The notes under the pieces: generated by a model
Seen by the model: only the letters and a program-made list of their open reading frames with translations
Told to the model about the DNA's origin: nothing
Databases searched by the model: none
Source of the DNA: Allopusillimonas soli
GTDB taxonomy: Bacteria > Pseudomonadota > Gammaproteobacteria > Burkholderiales > Burkholderiaceae_B
Direction: 5' to 3'
DNA length: 64,000 nucleotides
Assembly (NCBI RefSeq): GCF_004153445.1
Contig: NZ_SDQC01000001.1
Location: forward strand, 992,001-1,056,000
In this document: positions 1-64,000 of the stretch, piece by piece
How the letters are laid out: every line of letters starts with the position of its first letter
How positions within the stretch are numbered: position 1 is the stretch's first letter
Program-made: the position numbers and the translations under genes

Positions 1-4
1 CCCT

Positions 5-26
5 AAACGAAATGAATATTTCGTTT
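5..26. promoter_or_regulatory. Perfect inverted repeat upstream of the indolepyruvate oxidoreductase gene
   Basis: AAACGAAAT (5-13) is followed by GAAT and then its exact reverse complement ATTTCGTTT (18-26). The 9-bp arms are AT-rich and lie about 80 bases before the start codon. The site looks like an operator for a dimeric regulator (Lrp/AsnC, GntR or TetR type). The regulator is not identifiable here because the upstream neighbour is outside the window. Confidence 0.5.
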
Positions 27-106
27 GTAAGGGATTTTACGCGATGAATACGCAATAAAAACCATGTGCAACGCGCCTACCATGGAGAAAAGATTGGAGG
101 CAATAC

Positions 107-3100
107 ATGGCAGCCGTCATTGCAGATCAACTTCGCATTCTGGATATGGGCTACAGGCTGGAAAACAGCCTGACCGCCCGCGAAGGACGCATATTCCTGA
201 CCGGCACGCAGGCGCTTGTCCGCATGATGCTGTCACAGCGCGCCGCCGACAAGGCTGCGGGCCTGAACACGGCCGGTTTCGTCACAGGCTATCGCGGCTC
301 GCCGTTGGGCGGCGTTGACATGGCCATGTGGCGCGCGCAGGATCAACTCCAGGAAAGCGAGATCAGCTTTCTGCCCGCCATCAACGAAGATATGGGCGCC
401 ACGATGGTCATGGGCACGCAGCAGGCGGGAATGCGGGACGATCGCATCGTCGATGGCGTGTTTGCACTCTGGTATGGCAAGGGCCCCGGCCTCGACCGGG
501 CGGGAGATGCCCTGCACCATGGCAATGCCGCCGGCGCCTCGCCCCATGGCGGTGTGCTGATGGTGGTGGGCGACGACCCCACGGCAGCATCGTCATCCAT
601 TCCTCACGCCAGCGAAGCCTCGCTTGCCGCCTGGCACATTCCAGTCATCAACCCCGCTTCGGTTGCCGAGTACGAACTGTTTGGCCGCTGGGGTTGGGCG
701 CTGTCGCGCTACAGCGGTGCATGGGTCGCACTCAAGGCTGTTACGGAAACCGTGGAAAGCGGGCGCTCGTTTGCATTGCAGCCGATCCCCGACTTTGCCA
801 CACCCGACGACGATCCCCATAAAGCAGCACTACCCTATAGTGCGCGGGAATTCCTGACGCCCGCCATTGAGCAAAGAATATTGCAAAGAGTGCAAGCCGT
901 GCGTGCATTCGCGCGCCGCCACCGCCTGGACATACTGTCCTGTCCGGCCCCCGGCGCGCGCGTGGGCATTGTCTCCAGTGGCAAGGGTTTTCTGGACGCT
1001 GAGGACGCGCTCGCGCAACTGAACCGCGAGGCGGACCTGGCCGGCGTTCCGCTGCCGGAAATACGGCACTACAAGCTGGGCCTGATATGGCCCGTCGAGC
1101 CATCCGGGCTTCTGGATTTTGCCCGCGGCTTGGACCATATTCTCGTGGTCGAAGAAAAATCGACCATTGTCGAGAGCCAAGTGAAAGACCTCCTGTTCAA
1201 TCAGGCCAGACGCCCCACGGTGTGCGGTGAGCGGGGCTTGCGCGAACAGACCCTCCTCGCGCGCAGCGGCCAGCTCACGCCAGACAGCGTCCTGGCGGCC
1301 GTGCTGGACTGGCTGCATGATACGGACGCGCTGCCGCAACACAGTGCGCCGGCCCTGTTTGATGAAACTCGGCGGCGCACCGAAGCGCGCGGCGCCGACA
1401 CACCGGCGGCCAAGCCGGCCCGGGAAACGCCACGACCCGCGTTCGCTCCGGTCGACATTGCCCGCAAGCCAACGCCGACCGCGCTGAGCCGACGCCCCTA
1501 TTTCTGTTCCGGCTGCCCGCACAACACCTCGACCAAGGTGCCGGAAGGCAGCCAGGCGCTGGCCGGTGTGGGTTGCCACTACATGGCAACATGGATGGAC
1601 CGCAGCACCAGCGGACTGACACAGATGGGCGGCGAAGGCGCGGACTGGATCGGCCTGTCACGCTATATCAAGACACCGCACGTATTCCAGAACATGGGCG
1701 AAGGGACTTATTTTCATTCAGGCTATCTGGCCATACGCCAGGCGGTCGCAGCCAAGGCGAACATCACCTATAAGATTTTGTTCAATGACGCCGTGGCCAT
1801 GACCGGCGGCCAGCCCGTGGACGGACGCATTTCCGTGCCGGGAATATGCCAGCAGTTGCTGGGCGAAGGGGTGGGTCATATCGTTGTCACCAGCGACGAC
1901 CCTCAAAAGTACGGCCCAGGCGATCTGCCCTCGGGCGTCAAGGCATATCCGCGCAGCGAACTGGATCGCCTTCAACGCACACTGCGCGAAATACCGGGCG
2001 TCACGGTACTCATTCATGATCAGGCCTGCGCGGCGGAAAAGCGGCGCCGCCGCAAGAAAAAAATCATGCCCGAACCGACCCGGCGCCTGTTCATCAACGA
2101 AGCAGTCTGTGAAGGTTGCGGAGATTGCGGCACCCAATCGAACTGCCTGTCATTGGTTCCGGTGGATACGCCGTTCGGGCGCAAGCGCGCCATAGACCAA
2201 TCCAGCTGCAACAAGGACTACAGCTGCGTCGACGGCTTCTGTCCGAGCTTTGTTTCCGTGGAGGGCGGCAGGCCACGCAAGGCCCGCGGCAAACAGGATC
2301 CACAGCATCTGGCAGCGCTCGCCGCCGCGCTGCCCTCGCCCGCGACGCAAAGCGAGGCAGCATGTTGCAACATTCTGGTTGCAGGCATAGGCGGCACCGG
2401 CGTCATTACGGTGGGAGCCATCCTGTCCATGGCAGCCCATCTCGAAGGGCGGTCCGCATCGGTGCTGGACATTACCGGCCTGGCCCAGAAGGGCGGCGCG
2501 GTGATCAGCCATATCCGGCTTTCGCGCGATGCCCGCCAGCCTGGCGCCGTTCGCATTGGCCCGCAACAGGCCGACGCAGCCATTCTGTGCGATGTGGTTG
2601 CAGCAAGCAGACCCGATGCCCTGCAGGCGCTGCGACGCCATGGCACGCTGGTTGTGCTCAACACTTATCTGGCGCCCACAGCCGAGTTCACGCGTGATCC
2701 ACAGGCCAACCTCGACCCCCAGGGCCTGATCGATCAGCTACGTGCAACCACCGGCGCAGATGATCATGCCATGCTCGATGCGCATGGGTTGGCCACATCC
2801 CTGATGGGGGACGGCATACTGGCCAATATGATGATGCTTGGCCACGCATGGCAGCGCGGCGGCATCCCGCTGAGCGAAGCCGCCATCATGCGCGCACTGG
2901 CGTTGAACGGCGTGGCAGTGGAGGCCAACAAGCAGGCTTTTGGACTGGGCCGGCTGGCGGCGGCGCGTCCGGATACGCTGGGCGCGGTTGAGCCGAAAGC
3001 CACAGTCATTCATATGCCCGAACCGCTGACGGCGGTCATGGAACGCTGCGAAAAGGACCTCGTCGCCTACCAGGATGCGGCCTATGCGCAGCGCTATATT

Positions 3101-3697
3101 GATACCGTGAACACGGTATTGGCCGCCGAGCATGCACTGCACCCCCAGGCCAGGCCGCGCTTGGCGCTGGCCGCTGCCCGCGCCCTGTACAAGCTCATGG
3201 CCTACAAGGATGAGTACGAAGTGGCTCGCCTATACACCGATGGCCGTTTCAGGCGCAAGCTGGAAGAAACATTCGAAGGCGACGTGACGCTGCGTTTCCA
3301 TCTGGCGCCGCCCTTGCTGGCTCGTCGTGATCCCGCCACGGGGCGCCCCCGCAAAATGACTTTCGGACCCGGCATGATGTATTTGTTTCGGTTGCTCGCC
3401 CGCTGTCGGCGCGTGCGAGGCAGTTGGCTGGATCCATTTGCTCATTCCAGGGAAAGACGGCTGGAAAGAGCCTTGATCACCGACTACTGCAATGCGCTGG
3501 CCGCCATACTGCCCGGACTGGACGAAAAATCCTTCGAAGCCGCGGTCGAGCTGGCCGAACTGCCGCTGTCCGTGCGCGGCTTCGGCCCCGTCAAGGAAGC
3601 AGCGGCGCTGGCGTGCCAGGCACGCCTCAGGGCTGCGGCCCGGCCTGCCCATACTCCCCGGCCATCCGTTAACAAAGTTTTACGCGCGCATTCTTGA
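107..3697 (+). CDS. Indolepyruvate ferredoxin oxidoreductase, fused large and small subunits
   Basis: The 1196-residue protein is a fused IorA/IorB-type 2-oxoacid:ferredoxin oxidoreductase. By family it oxidatively decarboxylates arylpyruvates (from Trp, Phe, Tyr) to aryl-acyl-CoA with ferredoxin as acceptor. The N-terminal half is the pyrimidine-type TPP domain. A CSGCPHN motif (residues 467-473) opens the TPP-binding part, with GGEGADW and a later GEGTY segment. An iron-sulfur segment follows (CEGCGDC, Cys668/671/674, with more Cys to about 710). From residue 755 an IorB-like domain begins (GIGGTGVIT, then DITGLAQKGG). GGAGG at 96-100, six bases before the ATG, supports the start. No ferredoxin gene lies beside it. 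The precise 2-oxoacid is inferred from the family only. Confidence 0.9.
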   Translation: MAAVIADQLRILDMGYRLENSLTAREGRIFLTGTQALVRMMLSQRAADKAAGLNTAGFVTGYRGSPLGGVDMAMWRAQDQLQESEISFLPAINEDMGATMVMGTQQAGMRDDRIVDGVFALWYGKGPGLDRAGDALHHGNAAGASPHGGVLMVVGDDPTAASSSIPHASEASLAAWHIPVINPASVAEYELFGRWGWALSRYSGAWVALKAVTETVESGRSFALQPIPDFATPDDDPHKAALPYSAREFLTPAIEQRILQRVQAVRAFARRHRLDILSCPAPGARVGIVSSGKGFLDAEDALAQLNREADLAGVPLPEIRHYKLGLIWPVEPSGLLDFARGLDHILVVEEKSTIVESQVKDLLFNQARRPTVCGERGLREQTLLARSGQLTPDSVLAAVLDWLHDTDALPQHSAPALFDETRRRTEARGADTPAAKPARETPRPAFAPVDIARKPTPTALSRRPYFCSGCPHNTSTKVPEGSQALAGVGCHYMATWMDRSTSGLTQMGGEGADWIGLSRYIKTPHVFQNMGEGTYFHSGYLAIRQAVAAKANITYKILFNDAVAMTGGQPVDGRISVPGICQQLLGEGVGHIVVTSDDPQKYGPGDLPSGVKAYPRSELDRLQRTLREIPGVTVLIHDQACAAEKRRRRKKKIMPEPTRRLFINEAVCEGCGDCGTQSNCLSLVPVDTPFGRKRAIDQSSCNKDYSCVDGFCPSFVSVEGGRPRKARGKQDPQHLAALAAALPSPATQSEAACCNILVAGIGGTGVITVGAILSMAAHLEGRSASVLDITGLAQKGGAVISHIRLSRDARQPGAVRIGPQQADAAILCDVVAASRPDALQALRRHGTLVVLNTYLAPTAEFTRDPQANLDPQGLIDQLRATTGADDHAMLDAHGLATSLMGDGILANMMMLGHAWQRGGIPLSEAAIMRALALNGVAVEANKQAFGLGRLAAARPDTLGAVEPKATVIHMPEPLTAVMERCEKDLVAYQDAAYAQRYIDTVNTVLAAEHALHPQARPRLALAAARALYKLMAYKDEYEVARLYTDGRFRRKLEETFEGDVTLRFHLAPPLLARRDPATGRPRKMTFGPGMMYLFRLLARCRRVRGSWLDPFAHSRERRLERALITDYCNALAAILPGLDEKSFEAAVELAELPLSVRGFGPVKEAAALACQARLRAAARPAHTPRPSVNKVLRAHS

Positions 3698-3703
3698 GCA
3701 TTG

Positions 3704-3728
3704 CTTGCCAGCCTGTCTGGCAAGTTTT
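3704..3728 (+). terminator. Rho-independent terminator after the indolepyruvate oxidoreductase gene
   Basis: CTTGCCAG (3704-3711), loop CCTGT, CTGGCAAG (3717-3724), then TTTTCC. The perfect 8-bp stem starts 6 bases after the stop codon. Confidence 0.7.
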
Positions 3729-3738
3729 CCTGGCATTA

Positions 3739-3769
3739 CCCGCGCCGCCACAGGGCATGGCGGCGCGGG
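3739..3769. repeat. GC-rich perfect hairpin in the nrdA upstream region
   Basis: CCCGCGCCGCCA (3739-3750) and TGGCGGCGCGGG (3758-3769) are exact reverse complements with a 7-base loop. There is no T-run after it, so it is either a back-up termination or RNA-stability hairpin or an insulator between the upstream terminator and the nrdA promoter. The rest of the gene-free stretch 3698-4008 is accounted for by the terminator, promoter and NrdR boxes described separately. Confidence 0.5.
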
Positions 3770-3828
3770 CGTGTTCATATGGCCTAAAAAAGGCACAAGC
3801 AGCCACAAAAATCAAGCCCCAAACGCGC

Positions 3829-3857
3829 TTGCCACCACTCGAGACTATCACTACAAT
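3829..3857 (+). promoter_or_regulatory. Sigma-70-type promoter of nrdAB
   Basis: A -35 box TTGCCA (3829-3834) and a -10 box TACAAT (3852-3857) are separated by exactly 17 bases. The -10 box lies inside the first NrdR box. The predicted transcript would have a leader of about 145 bases before the nrdA start at 4009. Confidence 0.65.
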
Positions 3858-3863
3858 TAGTGC
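3848..3863. promoter_or_regulatory. NrdR box 1 (overlaps the nrdA -10 element)
   Basis: TCACTACAATTAGTGC fits the 16-bp NrdR palindrome (acaCwATATAtwGtgt type), with conserved CAC/GTG-like ends and an AT core. It covers the -10 hexamer. Its centre is 31 bp from the centre of box 2, the spacing known for cooperative NrdR binding. Confidence 0.7.
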
Positions 3864-3878
3864 TCAAACACGTACAAA

Positions 3879-3894
3879 CCACAATATATAGTGG
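3879..3894. promoter_or_regulatory. NrdR box 2
   Basis: CCACAATATATAGTGG is an almost ideal NrdR box, and its palindromic flanks extend to 3876-3897. Together with box 1 it predicts dATP/ATP-dependent NrdR repression of nrdAB. The nrdR gene itself is not in the window. Confidence 0.8.
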
Positions 3895-4008
3895 TTTGGC
3901 TGCACCCATACGCAGTCAGGCCGCCTTTTCGCAGCAAACCGCAGTTTGCCTCCGCCAACCACGAAAACGCCCGGCGCATGCGCCGCTGCCCCGATTCCAG
4001 GAGCCTTC

Positions 4009-6927
4009 ATGCAAACCAGCCAGACCGAAACCAGGTCCCATTCCGCCCCCCCTCCCGTCGCGGCGCCCAGCCCCCAGGAGGCCGCGGGCCAGTGGGACAA
4101 CTTCCATATCATCCGGCGCAATGGCGCGGTCGTGGGCTTTGAGCCCGGCAAGATCGCCATCGCCATGACCAAAGCCTTCCTGGCTGTCAATGGCGGCCAG
4201 GGTGCTGCTTCGGCCCGCGTGCGCGAGCTCGTCGAAACCCTGACGGCGCAAGTCGTCAATGCCCTGGTGCGCAATCGCCCGGGCGGCGGCACCTTTCATA
4301 TAGAGGAAGTGCAGGATCAGGTCGAGCTCGCGCTCATGCGCTCGGGCGAACACGACGTGGCACGAGCCTATGTCCTGTACCGTGAAAAGCGTTCCCAGGA
4401 GCGCGCGCGCAGCACACCGGTGCAGCCCGCCGTGGAGCAAAGCGCCATCCAGGTCACCGACAACGGCATCAAGCGCCCGCTGGACGTCGCGCTGCTGCGC
4501 GCCACCATCGCCGACGCCGGCCAGAACCTGCCCATAGAAATCGATGTCGATGGCATCCTGAAGGAAACCATCAAGAATATCTACGACGGCATTCCTGTCG
4601 ACGAGGTGTTCAAATCGGCCATCCTGTCCGCCCGCGCGCTGGTCGAGAACGACCCGTCCTACAGCCAGGTCACCGCGCGCCTTCTGCTGCACACCATACG
4701 CAAGGAAGTTCTGGGCGAGGAAGTGTCGCAGGCCAACATGGCCACGCGCTACGCCGAGTACTTCCCCCAGTTCATCAAGGCCGGTATCGAAGGCGAGCTG
4801 CTGGACGAAAAACTCGGCCAATACGATCTGGCCAAGCTGGGCGCCGCCCTGAAGTCCGAGCGCGACCTCCAGTTCAATTACCTTGGACTGCAAACGCTTT
4901 ACGACCGCTATTTCCTGCACCTGCGCGGCCAACGTATCGAACTGCCCCAGGTGTTCTTCATGCGCGTTGCCATGGGCCTGGCGCTCAACGAAATCGAACG
5001 CGAAGCACGCGCCATCGAGTTCTATGAGGTCTTGTCCTCCTTCGACTTCATGAGCTCCACGCCCACGCTGTTCAACTCGGGTACGCTGCATTCCCAATTG
5101 TCTTCATGCTATCTCACCACGGTTTCCGACGACCTGGCCGGCATCTACGACGCCATCAAGGAGAATGCCCTGCTAGCCAAATATGCCGGCGGCCTGGGCA
5201 ACGACTGGACGCCCGTGCGGGCGCTGCGCAGCCATATCAAGGGCACCAATGGCGAGAGCCAGGGCGTCGTGCCCTTCCTGAAGGTGGTCAACGACACCGC
5301 CGTGGCCGTAAACCAGGGCGGCAAGCGCAAGGGCGCGGTATGCGCCTACCTGGAGACCTGGCACCTGGACATCGAAGAGTTTCTCGAGCTGCGCAAGAAC
5401 ACGGGTGACGAGCGCCGTCGAACACACGACATGAACACGGCAAACTGGATACCCGACCTGTTCATGAAGCGCGTCATGGAAAACGGAGAGTGGACCCTGT
5501 TCTCGCCCTCCGATTGCCCCGACCTGCACGACAAATACGGCAAGGCCTTCGAAGAAGCCTACGTGGGCTACGAAGACAAGGTTGCCCGCGGCGAGCTCAA
5601 GCTGTTCAAGAAAGTGCCCGCCGTGCAGCTATGGCGCAAGATGCTGTCCATGCTGTTCGAGACCGGCCACCCCTGGATCACATTCAAGGATGCGTGCAAC
5701 GTACGCTCGCCGCAGCAGCATGTGGGCGTCGTGCACAGTTCCAATCTATGCACCGAAATCACGCTGAATACCAATGAGTCCGAGATCGCCGTGTGCAACT
5801 TGGGGTCGGTCAATCTGGCCGCCCACCTGAAGCAGGACGAAAGCGGCCACTATGTGCTTGACCATGCCAAGCTCGAGCGCACGGTGGCCACGGCCATGCG
5901 GATGCTCGACAACGTGATCGACATCAACTACTACGCCGTTCCCAAGGCCCGAAACTCCAATGTGCGCCATCGCCCGGTGGGCATGGGCGTCATGGGCTTC
6001 CAGGACTGCCTGCACATGATGCGCGTGCCGTTTGCTTCCGATGCTGCGGTCGAGTTCTCCGATCGCTCCATGGAGGCGCTGTGCTACTACGCCTACTGGG
6101 CCTCCAGCAAGCTGGCAGTCGAGCGCGGCGCCTATGGCAGCTTCAAGGGTTCGCTCTGGGATCGCGGCATTCTGCCGCAGGACACCCTGCGGCTGCTGGA
6201 CGACCAGCGCGGCGGCTACGTCGAAGTGGATGACAGCAGCACGCTCGACTGGGACTCGCTGCGCGCCCACATCGGCAAACATGGCATGCGCAATTCCAAT
6301 TGCGTGGCCATTGCCCCGACTGCGACCATCTCAAACATCATCGGCGTCTCGCCATGCATCGAGCCCAACTATCGCAATCTGTACGTCAAGTCCAATCTGT
6401 CGGGCGAATTCACCGTCGTCAACGACTATCTGGTACGTGACCTGAAGGAGCGCAAGCTGTGGGACGAGGTCATGGTGGCCGACCTGAAATATTTCGACGG
6501 CAGCCTTGCCCGCATCGACCGCATACCCAATGATCTGCGCGATCTGTATGCAACCGCCTTCGAAGTCGACCCGACCTGGGTAGTCGAATGCGCGGCTCGC
6601 CGCTCGAAATGGATAGACCAGGCGCAGTCGCTCAATATATTCATGGCCGGCGTGTCGGGCAAGAAGCTGGACGACATCTACAAGCTAGCCTGGGTGCGCG
6701 GGCTGAAAACTACTTACTACCTGCGCTCCATAGGCGCCACCAACGCGGAAAAATCAACCGGCAAGGGTGGCGAGCTGAATGCCGTACCCACCGCTGCTGC
6801 CAGCTCATCCGCATCAGCCACCTCGGCGTCCGCGATGGCAGCCCTGCCCGAAGCCGAGGTTGTGGGCACGGTCTGCACGCTGCGCCCCGGCGACGAAGGC
6901 TTCGAAGAGTGCGAAGCCTGCCAATAA
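4009..6927 (+). CDS. nrdA: Ribonucleoside-diphosphate reductase, alpha subunit (class Ia)
   Basis: The 972-residue catalytic subunit reduces ribonucleotides to deoxyribonucleotides in the cytosol with NrdB. The N-terminal ATP-cone (HIIRRNG, about residues 26-110) gives allosteric control. A second ATP-cone-like/N-terminal segment follows. Catalytic elements are visible: the SSCYLTT active-site Cys, NLCTEI with the thiyl Cys and Glu, VCNLGS, and a C-terminal CEACQ redox pair that takes electrons from thioredoxin. An Ala/Ser-rich insert precedes that tail. I chose the ATG at 4009 because AGGAG (3998-4002) precedes it; an in-frame ATG at 3946 has no such site. nrdB follows after 22 bases, so the two form one NrdR-controlled operon. 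Confidence 0.97.
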
Positions 6928-6949
6928 ACTTCTTCAGGGAATCGAAATC

Positions 6950-8119
6950 ATGCTGAACTGGGACGAAACGCCTGCCACGCAACCCGCGACGCCCTCCACC
7001 GGCGGCGCCGCGGCGCCGGCGCAAGACCGCCAACACGGCATGGCCGATACGGCCATGCCCGCACCGCAAGCCGCGGCTGCCTCTGTGCCGGCCGATACGG
7101 CTGGCCGGGTTCGCGCCGCCGACAAGCGCATCATCAATGGCAAGACCGATGTCAATCAACTTGTGCCGTTCAAGTACAAGTGGGCCTGGGAAAAATACCT
7201 GGCCACCTGCGCCAATCACTGGATGCCGCAAGAAATCAATATGTCCCGCGACATCTCCTTGTGGAAGAACCCCAATGGGCTCACCGAAGACGAGCGCCGC
7301 ATCGTCAAGCGCAACTTGGGGTTTTTCGTCACGGCAGACTCGCTGGCCGCCAACAATATCGTGCTGGGCACCTACCGCCATATCACGGCTCCGGAATGCC
7401 GGCAGTTCCTGCTGCGCCAGGCTTTCGAGGAAGCCATTCACACGCACGCCTATCAATACATTGTCGAAAGCCTGGATCTGGATGAGTCCGAGATATTCAA
7501 TGCCTACAACGAGGTCCCATCCATCCGTGCGAAAGATGAATTTCTGATTCCATTCATCGATGCAATCGCCGATCCTGACTTCAAGACCGGCACCCCCGAG
7601 GCAGATCAGAAACTGCTCAAATCACTCATTGTTTTTGCGTGCCTGATGGAGGGCTTGTTCTTTTATGTTGGTTTTACGCAAATACTTGCGTTAGGCCGAC
7701 AGAACAAAATGACGGGCGCCGCCGAGCAGTACATGTACATTCTTCGCGACGAATCCATGCACTGCAATTTCGGCATTGATCTGATCAACACGATCAAACT
7801 TGAGAACCCGCATCTTTGGACGGCATCCTTTCGCGAAGAGATTCGCGAACTCTTCAAAACGGCTGTAGACCTTGAATATGCTTACGCTGAGGACACCATG
7901 CCGCGCGGCGTGCTCGGTCTGAACGCATCGATGTTCAAGTCTTATTTGCGATTCATCGCCAATCGCCGTTGCCAGCAAATCGGCATCGAAGCACTCTTCC
8001 CTCAAGAAGAAAATCCATTTCCATGGATGGCCGAGATGATAGATCTCAAGAAGGAACGCAACTTTTTTGAGACACGCGTCATTGAATATCAGACTGGCGG
8101 AGCACTAAGCTGGGAATAA
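6950..8119 (+). CDS. nrdB: Ribonucleoside-diphosphate reductase, beta subunit (class Ia)
   Basis: The 389-residue R2 subunit carries the diiron centre and tyrosyl radical that start catalysis in NrdA. The motif EAIHTHAY supplies iron ligands Glu161 and His164 and the radical Tyr168. A later [10 protein letters not shown] and RDESMHC give further Fe ligands. The first 55 residues are a low-complexity Ala/Pro/Thr-rich extension before the conserved core. The ATG at 6950 comes 22 bases after the nrdA stop, with a purine-rich AGGGAATCG upstream. Codon use changes within the gene: after about position 7500 it is visibly less GC-rich (more TTT, CTT, GAA, CGC/GAT mixes) than the 5' half and the neighbouring genes. 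Confidence 0.96.
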
Positions 8120-8155
8120 TGCTTGGTCGATAAGCGAAGCTACGTTAGACTCTAG

Positions 8156-8184
8156 GCGTGCGGAGTATTCATTACTCTGCACGC
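8156..8184 (+). terminator. Hairpin after nrdB, possible terminator or attenuator
   Basis: GCGTGCGGAGTA (8156-8167) pairs with TACTCTGCACGC (8173-8184) through one G-U pair and a five-base loop. A T-run is lacking. It sits between nrdB and the histone-like gene, so it may end the nrdAB transcript or shape the histone leader. Confidence 0.4.
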
Positions 8185-8274
8185 TTGCGCCATTTGAGAT
8201 GGGTCGCATCCTCACATGGGGGCCATATCAAATGGGTGAACGTTCTCTTCGACTCGATCTCAAGGAGCATTACT

Positions 8275-9000
8275 ATGGCAACAGCCAAGAAGGCCGCCAA
8301 GAAGGCGGCAACCAAGAAAGCTGCACCCGCCAAGAAAGCTACACCCGCCAAAAAAACAGCAGTAAAGAAAACCGTCGCTAAAAAGGCAACAGCCCGCAAG
8401 ACGGTAGCCAAGAAGGCACCGGCGAAAAAGGTCGCAGCCAAGAAAACCGTCGCCAAGAAGGCCGTGAAGAAAGCTGTCAAGAAGGCTCCGGCCAAGAAAG
8501 TGGCAGCAAAAAAATCAGTCGCCAAAAAGACGGTAGCCAAGAAAGCAACCGCCAAGAAAGCAACCGCCAAGAAAGCAACCGCCAAAAAGGCAGTGAAAAA
8601 AACGGTTGCCAAGAAAGCGCCTGCCAAAAAAGCCACTGCCAAGAAGGCTGTGAAGAAAGCTGTCAAGAAGGCTCCGGCCAAGAAAGCGGCAGCTAAAAAA
8701 GCACCCGCCAAGAAAGCAGCAGCCAAAAAGGCAGTAAAGAAGGCACCGGCCAAGAAAGCGGCAGCCAAAAAAGCGCCCGCTAAAAAGGCAGTGAAGAAGG
8801 CCCCCGCCAAAAAAGCAGCTGCGAAAAAGGCGCCTGCAAAAAAAGCGGCTGCCAAAAAAGGACCTGCAAAAAAGGCGCCCAAGAAAGCCAGCGTGAAATC
8901 AGCTGCCCAGGCGACCAAGCAAGCTGCCGAAGCGCCCGCGGCGAAGCAAACCATCAATCCCGCTTCGTCTTGGCCCTTTCCAACCGGAGGCCGTCCCTAA
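8275..9000 (+). CDS. Histone H1-like nucleoid protein, Lys/Ala/Pro repeats
   Basis: The 241-residue protein is almost entirely [13 protein letters not shown]-type pentapeptide repeats, with a short non-repetitive tail (about residues 205-241) rich in Ala, Ser and Pro. It matches the bacterial histone H1 homologues known in Bordetella (BphA/BpH1 type), which bind DNA through Lys-rich tails and affect nucleoid structure and expression. It has no globular domain. The start is set by AAGGAG at 8261-8266 and ATG at 8275; open frame exists upstream but lacks this composition. Repeats in the DNA itself suggest length variation between strains. The function is inferred from composition and context. 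Confidence 0.85.
8464..8500 (+). repeat. 37-bp direct repeat, copy 1, in the histone-like gene
   Basis: The 37 bases here recur exactly at 8650-8686. The copies are 186 bp (62 codons) apart and in frame, so recombination between them would delete or duplicate whole repeat units. Confidence 0.8.
8536..8580 (+). repeat. Three perfect 15-bp tandem repeats in the histone-like gene
   Basis: GCCAAGAAAGCAACC occurs three times without a mismatch (8536-8550, 8551-8565, 8566-8580) and encodes AKKAT each time. Such identity at the DNA level points to recent slippage. Confidence 0.9.
8650..8686 (+). repeat. 37-bp direct repeat, copy 2, in the histone-like gene
   Basis: Exact copy of 8464-8500, in the same reading frame. 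Confidence 0.8.
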
Positions 9001-9042
9001 GGATGTGCATTCCGCGGCGTCTGCCTGATATCGCTGCAAACC

Positions 9043-9068
9043 AAGCCCGGCATAGCCGGGCTTTTTTT
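9043..9068 (+). terminator. Rho-independent terminator of the histone-like gene
   Basis: AAGCCCGGC (9043-9051), loop ATA, GCCGGGCTT (9055-9063), followed by a T-run to 9068. Confidence 0.9.
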
Positions 9069-9154
9069 ATCCTGTATCACGCAAAGACGCGACGGCTTCC
9101 GTCAACCTGCACGCCATGCGACAATGACGCGTTCCACACACTCAACGCCTTGCC

Positions 9155-9715
9155 ATGCTCAGCGTCCTGCACTTCCTTCTTAATATTATCTTTACCCTGT
9201 TTGGCATCGCTCTGATCATCCGCGCCTGGATATTCGCGATCCGACTGCACCCCTTCAACCCATACTCCCAGGCCATATTGCGCATTACCGATTGGCTGGT
9301 GCAACCCATACGCAAGGTGATCAAGCCAGGAAACCTGCTTGACTGGTCCAGCATTTGTGCCTGCCTGCTGGCGGCCTTGGTCTATCAGGCGGCGTTCTGG
9401 GGATTGCTGATAGGCCAGCTGCCGGGCATGGACATGCTGCCGGCGCTGCTGATCGCTGCCGTGCTCACTGTGCTCAAGTGGACCTTCAATGTCATTCTAT
9501 GGATAACGCTGATCCAGGCCATTCTGTCGTGGGTTAATCCGCTTGCGCCCGTCATGCCGGTACTACACACGCTCACAGCGCCTTTGCTCGATCCCATACG
9601 CCGCATGCTGCCCAACCTGGGCGGCATCGATTTTTCGCCGCTGGTGCTTCTGGTACTGGCGCAGGTTGCCATGATGATTATCCAGCATCTCACCTTCACG
9701 CTGGTTGGCATGTAG
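9155..9715 (+). CDS. YggT family integral membrane protein
   Basis: The 186-residue hydrophobic protein has two YGGT repeats. Each has a membrane hairpin followed by a conserved segment: residues about 30-60 (HPFNPYSQ, then WLVQPIRK) and about 125-150 (SWVNPLAP, then PLLDPIRRMLP). The paired PxxDPxRR-type motifs are the family signature. Four or more membrane segments are expected. The family has been linked to osmotic tolerance and, in some bacteria, to cell-division gene clusters, but no biochemical role is settled. It stands alone between a terminator and a gene on the opposite strand. Confidence 0.85.
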   Translation: MLSVLHFLLNIIFTLFGIALIIRAWIFAIRLHPFNPYSQAILRITDWLVQPIRKVIKPGNLLDWSSICACLLAALVYQAAFWGLLIGQLPGMDMLPALLIAAVLTVLKWTFNVILWITLIQAILSWVNPLAPVMPVLHTLTAPLLDPIRRMLPNLGGIDFSPLVLLVLAQVAMMIIQHLTFTLVGM

Positions 9716-9741
9716 CAAATCTACAGATCTCGCAGGAAATT

Positions 9742-9786
9742 GAAAAACACCCCAAAAGGTTGCATCAATGTCCAACTTTTGGGGTG
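9742..9786 (-). terminator. Rho-independent terminator of the glycine-zipper lipoprotein gene
   Basis: CACCCCAAAA (9748-9757) pairs with TTTTGGGGTG (9777-9786), and GTTG/CAAC extends the stem past a one-base bulge. Read on the minus strand the hairpin is followed by TTTTTC. It lies just downstream of the gene ending at 9841 and may also block read-through from the yggT gene. Confidence 0.75.
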
Positions 9787-9840
9787 CCGTTCAATTCGTG
9801 CTCCGGCCCTGAAGCGCCGTTCAAGCACGAAGGGCTTGGT

Positions 9841-10341
9841 CTACAGCGGCGCGACCCGCGTAGGCCCGTTTCCGCTGATGAGGCGCACGCGCTGCCCAAC
9901 CGAAATGGGCACGTCCGCTTCTTGCGCAATGACGCGCGTCTCGCCGTTATCGAGCTTGACGGTTATTTCGAGGCCCTGGCTCTTGCCCATGCGGTTTTCT
10001 ACCGCATTGCCCGCCAGCGCGCCCAATACGGTGCCGCCTATGGCCCCCAGGATGCTGCCGCGTCCGCCGCCGATGGCGCTACCAGCCACGCCGCCCATGG
10101 CGCCCCCGGCCAGCCCGCCCATGCCGGAGGACTCGTCTGTCTGGATGGTTACAGGCCGCACGGCCTCGACCGTGCCTGTACGTACGATTTGTTCGCGCTG
10201 CGCCTGCCCATATGTATAGACCGAAGAAGAAGCGCTATGGTTGGCGCAACCGGCCACCAAGGCGATTGTGCCGAGAACTGCCGTCAGGGCGATCAGCCGG
10301 CTGGCTCGCACGCCGGATTGCCAGGGAGAAATGGATTGCAC
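9841..10341 (-). CDS. Glycine-zipper outer-membrane lipoprotein (SlyB/Pcp-like)
   Basis: This is a 166-residue exported protein. A hydrophobic signal ends in the lipobox LVAGC (Cys about 32). A glycine-zipper 2TM segment follows (about residues 73-110, GG/GA pairs every four residues), then a beta-rich C-terminal domain. This is the SlyB/PcpY/YmgG pattern of outer-membrane lipoproteins that stabilise the envelope. The start is a GTG: AAGGAG lies seven bases before it and no in-frame ATG fits. It is 73 bases downstream of the kinase gene and has its own ribosome site and terminator. Confidence 0.85.
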   Translation of the reverse strand: MQSISPWQSGVRASRLIALTAVLGTIALVAGCANHSASSSVYTYGQAQREQIVRTGTVEAVRPVTIQTDESSGMGGLAGGAMGGVAGSAIGGGRGSILGAIGGTVLGALAGNAVENRMGKSQGLEITVKLDNGETRVIAQEADVPISVGQRVRLISGNGPTRVAPL

Positions 10342-10414
10342 TCGGGTACTCCTTTTGAAGCGCCGGCAGCAATTGCCGGAAAACAGGGCGGGGCGAACTG
10401 CATGCCAGTCTGCG

Positions 10415-11356
10415 TTATGCGTTCAACCGTAGGCCATAATGCGTGTGCAGGGCTGCGTCGATATCCTGCAGGCTGGGACGATGATTCTGCGGACCCTTGG
10501 CAGCAATTTTAAAGCTCCCCATGACGTTCGCCAAGCGCGCCGAATCAAGCAGGCTCCAGCCCTGGGTCAGGCCGTACAGCACGCCCGCGCGGTGCGCGTC
10601 GCCGCAACCGGTTGGGTCTACCACCGCCAGCGACGGCACAGGCGGCACAAGCATCTCCTGCCCGTCAGTATAGAGGATGGCTCCGTCGGCGCCATGCGTG
10701 ACGATAGCCCCCTTCATATCTCCCGCAATATCGGCGATACTGCGCCCAGTCCGCTGCGCCACGACGCTGGCCTCGTAGTCGTTGGCGGTAAGCATATCGG
10801 CCAGGGACAGCATGCGCCGGATATCGTCACCCGAAAACAGTGGCATGGCCTGGCCAAGATCGAAAATGAATGGCGTGCCCTGGCGATGCAGCCGCTCCGC
10901 GTGCGCAAACATCCCTTCCTTGGAATCCGGCGCCACAATGGCCCAGGCGGCCTCCTGACCGCTCAGGTCGTTTTCGTCCGAGCGGGTCATTGCACCCGGG
11001 TGAAACGATGCGATCTGATTACTTTCGAGATCGGTTGTAATGAAACACTGGGGCGTGAACATATCAGGCAGTACGCGCACCATGCTGGTGTCGATGCCCA
11101 GCTCCTTCATATGAGCAATATAATCGGCCGCATCGCCACCCACCGTTCCAACCGGCACCGGATTGCCGCCCAGCAGGCGCAGGCTGTAGGCAATGTTGCC
11201 TGCACAACCGCCATATTCCTTGCGCATGCTCGGCACAAAAAACGAAACACTGAGCGACTGTATGCTGTCGGGAAGAATATGTTCTCTGAAATTACCTTCG
11301 AAGACGGTAATGGTATCGAAAGCTATCGAACCACAAATCAAAACCCGGTCGGTCAT
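10415..11356 (-). CDS. PfkB-family carbohydrate/nucleoside kinase
   Basis: This 313-residue ribokinase-fold protein has the N-terminal glycine signature (YGGCAGNIAYSL, residues about 48-59) that binds the sugar or nucleoside. The C-terminal PfkB motif DPTGCGDAHRAG (about residues 250-261) holds the catalytic Asp and the anion hole. His replaces the more usual Ala/Phe after GDA. It resembles proteins annotated as adenosine kinase-like in betaproteobacteria, but the substrate cannot be fixed from sequence. It starts 12 bases after the stop of the zinc-ribbon gene, so the two are probably co-transcribed. Confidence 0.85.
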   Translation of the reverse strand: MTDRVLICGSIAFDTITVFEGNFREHILPDSIQSLSVSFFVPSMRKEYGGCAGNIAYSLRLLGGNPVPVGTVGGDAADYIAHMKELGIDTSMVRVLPDMFTPQCFITTDLESNQIASFHPGAMTRSDENDLSGQEAAWAIVAPDSKEGMFAHAERLHRQGTPFIFDLGQAMPLFSGDDIRRMLSLADMLTANDYEASVVAQRTGRSIADIAGDMKGAIVTHGADGAILYTDGQEMLVPPVPSLAVVDPTGCGDAHRAGVLYGLTQGWSLLDSARLANVMGSFKIAAKGPQNHRPSLQDIDAALHTHYGLRLNA

Positions 11357-11368
11357 TGCACGCCTTAA

Positions 11369-12631
11369 TCAATCAAAGAATTTATCGAGCTGATAGCCGT
11401 TTACCTTCTGGCCGTTCAGCATGACGGGAACGCGTATGGTCACTTCGCGGTCAGCGGGAAAGGGTTGCGACAGCGCATCCGCGGGCAGATAGGCATCCGG
11501 CGGAAGGTTCCTGCGCACCAGCATGGTGCCGGATGCATCCGTGAGCGTCAGCACGAGCGTGGGCCACTCCTGCGGCTGTGGCAAAGTGTTGCGTAGTGTC
11601 AGTTGCAGCACCATGGTGTCGGCCGGCGCCGTTGTGTCGGCTGGAGCCGTTGTGCCGCCAGCCCGGCCTGCCGCTTGCCCCTCTGTTTGGCCTGCCGCCT
11701 GCGCCTCGGCCACGGAGCCGCGCCGTAGCGACGAACTGGTGATGACGATTTTCTCAATGCGACGCGCATAGGGCACGCGGCAGTCAAGCGATGCGCAAGC
11801 CTTTTCAAGCGCGGGACGCAGCATGGGCACCTCGCCAGCGATCTGCGCTCGGTATACATAAGCCAACTGGGCCAGCAGCACCAAGAGCGCCAGCAGGACA
11901 AGCACCCGCCATACCAGACGCAGGAGCGATGCGCCGCCCCCATACGTTGCGCCGGCATCATCGTAGCCGGCTACTGCAGCCGGGTGGCGGGTTTCGCGCG
12001 CATGGGATCTGCGCGGCTCAACGTATATTTCGCTCGCTGAGGAAGGTTCGGGCTGGAAATCGTCTGCAGCCGCCAGGCCGGCATGCACGGCCGCCTTTGC
12101 ACGCGGCTCGACGCGCTCTTCCCGAAATGGTTGGACACGCTCCAGATCGATCACCGGCTCACGTCCTGCGGGGATGTCCCGTCCCATGCTGAAGCTGGGC
12201 TCGCCAGCAGCACCATGCGGATTCACGCTAGACGATGGGATGGAAAATGACGCTTCTTCCCGCGGTGCAGTGCCCGAGGAAATGGTATGGTTCGGCCCCT
12301 GGCCCGCGCGTTGGCGAAGCACACTGGGGGGCACCTGCGGCTCGACAGGCGGCGCCGCTGAAGCCCGCAGGGGTTTCTGTTCCTGCGCCGCCGGCGCCTG
12401 CGGACCGGCGGGGCGCATGGACCTTGGCTCCGAAGGCCGCGGAAAAGCCGGGCCGGGCGCAGACGGTCGCAAGGCGGCATTGTCCGCATCACCATTCGCC
12501 ACCACGGCCTCGAAGCCATCGAATATATGTGCACAGTTGATGCACCGGATATAGCCCTTGCGCAGCTGCAGCTGCTCAAGGCTGGCGGAAAACGTAATGC
12601 CACATTGGGGACAGCGCGTAGTCAGATCCAT
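11369..12631 (-). CDS. Zinc-ribbon (MJ0042) / DUF3426 membrane protein
   Basis: The 420-residue protein has three parts. An N-terminal zinc ribbon of the MJ0042 type has two CxxC knuckles (TRCPQCG and IRCINCA). A long Pro/Ala/Glu-rich disordered stretch spans about residues 50-215. One membrane helix follows (about 220-245, Leu/Val-rich), then a DUF3426 domain. This arrangement is common in betaproteobacteria next to prmA; the function is unknown. I take ATG at 12631 as the start; a TTG three codons upstream is possible, and neither has a clear ribosome site. It begins 24 bases after the prmA stop. Confidence 0.8.
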   Translation of the reverse strand: MDLTTRCPQCGITFSASLEQLQLRKGYIRCINCAHIFDGFEAVVANGDADNAALRPSAPGPAFPRPSEPRSMRPAGPQAPAAQEQKPLRASAAPPVEPQVPPSVLRQRAGQGPNHTISSGTAPREEASFSIPSSSVNPHGAAGEPSFSMGRDIPAGREPVIDLERVQPFREERVEPRAKAAVHAGLAAADDFQPEPSSASEIYVEPRRSHARETRHPAAVAGYDDAGATYGGGASLLRLVWRVLVLLALLVLLAQLAYVYRAQIAGEVPMLRPALEKACASLDCRVPYARRIEKIVITSSSLRRGSVAEAQAAGQTEGQAAGRAGGTTAPADTTAPADTMVLQLTLRNTLPQPQEWPTLVLTLTDASGTMLVRRNLPPDAYLPADALSQPFPADREVTIRVPVMLNGQKVNGYQLDKFFD

Positions 12632-12655
12632 AAATATCAAAACCGATTGCGGTGA

Positions 12656-13570
12656 TCAGCACTGGCCATGCAGGCATACCCATCCGTCTCGCGCCTGCCA
12701 TACATTCAAGGCCAGCCAGGGCGCATAGGCTTGGGCAACCTCCTGCGCCTGTCGTTCCAGCACGCCGGACAGAACCAATCGTCCCCCCGGCGCAACCCGA
12801 TTGGCCAGCATGGGCGCAAGCACCTTCAAGGGGTTGGACAGGATATTGGCGACAACAACCTGGAACTGGCCAGCGGGCAATTCGTCAGGCAGCATGGCGC
12901 GCACATCCGCTGCATTTACCTGTGCATTGTAGCGGGTCGACTGAACCGCCTGCTCGTCGATATCCACCGCCAGTGTCGTGCCGGCCCCCAGCAGTCGCGC
13001 AGCAATGGCCAATATGCCCGAGCCACAGCCATAATCGAGAACGGTACTGCCCTTGGTCAGCCCCTGCTCCAGCCACGCCAGGCACAAATGGGTCGTGGGA
13101 TGACTGCCGGTGCCGAAGGCCAGTCCCGGATCAAGCTGGATTCGTATCAGAGAAGGGTCGCCTTCTCCCTTTGCAGCGGGAACCTCGGGGTTGTCATTGT
13201 GCCAGCTCGGCACGATCCATATCCGCTGCCCGATCTGGATGGGCTGGAACTGCGACTGTGTCAGACGGACCCAATCGGCATCGGGCACCTCGCGCAACGC
13301 CCATTCGCCATCGGCGTCGGCAAGGCCGGCCCCGCGGACATACTCCAGCACCTGTCCGGGATCCAGCCCATCGGGAAGAAGGGCCACCACACGATTGCGA
13401 TGCCAGGCCTGTATCTCAGGCTCCAGGCCCGGCTCGCCAAACAATGCGCGCTCAGCCTCGGTGTCGCTGTCTGCATCCTCCACCGACACCGAAAGCACCC
13501 CTGCATCAAGCAGACCATCGGAAAGGGTCTCGGCCTGATGCTCCAGACAATACAGCACGAGTTCGCGCAT
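12656..13570 (-). CDS. prmA: Ribosomal protein L11 methyltransferase
   Basis: This 304-residue SAM-dependent methyltransferase trimethylates ribosomal protein L11. The N-terminal substrate-recognition domain (residues about 1-120) is followed by a linker and the Rossmann domain. Motifs include GSHPTTHLCL, the SAM loop VLDYGCGSGILAI (about residues 176-188), the acidic VDIDEQAV, and the catalytic-region VVANILSNPL (NPPY-like). The length is normal. It is followed by the zinc-ribbon gene, as in related genomes. Confidence 0.95.
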   Translation of the reverse strand: MRELVLYCLEHQAETLSDGLLDAGVLSVSVEDADSDTEAERALFGEPGLEPEIQAWHRNRVVALLPDGLDPGQVLEYVRGAGLADADGEWALREVPDADWVRLTQSQFQPIQIGQRIWIVPSWHNDNPEVPAAKGEGDPSLIRIQLDPGLAFGTGSHPTTHLCLAWLEQGLTKGSTVLDYGCGSGILAIAARLLGAGTTLAVDIDEQAVQSTRYNAQVNAADVRAMLPDELPAGQFQVVVANILSNPLKVLAPMLANRVAPGGRLVLSGVLERQAQEVAQAYAPWLALNVWQARDGWVCLHGQC

Positions 13571-13590
13571 TATTTCTTCATTCCATAGTC

Positions 13591-13617
13591 AAACAGGGGC
13601 AGTGCCCCCGTTTTTTT
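13591..13617. terminator. Hairpin between accC and prmA, possible bidirectional terminator
   Basis: AAACAGGGGC and GCCCCCGTTT pair around AGT with one mismatch. The T-run is strong on the plus strand (TTTTTTT) and weak on the minus strand (TGTTTG), although both flanking genes run on the minus strand. It may partially terminate accBC transcripts or only act as an RNA 3'-end structure. Confidence 0.4.
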
Positions 13618-13633
13618 GCCTTGCGCACTACCT

Positions 13634-14980
13634 TCAGGGCCGTTGCGAGAGCTTTTGCTCCAGATAATGAATGCTGGTGCCCCCCTCACGGAAGCGCGCA
13701 TCGTGCAGCAGTTCCCGATGAAGAGGGATATTGGTCTTGACACCTTCGACCACCATTTCAGACAGTGCAATATCCATGCGCGCAATGGCCTGCTCTCGCG
13801 TATCGCCATAAGTGATCAGCTTGGCTATCATGGAATCATAATTGGGCGGCACTGTATAGCCGCTGAATACATGTGACTCCATGCGGACACCGGGGCCGCC
13901 CGGTGTATGCCAACTGGTGATGCGGCCAGGGCTGGGCATGAAATTGAATGGATCCTCGGCATTGATGCGGCATTCGATGGCATGCCCCTTCAATTGCACG
14001 TCGCGCTGGCGCAAAGCGAACTTCTCGCCAGCCGCGATGAAAATCTGCTGTTGGACAAGATCGATGCCCGTGATCATTTCCGTGACCGTGTGTTCGACCT
14101 GAATGCGCGTGTTCATTTCGATGAAATAGAACTCGCCTTTTTCGTACAGGAACTCGAAGGTGCCCGCGCCGCGATATTGCATCTTGCGGCAGGCTTCCGC
14201 GCAGCGTTCGCCTATGCGCTCCACCAGGCGGCGCTGTATGCCGGGCGCAGGCGCTTCCTCAATGACCTTTTGGTGCCGCCGTTGCATGGAACAGTCGCGT
14301 TCGCCCAGCCAGATGGCGTTGCGGCCTCCGTCGGCCAGCACCTGTATCTCGACGTGCCGTGGGTTCTCGAGATATTTCTCAAGATAGACCTCGGGGTTGT
14401 TGAATGCCGCGCCTGCCTCGGTGCGCGTGGTGGCAACCGCCGTAAGCAAGGCCGCCTCTGTGTAGACCACGCGCATGCCGCGGCCACCGCCACCGCCCGA
14501 AGCCTTGATAATGACGGGATAACCGACTTCGCTGGCAATGCGACGGATTTCATCCGGATCGTCGGGCAAGGCGCCAGCGGAGCCCGGCACCACCGGGACA
14601 TTGGCCTCTATCATGGCGTGCTTGGCGCTGACCTTGTCGCCCATCAAACGAATGCTTTCGGGCCGCGGGCCGATGAATGCAAAGCCGCTTTTCTCTACCC
14701 GTTCGGCAAAATCGGCGTTCTCGGAAAGAAACCCGTAGCCGGGATGGATGGCCTCGGCGTCGGTAACTTCCGCCGCCGATATGATGGCCGGCATATTCAG
14801 GTAGCTTTCACGGGGCGAGGCCGGCCCGATGCAGACGGATTCGTCCGCCAGACGCACATACTTGGCGTCGCGATCGACCTCGGAATGCACGACAACGGTC
14901 TTGATGCCCAACTCACGGCAGGCCCGCTGTATGCGCAGCGCAATCTCGCCACGGTTGGCAATGAGAATTTTCTCGAACAT
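13634..14980 (-). CDS. accC: Acetyl-CoA carboxylase, biotin carboxylase subunit
   Basis: The 448-residue enzyme carboxylates biotin on AccB with ATP and bicarbonate, the first half-reaction of malonyl-CoA synthesis. It begins with the conserved [14 protein letters not shown]. It carries the ATP-grasp glycine loop [11 protein letters not shown] (about residues 161-171), the HVEIQVLAD segment, metal-binding [10 protein letters not shown] (about residues 288-297) and RINAEDP. It starts three bases after the accB stop, the usual accB-accC operon. The carboxyltransferase genes are not in the window. Confidence 0.97.
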
Positions 14981-14983
14981 GGC

Positions 14984-15436
14984 TTAGCCGATAACAAACA
15001 GAGGTTGACCGAACTCGACCGGTTCGCCATTTTCCACCAGAATCTCCTTGATGACCCCGGCGCGGTCCGCCTCGATCTCATTCAGGAGCTTCATGGCCTC
15101 GATAATACAAACCGCATCGCCTTCCTTCACTGCCTGTCCAACTTCCACAAAAGGCGACGCGCCCGGGTTGGGCGCGCGATAGAAAGTTCCGACCATGGGA
15201 GATTTGACCAGATGGCCGGCAGGCGCCGCGGCCTCCGCTGGCGCAGCCGCGGGATCGGCTGGAGCCGCCGGCGCCGCTGGCGCAGCCGCGACAGGCTCCT
15301 GGGCATAAGCCACAGGCTGCGTGACCTGGGAGAATTTGACGATGCGCACCTTGCCATCACCCTCGGTGATTTCCAGTTCGGCGATGCCCGAATCGGCAAC
15401 CAGGTCTATAAGCGTCTTGAGTTTTCGTAAGTCCAT
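14984..15436 (-). CDS. accB: Acetyl-CoA carboxylase, biotin carboxyl carrier protein
   Basis: The 150-residue biotin carrier of acetyl-CoA carboxylase has an N-terminal oligomerisation segment (residues 1-35), an Ala/Pro-rich mobile linker (about 45-75) and the C-terminal biotinyl domain. The biotinylation motif EAMKL places the biotin on Lys116, 35 residues from the end as expected. The thumb segment typical of AccB ([11 protein letters not shown]) is present. It forms an operon with accC and lies downstream of aroQ. Confidence 0.97.
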
Positions 15437-15525
15437 GCCGGCTTCCCATGTATTACTCCGCAGTATGCCCGCAGAGTAAGGCTGTTGATCGTAGATATAA
15501 AAATGACGTGCTTGCCTGGCTCGCG

Positions 15526-15960
15526 CTACGGGGCCAGTGCAAACCTGAGGGCGGCTTCATAACCAAAGCTGCCCAGACCCGCCACCACGCCCTGCGCCTT
15601 GGACGACAGATAGGAGTGATGGCGGAACGCTTCCCGCTTGTAAACGTTGGATAAATGTACTTCGATATAAGGAATATCGACTGCGGACAAGGCGTCGGCC
15701 AGCGCCACGCTGGTATGCGTATAGGCCGCCGCATTGATAATGATGAAATCGGTGCCATCCTGCGCGGCGGCCTGGATGCGGTCAACCAGCGCGCCTTCAT
15801 GGTTGCTCTGGAAGGCCGTGCATTGCGCGTGCGATTCGGCGGCAACCTGCTGCAGACGGGCGTTGATATCGGCCAGGGTCTGGCGTCCGTAAATGCCTGG
15901 TTCGCGCGAACCAAGCAGGTTCAGATTTGGACCATGCAGGACGAGAATATGCTGCGCCAT
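15526..15960 (-). CDS. aroQ: Type II 3-dehydroquinate dehydratase
   Basis: The 144-residue enzyme catalyses the third shikimate-pathway step (3-dehydroquinate to 3-dehydroshikimate). Signatures: [14 protein letters not shown] near the N-terminus with the Arg of the mobile lid, YGRQTL carrying the catalytic Tyr, [21 protein letters not shown] and VHLSN with the catalytic His region. Length and order match type II enzymes. aroE, the next pathway enzyme, is also in this window but in a different operon. Confidence 0.96.
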
Positions 15961-16050
15961 TGTGGATGTTTTGTTAAGACAGACCGCCTTTTTACGCTAA
16001 ATGGCGCTATTTGTCTACAAAAGACGGTTGTAATGAAAGGCAATCCGCCG

Positions 16051-16551
16051 TCAGGAAAGCCTCTGGATCCGGGCTTCCAACTGGTCGGGCTTGACTGGAC
16101 CAAGCACTGTGTGGGCAACACTTCCCTTGGCATCGAACACGACGGTGAAGGGCAGCCCTCCCTGCTTGTTGCCGAGATTGCGCATCAGTTCTATGCCTTT
16201 GTGTCCGGCAATGAGCAAGGGATAGCTGACATGAACCTTTTCCTTGTTGAAGCGCTCGACATTGGCTGCGGAATCGATGGCGAGGCCAACGAAACGCACC
16301 TGCCCGTGCCGCTTGTGAAGCGCCTCGAGATCAGGCATTTCCTTGACGCAGGGCGGACACCAGGTCGCCCAGAAATTCAGCACGACGGGCTTGCCCAGAT
16401 ATTGCGTGAACGCAACCTCGCTTCCGTCCAGGGCCGCAAACGATTGCGCATAGAAAGGGTTGGCGACTGCCGCGCGGGTCGCGTGCACCGGTAAATACAA
16501 TGGGGCGCCGGCCGCCAGGGCGGCCACGCCGAGAAAAAGACGACGATTCAT
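16051..16551 (-). CDS. TlpA-like periplasmic thioredoxin-fold protein
   Basis: This is a 166-residue thiol-disulfide protein. A twin-Arg-like signal peptide (MNRRLFLGVAALAAG, cleavage near VHA-TRA) exports it. The mature part is an AhpC/TSA-Redoxin fold with the active-site WCPPC motif (about residues 65-69) and a cis-Pro segment (GGLPFT). TlpA/ResA-type proteins reduce disulfides of apocytochromes or other envelope substrates. The specific partner is not indicated, since no cytochrome-maturation genes are nearby. It is divergent from mpl. Confidence 0.88.
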   Translation of the reverse strand: MNRRLFLGVAALAAGAPLYLPVHATRAAVANPFYAQSFAALDGSEVAFTQYLGKPVVLNFWATWCPPCVKEMPDLEALHKRHGQVRFVGLAIDSAANVERFNKEKVHVSYPLLIAGHKGIELMRNLGNKQGGLPFTVVFDAKGSVAHTVLGPVKPDQLEARIQRLS

Positions 16552-16711
16552 GCCGGATATTGTAGGCCGGGCGCCCCTCTGGGCGCCAGCGAGCCTTCTG
16601 ATTCAACAGGAAGCACTGCAGCGGCCATCATAGCATCGCACCCATGGCCTGCCGCCGCGCCGCGAACGAGACCGCACACATGGCGGATAAAATGGCTGCC
16701 GGAGGATCACC

Positions 16712-18127
16712 ATGCATCTACATATTCTTGGCATCTGCGGCACATTCATGGGCGGATTGGCGCTGATCGCCCGCTCTGCGGGGCATCGCGTCACCGGCTG
16801 CGACAAGGGCGTCTACCCGCCCATGAGCACCCAGCTTACCGAACAGGGCATAGACCTGGTCGAGGGCTACGGTGCCGACCAATTGGGACTCAAACCCGAC
16901 CTCTTCGTTGTGGGCAACGTCGTGTCACGGGGCAATCCACTGATGGAAGCCATCCTCGATCAAGGTTTGCCCTACGTATCCGGTCCGCAGTGGCTGGGCG
17001 AGCATATCCTGCGCGGCCAGCACGTGCTGGCCGTGGCGGGAACGCATGGTAAAACCACGACCAGTTCCATGCTGGCGTGGATACTGGCGCAAGCAGGCTT
17101 GGACCCCAACTTCCTGATCGGCGGCGTTGCTCCAGGCCTGCACGTGTCGGCCCGTTACCGCAGCGAGTCATCCTTGTTCGTCATCGAAGCCGATGAATAT
17201 GACACGGCTTTTTTCGACAAACGATCCAAATTCGTCCACTATCGTCCCCGCACGGCCATTCTGAACAATCTGGAGTACGACCACGCGGATATCTTCCCTG
17301 ATCTCGCGGCCATCGAAACCCAATTCCATCATCTGGTGCGCACCATCCCCGCTTCAGGCGTCATAGTGCGCCCCGCCCGATCCGAAGCGATAGACCGCGT
17401 CCTGGCGCGGGGCTGCTGGACACCCATACAGACATTCGGGTCCGACGGGAACTGGCAGGCGGACGAAGCTCGCCCGCAACAAACCGTATGCGCCGCCAGC
17501 CTGACCACCGCGGCGCCGGGCGATGCATTCGCCATCGTGCACGATGGCGACGTCCTGGGTACCGTAAGCTGGGCCTTGACGGGCACGCACAACCGCATGA
17601 ACGCTCTTGCGGCGCTTGCAGCGGCGGAGCAGGCGGGCGTGCCGACCAGCGAGGGCATACGGGCGCTGTCCAGCTTTGCGGGAGTCAGGCGCCGCATGGA
17701 ACTGCGGGGAACGGTGAGAGGCGTGGCCGTCTATGATGATTTCGCCCATCATCCCACTGCGATTGCAACAACGCTGGATGGGTTGCGGCGGCAGCTTGGC
17801 GCAGGGCGCATTCTGGCCGCCCTCGAGCCGCGCTCCAACACCATGAAGCTTGGCGCCATGGCAGCCCGGCTGCCGGATGCGCTTGCCCAGGCCGACCGGA
17901 TCTTCTGCTACGGGGAAACACAGGGCAGGCATGCGCTCGGATGGAACCCGGCCGCTGTGCTTGCACCATTGGGCAACCGTGCCACGGTGTACGCTGAACT
18001 GGATAAAATGGTGGCAGACCTTTGTAGCGAGGCCCGCCAGGGCGATACTATCGTGGCCATGAGCAACGGCAGCTTCGGCGGCATACACCAAAAAATCCTG
18101 GAGACGCTGGCCCGCACTTCTCCATAA
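16712..18127 (+). CDS. mpl: UDP-N-acetylmuramate:L-Ala-gamma-D-Glu-meso-DAP ligase (peptidoglycan recycling)
   Basis: The 471-residue Mur-ligase-family enzyme reattaches recycled tripeptide to UDP-MurNAc. The N-terminal Rossmann domain begins HILGICGTFMGG. The P-loop is GTHGKTTTSS (about residues 110-119). EADEYDTAFFDKRSKF with the Mpl-specific segment, the YDDFAHHPTAI motif and the C-terminal domain follow. GGAGG at 16701-16705 precedes the ATG. The YqiA-like gene follows after five bases. Confidence 0.96.
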   Translation: MHLHILGICGTFMGGLALIARSAGHRVTGCDKGVYPPMSTQLTEQGIDLVEGYGADQLGLKPDLFVVGNVVSRGNPLMEAILDQGLPYVSGPQWLGEHILRGQHVLAVAGTHGKTTTSSMLAWILAQAGLDPNFLIGGVAPGLHVSARYRSESSLFVIEADEYDTAFFDKRSKFVHYRPRTAILNNLEYDHADIFPDLAAIETQFHHLVRTIPASGVIVRPARSEAIDRVLARGCWTPIQTFGSDGNWQADEARPQQTVCAASLTTAAPGDAFAIVHDGDVLGTVSWALTGTHNRMNALAALAAAEQAGVPTSEGIRALSSFAGVRRRMELRGTVRGVAVYDDFAHHPTAIATTLDGLRRQLGAGRILAALEPRSNTMKLGAMAARLPDALAQADRIFCYGETQGRHALGWNPAAVLAPLGNRATVYAELDKMVADLCSEARQGDTIVAMSNGSFGGIHQKILETLARTSP

Positions 18128-18132
18128 CGACC

Positions 18133-18747
18133 ATGATTCTTTACCTGCACGGATTCCGTTCCTCTCCCCAGTCGCACAAGGCCACCATCATGGCGCAGGC
18201 CATGGCGAAACGCGGTCTGTCTGGCCAATGGCTCTGCCCACAGTTGCCGGCCAGTCCCCGATTGGCCATGGATCTCTGCGACCGCCTTGTCAGCGCGGCA
18301 CACGACAGAGGCATGGCGGTGCGGACTCAACTGGTGGTGGTGGGTTCATCTCTGGGCGGCTACTACGCATCGTGCCTGGCGGAGCGCTACCAGTGCCGCG
18401 CTGTGCTGCTGAATCCGGTTGTCTACGCGGCCCGCGACCTTGCCACACAGGTCGGCACGCACAGCATGTATCACTCCGACGCGCCTTTCGTGTTCGAACC
18501 CGAGTATGTGGATGAACTGGCCGACATGGCGGTCGGACGGCCCACACAGCCCCAGCGCTACTACCTGCTGGCAGCCAAGGGCGACGAAGTGCTCGACTGG
18601 CGCGAAATGGCCGACTGGTTCGCGGGCGCGCAAGGCCGCATTCTGGAAGGCAGCGATCATGGCCTGACCGGCTTCGAGCAGTGGCTTCCTGAAATCCTGG
18701 ACTTTGCCCTGGGCGATCCAGCCCCTGCGCCATCCCCCAAACACTGA
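18133..18747 (+). CDS. YqiA/YcfP-family alpha/beta-hydrolase esterase
   Basis: This 204-residue UPF0227/YqiA-type protein begins LYLHGFRSSPQSHKA and has the nucleophile elbow GSSLGGYYA (Ser about 74), a YLLAAKGDEVLDW segment with the acid, and a SDHGLTGFE His motif near the C-terminus. The Ser-Asp-His triad is therefore present. E. coli YqiA is an esterase on short acyl and CoA esters in vitro; the physiological substrate is unknown. It lies between mpl and an exoribonuclease with short spacers. Confidence 0.85.
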   Translation: MILYLHGFRSSPQSHKATIMAQAMAKRGLSGQWLCPQLPASPRLAMDLCDRLVSAAHDRGMAVRTQLVVVGSSLGGYYASCLAERYQCRAVLLNPVVYAARDLATQVGTHSMYHSDAPFVFEPEYVDELADMAVGRPTQPQRYYLLAAKGDEVLDWREMADWFAGAQGRILEGSDHGLTGFEQWLPEILDFALGDPAPAPSPKH

Positions 18748-18779
18748 CACGCGCGCTGCGCGTGCCGCATCGGATCATT

Positions 18780-20666
18780 ATGTACGTTCTTTACGAAGAA
18801 AGCGGAAATTTCAAGGCAGCAAAAATATTCTCCGACAGCGACTCGACCATGCAGGTCGAATCCGAATCGGGCAAGCGCAGCAAGATCAAAAAGGCCAGTG
18901 TGTTGTTCCAGTTTGAACAGCCCGGCCCCGCCGATCTGCTCACGCAGGCGCGCACTATGGCTGATACCTTCGAAATCGATTTCCTGTGGGAATGCGCTCC
19001 ACAACAAGAGTTCGAAGCCGCCGCGTTTGCGCAAGAATACTTTGGCCATACGCCTTCGGCCGTCGAAAAGGCGGCGCTGATTTTTGCGCTGAACGCCGCG
19101 CCTGCCTATTTCCACCGTCGTGGCAAGGGTTGCTATCGGCCAGCGCCGCCCGATATTCTCCAGGCAGCGCTGGCCGCCATCGAGAAAAAGAGGCAGCAGG
19201 CCATACAGCAGCAGGCCTGGACCGATGCCCTGGTATCGGGATCATTGCCTGCCGAAATTGCCGCGGTTGCCGGCAGCCTGATCACCCGCCCCGACAAAAA
19301 CTCCATGCAATGGAAGGCTTTCGAAGCAGCCGTCCAGCAATTGCAAACAACACCGGAAAAACTTCTTCTGTCCTGCGGAGCCTGGCCGCATGCCCTGGCC
19401 CTGCATCAGTACCGCTTCTTCGCAAACCATTTTCCCAAGGGCACGCAATTGCCTGCGGCCGATCCGGGCTCGGCAGGCGCGGATCTCCCCTTGGCGCAGG
19501 TACAGGCCTACTCCGTCGACGATAGCAGCACCATTGAAATCGACGATGCGCTGTCTGTCACACCGCTCGACGGAGACCGCGTCCGCGTGGGTGTGCATAT
19601 CGCCGTTCCCGGTCTGGCAGTCACGCGCGGCAGTGATCTGGACGCCATTGCGAGAGGGCGCATGTCCACCGTGTACATCCCAGGCCTCAAGGTACCGATG
19701 CTGCCAGCCGAACTCATCGCCGCCTTTTCATTGGACGCGGGTAGCCCCCGGCCAGCACTGTCGCTGTATGTGGACGCCGATCTCTCCACAGGCGAAATCC
19801 TGGCCACCGAAACCCGGCTGGAGCGCATCACTGTATGTGAAAACTTGCGCCACAATCAGCTTGACGAGGCCGTCACCGAAGAATCCCTCGACAATCCCGA
19901 GGCGCCGCTGCCTTATGCGCACTGGCTGCGCCCGCTATGGAGGCTGGCGCGCCATCTGTGCGCACAGCGCGAGGCCGTGCGGGGCAAGCCCGAGAACAAC
20001 AACCGCGTCGATTATTCCTTCGAACTCGACGGGCCTTATGACGATCCCGACACCCCGGTAAAACTTATACCTCGGCGGCGCAACGCCCCGCTGGACAGGC
20101 TGGTGGCAGAATTCATGATATTGGCCAATGCCACCTGGGGCGGCCTGCTGGCCCGCCACGGTGTGCCCGGTATTTACCGGTCGCAGCAAATGGGCCGTGT
20201 CCGCATGTCCACGCAAGCTCTGCCCCACGAAGCCATAGGCGTGCCGCAATATGCCTGGTCGACCTCGCCGCTGCGACGCTATGTCGACATGGTGAATCAG
20301 TGGCAAATCCTGTCCGCGGCGGAGCACGGCGTATCGGCGCGCCTGGCAGCCCCGTTCAAGCCCAAGGATGCCGACTTGTACGCCATCATCGGGGCATTCG
20401 ACGCCCAGTACGCGGCATGGGGCGACTTCCAGTCGGCCATGGAACGCTACTGGTGCATGCGCTGGATGCAGCAGCAGGGCATGCGTACGGTGCAGGGCGC
20501 TGTCATTCGCGACGATCTCGTGCGGCTCGATTGCGCTCCCTTCGTGACGCGCGTGCCCGCCTTGCCGGCACTGGAACGCGGCCAGTCCGTTACACTGGAC
20601 GTGCTGGGTTTCGACGAACTGTCACTGGAGCTGGACTGCAGGCTGCGGGAAACCGCTGCCGCCTGA
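18780..20666 (+). CDS. RNB-domain (RNase II/R family) exoribonuclease
   Basis: This 628-residue protein has a variant N-terminal domain (residues 1-235) unlike the usual cold-shock pair, then the RNB catalytic domain. The catalytic acidic cluster is visible as SVDDSSTIEIDDALSV (about residues 240-255), where Asp residues bind Mg2+. Later motifs are GRMSTVYIP and YAWSTSPLRRYVDMVNQ. It degrades RNA 3' to 5'. The betaproteobacterial type has a divergent N-terminus and a short C-terminal S1-like tail. I prefer ATG 18780 (MYVLYEE) over an in-frame ATG 18 bases upstream by comparison with the family start. rnb and rnr names would both be guesses. Confidence 0.9.
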   Translation: MYVLYEESGNFKAAKIFSDSDSTMQVESESGKRSKIKKASVLFQFEQPGPADLLTQARTMADTFEIDFLWECAPQQEFEAAAFAQEYFGHTPSAVEKAALIFALNAAPAYFHRRGKGCYRPAPPDILQAALAAIEKKRQQAIQQQAWTDALVSGSLPAEIAAVAGSLITRPDKNSMQWKAFEAAVQQLQTTPEKLLLSCGAWPHALALHQYRFFANHFPKGTQLPAADPGSAGADLPLAQVQAYSVDDSSTIEIDDALSVTPLDGDRVRVGVHIAVPGLAVTRGSDLDAIARGRMSTVYIPGLKVPMLPAELIAAFSLDAGSPRPALSLYVDADLSTGEILATETRLERITVCENLRHNQLDEAVTEESLDNPEAPLPYAHWLRPLWRLARHLCAQREAVRGKPENNNRVDYSFELDGPYDDPDTPVKLIPRRRNAPLDRLVAEFMILANATWGGLLARHGVPGIYRSQQMGRVRMSTQALPHEAIGVPQYAWSTSPLRRYVDMVNQWQILSAAEHGVSARLAAPFKPKDADLYAIIGAFDAQYAAWGDFQSAMERYWCMRWMQQQGMRTVQGAVIRDDLVRLDCAPFVTRVPALPALERGQSVTLDVLGFDELSLELDCRLRETAAA

Positions 20667-20691
20667 TCCGGCGCCATCCCGGAAAGCGCGT

Positions 20692-21570
20692 ATGCCGAAT
20701 GTCACCACCCTGCCCGGCGCGCACACGCCGCGCAACGACTACCTGGCCATCGCACTCGTCCTGTCGGTGGCGATACACGGCGCTCTGCTGGCGCTGCGCT
20801 TTGCGACGCCGCAGCGCCCGCCGGCCCAACCCCGCAATCTTGAAGTGACCCTGGTGAACGCACGCAGCGAACGCATGCCCCTCCAGCCGAAAGTGCTGGC
20901 GCAGCAGCAGCTCGACGGCGGAGGAGAGGTCGAAGAAGGCTATGCCGCATCACCGCTGCCACGCACTGCCAACCAGACGCCGGATGAGATTGTGCTGGCC
21001 GCGCTGCGCCGGCGGCAGGCACAGCTAGAAGCCGAGCAGCGACGTCTCTATACCCGGCTGCTGGCGCGCGAACAAGTGCTCTCGGCCCGTCGCAGGCCCG
21101 ACTCCCAGGGACAATCGGGCGAACAGGGCGAAGATGAACGCGATCAGGAAAGCGCCGTGATCAATGCACGCATCAGTGCCATCAAGGATCGCATCGACCG
21201 CTACAATGCAAGGCCACGGCGGCAGTTTGTCGGGCCTTCGGCGGCGCGCGTGGACTATGCCGCGTATGTCGAGGCATGGCGCAAAAAAATCGAGCTGATC
21301 GGCACACAGCACTATCCACAAGAAGCGCGCGGCAAGGTATACGGCAGCCTGCGCATAACGGTGTATATCCGAAGCGATGGCACGCTTGATCACTTCGATA
21401 TAGAACGGCCGTCGCAACATGCCATATTGAATCTGGCGGCGTCGCGTATCGTCCAACTGGCTGCGCCTTTTGCGCCTCTGCCGCCGTCCATCGCACATGA
21501 AGCCCAGATTCTGGCCATTACACGCACCTGGAACTTCGTCAATCAACAACTGGAGGCGAACAGCCCGTGA
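20692..21570 (+). CDS. TonB-like C-terminal domain protein, single membrane anchor
   Basis: The 292-residue protein has an N-terminal membrane helix (about residues 20-40), a charged Gln/Arg/Glu-rich periplasmic region with coiled-coil tendency (about 90-165, many E, R and Q), and a TonB C-terminal domain. That domain shows VDYAAYVEAWRKKIE, YGSLRITVYIRSDG and a terminal TWNF segment. TonB proteins pass proton-motive energy to outer-membrane receptors. The lack of exbB/exbD or receptor genes nearby and the short Pro content argue for a TonB-like envelope protein rather than a classical TonB. Its stop overlaps the aroE start. Confidence 0.8.
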   Translation: MPNVTTLPGAHTPRNDYLAIALVLSVAIHGALLALRFATPQRPPAQPRNLEVTLVNARSERMPLQPKVLAQQQLDGGGEVEEGYAASPLPRTANQTPDEIVLAALRRRQAQLEAEQRRLYTRLLAREQVLSARRRPDSQGQSGEQGEDERDQESAVINARISAIKDRIDRYNARPRRQFVGPSAARVDYAAYVEAWRKKIELIGTQHYPQEARGKVYGSLRITVYIRSDGTLDHFDIERPSQHAILNLAASRIVQLAAPFAPLPPSIAHEAQILAITRTWNFVNQQLEANSP

Positions 21571-22421
21571 CCAGCACTCCTTCACCCGCACGCTATGGCG
21601 TCGTCGGCAATCCCATCGCCCACAGCCGTTCGCCTTATATTCATGAGACCTTTGCGCATCAGACAGGCATCTCGCTGAGCTACGAGCGCATCCAGGCTCC
21701 CCTGGACCGATTCGCCGACACGGTGCAGGCCTTTTTCCAGGAGGGAGGATCAGGATTGAACGTGACTGTTCCCTTCAAGGAACAGGCATTCGACCTGGCA
21801 CAGGCCCATCTGCATCCGCGCGCCGATCTGGCCGGCGCCGTCAATACGCTCTGGCTGCACGACGGCGCCATTCAGGGAGACAACACCGATGGCGTCGGCC
21901 TGCTTGATGATCTGGTGCGGCTGGGTCACCCGCCAGGAGGCTGCCGCATACTGCTCGTGGGTGCGGGCGGTGCCGCGCGCGGCGTGATGTTTCCGCTGCT
22001 TCAGGCGGGCTGCGCAAAATTGCGCGTCGTGAATCGCACGCCCGACCGGGCTCGCCAGCTTCGTGATCACGTGGCGCAACGCGTCCCGTCGTTTGCGGTC
22101 AAGCTGGAGGCCGGCGGTCTTCCCGAGGCCGAGGGAGCCTGGGACATCGTCATCAATGCCACATCCAGCAGCCTGGACCAGACATCGCCAGATCTACCCG
22201 CCGGGCTCTATGCCCAAGGCGCGCTGGCCTACGACATGGTCTACGCCGCCCAGTCCACACCTTTCATGCAGCAGGCACTGGCATCGGGCGCGGCCCAAGC
22301 CGCCGACGGCCTGGGCATGCTTGTTGCCCAGGCCGCCGCAAGTTTTGCCATCTGGCATGGTGTCGCCCCGGACATCACCCAGGTTATGGAGGGGCTGCGC
22401 GGCCAGCTCGCCGGCGCCTGA
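21567..22421 (+). CDS. aroE: Shikimate dehydrogenase (NADP+)
   Basis: The 284-residue enzyme reduces 3-dehydroshikimate to shikimate. Substrate-binding motifs: NPIAHSRSPYIH near residue 12, NVTVPFKEQAF with the catalytic Lys, and NTDGVGL with the catalytic Asp. The cofactor loop VGAGGAARGV and the NRTPDR segment show NADP binding. It starts with GTG at 21567 overlapping the TonB-like stop (GTGA); GGAGG at 21552-21556 supports this start. mtgA follows after three bases, indicating one operon. Confidence 0.96.
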   Translation: MTSTPSPARYGVVGNPIAHSRSPYIHETFAHQTGISLSYERIQAPLDRFADTVQAFFQEGGSGLNVTVPFKEQAFDLAQAHLHPRADLAGAVNTLWLHDGAIQGDNTDGVGLLDDLVRLGHPPGGCRILLVGAGGAARGVMFPLLQAGCAKLRVVNRTPDRARQLRDHVAQRVPSFAVKLEAGGLPEAEGAWDIVINATSSSLDQTSPDLPAGLYAQGALAYDMVYAAQSTPFMQQALASGAAQAADGLGMLVAQAAASFAIWHGVAPDITQVMEGLRGQLAGA

Positions 22422-22424
22422 GCC

Positions 22425-23165
22425 ATGGCTGCACGACGCGGCCGCGCCTCCGCGCGCAAAATCAACAAGGCCAAAGTGGTATTGGCCGCCATACTCGTGG
22501 GCTTCGCGGCCCTGCTGCTGTATCAGTTCGGGCTTTTCGTCATGGTGCTGTGGCTGAGCCTGCGCAACCCATCCAGCAGCGCATTCATGAATGCCACCCT
22601 GACCCAACTGCGCGCGGAAAACCCCGATGCCGCCATCAAGCATACATGGGTTTCTTACGAACAGATCAGCAATAACCTGAAGCGCGCCGTCGTCGCATCC
22701 GAGGACAGCGGTTTCGTCGATCACAGCGGCGTGGAATGGGAGGCCATCCGCAAGGCCTGGAAATACAACCAAAGACAGGCCAGCAAGGGCACAGACAAGC
22801 GGCGCGGCGGCTCCACCATTACCCAGCAACTGGCCAAGAACCTTTTTCTCACCAGCGAGCGCAGCTACCTGCGCAAGGCGCAGGAGCTCGTCCTTACTTA
22901 TATGATCGAGCTGGCGATGAGCAAGCAACGTATCCTGGAGCTCTATCTGAATGTGGCGCAGTGGGGCAAGGATGTATTCGGCGCCGAGGCGGCAGCCCGA
23001 CATTACTATCGCACAAGCGCCTCAAGACTCAGCGCCTCGCAGGCCGCCACACTCGCCGCCATGCTGCCCAACCCCGATTACTACGACGCGCACGGCGTAA
23101 CCGCTTATCTGCGTTCGCGGGCAAACACGGTCCGTCACCGCATGTCCCAAGTCGAAATACCTTGA
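22425..23165 (+). CDS. mtgA: Monofunctional peptidoglycan glycosyltransferase
   Basis: This 246-residue GT51 enzyme polymerises lipid II glycan strands in the periplasm. One N-terminal membrane anchor (residues about 15-40) is followed by the glycosyltransferase domain. Catalytic Glu lies in VASEDSGF, followed by a Glu-Ala-Ile segment. GGSTITQQLAKNLFL and the ELYLNVAQWGKDVFGAE motif with the second catalytic Glu are present. There is no transpeptidase domain, hence monofunctional. Length is normal. Confidence 0.96.
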   Translation: MAARRGRASARKINKAKVVLAAILVGFAALLLYQFGLFVMVLWLSLRNPSSSAFMNATLTQLRAENPDAAIKHTWVSYEQISNNLKRAVVASEDSGFVDHSGVEWEAIRKAWKYNQRQASKGTDKRRGGSTITQQLAKNLFLTSERSYLRKAQELVLTYMIELAMSKQRILELYLNVAQWGKDVFGAEAAARHYYRTSASRLSASQAATLAAMLPNPDYYDAHGVTAYLRSRANTVRHRMSQVEIP

Positions 23166-23203
23166 GCACGCCCCTGCCGTCCTGGGGGCCACTAATGGTA
23201 ATC

Positions 23204-23231
23204 TTGCAGTTTCGGCTTTACCCGCTAATCT
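23204..23231 (+). promoter_or_regulatory. Possible lptG promoter, predicting a leaderless transcript
   Basis: TTGCAG (23204-23209) and TAATCT (23226-23231) are spaced 16 bases apart. The lptG ATG at 23238 is only seven bases after the -10 box, close to the expected transcription start, and no ribosome site precedes it. This is a sequence match only. Confidence 0.4.
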
Positions 23232-23237
23232 GCCTCG

Positions 23238-24416
23238 ATGCGTACCGCCCGCCGCTACCTCGCCCGCGAAATCTATCGTTCCAGCGCCGTCGTGCTGCTG
23301 GCACTGCTGGGCCTGTTCACTTTCTTTGCCCTGATCGAAGAGCTGGATGACGTTGGCAGCAAGTTCACCTTGCTCAACTTGTTCTATCTTCAGTCCCTGC
23401 AACTGCCCACCAGGCTCTACGATCTGCTGCCCATCGGCCTGCTGATCGGCGCCATCCTGGCCTTGGCCGGCCTGGCCCAGCGAAACGAACTCGTCATCCT
23501 GCGGGTATCCGGCGTGAGCGGGATGAAGCTGATGGCCATGCTGTGGACGCTCACCATTCCATTGGTCATCGGCGCTTTTATATTGTCGGAGATCGTCACG
23601 CCCGCCGCCGAGCTCAAGGTCAGCGAAGCCAAGCTCTCTTTGTTGGGCGAGGCGGAAGGCGGGCGCCTGGCCAGCGGCTACTGGTTCAAGGAATCCGATG
23701 GACACGGCGGCAACCGTATCATTAATATTTCCCGGCTGCGCGCATCCGGCGCCGTCGAGGATGTCACACTGTACGAGTTCGGGCCTGAACAGGTACTCAC
23801 AACGTTCTCGCAGGCAGCCAAGGGCCACTTTGGCGACGGCACACTGGTGCTGAACGATGTCAAGCAGACTCGCATCAACGCACACTCCGTTTCCGCGCTC
23901 AAGGACGGCAGCAAGCCCGACGCGCCTCTTACCGAGCTGCGCACGCTGCCCGAACGCGTGCTGGCGACCAGCCTCACGCCGGAACGCCTGATCGCGCGCG
24001 TGCTCACGCCCGAGCGCATGTCCATCATGGATCTTGCCGACTATATCGACTACCTCAAGGCCAACCAGCTCCAGACGGAAAGGCAAGTGGTTGCACTGTG
24101 GCGCAAGATGGCCTACCCCTTCACCCTGCTCGTCATGATCACTATCGCGGCGCCGATAGGCTTCATGCAGACACGTCGGGGCGGCGTGGGCAGCAAGGTT
24201 TTCATCGGCATTCTCCTGGGGGTTGGCTTTTTCATGCTGAACCAGTTGGCGCTCAATGTCGGCATGCTCAGCAAATGGGCAGCCTGGGTTACGGCCCTGG
24301 TGCCCAATCTCGCCGCGCTCGGCATTGCGCTCGGTGCGCTCATACTGATGGAGAACCGGCACAACGTGCGGCGCTTCAACCGGGCCAACAGCCCCTGGAG
24401 CCGCAGCGCAGCATGA
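23238..24416 (+). CDS. lptG: Lipopolysaccharide export ABC permease LptG
   Basis: The 392-residue inner-membrane protein is one of the two half-transporter subunits that extract LPS with LptB. The N-terminal REIYRSS and [15 protein letters not shown] segments are typical of LptG (YjgP/YjgQ family). Membrane helices lie at both ends: about residues 15-35, 60-80, 100-120, then 290-310, 320-340 and 350-370. A periplasmic beta-jellyroll lies between (about 130-265). lptF, normally immediately upstream, is absent; mtgA is there instead, and lptF is nowhere in this window. The stop overlaps the apaH start (ATGA). Confidence 0.92.
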
Positions 24417-25255
24417 ATGCCAAGCACAACGATATCTGGATCATCGGCGATCTTCAGGGCTGTCTTGCACCCTTGGAGGCGCTGCTTGCCCACCCCGACA
24501 TAGCCGGCAACCCCGAGTCCCGTCTCTGGTTCGCGGGCGACATGGTCAACCGCGGGCCCGATTCCCTGGGTGCGCTGCGTAAGGTGAAGTCCTTGGGCAA
24601 GCGCGCCATCTGCGTGCTGGGCAACCACGATCTGCATCTGCTCGCTGTTGCCGCGGGCGCGGGTACCCTGAAGAAATCCGATACATTGCGTCCCATTCTG
24701 GATGCGCCCGATGCCGACGAGCTGCTCGACTGGCTGAGGCGCCGGCCGCTGGCCCATTACGAGCAGGGCCATCTCATGGTGCATGCCGGGGTTTTCAAGA
24801 CCTGGAACACTGCCACCACACTCGCGCTGGCCGCCGAAGCACACGAAGTGCTGGCCGGCCCCGACTGGAAGAGCGCACTGGGCAAGCTGTACGGCAATAC
24901 ACCCGATATATGGGACGATGCGCTGCGTGGCGACGACAGGCTACGCGCCATCATCAACATTCTGACGCGCATGCGCATGTGCGATGCGCAGGGCCGCCTC
25001 GAGTTCTCGCATAAGGGCGCACCAGGCAAAAATCCGGGCATCATGCCTTGGTTCGACGTGCCTGGCCGGGCCATGGAGCGCGGCACCACCATTGTGTTCG
25101 GCCACTGGTCGACGCTAGGACTCATGGTACGCCCCGACGCCATCTGCCTGGACACAGGCTGCATCTGGGGAAGGCAACTGACTGCCATGCGGCTGCGCGA
25201 TCACGGTCTTGTCGACGTGCCCTGCCCCCAGCAACGCCGGCCCGGAAAACACTGA
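24413..25255 (+). CDS. apaH: Symmetrical bis(5'-nucleosyl)-tetraphosphatase (Ap4A hydrolase)
   Basis: The 280-residue metallophosphatase hydrolyses Ap4A to two ADP and thereby also controls RNA capping with Np4 nucleotides. Metal-binding motifs: IIGDLQGC (GDxxG), [11 protein letters not shown] (GDxVxRG) and GNHDLHLL (GNHD), then a VHAGVF segment and FGHWSTLG. The ATG at 24413 overlaps the lptG stop; the open frame extends upstream but that part is lptG coding in another frame. The gene ends three bases before the convergent acyltransferase stop. Confidence 0.96.
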
Positions 25256-25258
25256 GGA

Positions 25259-26014
25259 TCAATCCGCAGCACGTCGAGCCACAACCGCCTGGCGTATCGC
25301 ATGGTGCGCATGCGCTGCGACCTTGGCCCGGCCGTCCCGGCGGCAGCGCTCACCGTCCATAGGCTCCAGAAAAACCACTTCCACCCTGGCGCCGCGCGTG
25401 CCCAGAAGACACCATAGATTCTGCATGAGGTTCTGCTCTCCCACAAAGGAGAAGTAATCGCTGCGCCGCCCACGGTGGAAAAACCGCAACGCAACGGGCT
25501 GGATATCGGCTCCTGCCTGAATCGCAGCCTCGAACAGACTGGCATGAAAAGGCTGCACATCGTAGCCGGGCGAGGTCGTGCCTTCAGGGAACAAGCCCAC
25601 GGCCTCTCCCGCAAGAAAGCGTTGCCGCAGCGCTTCGCCGGCCGCGCGCACCGCATGGCGCTGCCCCCGCTCTATAAATACCGTGCCGGCGCCCGCCACC
25701 AGCCAGCCTATGACGGGCCAGCCGCGGATGTCGCTTTTCGCGACAAATGCCGTGGGGCGTACGCCGTTCAGCACAAATATATCCACCCACGACACGTGAT
25801 TGGCCACCAGCATGACGGGACCATGAAGACGGGGCTGGCCCGAGACCGTCACCCGGATCCCGCACAAGCACATGAGCATGCGGGACCAGCGCCGATTCAT
25901 ACAGGCTCGAAGCCGGCCGGATGCCATGGGGTAGATCAGGCCAACGCTGAGCAGGCCCACCACGATCCATATCGCGACAAGGAGAAAACGGGGAAGAAAA
26001 CGCAGAAGCGACAA
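25259..26014 (-). CDS. Lysophospholipid (1-acyl-glycerol-3-phosphate) acyltransferase, PlsC family
   Basis: This 251-residue membrane-associated acyltransferase has an N-terminal hydrophobic helix (residues about 5-30), then the NHVSWVDIF motif (HX4D, catalytic His), a FIERG segment that binds the phosphate, and FPEGTTS. It probably esterifies lyso-phosphatidic acid or a related lysolipid, using acyl-CoA or acyl-ACP. The start is TTG at 26014; AAAGG precedes it by about seven bases and the next in-frame Met (residue 30) would remove the membrane helix. It follows ruvX by nine bases. Confidence 0.88.
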   Translation of the reverse strand: MSLLRFLPRFLLVAIWIVVGLLSVGLIYPMASGRLRACMNRRWSRMLMCLCGIRVTVSGQPRLHGPVMLVANHVSWVDIFVLNGVRPTAFVAKSDIRGWPVIGWLVAGAGTVFIERGQRHAVRAAGEALRQRFLAGEAVGLFPEGTTSPGYDVQPFHASLFEAAIQAGADIQPVALRFFHRGRRSDYFSFVGEQNLMQNLWCLLGTRGARVEVVFLEPMDGERCRRDGRAKVAAHAHHAIRQAVVARRAAD

Positions 26015-26023
26015 GACAGGCCT

Positions 26024-26437
26024 TTATGGTGCGGCGTCAGATTGGCCAAGGCCATCGAGATAACGTTGGAGGATGACTGCGGCGGCCATCGCGTCATCGG
26101 CCTCGTTCGTACCCAGGATGGCCTGCGCTTCGAGGCTGGATCCGCGCTCGTCGATCAGTATGACATCCAGGCCGAAGCGCCCGCGCAGCTGGTTTGCGAA
26201 ACGGCGGCTGCGCACGCTGGCGGATTGCTCCTGGCCGTCGAGCGTGAGCGGCAAGCCGACAACCACCGTGTCAGGCTGCCATGCCCGCAGTACTCTTTCG
26301 ATTTCGGTAAAGCGCTGCACGCGCGTGGCAGGCCTGATGATTTCGAGCGGCCGCGCATGGCGGGTGAGCGTATTGCCCAGTGCAACCCCTATCTTCTTGA
26401 TGCCATAGTCGAACGCCAGCAGCGTCCGGTCAGGCAT
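26024..26437 (-). CDS. ruvX: Putative pre-16S rRNA nuclease / Holliday junction resolvase-like YqgF
   Basis: This 137-residue YqgF-family RNase H-fold protein begins LLAFDYGIKKIGVALG, carrying the first catalytic Asp. VVVGLPLTLDG, IDERGSSLEAQ (second acidic residue) and DDAMAAAVILQRYL (third) complete the active site. The family processes the 5' end of 16S rRNA. Its start overlaps the algH end by eight bases, the widespread yqgE-yqgF pair. Confidence 0.94.
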   Translation of the reverse strand: MPDRTLLAFDYGIKKIGVALGNTLTRHARPLEIIRPATRVQRFTEIERVLRAWQPDTVVVGLPLTLDGQEQSASVRSRRFANQLRGRFGLDVILIDERGSSLEAQAILGTNEADDAMAAAVILQRYLDGLGQSDAAP

Positions 26438-27023
26438 GGCCGGCTTCCCCGGCCAGCATCATCGGATCGATGCCTAGTTGCCGCAAGGCGACCTGATAGC
26501 GGTTTTCAGCTGGCGTATCGAACAGGATATCGGCATTGGCTGCAACATTGAGCCAGGCATTGCGCGACATTTCGCTTTCGAGCTGGCCCGCCCCCCACCC
26601 CGCATAACCCAGCGTAATAAGCAGGCGCACGGGCCCCTTGCCTTGCGCGACATCCTGGAGCACGTCGCGGGAGGTGGTAAGGGCAACATCGCCCAGGCTA
26701 ATGCTGGAACTGTAGCCGCCCGCAGGCGCATGCAGCACAAATCCACGGTCCGTCTGGACCGGCCCGCCGAAAAAGACGGGAGCATCTTGGACGGGTCCGG
26801 TATCGTCGGACAGATCGAGGTCGATGCGCTTGAGCAGATCACCCACGGTGATGTCGGTAGGACGGTTGATGACCAGGCCGAGCGCACCATCGCCTGTGTG
26901 TTCGCACACGTAGATGACCGTATCGGCAAGCTCGCCTGACACCATGCCGGGCATGGCCAGCAGCAGCTGCCGGGACAAGTCGACGCTTGCTTCCGGGGCA
27001 GACCGTTTGGGCGTTTCATTCAT
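26430..27023 (-). CDS. algH: YqgE/AlgH family protein
   Basis: The 197-residue UPF0301 protein shows the family core: LSRQLLLAMPGM, IYVCEHTGDGALGLVINRPT, VFFGGPVQTDRGFVLH, and LGYAGWGAGQLESE. AGGAGG precedes the ATG. The biochemical role is unknown; in Pseudomonas AlgH influences alginate regulation, but no such link is shown here. It overlaps ruvX. Confidence 0.94.
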   Translation of the reverse strand: MNETPKRSAPEASVDLSRQLLLAMPGMVSGELADTVIYVCEHTGDGALGLVINRPTDITVGDLLKRIDLDLSDDTGPVQDAPVFFGGPVQTDRGFVLHAPAGGYSSSISLGDVALTTSRDVLQDVAQGKGPVRLLITLGYAGWGAGQLESEMSRNAWLNVAANADILFDTPAENRYQVALRQLGIDPMMLAGEAGHA

Positions 27024-27074
27024 GACTTGTCCTCCTGGGGAGTGGGAAAACCGGGTATATGGATGTAGCTGAAT

Positions 27075-27239
27075 TTACACCTCGATCAGTTCAAAGTCTT
27101 CCTTGCGCGCGCCGCATTCGGGACAGACCCAATTGGGCGGGACGTCTTCCCACCGGGTACCGGGCGCAATCCCTTCTTCCGGCAGGCCGGCTTCTTCATC
27201 ATATATCCAGCCGCAAATCAGACACATCCACGTTCGCAT
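27075..27239 (-). CDS. Rubredoxin
   Basis: This is a 54-residue iron protein for one-electron transfer. The two iron knuckles are CLICG (about residues 6-10) and CPECG (about 39-43), with the aromatic WIYDEEAG, PPNW core. I start at MRTWMCL (27239) because this gives the standard rubredoxin length; an in-frame upstream extension of 28 residues resembles untranslated leader. It is divergent from the thiD-like gene. An electron partner (alkane hydroxylase or reductase) is not nearby. Confidence 0.93.
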   Translation of the reverse strand: MRTWMCLICGWIYDEEAGLPEEGIAPGTRWEDVPPNWVCPECGARKEDFELIEV

Positions 27240-27386
27240 GTTTTGTAACTCACTAAAATAATTTACCCGTTCCAGCTCCGGCCAATTCCGAAGGCTTACA
27301 TTAGAATGGGGGCTGAGGGCCATAAACCCAATAGCAATACCCCCATGTTACCCAAAAGTCGCCGCTGAAATCATAGCCTTTATACC

Positions 27387-28190
27387 GTGCAATCAACGCA
27401 GCCTCCTGTTGTACTCATTTTCGGCGCTTTCGACCCCAGCGGGTCCAGTAGCCTGCCCGCCGATGCGGTTACTTGTGCCAGCCTGGGCTGCCACCCCCTG
27501 GGCACGCTCACGGCCATACAGGTCCGCGACAGCGCCAATCTGGAAAGCATTCTACCCGTAGGTCCCGAAACCATAGACGACCAGGCCCGATGCGTGCTGG
27601 AAGACATGAATGTGCAGGCCATCAAGGTGGGAGCCCTGTACACCGCCGAGGCTGTCAGCGTGCTCGCCCAGATCGCAGCCGACTACAACCATGTCCCGCT
27701 GTTGCTGCAACTGGCCCCCTATCCCGACGAATCCGCCCTGGAAGACATCGACACGGAGGATGTGCAGATGGCCATGCTCGAACTGCTCCTGCCGCAAACC
27801 GATGTCGTTGTGATCGACCATCTCCTGCTCGAGCAATGGCAGTCGCAAGGCATATTTGCCGGCAGCGACGCACAGACACCCGCGCAGGCCATGCTGGAGT
27901 TCGGTGCCGGGTGGCTGCTCACGACAGGCGCCAGTCTGCGGCCCGGACAGCGCGGCTACATGCTGCAGGGCAGCCGCGGCGAAACCATGAGCTGGCCGCT
28001 GCAGCCACCGCCCGAACGGCTTGCCGACGCCGATGGCCCGCTGGCCTGCGCCGTCACGGCGGAACTGGCCAACGGCAAACCGGTGCCGCAGGCTGTCGAA
28101 GCCGCCATCGCCGTCGCAGCACCGCTTGCAGCACGCTATTTCCAGCCAGGCATGGGCCTGCGCCTGATCAATCGCAGCGCGGCGTCATGA
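27387..28190 (+). CDS. ThiD-like hydroxymethylpyrimidine (phosphate) kinase, divergent active site
   Basis: This 267-residue ribokinase-fold protein is homologous to ThiD, which phosphorylates HMP and HMP-P in thiamin synthesis. FDPSGSSSLPADAVTCASLG corresponds to the canonical DPSGGAGIQADLKT region, and LTAIQVRDS and IKVGALYT follow. The C-terminal anion-hole motif GTGC is replaced by DGPLAC (about residues 226-231), so the usual catalytic Cys position and glycines are altered. It starts with GTG at 27387 without a clear ribosome site. Its stop overlaps the thiE start (ATGA), so a thiamin role is likely. Whether it is catalytic is open. Confidence 0.75.
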   Translation: MQSTQPPVVLIFGAFDPSGSSSLPADAVTCASLGCHPLGTLTAIQVRDSANLESILPVGPETIDDQARCVLEDMNVQAIKVGALYTAEAVSVLAQIAADYNHVPLLLQLAPYPDESALEDIDTEDVQMAMLELLLPQTDVVVIDHLLLEQWQSQGIFAGSDAQTPAQAMLEFGAGWLLTTGASLRPGQRGYMLQGSRGETMSWPLQPPPERLADADGPLACAVTAELANGKPVPQAVEAAIAVAAPLAARYFQPGMGLRLINRSAAS

Positions 28191-28837
28191 CAAGTCCAAT
28201 CCGATTTCCACGCGGCCTGTATGGCATCACCCCCGAATGGGATGATACTGAAGCGTTGCGCCTAGCCATCGCCAACGCCGCTGCGGGCGGGATGACCGCG
28301 CTGCAATGGCGGCGCAAGAACATCGCGCCCGGACAGCGGGTGGCGCAGGCCAGAGAGGTCGTAGCCCAGTGCAGGACATTGGGTGTCGTATCCATCATCA
28401 ACGACGACTGGCGCCTGGCAGCGCTGGTGGATGCCGACGGCGTGCATCTGGGCCGCGACGACGGCAGCCTGGCGGAGGCGCGCATTGCCCTCGGCACGGA
28501 CAAGATTATTGGCTGCTCCTGCTACAACGAGCCTGCGCTGGCGGCGCTGGCCTTGGAGGGAGGCGCCGATTATGTTGCCTTCGGGGCGATCTATCCCTCC
28601 AGCACAAAGCCCCAGGCGGTACATGCCACGCTCGAACACATCAAGGCAGGCCGCCTGCTGGCCGAAAGCCGCGGGGAACGGCCCCGTCCGTCTGTCGTCG
28701 CCATAGGCGGCATTACCGCCGAAAATGCCGCAGCCGTCATCCATGCGGGCGCAGATAGCGTAGCCATGATCAGCGCCTTGTTCAGCAGCAGCGATATCCG
28801 GGCCACAGCGGCACGCTGCTCCGCCCTATTCGCCTAA
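28187..28837 (+). CDS. thiE: Thiamin phosphate synthase
   Basis: The 216-residue TIM-barrel enzyme joins HMP-PP and thiazole phosphate to thiamin phosphate. Visible motifs: ALQWRRK (the QLR.K pyrophosphate segment, with Trp for Leu), NDDW with a metal-binding Asp, DGVHLGRDD, a GCSCYNE strand (usually G.S.H), AFGAIYPSSTKP and the phosphate loop IGGITAENA. ATG at 28187 overlaps the stop of the thiD-like gene. hemL follows after about 105 bases. Confidence 0.93.
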   Translation: MTSPIRFPRGLYGITPEWDDTEALRLAIANAAAGGMTALQWRRKNIAPGQRVAQAREVVAQCRTLGVVSIINDDWRLAALVDADGVHLGRDDGSLAEARIALGTDKIIGCSCYNEPALAALALEGGADYVAFGAIYPSSTKPQAVHATLEHIKAGRLLAESRGERPRPSVVAIGGITAENAAAVIHAGADSVAMISALFSSSDIRATAARCSALFA

Positions 28838-28942
28838 GGCACCGGGAGTGAACGCGCACCGGTGCGCCGACGCGGACGGCGGCGCGCCTCAAACTGTTAT
28901 CCTTCCATGTATCCTCGCAACAGCTTTTCCAGAGTACCTCTC

Positions 28943-30220
28943 ATGACCCGCAACGCAGAACTGTTCGAACGCGCCTGTCAATCCATCCCGGGCGGCGTCA
29001 ATTCCCCGGTACGTGCCTTCCGCTCCGTGGGCGGCGCCCCCCGCTTCATCCAGCGAGCGCAGGGAGCCCATGTGTGGGATGCGGAAGGCAACCGTTATAT
29101 CGATTATGTGGGCTCCTGGGGTCCGGCAATTCTTGGCCACGCCCACCCGGATGTCATCAAGGCAGTACAGGATGCCGCAACTGGCGGCCTGTCTTTCGGC
29201 GCGCCCACGCTTGCCGAGATTGAAATTGCCGAGGCCATTGTGGCCCGCATTCCATCCATAGACAAGGTCAGGCTGGTGAGCTCCGGCACCGAGGCCACCA
29301 TGTCTGCTATCCGTCTGGCGCGGGGCGCCACCGGACGCAACAAGATCGTGAAGTTCGAGGGCTGTTATCACGGCCATGCGGACAGCCTGCTGGTCAAGGC
29401 CGGCTCGGGAATGCTGACTTTCGGCAATCCTACCTCGGCGGGTGTGCCGCCCGAGTTCATCCAGCATACATTGGTGCTGGACTACAACCGTATCGATGCG
29501 GTGGAAGCCGCCTTCGCGGAATACGGGCATGATATTGCCTGCGTCATCGTGGAGCCCGTGGCGGGCAACATGAACCTGGTCAAACCGGTGGCGGGCTTCC
29601 TGGAGGGCCTGCGTTCCCTGTGCAGCCAGCACGGCGCCCTGCTTATCTTCGACGAGGTCATGACGGGCTTTCGCGCTGGACCGCAAGGCGTGCAGGGTCT
29701 CACAGGCGTCACGCCCGACCTGACGACCCTGGCCAAGGTCATCGGGGGCGGCATGCCGGTCGGCGCATTCGGCGGACGGGCCGATATCATGGAACAGATC
29801 GCACCGCTCGGGCCGGTCTACCAGGCCGGCACGCTGTCGGGCAATCCAGTGGCCGTCGCAGCGGGGCTGGCAACACTGAAGCTGCTGGCCGAGCCCGGCT
29901 TCTACGACAGGCTCTCGGCGCAAACGCGAAAGCTGGCGGACGGATTGACTGAGCGTGCGCGCGCCGCCGGCGTGTCCATGTGCGCCGACAGCATAGGCGG
30001 CATGTTCGGCCTGTATTTCAGCGACAGCGTGCCGACATTGTTTGACGAGGTTTCACGCTGCGACGTGGAAAAATTCAAGAAATTCTTCCACGGCATGCTG
30101 ATACACGGCGTATATCTGGCGCCCTCCGCCTTCGAAGCGGGTTTCGTTTCGGCTGCGCACGACGACGGCGTCATACAGGAAACACTGGATATAGCGCAGC
30201 AGGTGCTGGAAAAAATCTAG
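28943..30220 (+). CDS. hemL: Glutamate-1-semialdehyde 2,1-aminomutase
   Basis: The 425-residue PLP enzyme forms 5-aminolevulinate for tetrapyrrole synthesis by the C5 pathway. Motifs: [19 protein letters not shown] at the N-terminus, [16 protein letters not shown] (phosphate cup), [25 protein letters not shown] (PLP Asp) and [16 protein letters not shown] with the Schiff-base Lys near residue 265. I chose ATG 28943 to match the family N-terminus; 27 upstream codons are open but Arg-rich and not conserved. Confidence 0.97.
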
Positions 30221-30234
30221 GCGGCACGGCCGAG

Positions 30235-30256
30235 GGCTGGGACGATCCGCCCAGCC
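30235..30256. terminator. Hairpin between convergent hemL and the RidA gene
   Basis: GGCTGGG (30235-30241) pairs with CCCAGCC (30250-30256) around an eight-base loop, 14 bases after the hemL stop and 11 bases before the RidA stop. A T-run is missing on both strands, so termination is only suggested by position. Confidence 0.35.
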
Positions 30257-30266
30257 TGCGTACACA

Positions 30267-30677
30267 TCATGCTGCAGGCGGCACCACCGCCGTCACCTCT
30301 ATTTCCACCTTGGCCTGGTCCTCTACGAGATCGGCCACCTCGATCGCCGTCATGGCTGGATAATGACGGCCTATGACCTCGCGGTAATGGCGGCCTATAT
30401 CCTGCAGCGATTCCATGTATTCCTTCTTGTCGCATACATACCAGGTCATGCGCGCAATATGCTCGGGACCGGCACCGCCCTCGGCCAGGACCGCCACGAT
30501 ATTTCTCAGTGTCTGGCCAACCTGCTCGGCAAAATCCTCCGTCTCGAATTCCTGCTGCGCGTTCCAGCCTATCTGGCCCCCGATGAACAGCAGCCGGCTG
30601 CCGGCTTGCATTTCCGTCATGATGCCGTTGGCATAACCGCGCGGCTCGGTCCAGAATGGGGGTTGCAATATTTTCAT
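30267..30677 (-). CDS. RidA-family (YjgF/YER057c) protein, probable enamine/imine deaminase of the anthranilate operon
   Basis: The 136-residue RidA-fold protein is the last gene of the operon. It keeps the fold signatures FIGGQIGWN, LRNIVAVLAEGGAG, MTWYV and VEIEV near the C-terminus. In canonical RidA the motif PARS supplies the Arg that binds the substrate carboxylate; here it is PAMT (Met109). It therefore is not a standard 2-iminoacid deaminase. The expected 2-aminobenzoyl-CoA monooxygenase product is a cyclic enamine with its carboxyl tied up in CoA, which needs deamination and would not need that Arg (inference). Start: AGGA lies five bases before ATG 30677; ATG 30689, overlapping the ligase stop, is the alternative. 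Confidence 0.85.
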   Translation of the reverse strand: MKILQPPFWTEPRGYANGIMTEMQAGSRLLFIGGQIGWNAQQEFETEDFAEQVGQTLRNIVAVLAEGGAGPEHIARMTWYVCDKKEYMESLQDIGRHYREVIGRHYPAMTAIEVADLVEDQAKVEIEVTAVVPPAA

Positions 30678-30685
30678 GCTGATCC

Positions 30686-32335
30686 TCATGCATTCGCCTG
30701 CGTTCGCAGGACAAAACGTTGCAGCTTGCCCGTTTCCGTTCTGGGCAAGCTGTCGGTGAACTCGATTTCCCGAGGGTATTTGTAGGGCGCGATGACAGCC
30801 TTCACGTGGTCCTGCAGCGCCTTGATCAAGGCGGCATCGCCGGCACGGCCCGGCTTGAGCACCACGAACGCCTTAACAATGTTGCCGCGCTGCGGATCGG
30901 GCTTGCCCACCACGCCGCACTCGGCCACGGCCTCGTGCGACAGCAGTGCATCCTCGACCTCAGGGCCGGCGATGTTGTAGCCCGCCGAGATAATCATGTC
31001 GTCGTTGCGCGCCTGGTAGAAGAAGTAACCGTCCTCATCCATCGTGAACGTATCACCCGGCACGTTCCATCCATGCTGGACGAAATTGCGTTGCCGTGCG
31101 TCATCCAGATAGCGGCAGCCGGTCGGGCCCTTGACCGCCAGCCGGCCCGGCGTGCCCGGCGGCACAGGCTGAAAGGCTTCGTCGACCACCTGCGCCACGT
31201 AGCCGGGCACCACCCTACCGATTGCGCCGCGGCGCACATCCTCGGGACGGCTAGACAGATAGACGTGGATCATCTCCGTGCCGCCTATGCCGTCCGTCAT
31301 TTCTATGCCAGTGGCCTGCTTCCAGAGCTGGCGTGTACTGTCCGGCAAGGCCTCGCCGGCGGACACACTGGCACGCAGGCTGGACAGATCATAGTTGCCC
31401 GCGCGTTCCGCCATCTGGCGATAGAAAGTGGGCGCCGTAAACGTCATTGTCACGCCGAAATCCTGCACGGTCTGCAAAAGTGTGTCGGGGGTCAGCTTTT
31501 CACACAGCACGGCGGCGCCGCCCACACGCAGCGGAAAGCACAACAGGCCGCCCAATCCGAAAGTGAAAGCCAGCGGCGGCGTGCCGCAGACCACGTCGGC
31601 GGCACTCATGCGCAGCACGTGGCGAGAGAAGGTATCGCACATGGCGAGCACATCCCGATGGAAATTCATGCAACCTTTGGGAATGCCCGTCGTGCCGCTG
31701 GTAAAGGCAATCAGGCAGACATCGTCAAGTGCCGTGTCACAGGCGGAAAAAGTATCCGGCTTGGACGCCGCGCGCGCGTCCAGGCTGTCCGGATCGTCAC
31801 CGCCGAAAAAGCAGGCTTGGCGCAGCATGTCGCTGTAGGCGGCATGCCCCGGGGTCATGCAGTCACGCACCTCGCCGGACAGGCGGACATCACACAGCAC
31901 CGCCGAAATCTGCGCCTTGTCGATGATTTTCTTCAGCTCCCCGGCCCGCAGCAACGGCATGGTTGGCACCGTGACCATACCCGCCTTGACCGCCGCCAGC
32001 CATGAGGCGGCCATCATGGCGTTGTTTGGCCCGCGCACCAGGACGCGATTACCCGGTTGCAGCCCCATGTCTTCAACCAGCACATGCGCGATACGGTTGG
32101 TCAAGCGCATGAGCTCAAGATAGCTCAGGCTGCGCTTGCCCTGGCCATCATGCCACCACAAGGCGATGCGATCACCCTGCCCCTGCGCTACCAGATCATC
32201 GACCAGCGCCACGGCGCAGTTCAGTCGAGCGGGATAATCGACGTCGGGATTTCCGTCCAGCAGCAATTCCGGCCAGTCGCCCTCCGGAGGGAGATGGTCG
32301 CGCGCATAAGTGTCAATATGGCCAGATGCTTCCAT
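30686..32335 (-). CDS. Aryl-CoA ligase (2-aminobenzoate/benzoate-CoA ligase type)
   Basis: This 549-residue ANL-superfamily ligase activates an aromatic acid with ATP and CoA. Motifs: the P-loop FTSGTTGIPKGCMNFHRD (about residues 192-209), a YLSSRPED/GxVVPGY region, GDTFTMDEDGYFFYQARNDDM (A8 hinge) and ETGKLQRF with the catalytic Lys near the end. It groups by eye with 2-aminobenzoate-CoA and benzoate-CoA ligases. The neighbouring aminobenzoyl-CoA-type monooxygenase makes 2-aminobenzoate the likely substrate, with salicylate the alternative. AAGGAG precedes the ATG by eight bases. It is followed directly by the RidA-family gene with overlap. Confidence 0.9.
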   Translation of the reverse strand: MEASGHIDTYARDHLPPEGDWPELLLDGNPDVDYPARLNCAVALVDDLVAQGQGDRIALWWHDGQGKRSLSYLELMRLTNRIAHVLVEDMGLQPGNRVLVRGPNNAMMAASWLAAVKAGMVTVPTMPLLRAGELKKIIDKAQISAVLCDVRLSGEVRDCMTPGHAAYSDMLRQACFFGGDDPDSLDARAASKPDTFSACDTALDDVCLIAFTSGTTGIPKGCMNFHRDVLAMCDTFSRHVLRMSAADVVCGTPPLAFTFGLGGLLCFPLRVGGAAVLCEKLTPDTLLQTVQDFGVTMTFTAPTFYRQMAERAGNYDLSSLRASVSAGEALPDSTRQLWKQATGIEMTDGIGGTEMIHVYLSSRPEDVRRGAIGRVVPGYVAQVVDEAFQPVPPGTPGRLAVKGPTGCRYLDDARQRNFVQHGWNVPGDTFTMDEDGYFFYQARNDDMIISAGYNIAGPEVEDALLSHEAVAECGVVGKPDPQRGNIVKAFVVLKPGRAGDAALIKALQDHVKAVIAPYKYPREIEFTDSLPRTETGKLQRFVLRTQANA

Positions 32336-32408
32336 GATGTTGCTCCTTGTTTTCGGTTACGGCCGCTGGTTTTAACCATCGCTGTGCGCCGCCTCGTGTT
32401 TTTTCGCT

Positions 32409-33260
32409 CTAGTCGCCCTCGAAGCGCGGCGCACGCTTGGCCGCAAATGCCTCGTATGCGCGCCGGAAGTCCTGCGTCTGCATGCAGATCGCCTGTGCAT
32501 TCGCTTCCGCCTCGATAGCCTGGTCCAGCCCCATGTCCCATTCTTCCCGCAACAGTTTCTTGGTCATACCGTGTGCGAAGGTCGGTCCATCCGCCAGCTT
32601 GCGAGCCAGATCCTGGGCGGCCTCCAGCACCGCCGGCCCTTCATGCAGGCTGTTGAAGAAGCCCCAGGCCATGCCCTCATCGGCACTCATGGACCGGCCC
32701 GTGTACAGCAGCTCGGAGGCGCGTCCCTGGCCTATCATGCGCGGCAACAAGCTACATGCCCCCATATCCGCACCCGCCAGGCCGACGCGTGTAAACAGGA
32801 AGGCTGTGCGCGCGGCCTGCGTGCCCAGCCGCATGTCGGAAGCCAAGGCAATCATGGCACCCGCCCCTGCGCATATGCCGTCCACCGCCGCGACAATGGG
32901 CTGGGGACAGTTGCGCATGGCCTTGACCAGATCGCCCGTCATCTGCGTGAACGCCAGCATTTCCGGCATGGTCATGCGGGTCAGGGGACCGATGATTTCA
33001 TGAACATCGCCACCCGAGCAGAAATTACCGCCCGCGCCCGTCACAACCACGGTCTTGATATCCGTTGCGTACTGCAGGCCACGGAAAAGATCACGCAGTT
33101 CCGCATAGGAATCGAACGTCAGCGGATTCTTGCGCTCCGGCCTGTTCAAGGTGATGGTGGCCACCTTGCCGTCCTCACTCGCCTGCCACAGGAAATGCCG
33201 CGCCTCGTACGATGCATAGGATTTCGTGTGATGCGCCATGGTGTGCGCCTGCTGATCCAT
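32409..33260 (-). CDS. Enoyl-CoA hydratase/isomerase family protein of the anthranilate-type operon
   Basis: This 283-residue crotonase-fold protein shows [15 protein letters not shown], the oxyanion-hole segments [13 protein letters not shown] (about residues 75-88) and [16 protein letters not shown], and a C-terminal Arg/Lys-rich end ([10 protein letters not shown]). It presumably hydrates or cleaves a cyclic CoA intermediate after ring reduction, a beta-oxidation-like step (inference). The start at 33260 has GAGGAG eight bases upstream. An open extension to 33362 overlaps the SDR gene and is not part of it. Its stop is 73 bases before the ligase start. Confidence 0.88.
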
Positions 33261-33286
33261 GTCATTCTCCTCGCTTGCGGACTGCA

Positions 33287-34102
33287 TCAGCCCGCGGTTT
33301 CTCCACCGTCCACAGGAACGGTCTGGCCATTGATTGCCGATGAAGCCGGCAGGCACAACCATGCTATCGCCGAGCCAACCTCTTCCGGCCGCACCAGCTG
33401 GCCCTGCGGGTTGCGCGCCGTGAGCGCACTGCGTGCTTCATCGTCGGACGATCCGGTTTTGCGGCTGATGTTGGCGACCGCCTCGCGCACAATGTCCGTA
33501 TCGGTATAGCCCGGACACACTGCATTCACGGTGATCCCCCTGCCTGCAACCTCCAGTGCCAATGCTCGTGTCAGTCCCACCACGCCATGCTTGGCCGCGC
33601 AGTAGGCGCTGACATATGCATAGCCCTTTACGCCCGCCGTGCTGGCAACATTGACAATACGGCCCCAGCTGTCATGCAGCATGTCCGGCAGCGCGGCCTG
33701 GGTGCAATGAAAAACTCCCGTCAGGTTGACCGACAACATGTCGTGCCATCCCTGTTCATCCAGGCGATCAAAGCGCTGGCTGACGGCTTGACCGGCATTG
33801 TTGACCAGGATGCCGACGGGCCCATGCAGCGCCCGTGCATGCTCAAAAGCGGCTTGCACCTGGTCTCGCTGAGCGACATCGCCACATGCGATCGCCACCC
33901 CGCCCATGGGCTCGAGCGCCGCCTTGGCCGCCTCCAGTACGTCCTGGTTGCGCCCCATGATGGTGACCTTCGCCCCCAGTGCCAGCAGGCGTTTTGCGGC
34001 AGCCAGCCCGATGCCGCGCGACCCGCCGGTCACCAGCGCATGCCGCCCCTCCAACGATGCATGTAATGCCGGCGCTGACTTCTCTGAACTGGCTTGCATC
34101 AT
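33287..34102 (-). CDS. SDR-family oxidoreductase, probable 3-hydroxyacyl-CoA dehydrogenase of the operon
   Basis: This 271-residue Rossmann-fold short-chain dehydrogenase has the [11 protein letters not shown](P) loop (about residues 25-32), a NNAG motif, and the Ser/Tyr/Lys triad (VASTAG and YVSAYCAAK). The C-terminal PVDGGE motif is present. In the anthranilate operon it would oxidise a hydroxyacyl-CoA intermediate or a cyclohexanone ring (inference). ATG at 34102 overlaps the ABM/R stop (ATGA), so translation is coupled. Confidence 0.88.
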
Positions 34103-36510
34103 TTGCCTATCGACTGCGCATAGGCGGCCGCTCGTTCAAAATTGGTTTCCATCTGGCGCTTGGCCGGGAAATATTGCCGCGGCCAACTGATGTCCTCGAA
34201 GCCGATGCGAGCCGTTTCGCGCAAGGTCCAGGCGGCATCGGCGAGGTGCGGGCGCGCCAGCGCGCACAGGTCGGCGCGGCCCGAAGCAATAATACTGTTC
34301 ACGTGGTCGGCCTCGAAAATGGCGCCCACGGCAATGGTGGGCACATCGGCCTCGTTGCGCACGCGATCGGCAAATGGTGTCTGGTACATGCGGCCAAATA
34401 CCGGCTGCTCCGCCTTGCTGACCTGGCCCGAGGAACAATCCACCATGTCCGCACCCGCAGCCTTGAAGCGCGCCGCAATTTCCACCGCGTCGTCCGCCGT
34501 GATGCCGCCCTCCACCCAATCCGTGGCCGATATCCGCACCGACATGGGCTTGTGCGCCGGCCACACCTCGCGCACGGCGCTGAAGACTTCCAGCGGATAG
34601 CGCAACCGGTTGTCCAGCGAGCCGCCATACTCATCGTCACGCAGGTTCGTCAGGGGCGAGATAAAGCTGGACAGCAGATAGCCGTGCGCGCAATGCAATT
34701 CCAGCCAGTCGAATCCGGCCTGCTCAGCGCGACGGGCCGCTGCCACGAACTCTTCCTTGACCTCCTCCATCTGCTGGTGCGTCATAGCCTGCGGTATTTG
34801 TGACACGCCTTCGATATAGGGCAGCGCCGATGCCGAGACCAGCGACCAGTTGCCTTCGGGCAACGGCTGGTCCGTGCCCTCCCAACTGACCCGCGTCGAT
34901 CCTTTGCGGCCGGCGTGCCCCAACTGTATGCCGATGCGCGCGTCCGTGTTCTGATGAACAAAATCAACAATTCGCTTGAAGGCCTGCATCTGCGTGTCGT
35001 TCCACAAGCCCGGGCATCCGGGGGTGATGCGCGCTTCAGGCGATACGCAAGTCATTTCAACCATGACAAGACCTGCGCCGCCCATCGCGCGCGCTCCCAG
35101 GTGCACCAGATGGAAATCACTCGGAATGCCGTCCACGCATGAGTACATGGCCATCGGCGACACCACGATGCGATTCTTAAGCACGACTTCACGCGCACGA
35201 TAGGGTGTAAGCATGGGCGGCATGGGATGAGCGTCCTGACCGGCGGCAGGCTGCGCATCCTGTGTGGAAACCGCCCGTGCACCATCGGCCCCCTGGCCCC
35301 CGACGCCGGACACCTGCTTCCGCGCCTGCTGCGCCAGCCAGCGCTCATAACCCTCAAGCCAGCCCGCATCGCGCACCCGCAAGTTTTCGTGGGAAATCCG
35401 TTGAGAGCGCGTCAACAATGAATAGGCAAACTGCTCCGGCGCAAATTCCGCATAGCGCGCCACATTCTCGAACCATTCCGTGGAATTGCGCGCCGCATTC
35501 TGTATCTTGAGTACTTCAAGACTGCGGACGTCCTGATAATGCTGCAGGGCAGCAGGCAGATCGCCCCGATGCGCCTGAATCGAGCGATGCAGCTCTATGG
35601 CGTCCTCCAGAGCGAGCTTGGTGCCCGAGCCTATTGAAAAATGCGCAGTATGGGCTGCATCGCCCATCAGGATGACGGGTACGCGGCGTCCGCCAGGCAA
35701 TGACTGTTCATGCACCCAGGTATCGCAGATGACGCGCGGAAAACGCTGCCATATGGCTGAGCCGCGCAAGTGCTTTGCGTTGGATATAAGCCCTTTGCCA
35801 TCCAGCCATGGCGCGAAAAGCCGTTCGCAGAATGCAATGCCCTCTTCCTGTGACATGGACTCCAGACCCGACGCCTTCCATGTTTCATCGCGCGTCTCGA
35901 CAATGAACGTGGACATGCCTGGCTCGAACTGATAGGCATGCGCCTGGAACCAGCCGTGCTCGGTCTGTACGAATGCAAAGGTAAAGGCATCAAAGGTTTT
36001 CTCAGTGCCCAGCCACACGAAACGGCACTCCCGGACGTCGATATCAGGCTTGAAAGTATCGGCATATCGGGTACGCACCCGGCTGTTCAGACCGTCGGCG
36101 GCGATGACCAGATCCGCATCGTAGCGCTGCGCCGCCACCTGGTCGTCGGTGACTTCCGTTTCGAAGACCAGCTTCACTCCCGCCTGCTCGCAGCGCGCCT
36201 GAAGGATATTCAGCAGTTTCTTGCGACCTATCCCTATGAAGCCGTGTCCGCTGCTGCGCAGGCTTTGGCCCTTGAAGTGAATGGCAATATCGTCCCAGTG
36301 ATTGAATGCCTGGATGATCTGGTCGGCCGATACCGGATCCGCTTCCTTCAGATTCTCCAGCGTGGCGTCGGAAAACACGACTCCCCAGCCGAATGTGTCA
36401 TATGGACGGTTGCGCTCGATCACCGTCACCTCGTTGGCCGGATCGCTGAGCTTCATCAGCAGGCCGAAGTACAGCCCTGCCGGTCCGCCGCCTATGCATA
36501 CGATATTCAT
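34099..36510 (-). CDS. Bifunctional aryl-CoA monooxygenase/reductase (2-aminobenzoyl-CoA monooxygenase/reductase or salicylyl-CoA 5-hydroxylase/oxidoreductase)
   Basis: The 803-residue protein is a natural fusion. Residues 1-395 are a flavin monooxygenase: GGGPAG (7-12), [12 protein letters not shown] (138-149) and [15 protein letters not shown] (282-296). Residues 398-430 form a Gly/Ala/Gln-rich linker. Residues 431-803 are an Old Yellow Enzyme-type NADH:flavin oxidoreductase: [20 protein letters not shown] and [13 protein letters not shown]. In Aromatoleum evansii the homologue hydroxylates and then reduces 2-aminobenzoyl-CoA to a non-aromatic 2-amino-5-oxocyclohexene CoA ester. A RidA gene in the operon favours an amino substrate; salicylyl-CoA cannot be excluded. 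Start: MNIVCIGGG at 36510 with GGAG upstream. Confidence 0.9.
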
Positions 36511-36594
36511 GCTCTCTCCCGTATTACTGCGCGCTTCCCGGACGCAGCCCGCGTCCGAAAAGCAGATGCCTGGCGCCACACCATACATCCAATT

Positions 36595-36612
36595 TAGTTT
36601 AAGTCTAAACTA
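36595..36612. promoter_or_regulatory. Palindromic operator overlapping the anthranilate-operon promoter (MarR-type site)
   Basis: TAGTTTA (36595-36601) and TAAACTA (36606-36612) are exact inverted repeats separated by AGTC. The 18-bp site covers four bases of the -10 box of the minus-strand promoter and extends over the likely transcription start. The adjacent divergent MarR gene is the natural candidate ligand-responsive repressor. Confidence 0.7.
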
Positions 36613-36637
36613 TATCGGCACAGAAACCGTCTTGCAA
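36609..36637 (-). promoter_or_regulatory. Sigma-70 promoter of the anthranilate-type operon
   Basis: On the minus strand TTGCAA (36637-36632) and TATAGT (36614-36609) are separated by 17 bases, close to consensus. It lies about 100 bases before the ABM/R start and is overlapped by the palindrome at 36595-36612. Confidence 0.7.
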
Positions 36638-36802
36638 GGATTTTTTTAAAGTGCTTCATTTATCAAGCGCCGGATCAGGGGAAACGCCTACACTGTCGTC
36701 ACTGCGCGTCCATCGCACTCGGGCCCGTGACAATTCGGTGTTACTGCTATCTAATTGAAGGTTAAAATAGTCAGGCCCACGTTTGTCGCCGAGATCGATC
36801 CT

Positions 36803-37339
36803 ATGAGTGAATTTCTTCCCGCCGCCAGCATGGTTTCCGACTTTCCCGATCTGGAAAGCCGCACCGTCCCGGAGGACCACCGCGATCTGCGCCTGTGGTT
36901 GCGTCTGCTCACCTGCTGCAATCTCATAGAAAGCGAACTGCGCACCCGCCTGCGCACCCAGTTCGACACCACCCTGCCGCGCTTCGACCTCATGGCGCAA
37001 TTGCTACGCGCCCCCGAAGGCATGAAAATGAGTGAGGTATCACGCCACATGATGGTTACGAATGGCAACATCACCGGTATCACCGGCCAGCTCGAGAAGG
37101 AAGGGTTGGTGGAGCGCATTCCCAACGCAAGCGATGGCCGCAGTTCGCTTATCCGGCTCACCAGCAAAGGCAAGCGCAACTTCCGCAAGATGGCCCAGGC
37201 GCACGAGTCATGGATACAATCCATGTTCGGAGGCCTGTCCGAGCCCAGCCGGCAAGCATTGTTCGACGCCCTTGGAGAACTTAAGCGTGCGCAGCGCCAG
37301 GCCCTCGCCGATGGGTCGCCACTCTCTGGACAAGCCTGA
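36803..37339 (+). CDS. MarR-family transcriptional regulator
   Basis: This 178-residue winged-helix protein has a central MarR domain: a first helix segment LLTCCNLIESELRTRL, recognition region MSEVSRHMMVTNGNITGITGQLEKEGLVERI (given as two short motifs, MSEVSRHMMV and GNITGITGQL), and the wing ASDGRSSLIRLTSKG. It is divergent from the ABM/R operon and probably represses it until an aryl-CoA ligand binds, as known for several CoA-dependent aromatic pathways (inference). I start at ATG 36803; an earlier in-frame ATG at 36755 and a later one at 36830 are alternatives. Confidence 0.88.
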   Translation: MSEFLPAASMVSDFPDLESRTVPEDHRDLRLWLRLLTCCNLIESELRTRLRTQFDTTLPRFDLMAQLLRAPEGMKMSEVSRHMMVTNGNITGITGQLEKEGLVERIPNASDGRSSLIRLTSKGKRNFRKMAQAHESWIQSMFGGLSEPSRQALFDALGELKRAQRQALADGSPLSGQA

Positions 37340-37469
37340 CGCCGGCATCCATCCGGCTGCCCCCGGGGTGTGGGCAGGCCTTGCTTTTCCGTTCGGCGCG
37401 TCCGCGCCGGGCCGGTTGCCCGGCCTGATATAGAATGAACGCTTTCACTTCACGTTTCAGAGTCGCGTC

Positions 37470-38696
37470 ATGGCTGTCAACCTGGTCATTCCTCCAGAAT
37501 CCAATATCTTCCCCGTTCCCGGCGTGCAGATAGGCACCGCGGAGGCGGGCGTGCGCAAGGCAGGGCGGCGGGACCTGACAGTGTTCCGTTTTTGCGAAGG
37601 CACCAGCGTTGCGGGCGTGTTCACCCGCAATCGTTTTCGCGCCGCGCCTGTGCGCGTATGCGAGACCCACCTGGCCGGCAGCCTGGACATTCAGGCGCTT
37701 GTCGTGAATACAGGCAATGCCAACGCTGGTACAGGCGAGGCAGGCATGCAGGCCGCCTCGCAAACCTGTATCGCACTGGCAGAGGTACTGGACATCAAGC
37801 CGCAGCAAGTGCTGCCATTCTCAACAGGCGTCATCCTGGAACCCCTGCCTGTGGAAAAACTGGTGGCAGCGCTGCCTCGCGCCGCAGCGGACCTGGACGA
37901 CGCCCATTGGCTGCAGGCCGCCCACAGCATCATGACCACCGACACTCAGCCCAAGGTCGTGTCGCGCCGACTGAAGCTGGGCGACACGCTGGTCACCATT
38001 ACCGGCATCAGCAAGGGTGCGGGCATGATACGCCCCAACATGGCGACTATGCTCGGTTTTCTTGCGACCGACGCCGGCATTGCGCCCGAACTGCTCAAGG
38101 ACATGGTGCGCACGGTCGCCGATCAATCGTTCAACCGCATCACCGTCGATGGCGATACGTCCACCAACGATTCGTTCATTATCGCAGCCACGGGCAAGGC
38201 GGATGTGAGCATCGAGGCGGTATCCGATCCGCGCTATACGCAGCTACTGCAGGCGCTTTCCGAGGCCGCATGCGAACTGGCGCAGAAAATCGTGCGCGAT
38301 GCCGAAGGCGCCACCAAATTCATGACCATACAGGTGCAGGAGGCCGGCACATCCGCAGAAGCCTTGAAAGTCGCTTATGCGGTCGCCCAGTCGCCTCTCG
38401 TCAAGACCGCATTCTATGCGTCCGACCCGAATCTCGGCCGCATCCTGTGCGCCATCGGCTACGCCGGCATCGACGATCTGGATATTGGCGGAATCAGGCT
38501 TTGGCTGGGTGATGTGCTGGTGGCGAGCAACGGTGAACGCCATGCAAGCTACCGCGAGGAAGATGGCCAGCGCGTCATGAAAGAGGCCGAAATCCTGGTG
38601 CGTATTGCATTGGGACGCGGCAACGCGTCTGAAACGGTATATACCTGCGATTTCTCGCACGAGTATGTCAGCATCAACGCCGACTATCGATCCTGA
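37470..38696 (+). CDS. argJ: Bifunctional glutamate N-acetyltransferase / amino-acid acetyltransferase
   Basis: The 408-residue ornithine acetyltransferase moves acetyl between N-acetylornithine and glutamate in the cyclic arginine pathway. The self-cleavage site is the ATMLGF motif, whose Thr (about residue 192) becomes the nucleophile of the beta chain. GAGMIRPNM precedes it and DGDTSTND follows. An ISKGAG segment and the C-terminal [12 protein letters not shown] are typical. Length is normal. Upstream is the MarR regulator, but the 130-base gap suggests a separate unit. Confidence 0.97.
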
Positions 38697-38750
38697 GGTT
38701 CCGCACGCAACATCGGGCCTCGGCCCTCGTGACACTGCATCCGGCAAGGC

Positions 38751-38776
38751 CGTGCCGCAAGGAGGCGAGCGGCACG
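38751..38776. terminator. Hairpin between convergent argJ and the carbamoylase-like gene
   Basis: CGTGCCGC (38751-38758) pairs with GCGGCACG (38769-38776) over a ten-base loop. It lies five bases from the minus-strand gene's stop. A T-run is missing. Confidence 0.35.
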
Positions 38777-38780
38777 AGGG

Positions 38781-40076
38781 TCAAGGTCTTGCGACGTCCA
38801 GGTGCATCAGGCTGGCCGCCAGTACGCGCGCGCCATCCATCAGTTGCTCTGGTTCGGTCCACTCTTCCGGGCAATGGCTGCGGCCGTCCCTGCATGGAAT
38901 GAACACCATGCCCATGGGCCCGCTGCGGGCCATGTAGGCCGCGTCATGGCCGGCGCCGCTGGGCAATACGGCGCTCGCATAGCCCAGCCCCGATGACGCC
39001 GCTTCTATAACCCGCATGACATCAGGATCGCACGCCGTCGGCCGGGACCGGCTCAGCTCGCGCATGTCCACAGATACCCGGAGCGCCTTCAGTCCCTCAG
39101 CAGTGCCGGCGAGCACCGCCTCGGGGAAACCGGCCAGTACCTGGTCGTTGTCGCTACGTACCTCCAGCACCAGCTCAACGTGGCCGGGTACGGCATTGGG
39201 AACATTGGGCGTCATGTCCAGGCGACCCACCGTGGCCACTACGTAATCGGTCCCCGCAGCGAGGGCCTGAGCCCTGGCATGCGCGCCTTCGATCAGCCGC
39301 GCGGCGCCCACCAGGGCATCGCGGCGAAGGTCCATGGGTGTGGTGCCTGCGTGATCTGGCCGGCCCGTCACCGTCAATGCAACCCGCCGTATGCCGACAA
39401 TATGGCTGACCACACCGATAGGCAGCCCTCGTGTTTCCAGGACCGGGCCCTGCTCGATATGCAATTCGACAAATGCAGCCGTATCGCCCTTGCCGCGCAG
39501 GGCAGTCTGCAGCCGGTCAGGCGCGGCGCCCACCCGAACCATGCCCTGAGCCAGGGTTTCGCCGTCCAGACGTGCGGAAGCCAGCATGGCGTCATCCAGC
39601 AGGCCCGTCATACCGCGACTGCCAACACAGGAAATGCCATAGTCGCTGGGTTCTTCGGAAAGAAAGTCTATGACCTCCAGAGGGTGGTCAAGCTGAACCT
39701 GCGCGTCATGCAAGGCGTGCGCGAATTCTATGCCGGCCAGCACGCCTATGATGCCATCGAAGCGGCCGCCGTCCATGACCGTGTCGCAGTGCGAGCCCGT
39801 GACGAGCGGCGCGGCATCCGCCCGGCGGCCCGGACGTCGCCCGATGAGATTGCCCGCCGCATCCAGCGATGTCTGCAGGCCCGCTTCCTGCATCTGGCCG
39901 CGCAGCCAATCGCGCGACTGAGCATGCAATGCGCTGAAGGCGCGGCGTGTCCACGGACGTTGCGCATCGGTAAAGCCCGCAAGCGTCTGCACCCGATGCC
40001 ACAAACGTTCTGCATTCAGACATGCCAGAACCGCTCGATTGGGCGGCGCGAGGGCGAATTGCGCATTTTCCGGCAT
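38781..40076 (-). CDS. M20-family Zn-dependent amidohydrolase (N-carbamoyl-L-amino-acid hydrolase / allantoate amidohydrolase type)
   Basis: This 431-residue binuclear-zinc hydrolase shows TGSHCDTVMDGGRFDG (about residues 92-107, Zn His/Asp), LSEEPSDYGISCVGSRG (the Glu base and Zn Glu), FVELHIEQGPVLE, GRPDHAGTTPM (substrate His) and GAGHDAAYMA. It belongs to the hydantoinase/carbamoylase group that hydrolyses N-carbamoyl or ureido groups. The substrate is not fixed. AGGAGG precedes the ATG. Next to an N-formylglutamate amidohydrolase-like gene it suggests a small N-substituted amino-acid hydrolysis module. Confidence 0.88.
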   Translation of the reverse strand: MPENAQFALAPPNRAVLACLNAERLWHRVQTLAGFTDAQRPWTRRAFSALHAQSRDWLRGQMQEAGLQTSLDAAGNLIGRRPGRRADAAPLVTGSHCDTVMDGGRFDGIIGVLAGIEFAHALHDAQVQLDHPLEVIDFLSEEPSDYGISCVGSRGMTGLLDDAMLASARLDGETLAQGMVRVGAAPDRLQTALRGKGDTAAFVELHIEQGPVLETRGLPIGVVSHIVGIRRVALTVTGRPDHAGTTPMDLRRDALVGAARLIEGAHARAQALAAGTDYVVATVGRLDMTPNVPNAVPGHVELVLEVRSDNDQVLAGFPEAVLAGTAEGLKALRVSVDMRELSRSRPTACDPDVMRVIEAASSGLGYASAVLPSGAGHDAAYMARSGPMGMVFIPCRDGRSHCPEEWTEPEQLMDGARVLAASLMHLDVARP

Positions 40077-40123
40077 GCCGGCCTCCTGTGCTATTGGATT
40101 GATTTACGGTATGGCTTCCGGCG

Positions 40124-41002
40124 CTAGCCCGTCTGGCCCTGCGTCCAGACGACAAGCGCCGCAACGAGATCTCTCAGATCGGCACGCAGCTTCTCGTAGC
40201 CCGCGTTCGGACGCAGGCTGATCTCATCCATGTACAGCTTGCGGTTCACTTCCACCTGAAGACTGTGACGACCGTTTGCCGGATCACCATGGCGCCGCAC
40301 GATTTCCACGCCTTTGTACGGATCGTTGACGGCGACGTCGTAGCCTCGTGCGCGCAGCCATTCGGCCACGAACTCCCTGAAGGCGGGCGCCGCGGTGGCG
40401 CCGTCGCGGTCCCCCAGCACGAAATCAGGATGAACAAGCCCGGGCTTGTCTGTGGCATAGGCGCCTGCGACGCTGGGCATGGAGTGGCAGTTGATGTGCC
40501 AGACCTGGCCGAAACGTGCATGTGCCGCATCCAGACATGATTTGAGCGCCTCGTGATAAGGCTCCCAGCAGGCCTGGATGCGATGGCGCACTTCATCATG
40601 CGACAGCTTGCGGCTATACAGCGGCGTGCCGTCGTCCATCATGCGCCAGATCAGTCCTTTTCCGAGCTTGACCTTGGGAGACTCGGGAAGCGGCTCGGGC
40701 CATGGCTGGGCCAGCAGCTGAGGGTCTATTTCCTCGGGGCCACGATTCGCATCGATATAACTGCGAGGGAAGCGCGCCGCCAGCAGCGGTACGCCCTGGG
40801 CAGGCGCGTTGTTCCATAGGTCTGCCACCCAGGTATCCTCCGCCGTGCGCAGAGGCCCCAACGCGATGGCGGGATCGAAATCGGGCGGATAATCCGTGCC
40901 GCTGTGCGGCGAGTCCAGCACCAGAGGAGCGGCGTTGTCTGAGGCCGGGTAATTGTCCGGCGCAATGTATCGGTATGAAAGGGGCTGAGTCGAAAAATGC
41001 AT
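40124..41002 (-). CDS. N-formylglutamate amidohydrolase family protein
   Basis: The 292-residue protein belongs to the HutG-like N-formylglutamate amidohydrolase family. It carries the LVLDSPHSGTDYP motif (about residues 27-39), the Glu/Asp zinc region (YIDANRGPEEIDP), INCHSMPS, LGDRDG, and LQVEVNRKLYMDE near the C-terminus. No hut genes are adjacent, so a role outside histidine degradation is possible. It lies 47 bases upstream of the carbamoylase-like gene and downstream of a Bug protein whose terminator-like hairpin sits within 50 bases of its start. Confidence 0.9.
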   Translation of the reverse strand: MHFSTQPLSYRYIAPDNYPASDNAAPLVLDSPHSGTDYPPDFDPAIALGPLRTAEDTWVADLWNNAPAQGVPLLAARFPRSYIDANRGPEEIDPQLLAQPWPEPLPESPKVKLGKGLIWRMMDDGTPLYSRKLSHDEVRHRIQACWEPYHEALKSCLDAAHARFGQVWHINCHSMPSVAGAYATDKPGLVHPDFVLGDRDGATAAPAFREFVAEWLRARGYDVAVNDPYKGVEIVRRHGDPANGRHSLQVEVNRKLYMDEISLRPNAGYEKLRADLRDLVAALVVWTQGQTG

Positions 41003-41017
41003 GATGCGAGGCTTATA

Positions 41018-41047
41018 TGCAAAACCGGCCCGAATTATCGGGCCGGT
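41018..41047 (-). terminator. Terminator-like hairpin after the Bug-family gene
   Basis: ACCGGCCCGA (41024-41033) and TCGGGCCGGT (41038-41047) form a perfect 10-bp stem with a four-base loop. On the minus strand it is followed by TTTGC. It would separate the Bug transcript from the N-formylglutamate amidohydrolase gene or permit partial read-through. Confidence 0.65.
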
Positions 41048-41062
41048 GGTCTGTGGAGCGTA

Positions 41063-42046
41063 TTACTTGAGCTCTATATGGGCTTCTTTCACGATGCGCG
41101 CATTGCGGGCAATCGTCGCGGAAATGGTCTTGGCGAAATCTTCTGGGCTATTGCCAACAGGGCTGGCGCCAAGCTGCGCCAGACGCGTCTTGACGTCTTC
41201 CTGGGCCAGGACCTTGACGGCCGCCTCGTTCAGCGTCTTGAGCACATCGGCGGGAATGCCGGCGGGTGCAACCAGGCCGAACCATGAAGGATCGTTCACC
41301 TCTTCCAGGCCCACTTCAGCAAACGTGGGGACATCGGGCAGCGTGGCGCTGCGCTCGGGCGCGGCCACGGCCAGCGCGACCAGCTTGCCTTCCTTGACAT
41401 GCGGCAGCGAGGAGGGAAGATTGTCGAACAGAACATCAACCTGACCGGCGAGTGTGTCGGTCAGGGCGGGACCCACGCCGCGATAGGGGACGTGAAGCAG
41501 GTCTGTGCCCGACGCCATCTTGAACAGCTCTCCCATCATGTTGGAAACCGAGCCATTGCCGGCGGAAGCATAGGCATACTTGCCAGGCGACTTCTTGGCC
41601 AGGGCAATGAATTCCTTCATGTTCTTGGCTGGAACCTTGGGGTTCACAACCATGATATTGGGCACCGATGCCAGGTTGGTGATGGGCTGGAAGTCTTTTT
41701 CAGCGTCGAACGGCAGGCTCTTGTAAACCACGGGATTGATCCCATGCGTGCTGACCGTAGCGATGCCCAGCGTGTAGCCATCCGCCTTGGCCTGCGCCAC
41801 AGTGCCCGTGCCAATGGAACCGCCTGCGCCGGCGCGGTTTTCAACGACAATGGGCTGGCCCAGCGCTGTGCCCAACTTCTCGGCCACCAGGCGGCCGACT
41901 ATGTCGGTTGTGCCGCCTGGCGCAAACGGCACGATGAGGCGAATGGGCTTGTCAGGGTAGGCGGCGCTCGCAACACCGGCGAAAGTGGAAGTGAAAGCGG
42001 CGGCGCCCGCCACACATAGGCTGAGTATCAGTTTGCGACGTTGCAT
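41063..42046 (-). CDS. Bug-family (tripartite tricarboxylate transporter) periplasmic binding protein
   Basis: This 327-residue exported protein has a signal peptide ending near FAGVASA-A. The mature part has the Bug signatures YPDKPIRLIVPFAPGG (about residues 30-45), VVENRAGAGGSIG, and VPYRGVGPAL. Bug proteins bind carboxylates or amino acids, often without a dedicated transporter; no TctA/TctB genes are nearby. It is divergent from a LysR gene and upstream of two amidohydrolases, which may share its ligand class. GGAG precedes the ATG. Confidence 0.93.
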   Translation of the reverse strand: MQRRKLILSLCVAGAAAFTSTFAGVASAAYPDKPIRLIVPFAPGGTTDIVGRLVAEKLGTALGQPIVVENRAGAGGSIGTGTVAQAKADGYTLGIATVSTHGINPVVYKSLPFDAEKDFQPITNLASVPNIMVVNPKVPAKNMKEFIALAKKSPGKYAYASAGNGSVSNMMGELFKMASGTDLLHVPYRGVGPALTDTLAGQVDVLFDNLPSSLPHVKEGKLVALAVAAPERSATLPDVPTFAEVGLEEVNDPSWFGLVAPAGIPADVLKTLNEAAVKVLAQEDVKTRLAQLGASPVGNSPEDFAKTISATIARNARIVKEAHIELK

Positions 42047-42189
42047 AGCGTCTCCAGATTGATTAATTGAAAGGCGCGGTCATGCCTCCACATGCCGCGT
42101 CGAGGCGACATTCTTGCCGCGGCTGTCCAATTTGTGCAAACGAAAGAATTTCACTAACCTATTCCGTTTTGTCATACTTAAAGCCTTGT

Positions 42190-42208
42190 CTGAGGTCTGA
42201 TCCCTCAG
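42190..42208. repeat. Short inverted repeat in the Bug/LysR intergenic region
   Basis: CTGAGG (42190-42195) and CCTCAG (42203-42208) flank seven bases, 16 bases before the LysR start. It could be an autoregulatory site. The evidence is limited to symmetry and position. Confidence 0.3.
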
Positions 42209-42223
42209 GCTTGTATCTCTTCC

Positions 42224-43165
42224 ATGCGCCGCTTTTGCCCTTCCATCACCGACCTTCAAGCCTTCGAAGTGACCGCCAGGCAAGGAAGTTTTACCCGCGC
42301 CGCACATGAAATGTGCATCACCCAGGGCGCGGTGAGCAAGCAAATAAAACATCTGGAAACATTCCTTGGAGTCGATCTATTCCTGCGCACGCGCGGCGGC
42401 TTGGTGCTGACCCATGCCGGCCACAGCTATCTGCATGATGTACGGGCCAGCCTGAACCGCATCGAGGCCGCCTCGCTTGCGCTCATCGCCCATCAAGGGT
42501 TGGGCGGCACGCTCAATCTCACCTGTATGCCCTCTTTCGCGGCAAAATGGCTCATTCCCCGCCTGCCCAAGCTTCGCCGCCGCTATCCCGACCTGCACAT
42601 AGGCTTTCTTCCGCATCGCATGGGCTATGACTTCTCGTCTCCCGATGTCGATGCGGCGGTGCGCTTCGGCAATGGCGTATGGCCCGGCAGCCGGGCGGAC
42701 TACATTGTGGGCAAGGAGGTCGTGCCCGTGTGCCGGCCCAACCTCTTCAAGACGCCGCCCGAATCGCCGGAAGATCTGCTGTCGCGGCCACTGCTGCACC
42801 ACACAACGGCGCAACAGTCCTGGCCCGACTGGTTCCGCGACGCCGGGCACGACACCCCGCACAGCCGGGAGGGCGCGCGTTTTGACCAGTTCACACTGCT
42901 GACACAGGCAGCCATCGCCGGTTTCGGCACGGCGCTCATTCCCCGCTGCCTGGTGGAAGAGGAATTGCAGGACGGAAAGCTGATCGTCCCTCTGGATGTG
43001 CCCATTACGGCGCACAATGGCTACTACCTCTGTTATCCAGAGCACAAGAGCCGCTTACCCACGCTGCAGGCCTTTCGGACATGGATGCTTGATGCGATGG
43101 AGGCGGCGCCCACACGCGTGAACGACGAGGACGTGCCGGCCGGCGAGGCGGCCCTTTCCGCCTGA
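42224..43165 (+). CDS. LysR-family transcriptional regulator (GcvA-like)
   Basis: This 313-residue regulator has an N-terminal winged helix (SITDLQAFEVTARQGSFT and a TQGAVSKQIKHLE recognition helix, about residues 5-60) and a periplasmic-binding-like effector domain from about residue 90, typical of the GcvA subgroup. It is divergent from the Bug/amidohydrolase cluster and probably regulates it (inference from position). No clear ribosome site is seen before the ATG. Confidence 0.92.
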   Translation: MRRFCPSITDLQAFEVTARQGSFTRAAHEMCITQGAVSKQIKHLETFLGVDLFLRTRGGLVLTHAGHSYLHDVRASLNRIEAASLALIAHQGLGGTLNLTCMPSFAAKWLIPRLPKLRRRYPDLHIGFLPHRMGYDFSSPDVDAAVRFGNGVWPGSRADYIVGKEVVPVCRPNLFKTPPESPEDLLSRPLLHHTTAQQSWPDWFRDAGHDTPHSREGARFDQFTLLTQAAIAGFGTALIPRCLVEEELQDGKLIVPLDVPITAHNGYYLCYPEHKSRLPTLQAFRTWMLDAMEAAPTRVNDEDVPAGEAALSA

Positions 43166-43196
43166 GGACGCCGAGGCACCCCGTACAGGCATTCGT

Positions 43197-43226
43197 TTGA
43201 CTTCAATTGAAATTTCCAGGTAGAAT
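43197..43226 (+). promoter_or_regulatory. Sigma-70 promoter of rplU-rpmA
   Basis: TTGACT (43197-43202) and TAGAAT (43221-43226) are 18 bases apart and lie about 50 bases before the rplU start. Both hexamers differ from consensus at one position only. Confidence 0.75.
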
Positions 43227-43277
43227 CATGAGCTTGGCATTTTCGGCCAAGGCTATTCATTTTTAGGAATTTCCCAC

Positions 43278-43589
43278 ATGTACGCGGTCATAAAAACCGG
43301 TGGCAAGCAGTATCGCGTTGCCGCTGGCCAAAAACTGAAGATAGAACAGATACCGGCAGACATTGGGCAAGAAATCACGCTGGACCAGGTATTGTCGGTT
43401 GGCGAGGGCGAGCAGTTGCAGATTGGCACGCCCTTGGTCTCCGGTGCCGTGGTCAAGGCAACCGTTCTTGCGCAAGGCCGCCACGACAAGGTCAAAATTT
43501 TCAAGATGCGCCGTCGCAAGCATTACCAAAAGCGCCAGGGCCATCGTCAAAACTACACCGAAGTTCGCATCGAAGCCATTACGGCCTGA
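43278..43589 (+). CDS. rplU: 50S ribosomal protein L21
   Basis: The 103-residue large-subunit protein contacts 23S r[17 protein letters not shown] at the N-terminus and the [16 protein letters not shown] segment at the C-terminus are diagnostic. AGGAA precedes the ATG. It forms the standard rplU-rpmA pair with the gene 28 bases downstream. Confidence 0.98.
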
Positions 43590-43617
43590 TGCACGCGGTA
43601 TTTAGCAGGAGCTAAAC

Positions 43618-43878
43618 ATGGCACAGAAAAAAGGCGGCGGCTCAACCCGTAACGGCCGCGACTCAGAATCGAAACGCCTGGGCGTCAAGGCCTACGGCGG
43701 CCAGCTTATTTCGGCTGGTTCCATCATTGTGCGCCAGCGTGGCACGCAGTTTCACCCCGGCACCAACGTCGGCATTGGCAAAGACCATACTTTGTTCTCG
43801 CTGGTCGATGGCACCGTTAAGTTTGCAGTCAAGGGCGCGCTCAACAAGCGTACCGTCTCGGTGGTTGCCGCAGAGTAA
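43618..43878 (+). CDS. rpmA: 50S ribosomal protein L27
   Basis: The 86-residue protein's N-terminal tail ([16 protein letters not shown]) reaches the peptidyl-transferase centre. [17 protein letters not shown] and [15 protein letters not shown] are family hallmarks. A terminator follows 25 bases after the stop, ahead of obgE. Confidence 0.98.
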
Positions 43879-43902
43879 GCAACTCGCCAGCCGTTTACCC
43901 AG

Positions 43903-43937
43903 AAGCCCTGCCGGCATCGTGGCAGGGCTTTTGTTTT
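43903..43937 (+). terminator. Rho-independent terminator after rpmA
   Basis: AAGCCCTGCC (43903-43912) and GGCAGGGCTT (43921-43930) form a perfect 10-bp stem, followed by TTGTTTTA. Confidence 0.88.
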
Positions 43938-43939
43938 AG

Positions 43940-45127
<1,188 letters not shown>

Positions 45128-45217
45128 GCTGCCTCGCCCGGCCCGCCCCTATCCCGGGCCTGCTCCATCCATACCGCACCACAGGCTTCCCGACCGCATA
45201 TTCTTTCGTTTCCGTCC

Positions 45218-46393
45218 ATGGCTGCTTCCAATCCACAATCGTCTGCCGTATCCCAGGCCAGAAGGCTGGTCGTCAAAGTGGGATCGTCCCTGGTCACCAA
45301 TGAAGGCAAGGGTGTGGACCTGGCCGCAGTCGACCAATGGGCCGGGCAGATTGCCGCTCTCCATGCCCACGGGAAACAGATGGTGCTGGTATCCAGCGGC
45401 GCCATTGCCGAAGGAATGGCGCGGCTCGGATGGCCGCGCCGGCCCAATGCCATGCATGAGCTGCAAGCGGCTGCGGCTGTCGGGCAGATGGGGCTGGTGC
45501 AGGCCTACGAGGTCGCCTTTGCCCGGCATGGCATACGCACGGCGCAAATCCTGCTCACACATGAGGATCTGGCTGACCGGCACCGCTACCTGAATGCCCG
45601 AAGCACGCTGTACACACTGCTGGGGCTGGGCGTAGTACCCATCGTCAATGAAAACGACACCGTGGTGACAGATGAAATCCGGCTGGGCGATAATGACACG
45701 CTCGGCGCACTGGTCACCAATCTTATTGAAGCGGAAGCGCTGGTCATACTTACCGACCAAGCGGGGCTGTATGATGCCGATCCGCGCAACAATCCCAATG
45801 CACAACTCATAACCGAGGCCAAGGCAGGCGATCCGGCGCTGGAGCGCATGGCGGGAGGCTCCGGCACCAGCATCGGTACTGGCGGCATGCTCACGAAGGT
45901 GCTTGCGGCCAAGCGCGCGGCAAACAGCGGAGGAAATACAGTGATTGCATCCGGCCGCGAGCCAGATGTACTGCTTCGCCTGGCTGACGGCGCGTCCATC
46001 GGCACGACGCTGCGCGCCCTGCTGCCCGTACGGTCTGCGCGCCAACGCTGGCTGGTCAACCACCTGCGCCTGCGGGGCCGCGTGATGCTGGACGCCGGCG
46101 CGGTCAATGCCCTCATGCAAGGCCACAAAAGCCTGCTTGCGGTCGGCGTCACCGCGGTCGAGGGAGAGTTCGAGCGCGGCGACGTGGTGGCCTGTGTCGG
46201 CCCCGACGGCATCGAGTGGGGCCGCGGCCTCATCAACTACTCGGCGCGCGACACGCGACGCATTCTGCGCCAGCCCAGCCGCCGTATTGCCGACATCCTG
46301 GGCAGCATGTCAGACCCCGAGCTCATGCACCGCGACAACATGGTGTTTGTACGCACTACGCCGGGCGGCGGGCTTACTTCTGAGCCGGAATAA
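45218..46393 (+). CDS. proB: Glutamate 5-kinase
   Basis: The 391-residue enzyme makes gamma-glutamyl phosphate, the first committed step of proline synthesis. The amino-acid kinase domain (residues about 15-270) has [31 protein letters not shown] and [14 protein letters not shown]-terminal PUA domain (about 290-385) contains [10 protein letters not shown] and GLINYSA. The 3' end overlaps the convergent Lrp gene by 20 bases. proA is not adjacent. Confidence 0.97.
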
Positions 46394-46862
46394 ACATCGT
46401 TTCCTTGATTTCCTCCATGACCACGCAGCTCTTGGTTTGCGTGACGCCCGGAAGACGCAGCAATATATCGCCCAGCAGATTGCGATACTGGCCGATTTCC
46501 CGTATGCGGGCCTTGACCATATAGTCGAAGTCGCCCGACACCAGATGGCACTCCATGACGTGAGGTATAGCCAGCACCTCACGCCGGAAGTCATCGAAAC
46601 TGCGATCGGACTTATGGGATATGGTGACTTCCACGAACACCAGCAGGCCGGCATCGAGCGCGGCCGGCGATATGCTTGCGTGATAGCCCGTAATAATACC
46701 TTCGCGCTCCAGCCGCTTGACGCGATCTATGCAAGGCGTAACGGTAAGCCCGACCTGATCGGCCAGATCCGTCATGGATATGCGACCGTCGCGCTGGAGA
46801 ATGTCGATAATATGGCGATCCAGCCGATCGAGCGTAGCAACCGGTTTTCGTTGTATGCGCAA
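46374..46862 (-). CDS. Lrp/AsnC-family transcriptional regulator (DadR-like by context)
   Basis: The 162-residue regulator has an N-terminal winged helix ([21 protein letters not shown] and [18 protein letters not shown], residues about 11-58) and a RAM ligand domain ([19 protein letters not shown]). Close to E. coli Lrp in layout. It starts with TTG at 46862; GGGAG lies seven bases before it and no suitable ATG is present. It is divergent from dadA, so it probably controls D-amino-acid oxidation in response to alanine or a similar amino acid. Its 3' end overlaps proB by 20 bases. Confidence 0.9.
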
Positions 46863-46966
46863 GACAGTACTCCCTCAATTTCGGCTTGGCCACTTCATGT
46901 GCGCCTCCGGGAAGGCATGATGGCGGTCTTGTTGAATCAGCAGATTTTACTGAAAAGCCACGATTT

Positions 46967-46984
46967 TCAATAAAATTTTATTGA
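46967..46984. promoter_or_regulatory. 18-bp perfect palindrome between the Lrp gene and dadA
   Basis: TCAATAAAATTTTATTGA equals its own reverse complement. It lies 46 bases before dadA and 105 bases before the Lrp start, in the only AT-rich stretch of the intergenic region. The form (A/T core, flanking C/G) suits an Lrp/AsnC dimer. Confidence 0.65.
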
Positions 46985-47030
46985 GTATCTGACTTATCAT
47001 CTGCCCAAATTCACTTGAGCGAGCGTACTG

Positions 47031-48296
47031 ATGAAAGTCATAGTACTGGGCGCGGGCGTGATTGGCGTGACCAGCGCCTATTACCTGGCCAAGGCGGGAC
47101 ATGAGGTTACCGTGCTTGAGCGCCTTGCAGGCCCGGCCCTTGAAACCAGCTTTGCCAATGCCGGACAGGTGTCCTTTGGCTATTCTTCGCCGTGGGCTGC
47201 CCCTGGCGTGCCTGTCAAGGCATTGAAATGGCTGTTTGCCGAACATCCGCCCCTGTCGTTCCGGCCGGACGGCACATTGTTCCAGCTTTGGTGGATGTTT
47301 CAGATGTGGCGCAACTGCAATGCGCACCGATATGCCATCAACAAGGAACGCATGATACGCATGTCGGAATACAGCAGCGTCTGCCTGAGCACGTTGCGCG
47401 AGGCTACCGGCATTCAGTACGAGGGGCGTCGACAAGGCACGTTGCAGGTGTTCCGCAAACAATCCCAGATGGACCAGGCGGGCAAGGACATTGAAGTACT
47501 CCAGAATGCCGGGGTGGCCTACGAGCTGCTGGATGGCGCCGACCTGGTCGAGGTTGAACCCGGCCTGGCACATGCGACGCATGCACTCGTCGGCGGGTTG
47601 CGCACGCCAGATGACGAAACAGGCGACTGCAGCCTGTTCACAAATCGTCTGGCTGCCATTGCCGCCGAGGCAGGCGTGGATTTTCGCTATAACACTTCCA
47701 TAGATCGCATTCACATCGAAGGCTCGAACGTGCGCGGTGTGCAATGCGGCACTGAGCTGGTAACGGGCGACGCCTATGTGGTGGCACTTGGATCATGGTC
47801 TACCCAATTGCTGAGCGCCGCGATGCGGCTGCCTGTCTACCCCATGAAGGGCTATTCGATCACAGTGCCAATCGCCGATGACAGGCGCGCACCGGTATCG
47901 ACCCTGCTGGATGAGACCTATAAAGTCGCCGTCACGCGTTTTGACCAGCGGATACGCATTGGGGGCATGGCCGAGATCAAGGGCTTTGACAAAACCCTTG
48001 ATCCCAAGCGCCAGCAAACGCTGGAAATGGTGGTGGACGATTTATTTCCTGGCGCGCGCGAGCCTGGCGACGTGAAGTTCTGGACCGGGCTCAGGCCAAA
48101 GACGCCGGACAGCACACCGATTATCGGACCCACGCCTGTGCGCGGGCTGTACCTGAACACGGGACACGGCACGCTGGGCTGGACGATGTCCTGCGGCAGC
48201 GGACAACTGATTGCCGATATTGTGTCTGGCAAGCCAACGGAAATCCGCAGCGACGATCTAGCCATCAGCCGTTATACGGCTCCCGTAAACATATAG
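47031..48296 (+). CDS. dadA: D-amino acid dehydrogenase small subunit
   Basis: This 421-residue FAD enzyme oxidises D-amino acids (D-Ala preferred in the family) to 2-oxoacids and passes electrons to the respiratory chain at the inner membrane. The N-terminal Rossmann loop is [19 protein letters not shown], followed by [19 protein letters not shown]. The C-terminal FAD segment is [20 protein letters not shown] racemase gene (dadX) is not adjacent. The 3' end overlaps the convergent regulator gene by 25 bases. The divergent Lrp gene and palindrome indicate its control. Confidence 0.95.
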
Positions 48297-49027
48297 CCCC
48301 AGTTGTGCACTGACTTCAGCGGAAGGCCCAGCCCCTGCTCCGAGCATTTGCGCCGCAGACGACTGACCAGCACACTGAGCCGGCTCTGCAGAAACGTGGA
48401 GGATTCCAGCTCGTAGGCTGCATTGACCGCCTGAATCAAGGTAGTATGCGTTGCACGCTGGTTGGGTGCGGCCAGCAGTGCCATGAGGAATGCGCGTTCG
48501 CCTGTAGTCAGGGCAATGCGCTTGCCGTCGGGGCTTGCGAGTATCCAGGCCTGCTCAGGCAGCGACCACACGGCCTTGCGCGCCGTGTCGGCACGCGCGC
48601 CCAGCGCATCCAGGCGCCAGAGCAGACGGTATAGAACCGCGGCAACCAGTTGAGGCGACGCCGACGCGGGGCAATAACAATCAGCCCCGCTTTGCAGCGC
48701 ATGAAGCAGGCTGGATTCGTGATGGCTGTCCACCAGCACAACGATGCCCAAGGCTGGGTGCAGCGCGCGCAATTGCGACGCCGCAATGCAGTTCTGGGCA
48801 TGCGCCCCGCCCAGCACAATGGCCGACAGATTGCCGGCGTTGGCGTGATGATGAACCGCCCGGCACAACGCCGGCATGTCTGTGCAATGCTGCACGCGAA
48901 AGCCGTGGGCTTCGAGCTCATCACCGCGGCGCAGGCAATTGCCAATGGATGTTTCGATGCCTGGCGGTGCAAAAAGCATGACGGCGGGCTGCATAGCCGG
49001 CGTGGCGTATGAGATTGTCTGAGTCAA
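48272..49027 (-). CDS. Atypical response-regulator-like winged-helix regulator
   Basis: This 251-residue protein has an N-terminal receiver-like fold (residues about 13-130) and an OmpR-type winged helix at the C-terminus (about 150-250: [35 protein letters not shown]). The receiver lacks the usual acidic pair (MLFAPPG instead of a DD motif), the phospho-acceptor Asp ([10 protein letters not shown] where hhhD is expected) and the C-terminal Lys. It is therefore unlikely to be phosphorylated. No kinase is nearby. The start is TTG at 49027 with GAGG five bases before it; ATG 48994 is possible. A perfect TATAAT lies on its strand at 49101-49096. Confidence 0.75.
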
Positions 49028-49095
49028 GCGAGCCTCGTTTTATTGGCGAATGGCAACAAGGCCAATCGGCCTGGCACCATTAAGATACTCAAAGA

Positions 49096-49126
49096 ATTAT
49101 ATTTTTACATAAGTTTACAACAACAA
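49096..49126 (-). promoter_or_regulatory. Likely promoter of the atypical winged-helix regulator
   Basis: On the minus strand a perfect TATAAT (49101-49096) is preceded by a GTTGTT/TTGTTG -35 region (49126-49119) at 17-19 bases. The outer operator arm at 49128-49137 lies directly upstream of the -35 region. Confidence 0.5.
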
Positions 49127-49127
49127 A

Positions 49128-49190
49128 TCACGTTTGTAATTGTGATTATCACCACTGTGGTGTCATTACATCGTTCAATCACAAACGTGA
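49128..49190. promoter_or_regulatory. Nested palindromic operator region between two divergent regulators
   Basis: An outer 10-bp inverted repeat, TCACGTTTGT (49128-49137) and ACAAACGTGA (49181-49190), brackets a perfect palindrome CACCACTGTGGTG (49150-49162). Extra half-sites ATCAC (49127-49131) and GTGAT (49142-49146) occur. The right outer arm includes the GTG start of the downstream HTH gene. Confidence 0.7.
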
Positions 49191-49579
49191 ATCTGTTTTC
49201 TGACCGCCTTCGTTATGCTCGGCGCCAACGCGGCCTAAACCAGCAGGAGCTGGCCCAGGCCTGTGGCCTTTCGCAGGGCGCTATTTCCAACTACGAGAAT
49301 GGCAGCCGCAAGTCCGCCAAGGATCTGGTTGCGCTTGCCCAGGTATTGAGGGTGAATGCGGCGTGGCTGGCCTATGGCACGGGCCCTATGGAGGCCGACG
49401 AATCAGGCTTGTCCCGCAATCGGATCAGCCAGCCCATGGCCATAATGCGGGGCCTGCCGTCCGGCTGGCCATTTACCGGCATCTCGGCCGATGAATACTG
49501 GGCATTGAGCCATGCCGAGCGCGCCATCATCGAAGACACGGTGATCAGCCTGACGCAGTCTTTTCAAAGAAAGCGCTAA
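49187..49579 (+). CDS. Cro/CI-type helix-turn-helix regulator
   Basis: This 130-residue protein has an N-terminal XRE-type domain: LFSDRLRYARRQRGLNQQELA and CGLSQGAISNYENGSRKS form the HTH (residues about 3-55). A short C-terminal part has no peptidase domain, so it is not a LexA-type cleavable repressor. I choose GTG 49187 because the family fold starts there; the open frame from TTG 49043 runs through the operator region and adds an unusual Ile/Thr/Val-rich stretch. No ribosome site is visible. It is divergent from the atypical winged-helix gene, and the operator spans its start codon. Confidence 0.75.
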   Translation: MNLFSDRLRYARRQRGLNQQELAQACGLSQGAISNYENGSRKSAKDLVALAQVLRVNAAWLAYGTGPMEADESGLSRNRISQPMAIMRGLPSGWPFTGISADEYWALSHAERAIIEDTVISLTQSFQRKR

Positions 49580-49672
49580 GCCGGCCCGAACGACGCAAGC
49601 CGGCCAGCTCACATTATTTGCCGTGCCGCGCCGGCACGCCAATCACGCAGCCAATCAGCACCCTGGCTCCCC

Positions 49673-49698
49673 AAAAAAGAAAGCCCCCTTGCGGGGGC
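49673..49698 (-). terminator. Rho-independent terminator of the OmpA-like gene
   Basis: GCCCCC (49683-49688), loop TTGC, GGGGGC (49693-49698). On the minus strand the stem is followed by TTTCTTTTTT. On the plus strand CTTCTTCTTC follows, so it may also end the HTH gene transcript. The rest of the spacer 49580-49730 shows nothing else. Confidence 0.85.
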
Positions 49699-49730
49699 CT
49701 TCTTCTTCAGCCGTACAACGGCGCGGCTTA

Positions 49731-50393
49731 CTATTTCTGGACCGCGTACAGATACAGCTCGACGCGCCTGTTCATGGCACGCCCTTCCGCCGTGGCGTTA
49801 TCGCCCACAGGATTGCTGGGGCCGCGGCCTTCGGCCGTCAGATTGCTCGCCGGGACGCCCTTCTGCGCCAGATAGTTGGTGACGGCGGTGGCACGGTTCA
49901 CCGACAATGTCTGGTTGACGGACGCCGAGCCAGTGCTGTCGGTATAGCCGATGGATTTCGCGCGCAGCTCTGGATGCTGGACAAGAGCGCGGGCAACGCT
50001 GTCAAGCACAGGCAGAAGCGCCGGCTTAAGCTGGTACTTGCCGGTATCGAACGACACATTGCTAGGAATGTTCACGCGCAGTGTGCCATCGGGCATCTCG
50101 GTCACGTCCACACCCAGATTGGACGCGCCCGACTGCTCCACATCGTTTTTCACCTTGGACCAGTTGTAGCCCGCGATGCCGCCAGCCACAGCGCCAATGC
50201 CGGCGCCGATGGCCGCCGCCTCGCTGCTATCGCCAATGAGCGCGCCAAGGCCGGCGCCCACTGCGGCTCCCGCGCCGGCACCCACGGCAGTCTTGCCGCC
50301 AGTGCCCATCTGGTTCATGTTCGCGCAGCCAGCCATCAAGGCAATCGCTGTGATTGCCGTGGCGAGTTGGCCTGTCCGCATGGTTACCTTCAT
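49731..50393 (-). CDS. OmpA-family outer-membrane lipoprotein with glycine zipper (YiaD-like)
   Basis: This 220-residue protein has a signal peptide with lipobox LMAGC (Cys about 23), a glycine-zipper segment (about residues 30-75, GAGAGAAVGAGLG-type), and a C-terminal OmpA peptidoglycan-binding domain. That domain has the conserved IGYTDSTGSASVN, LSVNRATAV and GRAMNRRVEL motifs with the DAP-binding Asp and Arg. It tethers outer membrane to peptidoglycan. AGGAG upstream of ATG 50393 fixes the start; an open extension to 50450 is not used. Confidence 0.93.
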   Translation of the reverse strand: MKVTMRTGQLATAITAIALMAGCANMNQMGTGGKTAVGAGAGAAVGAGLGALIGDSSEAAAIGAGIGAVAGGIAGYNWSKVKNDVEQSGASNLGVDVTEMPDGTLRVNIPSNVSFDTGKYQLKPALLPVLDSVARALVQHPELRAKSIGYTDSTGSASVNQTLSVNRATAVTNYLAQKGVPASNLTAEGRGPSNPVGDNATAEGRAMNRRVELYLYAVQK

Positions 50394-50608
50394 GTCATTC
50401 TCCTTATTGCTAGTGGGCAGCGCAGTCTGCCTGGGCACCCATGCTAGCAATGATTCGCGAACACGGTGTTACATTGTTATTCAGGGTAAGCGGAATTGAC
50501 TTTTATTGACGGTTTGGCGGCCGGCAACCGCCGTTTACGCCCGCCTTTCCAGGAGTAGCGCCAGGCCGCGAGAGGCCAGTGTCGGGAGGAAGGCTTGCGG
50601 CATCGCAT

Positions 50609-50638
50609 GAACAAGGGCCGCATGCGCGGCCCTTGTTC
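50609..50638 (-). terminator. Long perfect hairpin after the Bug-family gene at 50656
   Basis: GAACAAGGGCCGC (50609-50621) and GCGGCCCTTGTTC (50626-50638) form a 13-bp stem with loop ATGC, 17 bases after the Bug stop. No T-run follows, but position and stability suggest a transcript end. The rest of 50394-50608 contains the OmpA ribosome site and no gene I can support. Confidence 0.6.
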
Positions 50639-50655
50639 GTCTGGTCTGTCCTTGA

Positions 50656-51660
50656 TCAGAAAAGCTTGGCGCCGGATGCAGCCACGACTTCCTTGTACTT
50701 GGCCAATTCGCTCTTGACGAAAGCGGCAAATGCCTCGGGTGAATTGGGCTCCGCGGTCGACCCCATGGTGCGCAGGTTCTTGCGTACTTCCGGGTCCATC
50801 AGCGCCTTGGAATAGGCAGCATTCAGCTTGTCGATAATGGCCGGCGGCGTACCGCCCGTGGCAAACACGCCGAACCACGTTCCCAGGTCGAAGTTCTCGA
50901 CGCCCGCTTCCTGCATGGTGGGCAGATCCGGATAAATGGTGGATCTGTCGGTTGTCGTGACCGCCAGCGCCTTGACCTTTCCATCATTGATCAAGCTGGC
51001 CGCCGATGCCAGATTATCGAACATGAAATTGACCTGGTCGGCAAGAAGCGCCAGTTTCGCGGGTGCCGCCCCAGCATAGGGAACATGGACGGTCTTGATG
51101 CCGGTGCGCACATTGAGCAGCTCGCCGGCCAGGTGGCCGGCGCTGCCGTTTCCACCCGATCCGAAGTTCAATTCGCCGTCATGCGCCTTGGCAAAGTCGA
51201 CAAGATCCTGAACGCTGCCGATCTTGTTCTTGTCGGCAAACTCTTTGTTGACGATCAGCACGTTTGGTACCGATGCCACCAGCGTTACCGGCGAGAAGCT
51301 CTTGATCGGATCGAAATGCAAATCCTTGTAGAGCCAGGGGTTGATGGCGTTGATGGCCACGGCACCCATCATCAGCGTGTAACCGTCGGGTTTGGTCTTG
51401 GCCACATAGCTGGCGCCGATATTGCCGCCCGCGCCAGGCTTGTTTTCCACCACAACGCTGCCCAGGTCATCCTTGACCTTTTCAGCCATGAGGCGGGCCA
51501 TGCCGTCAAGCGGACCGCCAGCGGAATACGGCACGACAAAAGTGATGGGCTTGGATGGGTAATCATCCGCGGCCTCCGCGGCATGGGCAGCCGGCAGTGC
51601 CAGGACAGTGGCTGCGAGCAGCGCGGCAACCTTGGAGGCAGGCTTCAAACGGGCAAACAT
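50656..51660 (-). CDS. Bug-family (tripartite tricarboxylate transporter) periplasmic binding protein
   Basis: This 334-residue exported protein has a signal peptide (MFARLKPASKVAALLAATV, cleavage near AHA-AEA). YPSKPITFVVPYSAGGPLDG, VVENKPGAGGNIGA and VPYAGAAPAKL are the Bug signatures. The ligand is unknown and there is no TctAB here. The open frame continues 43 codons upstream of MFARLKP, but the signal peptide fixes the start. It lies downstream of the Aap operon on the same strand, 150 bases away. Confidence 0.93.
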   Translation of the reverse strand: MFARLKPASKVAALLAATVLALPAAHAAEAADDYPSKPITFVVPYSAGGPLDGMARLMAEKVKDDLGSVVVENKPGAGGNIGASYVAKTKPDGYTLMMGAVAINAINPWLYKDLHFDPIKSFSPVTLVASVPNVLIVNKEFADKNKIGSVQDLVDFAKAHDGELNFGSGGNGSAGHLAGELLNVRTGIKTVHVPYAGAAPAKLALLADQVNFMFDNLASAASLINDGKVKALAVTTTDRSTIYPDLPTMQEAGVENFDLGTWFGVFATGGTPPAIIDKLNAAYSKALMDPEVRKNLRTMGSTAEPNSPEAFAAFVKSELAKYKEVVAASGAKLF

Positions 51661-51811
51661 ATGAAATACCTTGTTATGTGTGGAGAAGGAAAGCCATAAC
51701 CCTACACCAAATTCGGCCGTTCCGTCCAAGTGGACCGGCCGCCGGCAAACAGGGAAAGCAAATGCCGCAATCTCTGCCGAGCGGCGCACGGCAATCTGGC
51801 GCCCCCGGACG

Positions 51812-52552
<741 letters not shown>

Positions 52553-52564
52553 GCTAGTACTCCC

Positions 52565-53665
52565 TCAACGCTCGTGCCCCCGCGCAAGCACATGCTCCAA
52601 GTGCCTGCTGTAGCGGGATATCGAAAAGCAGAAAATAAAGTAGATGACAGCAATGAACAGGTAGGCTTCCGTGCTGTACCCGCGCCATGCCGCATCCGAC
52701 ACAGCCGTCTTGGCCGCCTGAGTCAGGTCGAAAATACCAATGATCACAACCAGCGACGTATCCTTGAACAGGGCGATGAAAATACTGACCAGCGGCGGAA
52801 TAACCACCTTCAGCGCCTGCGGCAGAATTATCTTGCGCATCTGCTGCCAGTAAGTCAGGCCGATCGAGTCGGCCCCCTCGTACTGCCCCTTGGGAATAGC
52901 CTGCAGGCCACCTCGCACCGTTTCGGCAATATAGGCGGCCGCAAACAGGATGATGGCGATCTGCGCGCGCAGCAGTTTGTCTATGCTGAACCCTTCCGGC
53001 AGAAACAGGGGAAGCATCACCGACGACATGAACAACAGGCTGATAAGCGGTACGCCGCGGATCAGCTCGATATAGATGACGCTGATTGCCTTGACCGCCG
53101 GCATGTTTGAGCGTCGTCCGAGCGCCAGCAGCAGGCCGAATGGAAATGCAAAGGCAATGCCAAAGGTGGACAGGATCAGCGTGAGCGGCAAGCCGCCCCA
53201 GCGGTCATTGGAGACGTACTGCAGGCCCAGCACCCCTCCCCACATAAGGACGGCCACCACCACTAGCGCGACGATCCAGATCAGGGCCAGCGACGGGCGC
53301 CAGAAGCGGCGCATGCAGCTGCAGATTATGACCGCCACCAGGATGACACTTGCAATCAATGGCCGCCATTGTTCCTCGTAGGGATAGACCCCAAATAGAA
53401 TAAGCCGGTGCTTCTCGGCGATAAAAGCCCAGCATGCGCCGCCCGAAGCCCGGCACTCCTGGGATGTCGTCGCGCCGAAATCGGCTTTGATGAAAAGCCA
53501 TTCGAACAGCGCCGGGATGGACATCAGCAGCAGCCATGCGATCAGCACGGTCACCAAGGCGTTGAGCGGCGTGGAAAACAGACGGGTGCGCAGCCAGCCA
53601 ATGATGCCCTCGTGCATCTGGGGCGGACGGTCGCCCGAGTTCAGGGTAGCGGGATTGGCAGCCAT
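52565..53665 (-). CDS. aapM: General L-amino acid ABC transporter, permease M
   Basis: This 366-residue inner-membrane permease has a long N-terminal extension with helices (about residues 30-55 and 95-135), as in AapM/BztC, before the core permease domain. The EAA-type loop is QAIPKGQYEGADSIGLTYWQ. ATG 53665 overlaps the aapQ stop (TGATG), so it is translationally coupled; a TTG one codon upstream is less likely. aapP starts 12 bases after its stop. Confidence 0.93.
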   Translation of the reverse strand: MAANPATLNSGDRPPQMHEGIIGWLRTRLFSTPLNALVTVLIAWLLLMSIPALFEWLFIKADFGATTSQECRASGGACWAFIAEKHRLILFGVYPYEEQWRPLIASVILVAVIICSCMRRFWRPSLALIWIVALVVVAVLMWGGVLGLQYVSNDRWGGLPLTLILSTFGIAFAFPFGLLLALGRRSNMPAVKAISVIYIELIRGVPLISLLFMSSVMLPLFLPEGFSIDKLLRAQIAIILFAAAYIAETVRGGLQAIPKGQYEGADSIGLTYWQQMRKIILPQALKVVIPPLVSIFIALFKDTSLVVIIGIFDLTQAAKTAVSDAAWRGYSTEAYLFIAVIYFIFCFSISRYSRHLEHVLARGHER

Positions 53666-54846
53666 CAACGCTCCACCAGCGCTATGCGCTTGTTGTACCA
53701 GTTCATGAATATGGAGATGGACAGGCTGACGGTCAGGTAGGCCGCCATGATAATGAGAATGCCTTCAATAGCCTGGCCAGTCTGATTCAAGGTGGTGTTG
53801 ACCACGGAAACAATATCCGGATATCCAATTGCCACGGCCAGCGAACTGTTCTTGGTGAGATTCAGGTACTGGCTGGTCATGGGTGGCACAATCACGCGCA
53901 GCGCCTGCGGCAGAATCACCAGCCGCAACATGCGCCCACGCGGCAGCCCGAGCGAGCCGGCTGCCTCCCACTGCCCCTTGCTGACAGCCTGGATGCCCGA
54001 GCGCACCACCTCGCAAATGAATGCCGAAGTGTAAAGCACCAGACCGGCCAGCAGGGCAGCAAACTCAGGGCTGAGCGTAATGCCGCCCTGGAAATTGAAG
54101 CCCTTGAGTTCGGGGTATTCGATCTTGAGCTGCGCACCGCCCAGCAGCCAGGCCAGCACCGGCAGCGCGACAATCAGCAATACGGCCGTGCGCCCCAGCG
54201 GAAAGATCCTGCCTGTGGCTTCCTGACGCCTGCGGGCCCAATGCGCAATGGCCAGGATGGCCACAATGGCAATGCCCAGGCCAGCCAGCATCCAGTCTAG
54301 CCCGTCGCCAACCAGCGCGGGCAGCTTCAGCCCCCGGTTGGAAATGAAGATGCCTTGAATGGGGTGCAGTGCCTGCCTCGGGCCAGGCATGATTTCCGTG
54401 ATGATGGCGTACCAGAAAAACAGCTGTAAAAGCAGCGGAATGTTGCGCATCACCTCTACATAGATGCCCGCCATGCGTGACACCAGCCAGTTGGAAGACA
54501 GACGCGCCACACCCAGGATGGTGCCGAATATCGTGGCCAGCACAATCCCGATGACCGACACACGCAGGGTATTCAGTATGCCTACCCAGATGGCACGACC
54601 GTAGGTATCGGCAGGCGTGTAGTCCACCATGGTTTCGCCGATGGCGAAGCCAGCCTCCCGGTGCAGAAAACCGAAACCGGTGGCGATGTTGCGAACAGCC
54701 AGATTGTGCAGTGTGTTGGAGACCAGATACCAGATGATGGCACCGACTATGCCTACAACCAGGACCTGATAAATCAGCGCGCGTATGCCAGGATCGTTCC
54801 AGGACAGGCGCCGCTTTGGACGGGGAGCGGGAGCTTTGGTCGCCAT
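53665..54846 (-). CDS. aapQ: General L-amino acid ABC transporter, permease Q
   Basis: This 393-residue permease has an N-terminal hydrophobic helix (about residues 25-45) and a long periplasmic/loop region before the C-terminal core, typical of AapQ/BztB. GIQAVSKGQWEAAGSLGLPRG is the coupling-helix motif. It pairs with AapM. A 146-base gap separates it from aapJ; this gap contains GC-rich inverted repeats that could reduce expression of the permease genes relative to the binding protein. Confidence 0.93.
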   Translation of the reverse strand: MATKAPAPRPKRRLSWNDPGIRALIYQVLVVGIVGAIIWYLVSNTLHNLAVRNIATGFGFLHREAGFAIGETMVDYTPADTYGRAIWVGILNTLRVSVIGIVLATIFGTILGVARLSSNWLVSRMAGIYVEVMRNIPLLLQLFFWYAIITEIMPGPRQALHPIQGIFISNRGLKLPALVGDGLDWMLAGLGIAIVAILAIAHWARRRQEATGRIFPLGRTAVLLIVALPVLAWLLGGAQLKIEYPELKGFNFQGGITLSPEFAALLAGLVLYTSAFICEVVRSGIQAVSKGQWEAAGSLGLPRGRMLRLVILPQALRVIVPPMTSQYLNLTKNSSLAVAIGYPDIVSVVNTTLNQTGQAIEGILIIMAAYLTVSLSISIFMNWYNKRIALVER

Positions 54847-54992
54847 GGGTACCAGCTACAGAAAATGTAAACCGCGCCGCAGGCCTGAACCGCGCCAGCC
54901 ACCGGCACGCCTCGGCGTCCGGATGACTGGGCAGGCGGGCCAGACGGATGGTCGGGCCCTTCCCGCGGCAACTCTGCCTGCGTCCGCCAGGC

Positions 54993-56009
54993 TTAGCGGA
55001 TCGGCCAGGCGTACATCAGGCCGCCATCCTTCCATTGCGCGTTCAGGCCGCGCTCAAGCTTCATGGGTGTGCTCATGCCAAGATTGCGTTCGAACGACTC
55101 GCCATAGTTGCCCACCTGCTTGACGATGTTGTAAGCCCATTTCTTGTCCAGGCCGAGGCCTTTGCCCATTTCCCCTGTAACACCCAGGATTCGCTGGATA
55201 TTGGGGTTGGAGCTCTTGAGCATCTCGTCGACATTCTTGGACGTAATGCCGTACTCTTCGGACTCGATCATGGCATTGAGCGCCCAGCGCACGACCATGA
55301 ACCACGTATCGTCGCCCTGCCGCACCATGGGACCAAGCGGCTCCTTGGAAAAATCCTCCGGCAGAATCACATGGTCGTCCGGATTCGCAAGCGTGGTACG
55401 TATAGTGGCCAGACCCGATTTATCGGTTGTATAGGCATCGCACCGGCCCGCCGCGTAGGAGCGCATCGCTTCGTCCGGGCTGTTGATAACCACAGGCTTG
55501 AATTCGAGATTGTGCGAACGGAACCAGTCGGCCAGATTCAGTTCCGTCGTGGTGCCCGGCTGCACGCATACGGCTGCACCGCTCAGTTCCTTGGCACTCT
55601 TGATGCCCAGGCTCTTGGCCACCATGATGCCCTGGCTGTCATAGTAGTTGATGCCGGCGCTCATCAGACCCAGCGTGGTGTCGCGTGTCATGGTGGCGGT
55701 GGTATTGCGCGTCAGCACGTCGATCTCGCCAGACTGCAGCGCCGTGAAACGCTGCTGCGTCGTCACCGGCGTAGTCTTGAACTTGCTGGCATCGCCGAAC
55801 ATGGCGGCGGCAATCGCCCGACACATGTCAATGTCGATGCCGGACCATTGGCCCTTGCTGTCGGCAATGGAAAACCCCGGCAAGCCGGTATGCACGCCGC
55901 ACTGGACGTAGCCTTTGGCCTTGACGGCATCATAAGTCTCTCCTGCCTGTGCCGCGGCGCCAAATGCAAAGATTGATAAACCCAGAGCTGCTGCTGTGAC
56001 GAATTTCAT
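54993..56009 (-). CDS. aapJ: General L-amino acid ABC transporter, periplasmic binding protein
   Basis: This 338-residue binding protein has a signal peptide (MKFVTAAALGLSIFAFGAAAQA). The mature protein begins with GETYDAVKAKGYVQCGV, followed by GLPGFSIADSKGQWSGIDIDMCRAIAAA and later motifs typical of AapJ/BztA (FGDASKFKTTPVTTQQRF). It captures a broad range of L-amino acids for AapQMP. GAGG precedes the ATG. It is divergent from ftsE. Confidence 0.95.
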   Translation of the reverse strand: MKFVTAAALGLSIFAFGAAAQAGETYDAVKAKGYVQCGVHTGLPGFSIADSKGQWSGIDIDMCRAIAAAMFGDASKFKTTPVTTQQRFTALQSGEIDVLTRNTTATMTRDTTLGLMSAGINYYDSQGIMVAKSLGIKSAKELSGAAVCVQPGTTTELNLADWFRSHNLEFKPVVINSPDEAMRSYAAGRCDAYTTDKSGLATIRTTLANPDDHVILPEDFSKEPLGPMVRQGDDTWFMVVRWALNAMIESEEYGITSKNVDEMLKSSNPNIQRILGVTGEMGKGLGLDKKWAYNIVKQVGNYGESFERNLGMSTPMKLERGLNAQWKDGGLMYAWPIR

Positions 56010-56173
56010 AAGGGTACCTCTTGGTTGTAGGTATCATTTGACCAGCACGTGGCCGGGTGTGGCCGGTGCCAGCGAATCTTTTCGTTTTGCATCGTAGCTG
56101 TTGGTAATTATTAAAAACATGAGGGATATCCCTTGCGGAACGTTATCATTAGGCTTCACACATTTTTTCCGTC

Positions 56174-56842
56174 ATGATCGAATTCCAGCACGTCTTCAAA
56201 TCCTATGGGCGCGGGCGCAATATCCTCGCCGACATTAATTTTCGCGTCGAGCCCGGCGAGTTCATTTTCGTGTCCGGGCCTTCGGGAGCGGGTAAATCCA
56301 CGCTGCTCAAACTCATAGGAGGCCTGGAGCCGCCCAGCCGCGGATCCGTGCATGTCAACGGCCATCGCATCGACAGGATGCCGGCCCGGGCGCGCCCTTA
56401 CCTGCGCCGCGCCGTGGGCGTCATACTGCAGGACATGCATCTTCTTTATGACCGCAGTGCCATCGACAATGTCATGCTGCCGCTGGCGGTCATTGGTCTC
56501 GACAGACGCCAGGCCCGCAACCGCGCACGCGCGGCCATGGAAAAAGTAGGCCTGGCAGGCAAGGAGGACCTCAATCCTGTTGAAATATCAGGCGGCGAAC
56601 AGCAGCGTTTGGCCATTGCACGGGCCATCGTCAACAGGCCAACCATTCTGATCGCCGACGAGCCCACGGCCAACCTCGACCAGGAAACCGGCCGCCGCAT
56701 CCTGGATGTGTTCCGCGACTTCAACCGGGTCGGCGTCACCACGCTCATAGCGTCGCACGACAAGCCGCTGATGACCTCTTACGCATCGCGAACATTGCGC
56801 ATAGAGGACGGCCGTTTCTTCGACTTGAGAGGTGTGGCATGA
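56174..56842 (+). CDS. ftsE: Cell-division ABC-type ATPase FtsE
   Basis: This 222-residue ATPase works with FtsX at the septum to activate peptidoglycan hydrolases. Walker A GPSGAGKST (about residues 36-44), signature SGGEQQRLAIARAI and Walker B ILIADEPTANLD are present, with ASHDK as the switch. Its stop overlaps the ftsX start (ATGA). Confidence 0.96.
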   Translation: MIEFQHVFKSYGRGRNILADINFRVEPGEFIFVSGPSGAGKSTLLKLIGGLEPPSRGSVHVNGHRIDRMPARARPYLRRAVGVILQDMHLLYDRSAIDNVMLPLAVIGLDRRQARNRARAAMEKVGLAGKEDLNPVEISGGEQQRLAIARAIVNRPTILIADEPTANLDQETGRRILDVFRDFNRVGVTTLIASHDKPLMTSYASRTLRIEDGRFFDLRGVA

Positions 56843-57747
56843 GACGCTGGCTCAGACAACACCGCTACGCATTGCGCGTTGCTTTGCGGCGGCTGCTCAC
56901 GCAGCCCTTTTCGTCGCTGTCCAATATTATGGTCATCAGCCTGGCCTTGACCATCCCGCTGCTGGCCGCGTCCATCCTGGTCTCGGTACAGCCCGTCGCC
57001 CGCGATATCCCGGTATCGCCAGAGATCACGCTTTTCATGAAACTGTCGGCGCCGCCGTCCGCCGCAAATAGCCTGGCCGAGCGGCTGCGGCGCGACTATG
57101 CGGACGACATCCAGCAGGCGCGCGTCGTTACACGCGACCAGGCTCTGGAAAAGCTCAAGGACAACCCGTCCTGGCGCGATGCGCTGGCGGCCTTGCCGGG
57201 CAACCCGTTACCTGACGCGGTCGTCGTCACACTGCGCGAAACCGAAAATTTCTCCGGCGTCGCCACCACGCTGGCGCAATCGTGGCAGCAGCTCGATCAG
57301 GTGGACAAAGTACAGTTGGACAGCGAGTGGGTCCGCCGCCTCGAGGCTCTGCTGCGCTTTGCGCGTATCGGCCTGATTCTGCTGGCCGGCGGGGTCACCC
57401 TGGTCGTTCTGGCCACCGTTTTCAATACCGTGCGCATGCAGGCGCTGACACAAAGAGAGGAAATCGGCGTTGCGCGCCTGGTCGGCGCCACGGAATCCTT
57501 CGTCCGTCGGCCTTTCCTCTACCTGGGCGCGCTCAGCGGCCTGATATCCAGCGCCGTGGCTGTCGGGCTCGCCTCGCTTTGCCTGTTTCCCCTCAATGCC
57601 GCCCTGGCCAGGTTGGCCAGGAGCTATGGCGCAGAACTTGAACTGCACCTGCCCGACCGTCTCGACCTGCTGCTCAGCCTCCTGATCATCGTCATCCTGT
57701 GCGCACTGTCCGCCCGCTGGTCCGTAACGCGCAATACGCGGGTCTGA
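56839..57747 (+). CDS. ftsX: Cell-division membrane protein FtsX
   Basis: This 302-residue four-helix membrane protein has an N-terminal helix (residues about 22-50), a periplasmic domain (about 55-165), then three helices near 175-200, 225-250 and 275-295. MRRWLRQHRYALRVALRRL begins the cytoplasmic tail. LVGATESFVRRPFLYLG is a conserved FtsX loop. Its stop TGA shares a base with the mutY ATG. Confidence 0.95.
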   Translation: MRRWLRQHRYALRVALRRLLTQPFSSLSNIMVISLALTIPLLAASILVSVQPVARDIPVSPEITLFMKLSAPPSAANSLAERLRRDYADDIQQARVVTRDQALEKLKDNPSWRDALAALPGNPLPDAVVVTLRETENFSGVATTLAQSWQQLDQVDKVQLDSEWVRRLEALLRFARIGLILLAGGVTLVVLATVFNTVRMQALTQREEIGVARLVGATESFVRRPFLYLGALSGLISSAVAVGLASLCLFPLNAALARLARSYGAELELHLPDRLDLLLSLLIIVILCALSARWSVTRNTRV

Positions 57748-58913
57748 TGGCTAACGTTCCCAAGGCTTCCCTGGGCGGGCGCCCGCTTGCGCAATCCGCT
57801 ACGGACACCTCCGGCGGCAATACGATGCAGATGGCCTCCGCAGCGCCTGCTCCCCACATCACCAAGGAGTTCGCGGCAAAGATTGCGCGCTGGCAGATCC
57901 GACACGGCCGCCGCGGCCTGCCCTGGCAGGACACGCGCGACCCCTACCGGATCTGGCTGTCGGAAATCATGCTCCAGCAGACGCAAGTCAGTACTGTCGT
58001 AGGCTATTACGAGCGGTTCCTCAAACGCTTTCCCGATATCCAGACGCTGGCCAGCGCAACACAGGAAGAAGTCATGCCCTACTGGGCAGGGCTGGGCTAC
58101 TACGCCCGCGCGCGCAATCTTCACCGTTGCGCTCAGGTGGTTTGCAATGAATGGGATGGGCGCTTTCCCGTTCAGGCCGCGGACATCGCCACCCTCCCCG
58201 GCATCGGCGCTTCCACGGCTGCCGCCATCGCAGCCTTTTCGCAAGGCGAACGCAGCCCCATCATGGACGGCAACGTGAGGCGCGTATTTGCGCGCTTTTT
58301 CGGCGTACACGGCCAGCCAGGCTTGCGTCGCACTGAAAATGCTCTCTGGGGGCTGGCTCGCGCCATGGTGGACAACGCACCCGCCGATCTGGACATGACG
58401 GCCTACACTCAGGGCCTGATGGATCTTGGCGCCATGGTCTGTACCCGCTCGCGGCCGCGCTGCGATGCTTGCCCGCTCACTCAAGACTGCCATGCCCGGC
58501 AGCATGGCTGCCAGCAGTCGTTACCCACGCCGCGCGCAAAAAAGCCCATACCTCAACGAAACTGTGCCATGCTGGTTGCGGTGTGCGATGATCAGATACT
58601 GCTTGAGGAGCAACCTTCGCCAGGCATCTGGGGCGGCCTTTGGAGCCTTCCACGCTTTGATCAGGCCCAGGATCTGCAGGCTGCCTGCGGCGCGGCGGGT
58701 TCTCCGCAACGCATGGCGGGCCTGACGCACGTCTTCACACACTTCCGGCTGGATATAGACCCGTGGCTGCTGCAAGCCAGCCACGTCCCGCCCGCCTTGC
58801 GAGAAACCGATGCCAGGGCCTGGGTTCCCATAGCCTCCCTAGCGGATACCGCGCTGCCCGCGCCCGTGCGCAAGATATTGACGGGCCTGTTTCCGGCGCA
58901 GTCCGGCGCCTGA
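57747..58913 (+). CDS. mutY: Adenine DNA glycosylase
   Basis: The 388-residue base-excision enzyme removes adenine opposite 8-oxoguanine. WLSEIMLQQTQV carries the catalytic Glu, and LPGIGASTAAAIA is the helix-hairpin-helix. IMDGNVRRVF holds the catalytic Asp. The [4Fe-4S] motif is C-x6-C-x2-C-x5-C (CTRSRPRCDACPLTQDC). A C-terminal NUDIX-like domain (about residues 270-380) recognises 8-oxoG. The N-terminal 40 residues are an unusual Ser/Gly-rich extension. ATG 57747 overlaps the ftsX stop. The 3' end is 29 bases from the convergent rodA stop. Confidence 0.96.
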   Translation: MANVPKASLGGRPLAQSATDTSGGNTMQMASAAPAPHITKEFAAKIARWQIRHGRRGLPWQDTRDPYRIWLSEIMLQQTQVSTVVGYYERFLKRFPDIQTLASATQEEVMPYWAGLGYYARARNLHRCAQVVCNEWDGRFPVQAADIATLPGIGASTAAAIAAFSQGERSPIMDGNVRRVFARFFGVHGQPGLRRTENALWGLARAMVDNAPADLDMTAYTQGLMDLGAMVCTRSRPRCDACPLTQDCHARQHGCQQSLPTPRAKKPIPQRNCAMLVAVCDDQILLEEQPSPGIWGGLWSLPRFDQAQDLQAACGAAGSPQRMAGLTHVFTHFRLDIDPWLLQASHVPPALRETDARAWVPIASLADTALPAPVRKILTGLFPAQSGA

Positions 58914-58941
58914 TCGGCCTCAATCGGCCGGCAGCAGGCTT

Positions 58942-60078
58942 TCAGTGTCGCACAGGCCGGTAATGCCCGATGCTCATCAGCAGCCCGCTGGCTATGCCCA
59001 ATGTCATCAAGGCCGTCCCGCCGTAGCTCATGAAAGGCAACGGCACCCCGACCACCGGCAATATGCCGGTTACCATGCCGACGTTCACAAAGACATAGGC
59101 AAAGAACATCATGGCCATGGATCCGGCCATCAGCCGGCCAAACTGGGTATGCGCCCGCATGGCAATGGTCAGGCCGCGGGCGATGATCAACAGATAGAGC
59201 ACCAGCATCATGATTCCTCCGTACAGGCCGAACTCCTCGGCGTAGACGGCAAAAATGAAGTCGGTGGTGCGTTCGGGGATGAAGTCCAGGTGGGTCTGCG
59301 TGCCCTTCATGTAGCCTTTTCCATAAATGCCTCCGGATCCGACGGCTATCATGGATTGAATGGTGTGAAAGCCCTTGCCCAAGGGGTCGGAACTCGGGTC
59401 GAGCAATGTGCAAACCCGGAATTTCTGGTAATCGTGCAGTACCACCCAATCGACATCGGGCTGGCAGATGTCCTTCTCGTAGTAAACCAGCGTGCCCAAG
59501 CCAATGACGATGGCGATGGTGAGCGGTATGAGCAACCGGAATGACAGGCCGCCAAAATAGATGACGAAAAAGCCCGTGGCAAAGACCAACAGGGCCGTGC
59601 CCAGGTCAGGCTGCAGGACGATGAGCCCAAACGGAACGGCAAGGAGTACGCCGGCCACCAGAAAGTCCACCACGCGCAGACGGCCCTGATTCCGATGGAA
59701 ATACCAGGCCAGCATCATGGGGGCAGCGATCTTGAGCATTTCCGATGGCTGGATGCGCACCACACCCAAGTCCAGCCAGCGCGTCGCACCCTTGCTGGTC
59801 TCGCCAAAAAATTCCACGCCAAGCAGCAGCAGCACGCCCAGGCCATAGAAATACGGCGCCATTTTCATTAATACAGGCGGCGGCGTCATGGCAATCGCCC
59901 ACATTACAACAAGGGCAATCAGGAAATTGCGGGACTGATCGGCAAAACGCCAGTCGGTTCCGCCGACGGCCGAATGCATGACGGTCAGCCCCAGCAGCGC
60001 CATCATGACCAGCAGCGCCAGCAGCGGCGGATCAAAGGCGCCAAAGGCGCGATGCAGCCAGTAGAGTATGCGTTTCAT
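58942..60078 (-). CDS. rodA: Rod-shape-determining SEDS glycosyltransferase RodA
   Basis: This 378-residue polytopic membrane protein polymerises peptidoglycan glycan strands with PBP2 during elongation. Membrane segments occupy about residues 15-35, 45-65, 75-95, 140-165, 170-190, 190-210, 270-290 and further. LQPDLGTALLVFATGFF and FIPERTTDFIFAVYAEEFG are SEDS signatures. PFMSYGGTALMTLGIASG near the C-terminus is also typical. Its ATG overlaps the mrdA stop (ATGA), so the two are coupled. Confidence 0.96.
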   Translation of the reverse strand: MKRILYWLHRAFGAFDPPLLALLVMMALLGLTVMHSAVGGTDWRFADQSRNFLIALVVMWAIAMTPPPVLMKMAPYFYGLGVLLLLGVEFFGETSKGATRWLDLGVVRIQPSEMLKIAAPMMLAWYFHRNQGRLRVVDFLVAGVLLAVPFGLIVLQPDLGTALLVFATGFFVIYFGGLSFRLLIPLTIAIVIGLGTLVYYEKDICQPDVDWVVLHDYQKFRVCTLLDPSSDPLGKGFHTIQSMIAVGSGGIYGKGYMKGTQTHLDFIPERTTDFIFAVYAEEFGLYGGIMMLVLYLLIIARGLTIAMRAHTQFGRLMAGSMAMMFFAYVFVNVGMVTGILPVVGVPLPFMSYGGTALMTLGIASGLLMSIGHYRPVRH

Positions 60079-62108
60079 CGGCCTGCCTCCGTGCTGGCGG
60101 GATCGGTTTCCGGCCGCGCGACCGGCGGCGTATGGCGGGGGGCATCAGGCGCATTGCCATCGTGGGCATCCCGGATTTTTGCCTCGGCGGCCTCAACGCC
60201 CGCCAGGCCGCCAGACGCAACGGCCCCCACCGCATCCGCCGCAAGCTCACGGGCCCGCCGCCTGTCCGGATCGAGCCAGTAATCGAAAATGGTACGCGCA
60301 ATGGGCGCTGCCACGGTGGCGCCCCACCCGCCGTTTTCAACGATCAGGGCCACCGCGATCTGGGGATTTTCCACCGGGGCGTATGCCATGAACAGGGAAT
60401 GGTCGCGCAGACGCTCATCAAGCTGGTCAGCGCGATATCGCTCTCCCCGCAAGCTGAATACCTGGGCCGTACCGGTCTTGCCAGCCGCCTGGTATGTGGC
60501 GCCCTTAAAAGCGGCACGGGCCGTCCCGACGCGAACCACATCCGCCATGGCATCGTGGATGACCTTCAGGTTCTCAGGCTTTAGCGGAATGGTGTACATG
60601 GGCTTGGTCACAGTAGGCTTGAGCCGCCCCGTGCGCACATCCTCCACGTCGCTGACAAGGTGAGGGCGCATATAAACGCCATTGTTGGCAAGCACGGCCG
60701 TAGCCTGCGCAAGCTGCAACAGCGTGAACGCGTTATATCCCTGGCCCACCGCCACCGATACCGATTCCCCGGCATACCAGTGCTGCTGCTCGGGCTTCTT
60801 GTAGGTTTTCCGCTTCCATTCCTTCGAGGGCAGAATGCCCCGACGCTCGCCGTCCAGATCTATGCCGGTGATCTGTCCGAAACCGAACTGCTTTGTGAAG
60901 TCGTGCAGCCTGTCCACGCCGATTTCAGGTCCCAGCGAATAGAAATACGTATCGGACGACTTCACGATGGCGCGATGCATGTCGGTGGGGCCATACACGG
61001 CGCCGCCCGCATTGCGAAAGCGCTGGCCTCCGAGTTCGAAATAGCCTGGATCCGGAATGCGTTCGGTGGCCGACCGCACACCCAGTTCAAGCGCAGCCAG
61101 AGCAACGAATGGCTTGTATGTCGAGCCAATGGGATAGGTGCCGTACAACGGCCGGTTAATCAGGGGATGGTCGGGGGACTCATTGAGCTTGCGCCAGTTT
61201 TCGACATCGATGCCGTCTATGAACAGATTCGGATCGAACGATGGTGCCGATACAAACGCCAGCACTTCTCCCGTGCGCGGCTCGATGGCCACCAAGGCGC
61301 CGCGCTCGCCCTTGAACTGCGCTTCGGCAACCTTCTGCAGGTTGATATCCAGCGATAGATGCAAGTTGGCGCCCGGAAGGGGATCGACCCGGCTCAAGGT
61401 TCGGACGGGCCGGCCCGTCGCCGTGACTTCGACCTCCTCTATTCCCGTACGGCCATGCAGCGCCTCTTCCCAGGTTTTTTCTATCCCTTTCTTGCCTATG
61501 GTATTGCTGCCGCGGTAGTTGCCAAGACGCCCCTCCTTCTCGAGCATGTCCTGGTCCGCTTCCGAGATGCGCCCCACATAGCCCAGGACGTGCGCGGCGG
61601 CCTCGCCTTCGGGGTACTCCCGCACCCATCTTGCACTCAACTCCACACCTGGGAACTTGTAGGCGTGGGCGGCAAACCAGGAAGCCTCGACGTCGTTCAG
61701 GTTGTTCCGCAGCACAATGGAGGAATAGCGCCCGGTCTGGCCGACATTGCGGACAAAGCGGCGGCGGTCTCCCGCGCTCAGGTATACAAGATGACCCAGG
61801 TCGTCGAGCATCTGCGCCACATCGCGGTCCATGTTGGCGGGCGTTACCGACAACGTGTAATCGCGATAATTGCGCGCGAGCACCACGCCGTTCCGGTCAA
61901 GAATTTCCCCCCGCCTCGGCGGCAGCGGGACAATGGCGATACGGTTGCGGTCGGCCCTTGCGGCCAGACCCTCGTAGCGGACCACCTGCAGATACCATAG
62001 CCGCGCGGCCAGGCCCAGGAAGCACACCATGACGAACGCGCCCGCCACCAGGGCGCGTATCATCATGCGCCGCTTCTGGTGGTGGGTGGTTTTCTTGAAC
62101 TCGAACAT
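60075..62108 (-). CDS. mrdA: Penicillin-binding protein 2 (cell elongation transpeptidase)
   Basis: This 677-residue protein has an N-terminal membrane anchor (about residues 18-40), a PBP dimer domain, then the transpeptidase domain. SxxK is in GSTYKPF (catalytic Ser), the second motif is SSD in KSSDTYFYS, and KTG is AGKTGTAQV. It crosslinks the lateral wall and activates RodA. I take ATG 62108 (MFEFKKT); the open frame to 62450 lies across mreD. The C-terminal tail (about residues 625-677) is an Ala/Asp/Glu/Pro-rich extension. Confidence 0.96.
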   Translation of the reverse strand: MFEFKKTTHHQKRRMMIRALVAGAFVMVCFLGLAARLWYLQVVRYEGLAARADRNRIAIVPLPPRRGEILDRNGVVLARNYRDYTLSVTPANMDRDVAQMLDDLGHLVYLSAGDRRRFVRNVGQTGRYSSIVLRNNLNDVEASWFAAHAYKFPGVELSARWVREYPEGEAAAHVLGYVGRISEADQDMLEKEGRLGNYRGSNTIGKKGIEKTWEEALHGRTGIEEVEVTATGRPVRTLSRVDPLPGANLHLSLDINLQKVAEAQFKGERGALVAIEPRTGEVLAFVSAPSFDPNLFIDGIDVENWRKLNESPDHPLINRPLYGTYPIGSTYKPFVALAALELGVRSATERIPDPGYFELGGQRFRNAGGAVYGPTDMHRAIVKSSDTYFYSLGPEIGVDRLHDFTKQFGFGQITGIDLDGERRGILPSKEWKRKTYKKPEQQHWYAGESVSVAVGQGYNAFTLLQLAQATAVLANNGVYMRPHLVSDVEDVRTGRLKPTVTKPMYTIPLKPENLKVIHDAMADVVRVGTARAAFKGATYQAAGKTGTAQVFSLRGERYRADQLDERLRDHSLFMAYAPVENPQIAVALIVENGGWGATVAAPIARTIFDYWLDPDRRRARELAADAVGAVASGGLAGVEAAEAKIRDAHDGNAPDAPRHTPPVARPETDPASTEAGR

Positions 62109-62124
62109 AGGCTCTCGCGTCGAC

Positions 62125-62703
62125 CTAGACCGAGCCCGCGTCTTTCTCGTCCAGCCTACGCTGGGGCAGCAACAGAAGGATGTCAGCCAGCGGCCAGAGC
62201 ACCGCGGTGAACAACACGGACCAAAGCCACTGCCAGCCTCCCCACTCGCCTGCAACCCAGGCGTAGACAAGCTGGCCCAGCGTTTCGGACACCAGAAACA
62301 CAGGCAGCATGTGCATGGCCTGGATGACCGCATTGAAATGCTGGAGGCGCCGGTGCAGCATGACGGCACCGTAGGCGGCGAGGGAATAGACCAGGGCATG
62401 GCCGCCCAGCAGCATGCCGTCGTGCACGTCCATAAGCAAGCCAAACACAAAGGCGGTGAGCATGGTTACACGCTGGGGCTCATGCAGGCACCAAAAGGCG
62501 AGCACCAGCAGCAGCAGGTCGGGCGCAGGCTGCCAGAGACGCCATGGCAACAGCGAAATCAGCCATATCAGAATGACAGTGAACCAGACGAACAGCCAGT
62601 TGGACGGCCGCTTGAACGGAGAGGTGTCGATGGGTTCGAGCGAGCTGAGCGACGACGCGGGCCGGCGCAGCACGCGCGCCCTATTGTCCGATTGCGGGGA
62701 CAT
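62125..62703 (-). CDS. mreD: Rod-shape-determining protein MreD
   Basis: This 192-residue hydrophobic protein has about five membrane helices: residues about 35-55, 60-85, 90-115, 125-150 and 160-185. The segment PAPDLLLLVLAFWCLHEPQRV and FGLLMDVHDGMLLG are MreD features. It forms part of the elongasome with MreC and RodA. Its start overlaps the mreC end by 23 bases, and mrdA follows after 16 bases. Confidence 0.92.
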   Translation of the reverse strand: MSPQSDNRARVLRRPASSLSSLEPIDTSPFKRPSNWLFVWFTVILIWLISLLPWRLWQPAPDLLLLVLAFWCLHEPQRVTMLTAFVFGLLMDVHDGMLLGGHALVYSLAAYGAVMLHRRLQHFNAVIQAMHMLPVFLVSETLGQLVYAWVAGEWGGWQWLWSVLFTAVLWPLADILLLLPQRRLDEKDAGSV

Positions 62704-63571
62704 GGCTCAGTCCTTCCTGATCAAGATCCTGCGGCGATACATCGACCAGCAGGACCAGAAAATGCCGGTGGCGCTCCGGATGCGACAAGGGGGTGGCCCG
62801 CGCAAGGGCAAAGCCCGTGGCTGGATCGCGCACGATGGTGTCGACCGTGGCGACAGAGAGCCCCGCCGGAAAGAGCCCGCCTATGCCGCTGGTAATGAGC
62901 ACATCGCCGGGCACCAGGTCGACATCACCCGTAAGATAGCGCACTTCGACCTTGCCGGATACATTGCCGCCGAAGGCAATGAGCCGCAGTCCGTTGCGCA
63001 GCACCTGGACGGGTATGGACACCGTGTCGTCCGTAAGCAAAGCCGCCTCGGAGGTGAAAGGCGTGACGCGCACTATCTGCCCGACTATGCCGCCCTCGTC
63101 GATAAGCGGCATCCCCGGCTTGATGCCGCTGGACGATCCCTTGTTGAAAATCAGGTGGCGCGAGAACGCATTGGGCGGCTCGTAAAGCACTTCGACCGCG
63201 ACGGACGGCTGGGTCACTTCGTCCGCCACTTTCAGCAGGCGGCGAAGCTGTTCGTTTTCGGTGGCAAGCTGTGCCGCATGGGTGGACAGCTGCGCCAGTT
63301 CGATGCGCTGGCGCTGCAGGGCCTCTTTCTCGGAACGCGCAAGCGATGCGGCGTCCTTCCAGTCGTTGAAGTGCTCCACCGCATCGCGCGGCGCAAGCAT
63401 AAGGCGCTGGAAGGGATACAGAAAGACGGAAATGGCCTGCCTGGCGGGTTCAAGCACCGCCCAGCGTGCGTCGCCCACCAGAAGGGCCACGGCCAGAATC
63501 ACAAGCACGAGCAGCCGCAGTTCGGCAGTGGGGCCGCGCTTGAAGAGCCTGATCGTGCCGGATTCTTGCAT
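62681..63571 (-). CDS. mreC: Rod-shape-determining protein MreC
   Basis: This 296-residue protein has an N-terminal membrane anchor (about residues 20-40), a coiled coil (about 72-120) and a beta-barrel periplasmic domain. FNKGSSSGIKPGMPLIDEGGIVGQI and GDVLITSGIGGLFPAGLSV are MreC motifs. It activates PBP2. ATG 63571 is the start; the open frame upstream to 63700 runs into the mreB region and is not coding here. Confidence 0.94.
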   Translation of the reverse strand: MQESGTIRLFKRGPTAELRLLVLVILAVALLVGDARWAVLEPARQAISVFLYPFQRLMLAPRDAVEHFNDWKDAASLARSEKEALQRQRIELAQLSTHAAQLATENEQLRRLLKVADEVTQPSVAVEVLYEPPNAFSRHLIFNKGSSSGIKPGMPLIDEGGIVGQIVRVTPFTSEAALLTDDTVSIPVQVLRNGLRLIAFGGNVSGKVEVRYLTGDVDLVPGDVLITSGIGGLFPAGLSVATVDTIVRDPATGFALARATPLSHPERHRHFLVLLVDVSPQDLDQEGLSHVPAIGQ

Positions 63572-63627
63572 GGGGAAAAGAACTAAATGGCCCGGCGCCC
63601 CGCCTGCCGGGCCCGGAAAGCAGAGAA

Positions 63628-64000
63628 TCAGTCGTAAATAAACACCGTGCCCAGGCGCTCGAGGTGCTCGAGAGCCTCCCCGCAGCCGCGCACAACGCAC
63701 GTGAGAGGATCTTCAGCCACAACAACCGGCAGGCCGGTTTCCTCTTGGAGCAGCCGGTCGAGATCGTGCAGCAAGGCGCCCCCGCCGGTGAGCGCAATAC
63801 CCTTGTCCGTGATATCGGCGCCAAGTTCCGGTGGCGTCTGCTCCAATGCCGTCTTGACGGCGGACACGATCTGGTTGAGCGGATCGGTGAGCGATTCGAG
63901 AATTTCGTTGGACGATACCGTGAAACTGCGGGGAACGCCCTCGGAAAGATTGCGGCCCTTGACCTCGATCTCGCGGATTTCCGAGCCCGGAAAAGCTGAG
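63628..64000 (-). CDS. mreB: Rod-shape-determining protein MreB, 3' part (N-terminus outside the window)
   Basis: About 124 C-terminal residues of the actin-like filament protein MreB are present; the frame is open to the window edge. Typical actin-fold motifs are seen: [33 protein letters not shown] (the adenosine motif, GGGALL) and [18 protein letters not shown], ending in VFIYD. It precedes mreC by 56 bases in the mreB-mreC-mreD-mrdA-rodA series, the complete elongasome order. Confidence 0.96.

Follow-up and report, generated by a model that had tools for sequence, protein, structure and literature searches.

A Rid-family protein with methionine at the RidA arginine position as a candidate enamine deaminase of CoA-dependent anthranilate breakdown

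Introduction

Anthranilate is a waste product of tryptophan. When it is degraded as a CoA ester, the monooxygenase/reductase fusion enzyme (ABM/R) is known, in Azoarcus, to form 2-amino-5-oxocyclohex-1-ene-carbonyl-CoA.

Members of the Rid superfamily have been recruited to catabolic pathways before, as exemplified by 2-aminomuconate deaminase and RutC (PMC6742747, PMC8113886). An Arg residue is treated as the determinant of deaminase activity in this superfamily, and Rids lacking it have been left without a function; exchange of this residue for Ala abolished the activity of RutC and almost abolished that of RidA (PMC4433059, PMC8113886, PMC5619798). The Arg-less Rids assayed to date reportedly had no detectable deaminase activity (PMC8113886, PMC5619798). 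In the literature searched, with most subscription journals outside its scope, no role was found for the Rid of the ABM/R operon. Here, an operon is described from the window (the whole stretch of 64,000 nucleotides analysed) whose Rid protein is probably an enamine deaminase dedicated to the CoA-dependent breakdown of anthranilate, acting on the ring enamine of a CoA thioester.

Organization of the operon

Five genes form one tight operon on the minus strand, running from 36510 to 30267 (Table 1). Gene coordinates and family matches bear out the first-pass annotation, which had described an aryl-CoA ligase, a monooxygenase/Old Yellow Enzyme (OYE) fusion, a crotonase, a short-chain dehydrogenase/reductase (SDR) and a Rid protein in a single operon. 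Two hallmarks of the CoA-dependent anthranilate (ABM/R) pathway, a full-length fusion and an adjoining aryl-CoA ligase, are present.

Table 1. Genes of the operon and the divergent regulator gene
Feature	Position	Strand	Evidence
2-Aminobenzoyl-CoA monooxygenase/reductase-type fusion (FAD monooxygenase + OYE)	34099..36510	-	NF006101, 1388.6 bits (cut-off 1078)
Short-chain dehydrogenase/reductase (SDR)	33287..34102	-	4-bp overlap with fusion gene
Crotonase-family protein	32409..33260	-	NF006107, 498.5 bits (cut-off 330); solved relative 3g64
Aryl-CoA ligase, probably anthranilate(2-aminobenzoate)-CoA ligase	30686..32335	-	Best NCBIfam model TIGR02262, 349.3 bits (below cut-off 375.25)
Rid-family protein, 136 aa, Met109 at RidA Arg105 position (PAMT)	30267..30677	-	PF01042
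Divergent MarR-family regulator	36755..37339	+	Family match

Among proteins of solved structure, the two halves of the fusion resemble VioD (monooxygenase) and YqjM/XenA (OYE), and the best relative of the ligase is 4wv3, 'Anthranilate-CoA ligase' (267.5 bits). The ligase is also 50% identical to that of plasmid pAL1 from Arthrobacter Rue61a. In the crotonase, the Asp of the GLAGxDMGAC motif is kept in all 76 aligned rows. Judged by eye, the protein presumably lacks both catalytic Glu residues of enoyl-CoA hydratase, and we take its conserved Asp to occupy the position where PaaG/dehalogenase-type enzymes carry theirs. Assignment as a BadI-like ring hydrolase was rejected, BadI being absent among the best 25 of 71 NCBIfam rows. 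No thiolase was found among the five operon genes. The divergent MarR gene, which the first-pass annotation had not mentioned, has relatives (>38% identity) in 55 of 80 named loci.

Methionine at the arginine position

Since GAGGA precedes the ATG at 30677, the Met is counted as residue 109, the number already given to it in the first-pass annotation; an alternative start at 30689 would overlap the ligase gene by 4 bp. The match to PF01042 (70.7 bits, cut-off 27.3) and the modelled fold place the protein in the Rid superfamily (YjgF/YER057c/UK114). The monomer model (pLDDT 96.7) has the Rid fold, with YabJ (Z 19.1) and RutC as the closest solved structures (Z 18.6-19.1), and PF01042 is matched by all 51 aligned members of the Met-bearing family. 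The score against TIGR00004 is only 55.3 bits, the cut-off being 106.25.

The canonical RidA of the same genome reads PARS at the critical motif and the window Rid reads HYPAMTA, so the earlier reading of PAMT instead of PARS holds. At the position of Arg105, occupied in the RidA subfamily by Arg and in a minority by Ser, all 124 distinct family sequences have Met; nor is this the Trp of Rid4 and Rid7, or the Arg117 kept by 2-aminomuconate deaminase. The equivalents of RidA Tyr17 and Glu120 are retained as Tyr15 and Glu125, and these two residues, like W38, are invariant in the same 124 sequences, the window's included. Phe replaces the Tyr in relatives from Deinococcus, Rhodococcus and haloarchaea. 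The residues W9, N17, W38, W79, Y87 and E119 make up a family signature. A local mutation or sequencing slip as the origin of the Met is refuted by the number of distinct sequences that carry it.

The 299 genomes hold 44 fusion loci, and in 30 of these the stretch read contained a Rid, each with Met. The linked Rids were found with a general profile made from the six Rids encoded in the genome that contains the window; it recovered 29 Rids near the 43 other fusions, again all with Met. Control Rids comprised the 30 best-scoring PF01042 loci, 60 hand-picked lower rows among those listed and five paralogues of the window's genome, excluding seven listed PF01042 rows that are themselves Met-family members; none of these 95 has Met and 69 have Arg. 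These profile-found Rids and PF01042 controls are the counts unbiased by motif, and the Met of the linked Rids (29/29 versus 0/95) is not due to chance. A separate contig scan with three peptide patterns, of which the best 80 of at least 575 confirmed relatives were kept, gave Met in 80/80, partly by design because one pattern contains PAM.

The first-pass annotation had proposed comparing this position between fusion-linked and generic Rids, and held that linked Rids with Arg, or ABM/R operons mostly devoid of a Rid, would tell against its idea. The idea survived on both counts, with Met in 30/30 linked Rids against 0/95 controls and a Rid in 41 of the 42 genomes that encode the fusion. Both Met and linkage nevertheless have exceptions: six Bradyrhizobium-like paralogues carry Ser and a further paralogue has Met without the operon; one Met-Rid (L106) has no other operon genes nearby; a Microvirga plasmid relative (152 bits) has Met and no W38 and lies among unrelated genes; and in Haladaptatus, a second haloarchaeal case, a Rid relative with Leu at the Arg position sits beside kynureninase, with no fusion in the stretch read.

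Co-occurrence with the fusion enzyme

In the same 299 genomes, the full fusion (>1000 bits) occurs in 42 and the Met-family Rid (>150 bits) in 41, all of them shared, so that the Rid is present in 41/42 genomes with the fusion versus 0/257 without it (Fisher p 8e-50, kinship among genomes ignored). Of the 46 Rid matches above 150 bits, the sequences of 45 were read, all but G167:C88:63122. In two of the 42 genomes (G083 and G115) the Rid lies far from the fusion. The linked Rids belong to a shared clade, with Met invariant in the family core.

The only fusion genome lacking the Rid, G296, has its fusion in a gentisate-type context without a ligase. This fusion and a second copy in G225 adjoin a cupin resembling gentisate/5-aminosalicylate dioxygenases and an FAH protein, and neither ligase, SDR, crotonase nor Rid was found in the 20-kb stretches around the two. 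Such neighborhoods, together with the NCBIfam name of NF006101 (salicylyl-CoA 5-hydroxylase/oxidoreductase), could suggest that salicylate or another nitrogen-free acid is what the operon breaks down, and that the Rid performs unrelated chemistry or is a passenger. This is highly improbable: the three cupin-type loci read (L037, L064 and L314) are without a Rid, whereas several Rid loci encode kynureninase, a dioxygenase for tryptophan or indoleamine, or a ligase related to a verified anthranilate-CoA ligase. A Gemmatirosa plasmid stretch has fusion, SDR and crotonase and no Rid, and ends at the end of the record.

Beyond Pseudomonadota, loci were taken as examples rather than as a census (five of 60 listed rows and seven of 40 listed, picked for taxonomic spread, plus pAL1). 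Met-bearing Rid relatives adjoin the fusion in Actinomycetota, Deinococcota and one haloarchaeon, and in the first two phyla the ligase is found with them. In four plasmid loci, two from Arthrobacter and two from Rhodococcus, identities to the window are 50-54% for the ligase, 47-50% for the fusion and 29-35% for the Met-Rid. Because plasmid gene tables are incomplete, translated frames were searched by BLAST to verify absences; relatives of the crotonase and of the acyl-CoA dehydrogenase were found in none of the four loci, and an SDR relative was weakly matched (29%) in one. What Actinomycetota have in common with the window is thus ligase, fusion and Met-Rid, the genes downstream being different, which places the Rid just after the fusion enzyme.

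Substrate and proposed reaction

Anthranilate as the pathway substrate is supported by kynureninase linkage in relatives and by data from Arthrobacter. In 9/42 genomes, a kynureninase gene is no more than 15 kb away from the fusion or the Rid, and tryptophan/kynurenine genes occur in the loci of Ruegeria, Aminobacter, R. qingshengii, Arthrobacter ERGS1:01 and Haladaptatus. For the window's own organism the indications are indirect, namely an unlinked kynureninase (G000:C11:782061) and the linkage in relatives. Anthranilate-CoA ligase activity has been reported for Arthrobacter Rue61a, and the pAL1 ligase appears, from the gene order given, to be the enzyme concerned (PMC3534580). According to the same source, a C7H8O4-CoA ester was found only in anthranilate-grown cells (PMC3534580). 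The ester matches the expected deaminated product. Two points tell against the proposal: the ester may be an artefact, because extraction was acidic and the enamine does not withstand a pH below 5, and loss of the plasmid leaves a Rue61a mutant able to grow on anthranilate, ligase and fusion paralogues being present on its chromosome (PMC3534580).

In the proposed sequence, the ligase would produce 2-aminobenzoyl-CoA, which the fusion would hydroxylate and reduce, giving 2-amino-5-oxocyclohex-1-ene-carbonyl-CoA, whose ring enamine is in conjugation with the thioester. The Rid may then use the retained pair Glu125 and Tyr15 to protonate the enamine and add water in the inter-subunit cleft. Ammonia would be released, and the other product, 2,5-dioxocyclohexane-carbonyl-CoA, would as a 1,3-dicarbonyl be open to cleavage by the following enzyme. 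This enzyme would be the crotonase with the SDR, usually together with an acyl-CoA dehydrogenase, in Proteobacteria, and an FAH-type hydrolase set in Actinomycetota. With no free carboxylate to hold, Arg105 could have been replaced by Met, in a pocket that the signature residues are predicted to line.

The same deaminase chemistry might act later, on an enamine or imine CoA ester arising after SDR reduction or ring opening. SDR and crotonase do accompany the Rid in most named proteobacterial loci, and in a review beta-oxidation follows the fusion product without an intervening step (PMC4539516). This variant is nevertheless rather unlikely, since the four actinobacterial loci with different downstream genes favour a step before that divergence, and C7H8O4-CoA fits deamination of the unreduced ring.

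A slightly smaller chance is given to damage control or binding, in which the Rid would clear an off-path reactive imine, or bind the CoA ester as a chaperone or sensor, and perform no obligatory catalytic step. RidA itself acts against stray 2-aminoacrylate, Rids accelerate reactions that also run unaided (PMC8113886), and the Arg thought essential is missing. However, a nearly one-to-one co-occurrence with one enamine-producing enzyme, an invariant Glu/Tyr pair and new family-specific residues exceed what a general scavenger would need. A non-deaminase role, for example as a keto-enol tautomerase or in a thioester-handling step on the dioxo ring, could be imagined from Arg-less Rids without known deaminase activity (PMC8113886, PMC5619798) and from the chorismatase activity also known in the family (PMC4433059). 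The pathway nonetheless requires nitrogen removal, and no other obvious deaminase was found among the annotated genes of the operons inspected, which makes such a role very improbable.

Implications and comparison with known systems

The enzyme to which this Arg-less Rid subfamily is tied, nearly one to one, is known to form an enamine. If these Rids are deaminases, the Arg rule is broken and Arg-less Rids gain their first reaction; otherwise they do something else. A broader claim, for which the chances appear evenly balanced, is that these are the first Rid deaminases to work without the Arg, forming a subfamily of Pseudomonadota, Actinomycetota, Deinococcota and haloarchaea in which Arg gave way to Met (once Leu) because a CoA thioester enamine is the substrate; the Arg105 rule would then fail and the anthranilate-CoA deamination step would get its enzyme. 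Enamine deamination by the Rid would supply that step of a pathway known since the 1990s, cast doubt on the name 'salicylyl-CoA 5-hydroxylase' given to many fusion genes, and make it easier to predict the recycling of tryptophan and auxin breakdown products by soil, plant-associated and marine microbes.

The 2001 paper on the Azoarcus cluster reportedly also lists a MarR gene and a putative 'translation inhibitor', which we take to be probably the Rid gene of the ABM/R operon. The 2-aminobenzoyl-CoA pathway of Azoarcus (Aromatoleum) evansii is similar in having a CoA ligase and a monooxygenase/reductase fusion followed by beta-oxidation enzymes (PMC4539516). Rid4-Rid7 likewise lack the Arg and keep the Glu, and are not known to have deaminase activity; Rid4 and Rid7 have Trp at the Arg position, and by residue Met would be compatible with the variable position of Rid5 and Rid6 (PMC4433059, PMC8113886).

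Among Rids with an assigned reaction, RutC (3-aminoacrylate deaminase) is also an operon-bound Rid for a catabolic enamine, but it needs Arg104, its R104A variant being inactive (PMC8113886). AmnE/NbaF (2-aminomuconate deaminase) is comparable as a Rid dedicated to one aromatic catabolic pathway that releases ammonia from an enamine; AmnE differs in keeping Arg117 and in its free-acid substrate (PMC6742747), and is only 20% identical to the window Rid (Z 16.8). RidA (2-iminobutanoate/2-iminopropanoate deaminase; E. coli TdcF/YjgF, B. subtilis YabJ) shares with the Met-Rid family the fold (Z about 18-19), the Glu120 and Tyr17 equivalents and the proposed enamine/imine hydrolysis. Unlike RidA, the Met-Rid family has Met for Arg105 (124/124), an insertion with an invariant Tyr and extra Trp residues, and its proposed substrate is a CoA thioester, whereas that of RidA is a 2-imino acid.

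Operon organization in the window

The first-pass annotation had described an operon joining an aryl-CoA ligase, a fusion of the 2-aminobenzoyl-CoA monooxygenase/reductase (ABM/R) type, a crotonase, an SDR and a Rid protein in which the motif PAMT replaces the Arg-containing PARS, and both the gene set and the motif are borne out. In the window, part of contig C10 of the 4.15 Mb genome, the five genes form a minus-strand run with 4-bp overlaps or short gaps, and a MarR gene lies upstream in divergent orientation. The fusion combines a VioD-type monooxygenase-like half with a half resembling YqjM/xenobiotic-reductase-type flavoenzymes, and the best solved relative of the ligase is the anthranilate-CoA ligase 4wv3. 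The Rid matches PF01042, falls below the TIGR00004 cut-off and carries Met109 at the position of RidA Arg105, whereas the canonical RidA of the same genome has PARS.

Features of the window and of related loci (window coordinates unless a genome, contig or locus is named)
Feature	Location	Strand	Observation
Rid	30267-30677	-	136 aa
Aryl-CoA ligase	30686-32335	-	
Crotonase-ligase gap	32336-32408		no acyl-CoA dehydrogenase, which occupies this place in close relatives such as locus L086
Crotonase	32409-33260	-	
SDR	33287-34102	-	
ABM/R-type fusion	34099-36510	-	NF006101, 1388.6 bits (cut-off 1078)
MarR	36755-37339	+	
Probable ErtE-type N-carbamyl-glutamate amidohydrolase	38781-41002		628.9 bits (cut-off 520); adjoining N-formylglutamate-deformylase-like gene in the same region, 109.7 bits, under its 278.75 cut-off
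Unlinked acyl-CoA dehydrogenase, window genome	G000:C10:459414-460583		68% identical
Triple-Rid frame, another genome of the phylum	G058:C1:4575690-4576895		449 codons, three Rid domains, like the triple-RidA proteins of PMC4433059
Leu-bearing Rid, Haladaptatus	L321:9001-9423		

Met at the Arg position

Among 299 genomes of the phylum, a search with NF006101 identified 44 full-length fusions (>1000 bits, a threshold of our own choice) in 42 genomes. DNA flanking the 43 fusions other than that of the window, up to 20 kb per stretch, was searched with a general profile made from the six Rids that the window genome encodes, and 29 of these stretches yielded one Rid each, all with Met. The comparison of Rids beside ABM/R homologues with generic Rids, as suggested in the first-pass annotation, gives Met in 30/30 fusion-linked Rids, window included, and in none of 95 controls (90 Rids from 60 genomes and five paralogues of the window genome), which have Arg (69), Ser (11), Ala (5), Trp (4), Thr (2), Leu (2), Cys (1) or Asn (1); the Glu is kept in all 95. 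The other 14 stretches comprise seven with a family Rid 9-13 kb from the fusion, outside the stretch (genomes G050, G247, G225, G207, G217, G289 and G167), three with the fusion on a cut or short contig and a family Rid elsewhere in the genome (G200, G196 and G051), two whose genomes encode the Rid at a distant site (G115 and G083; in G083 with SDR, crotonase, acyl-CoA dehydrogenase, ligase and kynureninase genes but no fusion around it) and two of another locus type.

With the family defined as sequences scoring >150 bits with a profile of the 30 linked Rids, the loci read gave 124 distinct members, counting that of the window, and every one has Met, Tyr, Glu and W38. Six residues (W9, N17, W38, W79, Y87 and E119) are found in >=98% of family members versus 0-2% of controls, 92 of the 95 controls having a gap at the Y87 position. 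The family and a small Bradyrhizobium-like side group form one clade (SH-aLRT 99), which was recovered with a support of 97, from few columns and by a quick method, after actinobacterial and archaeal members were added and other rows thinned. This side group (L226-L232, genus guessed) lies away from the operon and has Ser in six members and Met in one; in L227, the Rid is separated by about 3 kb from a cysteine synthase A gene.

Co-occurrence of Rid and fusion

Family members (>150 bits with the family profile) were found in 41 of the 299 genomes, seven of which also contain a weaker paralogue (115-139 bits). The fusion is present in all 41, and the profile detected no family Rid at E <= 1e-25 in the 257 genomes without a fusion (Fisher p 8e-50, with independence overstated by kinship among the genomes; 26 genera involved). 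Absence of the Rid from most ABM/R operons, which the first-pass annotation had named as counting against its idea, is not observed: 41 of 42 fusion genomes possess it.

Among the best 80 of 575 confirmed named relatives, a set in which Met is partly selected since one of three search peptide patterns contains PAM, 68 have a full fusion within 10 kb of the Rid. In the other 12, the fusion is split over two frames (L089), the stretch or contig ends (ten) or, in L106, none of the other operon genes is found nearby at >=38% identity and an acyl-CoA-dehydrogenase-like frame (31%) follows the Met-Rid. Within these best 80, the Rid lies a median of 96 bp from its closest operon gene (<=2.5 kb in 75/79), and 73 loci include a gene for an acyl-CoA dehydrogenase sharing at least 50% identity with the L086 enzyme; the window operon has no such gene.

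Fusion loci without Rid

The sole fusion genome without a family Rid, G296, has a cupin and an FAH protein gene beside the fusion and no ligase, SDR, crotonase or Rid in the surrounding 20 kb. Its cupin shares 74% identity with a Cupriavidus taiwanensis protein whose matches to gentisate and 5-aminosalicylate dioxygenase models score under the cut-offs. A cupin and an FAH protein gene likewise adjoin the second fusion copy of G225, and the other operon genes were not found at the C. taiwanensis plasmid fusion locus. Because all three lack the Rid, the Rid is missing where the fusion locus looks gentisate-type and nitrogen-free. Loci of this kind (L037, L064 and L314; cupin and FAH, no ligase or Rid found) perhaps represent a second fusion-locus type serving a true salicylate/gentisate route. 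Many members of NF006101, which adjoin a Rid and lie near kynureninase in 9 of 42 genomes, may be wrongly labelled by its NCBIfam name, 'bifunctional salicylyl-CoA 5-hydroxylase/oxidoreductase'.

Relatives beyond the phylum

Selected examples, which do not amount to a census, extend the association. Deinococcus psychrotolerans has the entire operon with a Met-Rid. Arthrobacter Rue61a (pAL1), Arthrobacter ERGS1:01, Rhodococcus erythropolis BG43 and R. qingshengii encode ligase, fusion and Met-Rid as well as cupin, FAH and thioesterase proteins; at these four loci, BLAST detected no crotonase or acyl-CoA dehydrogenase relative, and an SDR only weakly (29%) in R. qingshengii. In the haloarchaeon Natronosalvus, an enzyme resembling the fusion (43% identity across 758 columns) lies near a Met-Rid, SDR, ECH and acyl-CoA dehydrogenases. 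In another haloarchaeon, Haladaptatus, ligase, Leu-Rid, acyl-CoA dehydrogenase, SDR and ECH genes adjoin those for kynureninase and indoleamine 2,3-dioxygenase, possibly forming an archaeal tryptophan-to-CoA-ester route; the stretch read contains no fusion. On a Sphingomonas plasmid, the stretch read encodes a Met-Rid together with ligase, SDR, crotonase and a partial acyl-CoA dehydrogenase but no fusion; a Gemmatirosa stretch that stops at the record's end shows fusion, SDR and crotonase but no Rid.

Substrate

Of the 42 fusion genomes, 32 encode kynureninase; in nine (G083, G099, G194, G197, G200, G217, G232, G246 and G247) its gene is no more than 15 kb from the fusion or Rid. Genes for tryptophan/indoleamine dioxygenase or kynureninase also occur next to the loci of Ruegeria, Aminobacter, R. 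qingshengii, Arthrobacter ERGS1:01 and Haladaptatus. According to PMC3534580, two ligase genes of Rue61a, one of them plasmid-borne, have demonstrated anthranilate-activating function, and only anthranilate-grown cells contained the CoA esters of C7H7NO3 and C7H8O4; the authors suggest that the latter is perhaps cyclohexanedione-carboxyl-CoA. Samples were acid-quenched, and the fusion product is reported not to be stable below pH 5, so this deaminated ester could also form during extraction. A plasmid-less mutant could still grow on anthranilate, with paralogues on the chromosome.

Proposed reaction and comparison with known systems

In RidA-type proteins, as described in PMC1884159, PMC4960622 and PMC4433059, Arg105 grips the substrate carboxylate and Glu120 touches the keto group of the bound ligand. 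In the fusion product, the carboxyl is a thioester and the amino group sits on the adjacent ring carbon (PMC4539516). The family exchanges Arg for Met and retains Glu and Tyr, in line with the first-pass annotation's argument that a thioester substrate makes the Arg unnecessary. Because the proteobacterial and the four actinobacterial loci share ligase, fusion and Rid while downstream genes differ, the Rid, a putative enamine deaminase, would act directly after the fusion enzyme; ring cleavage of a 1,3-dicarbonyl by the crotonase or an FAH-type enzyme might follow.

Several observations speak against this role. In published tests (PMC4433059, PMC8113886 and PMC5619798), Arg-less Rids had no deaminase activity, and an Arg-to-Ala exchange almost abolished RidA activity and abolished that of RutC (PMC8113886). 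Met also occurs without operon linkage, in L106, L232 and a Microvirga plasmid member among unrelated genes, and is not universal among relatives (Haladaptatus has Leu and most of the side group Ser). The deaminase role is a proposal from linkage and sequence.

'Translation inhibitor' is an old name for the Rid family, and the abstract of Schuhle et al. 2001 reportedly includes a putative protein so named in the Azoarcus cluster. A review (PMC8388817) notes that Azoarcus has two clusters with close similarity, and benzoate regulons are predicted to include Rids in a regulon study (PMC6449761). The literature searched gave the operon's Rid no step; the near-obligate Arg-less partnership and its putative reaction would be new, while the Rid fold and the pathway are already known. 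The window Rid model (pLDDT 96.7) is alike in predicted fold to YabJ (Z 19.1, rmsd 1.7 over 125 residues) and RutC (Z 18.6).
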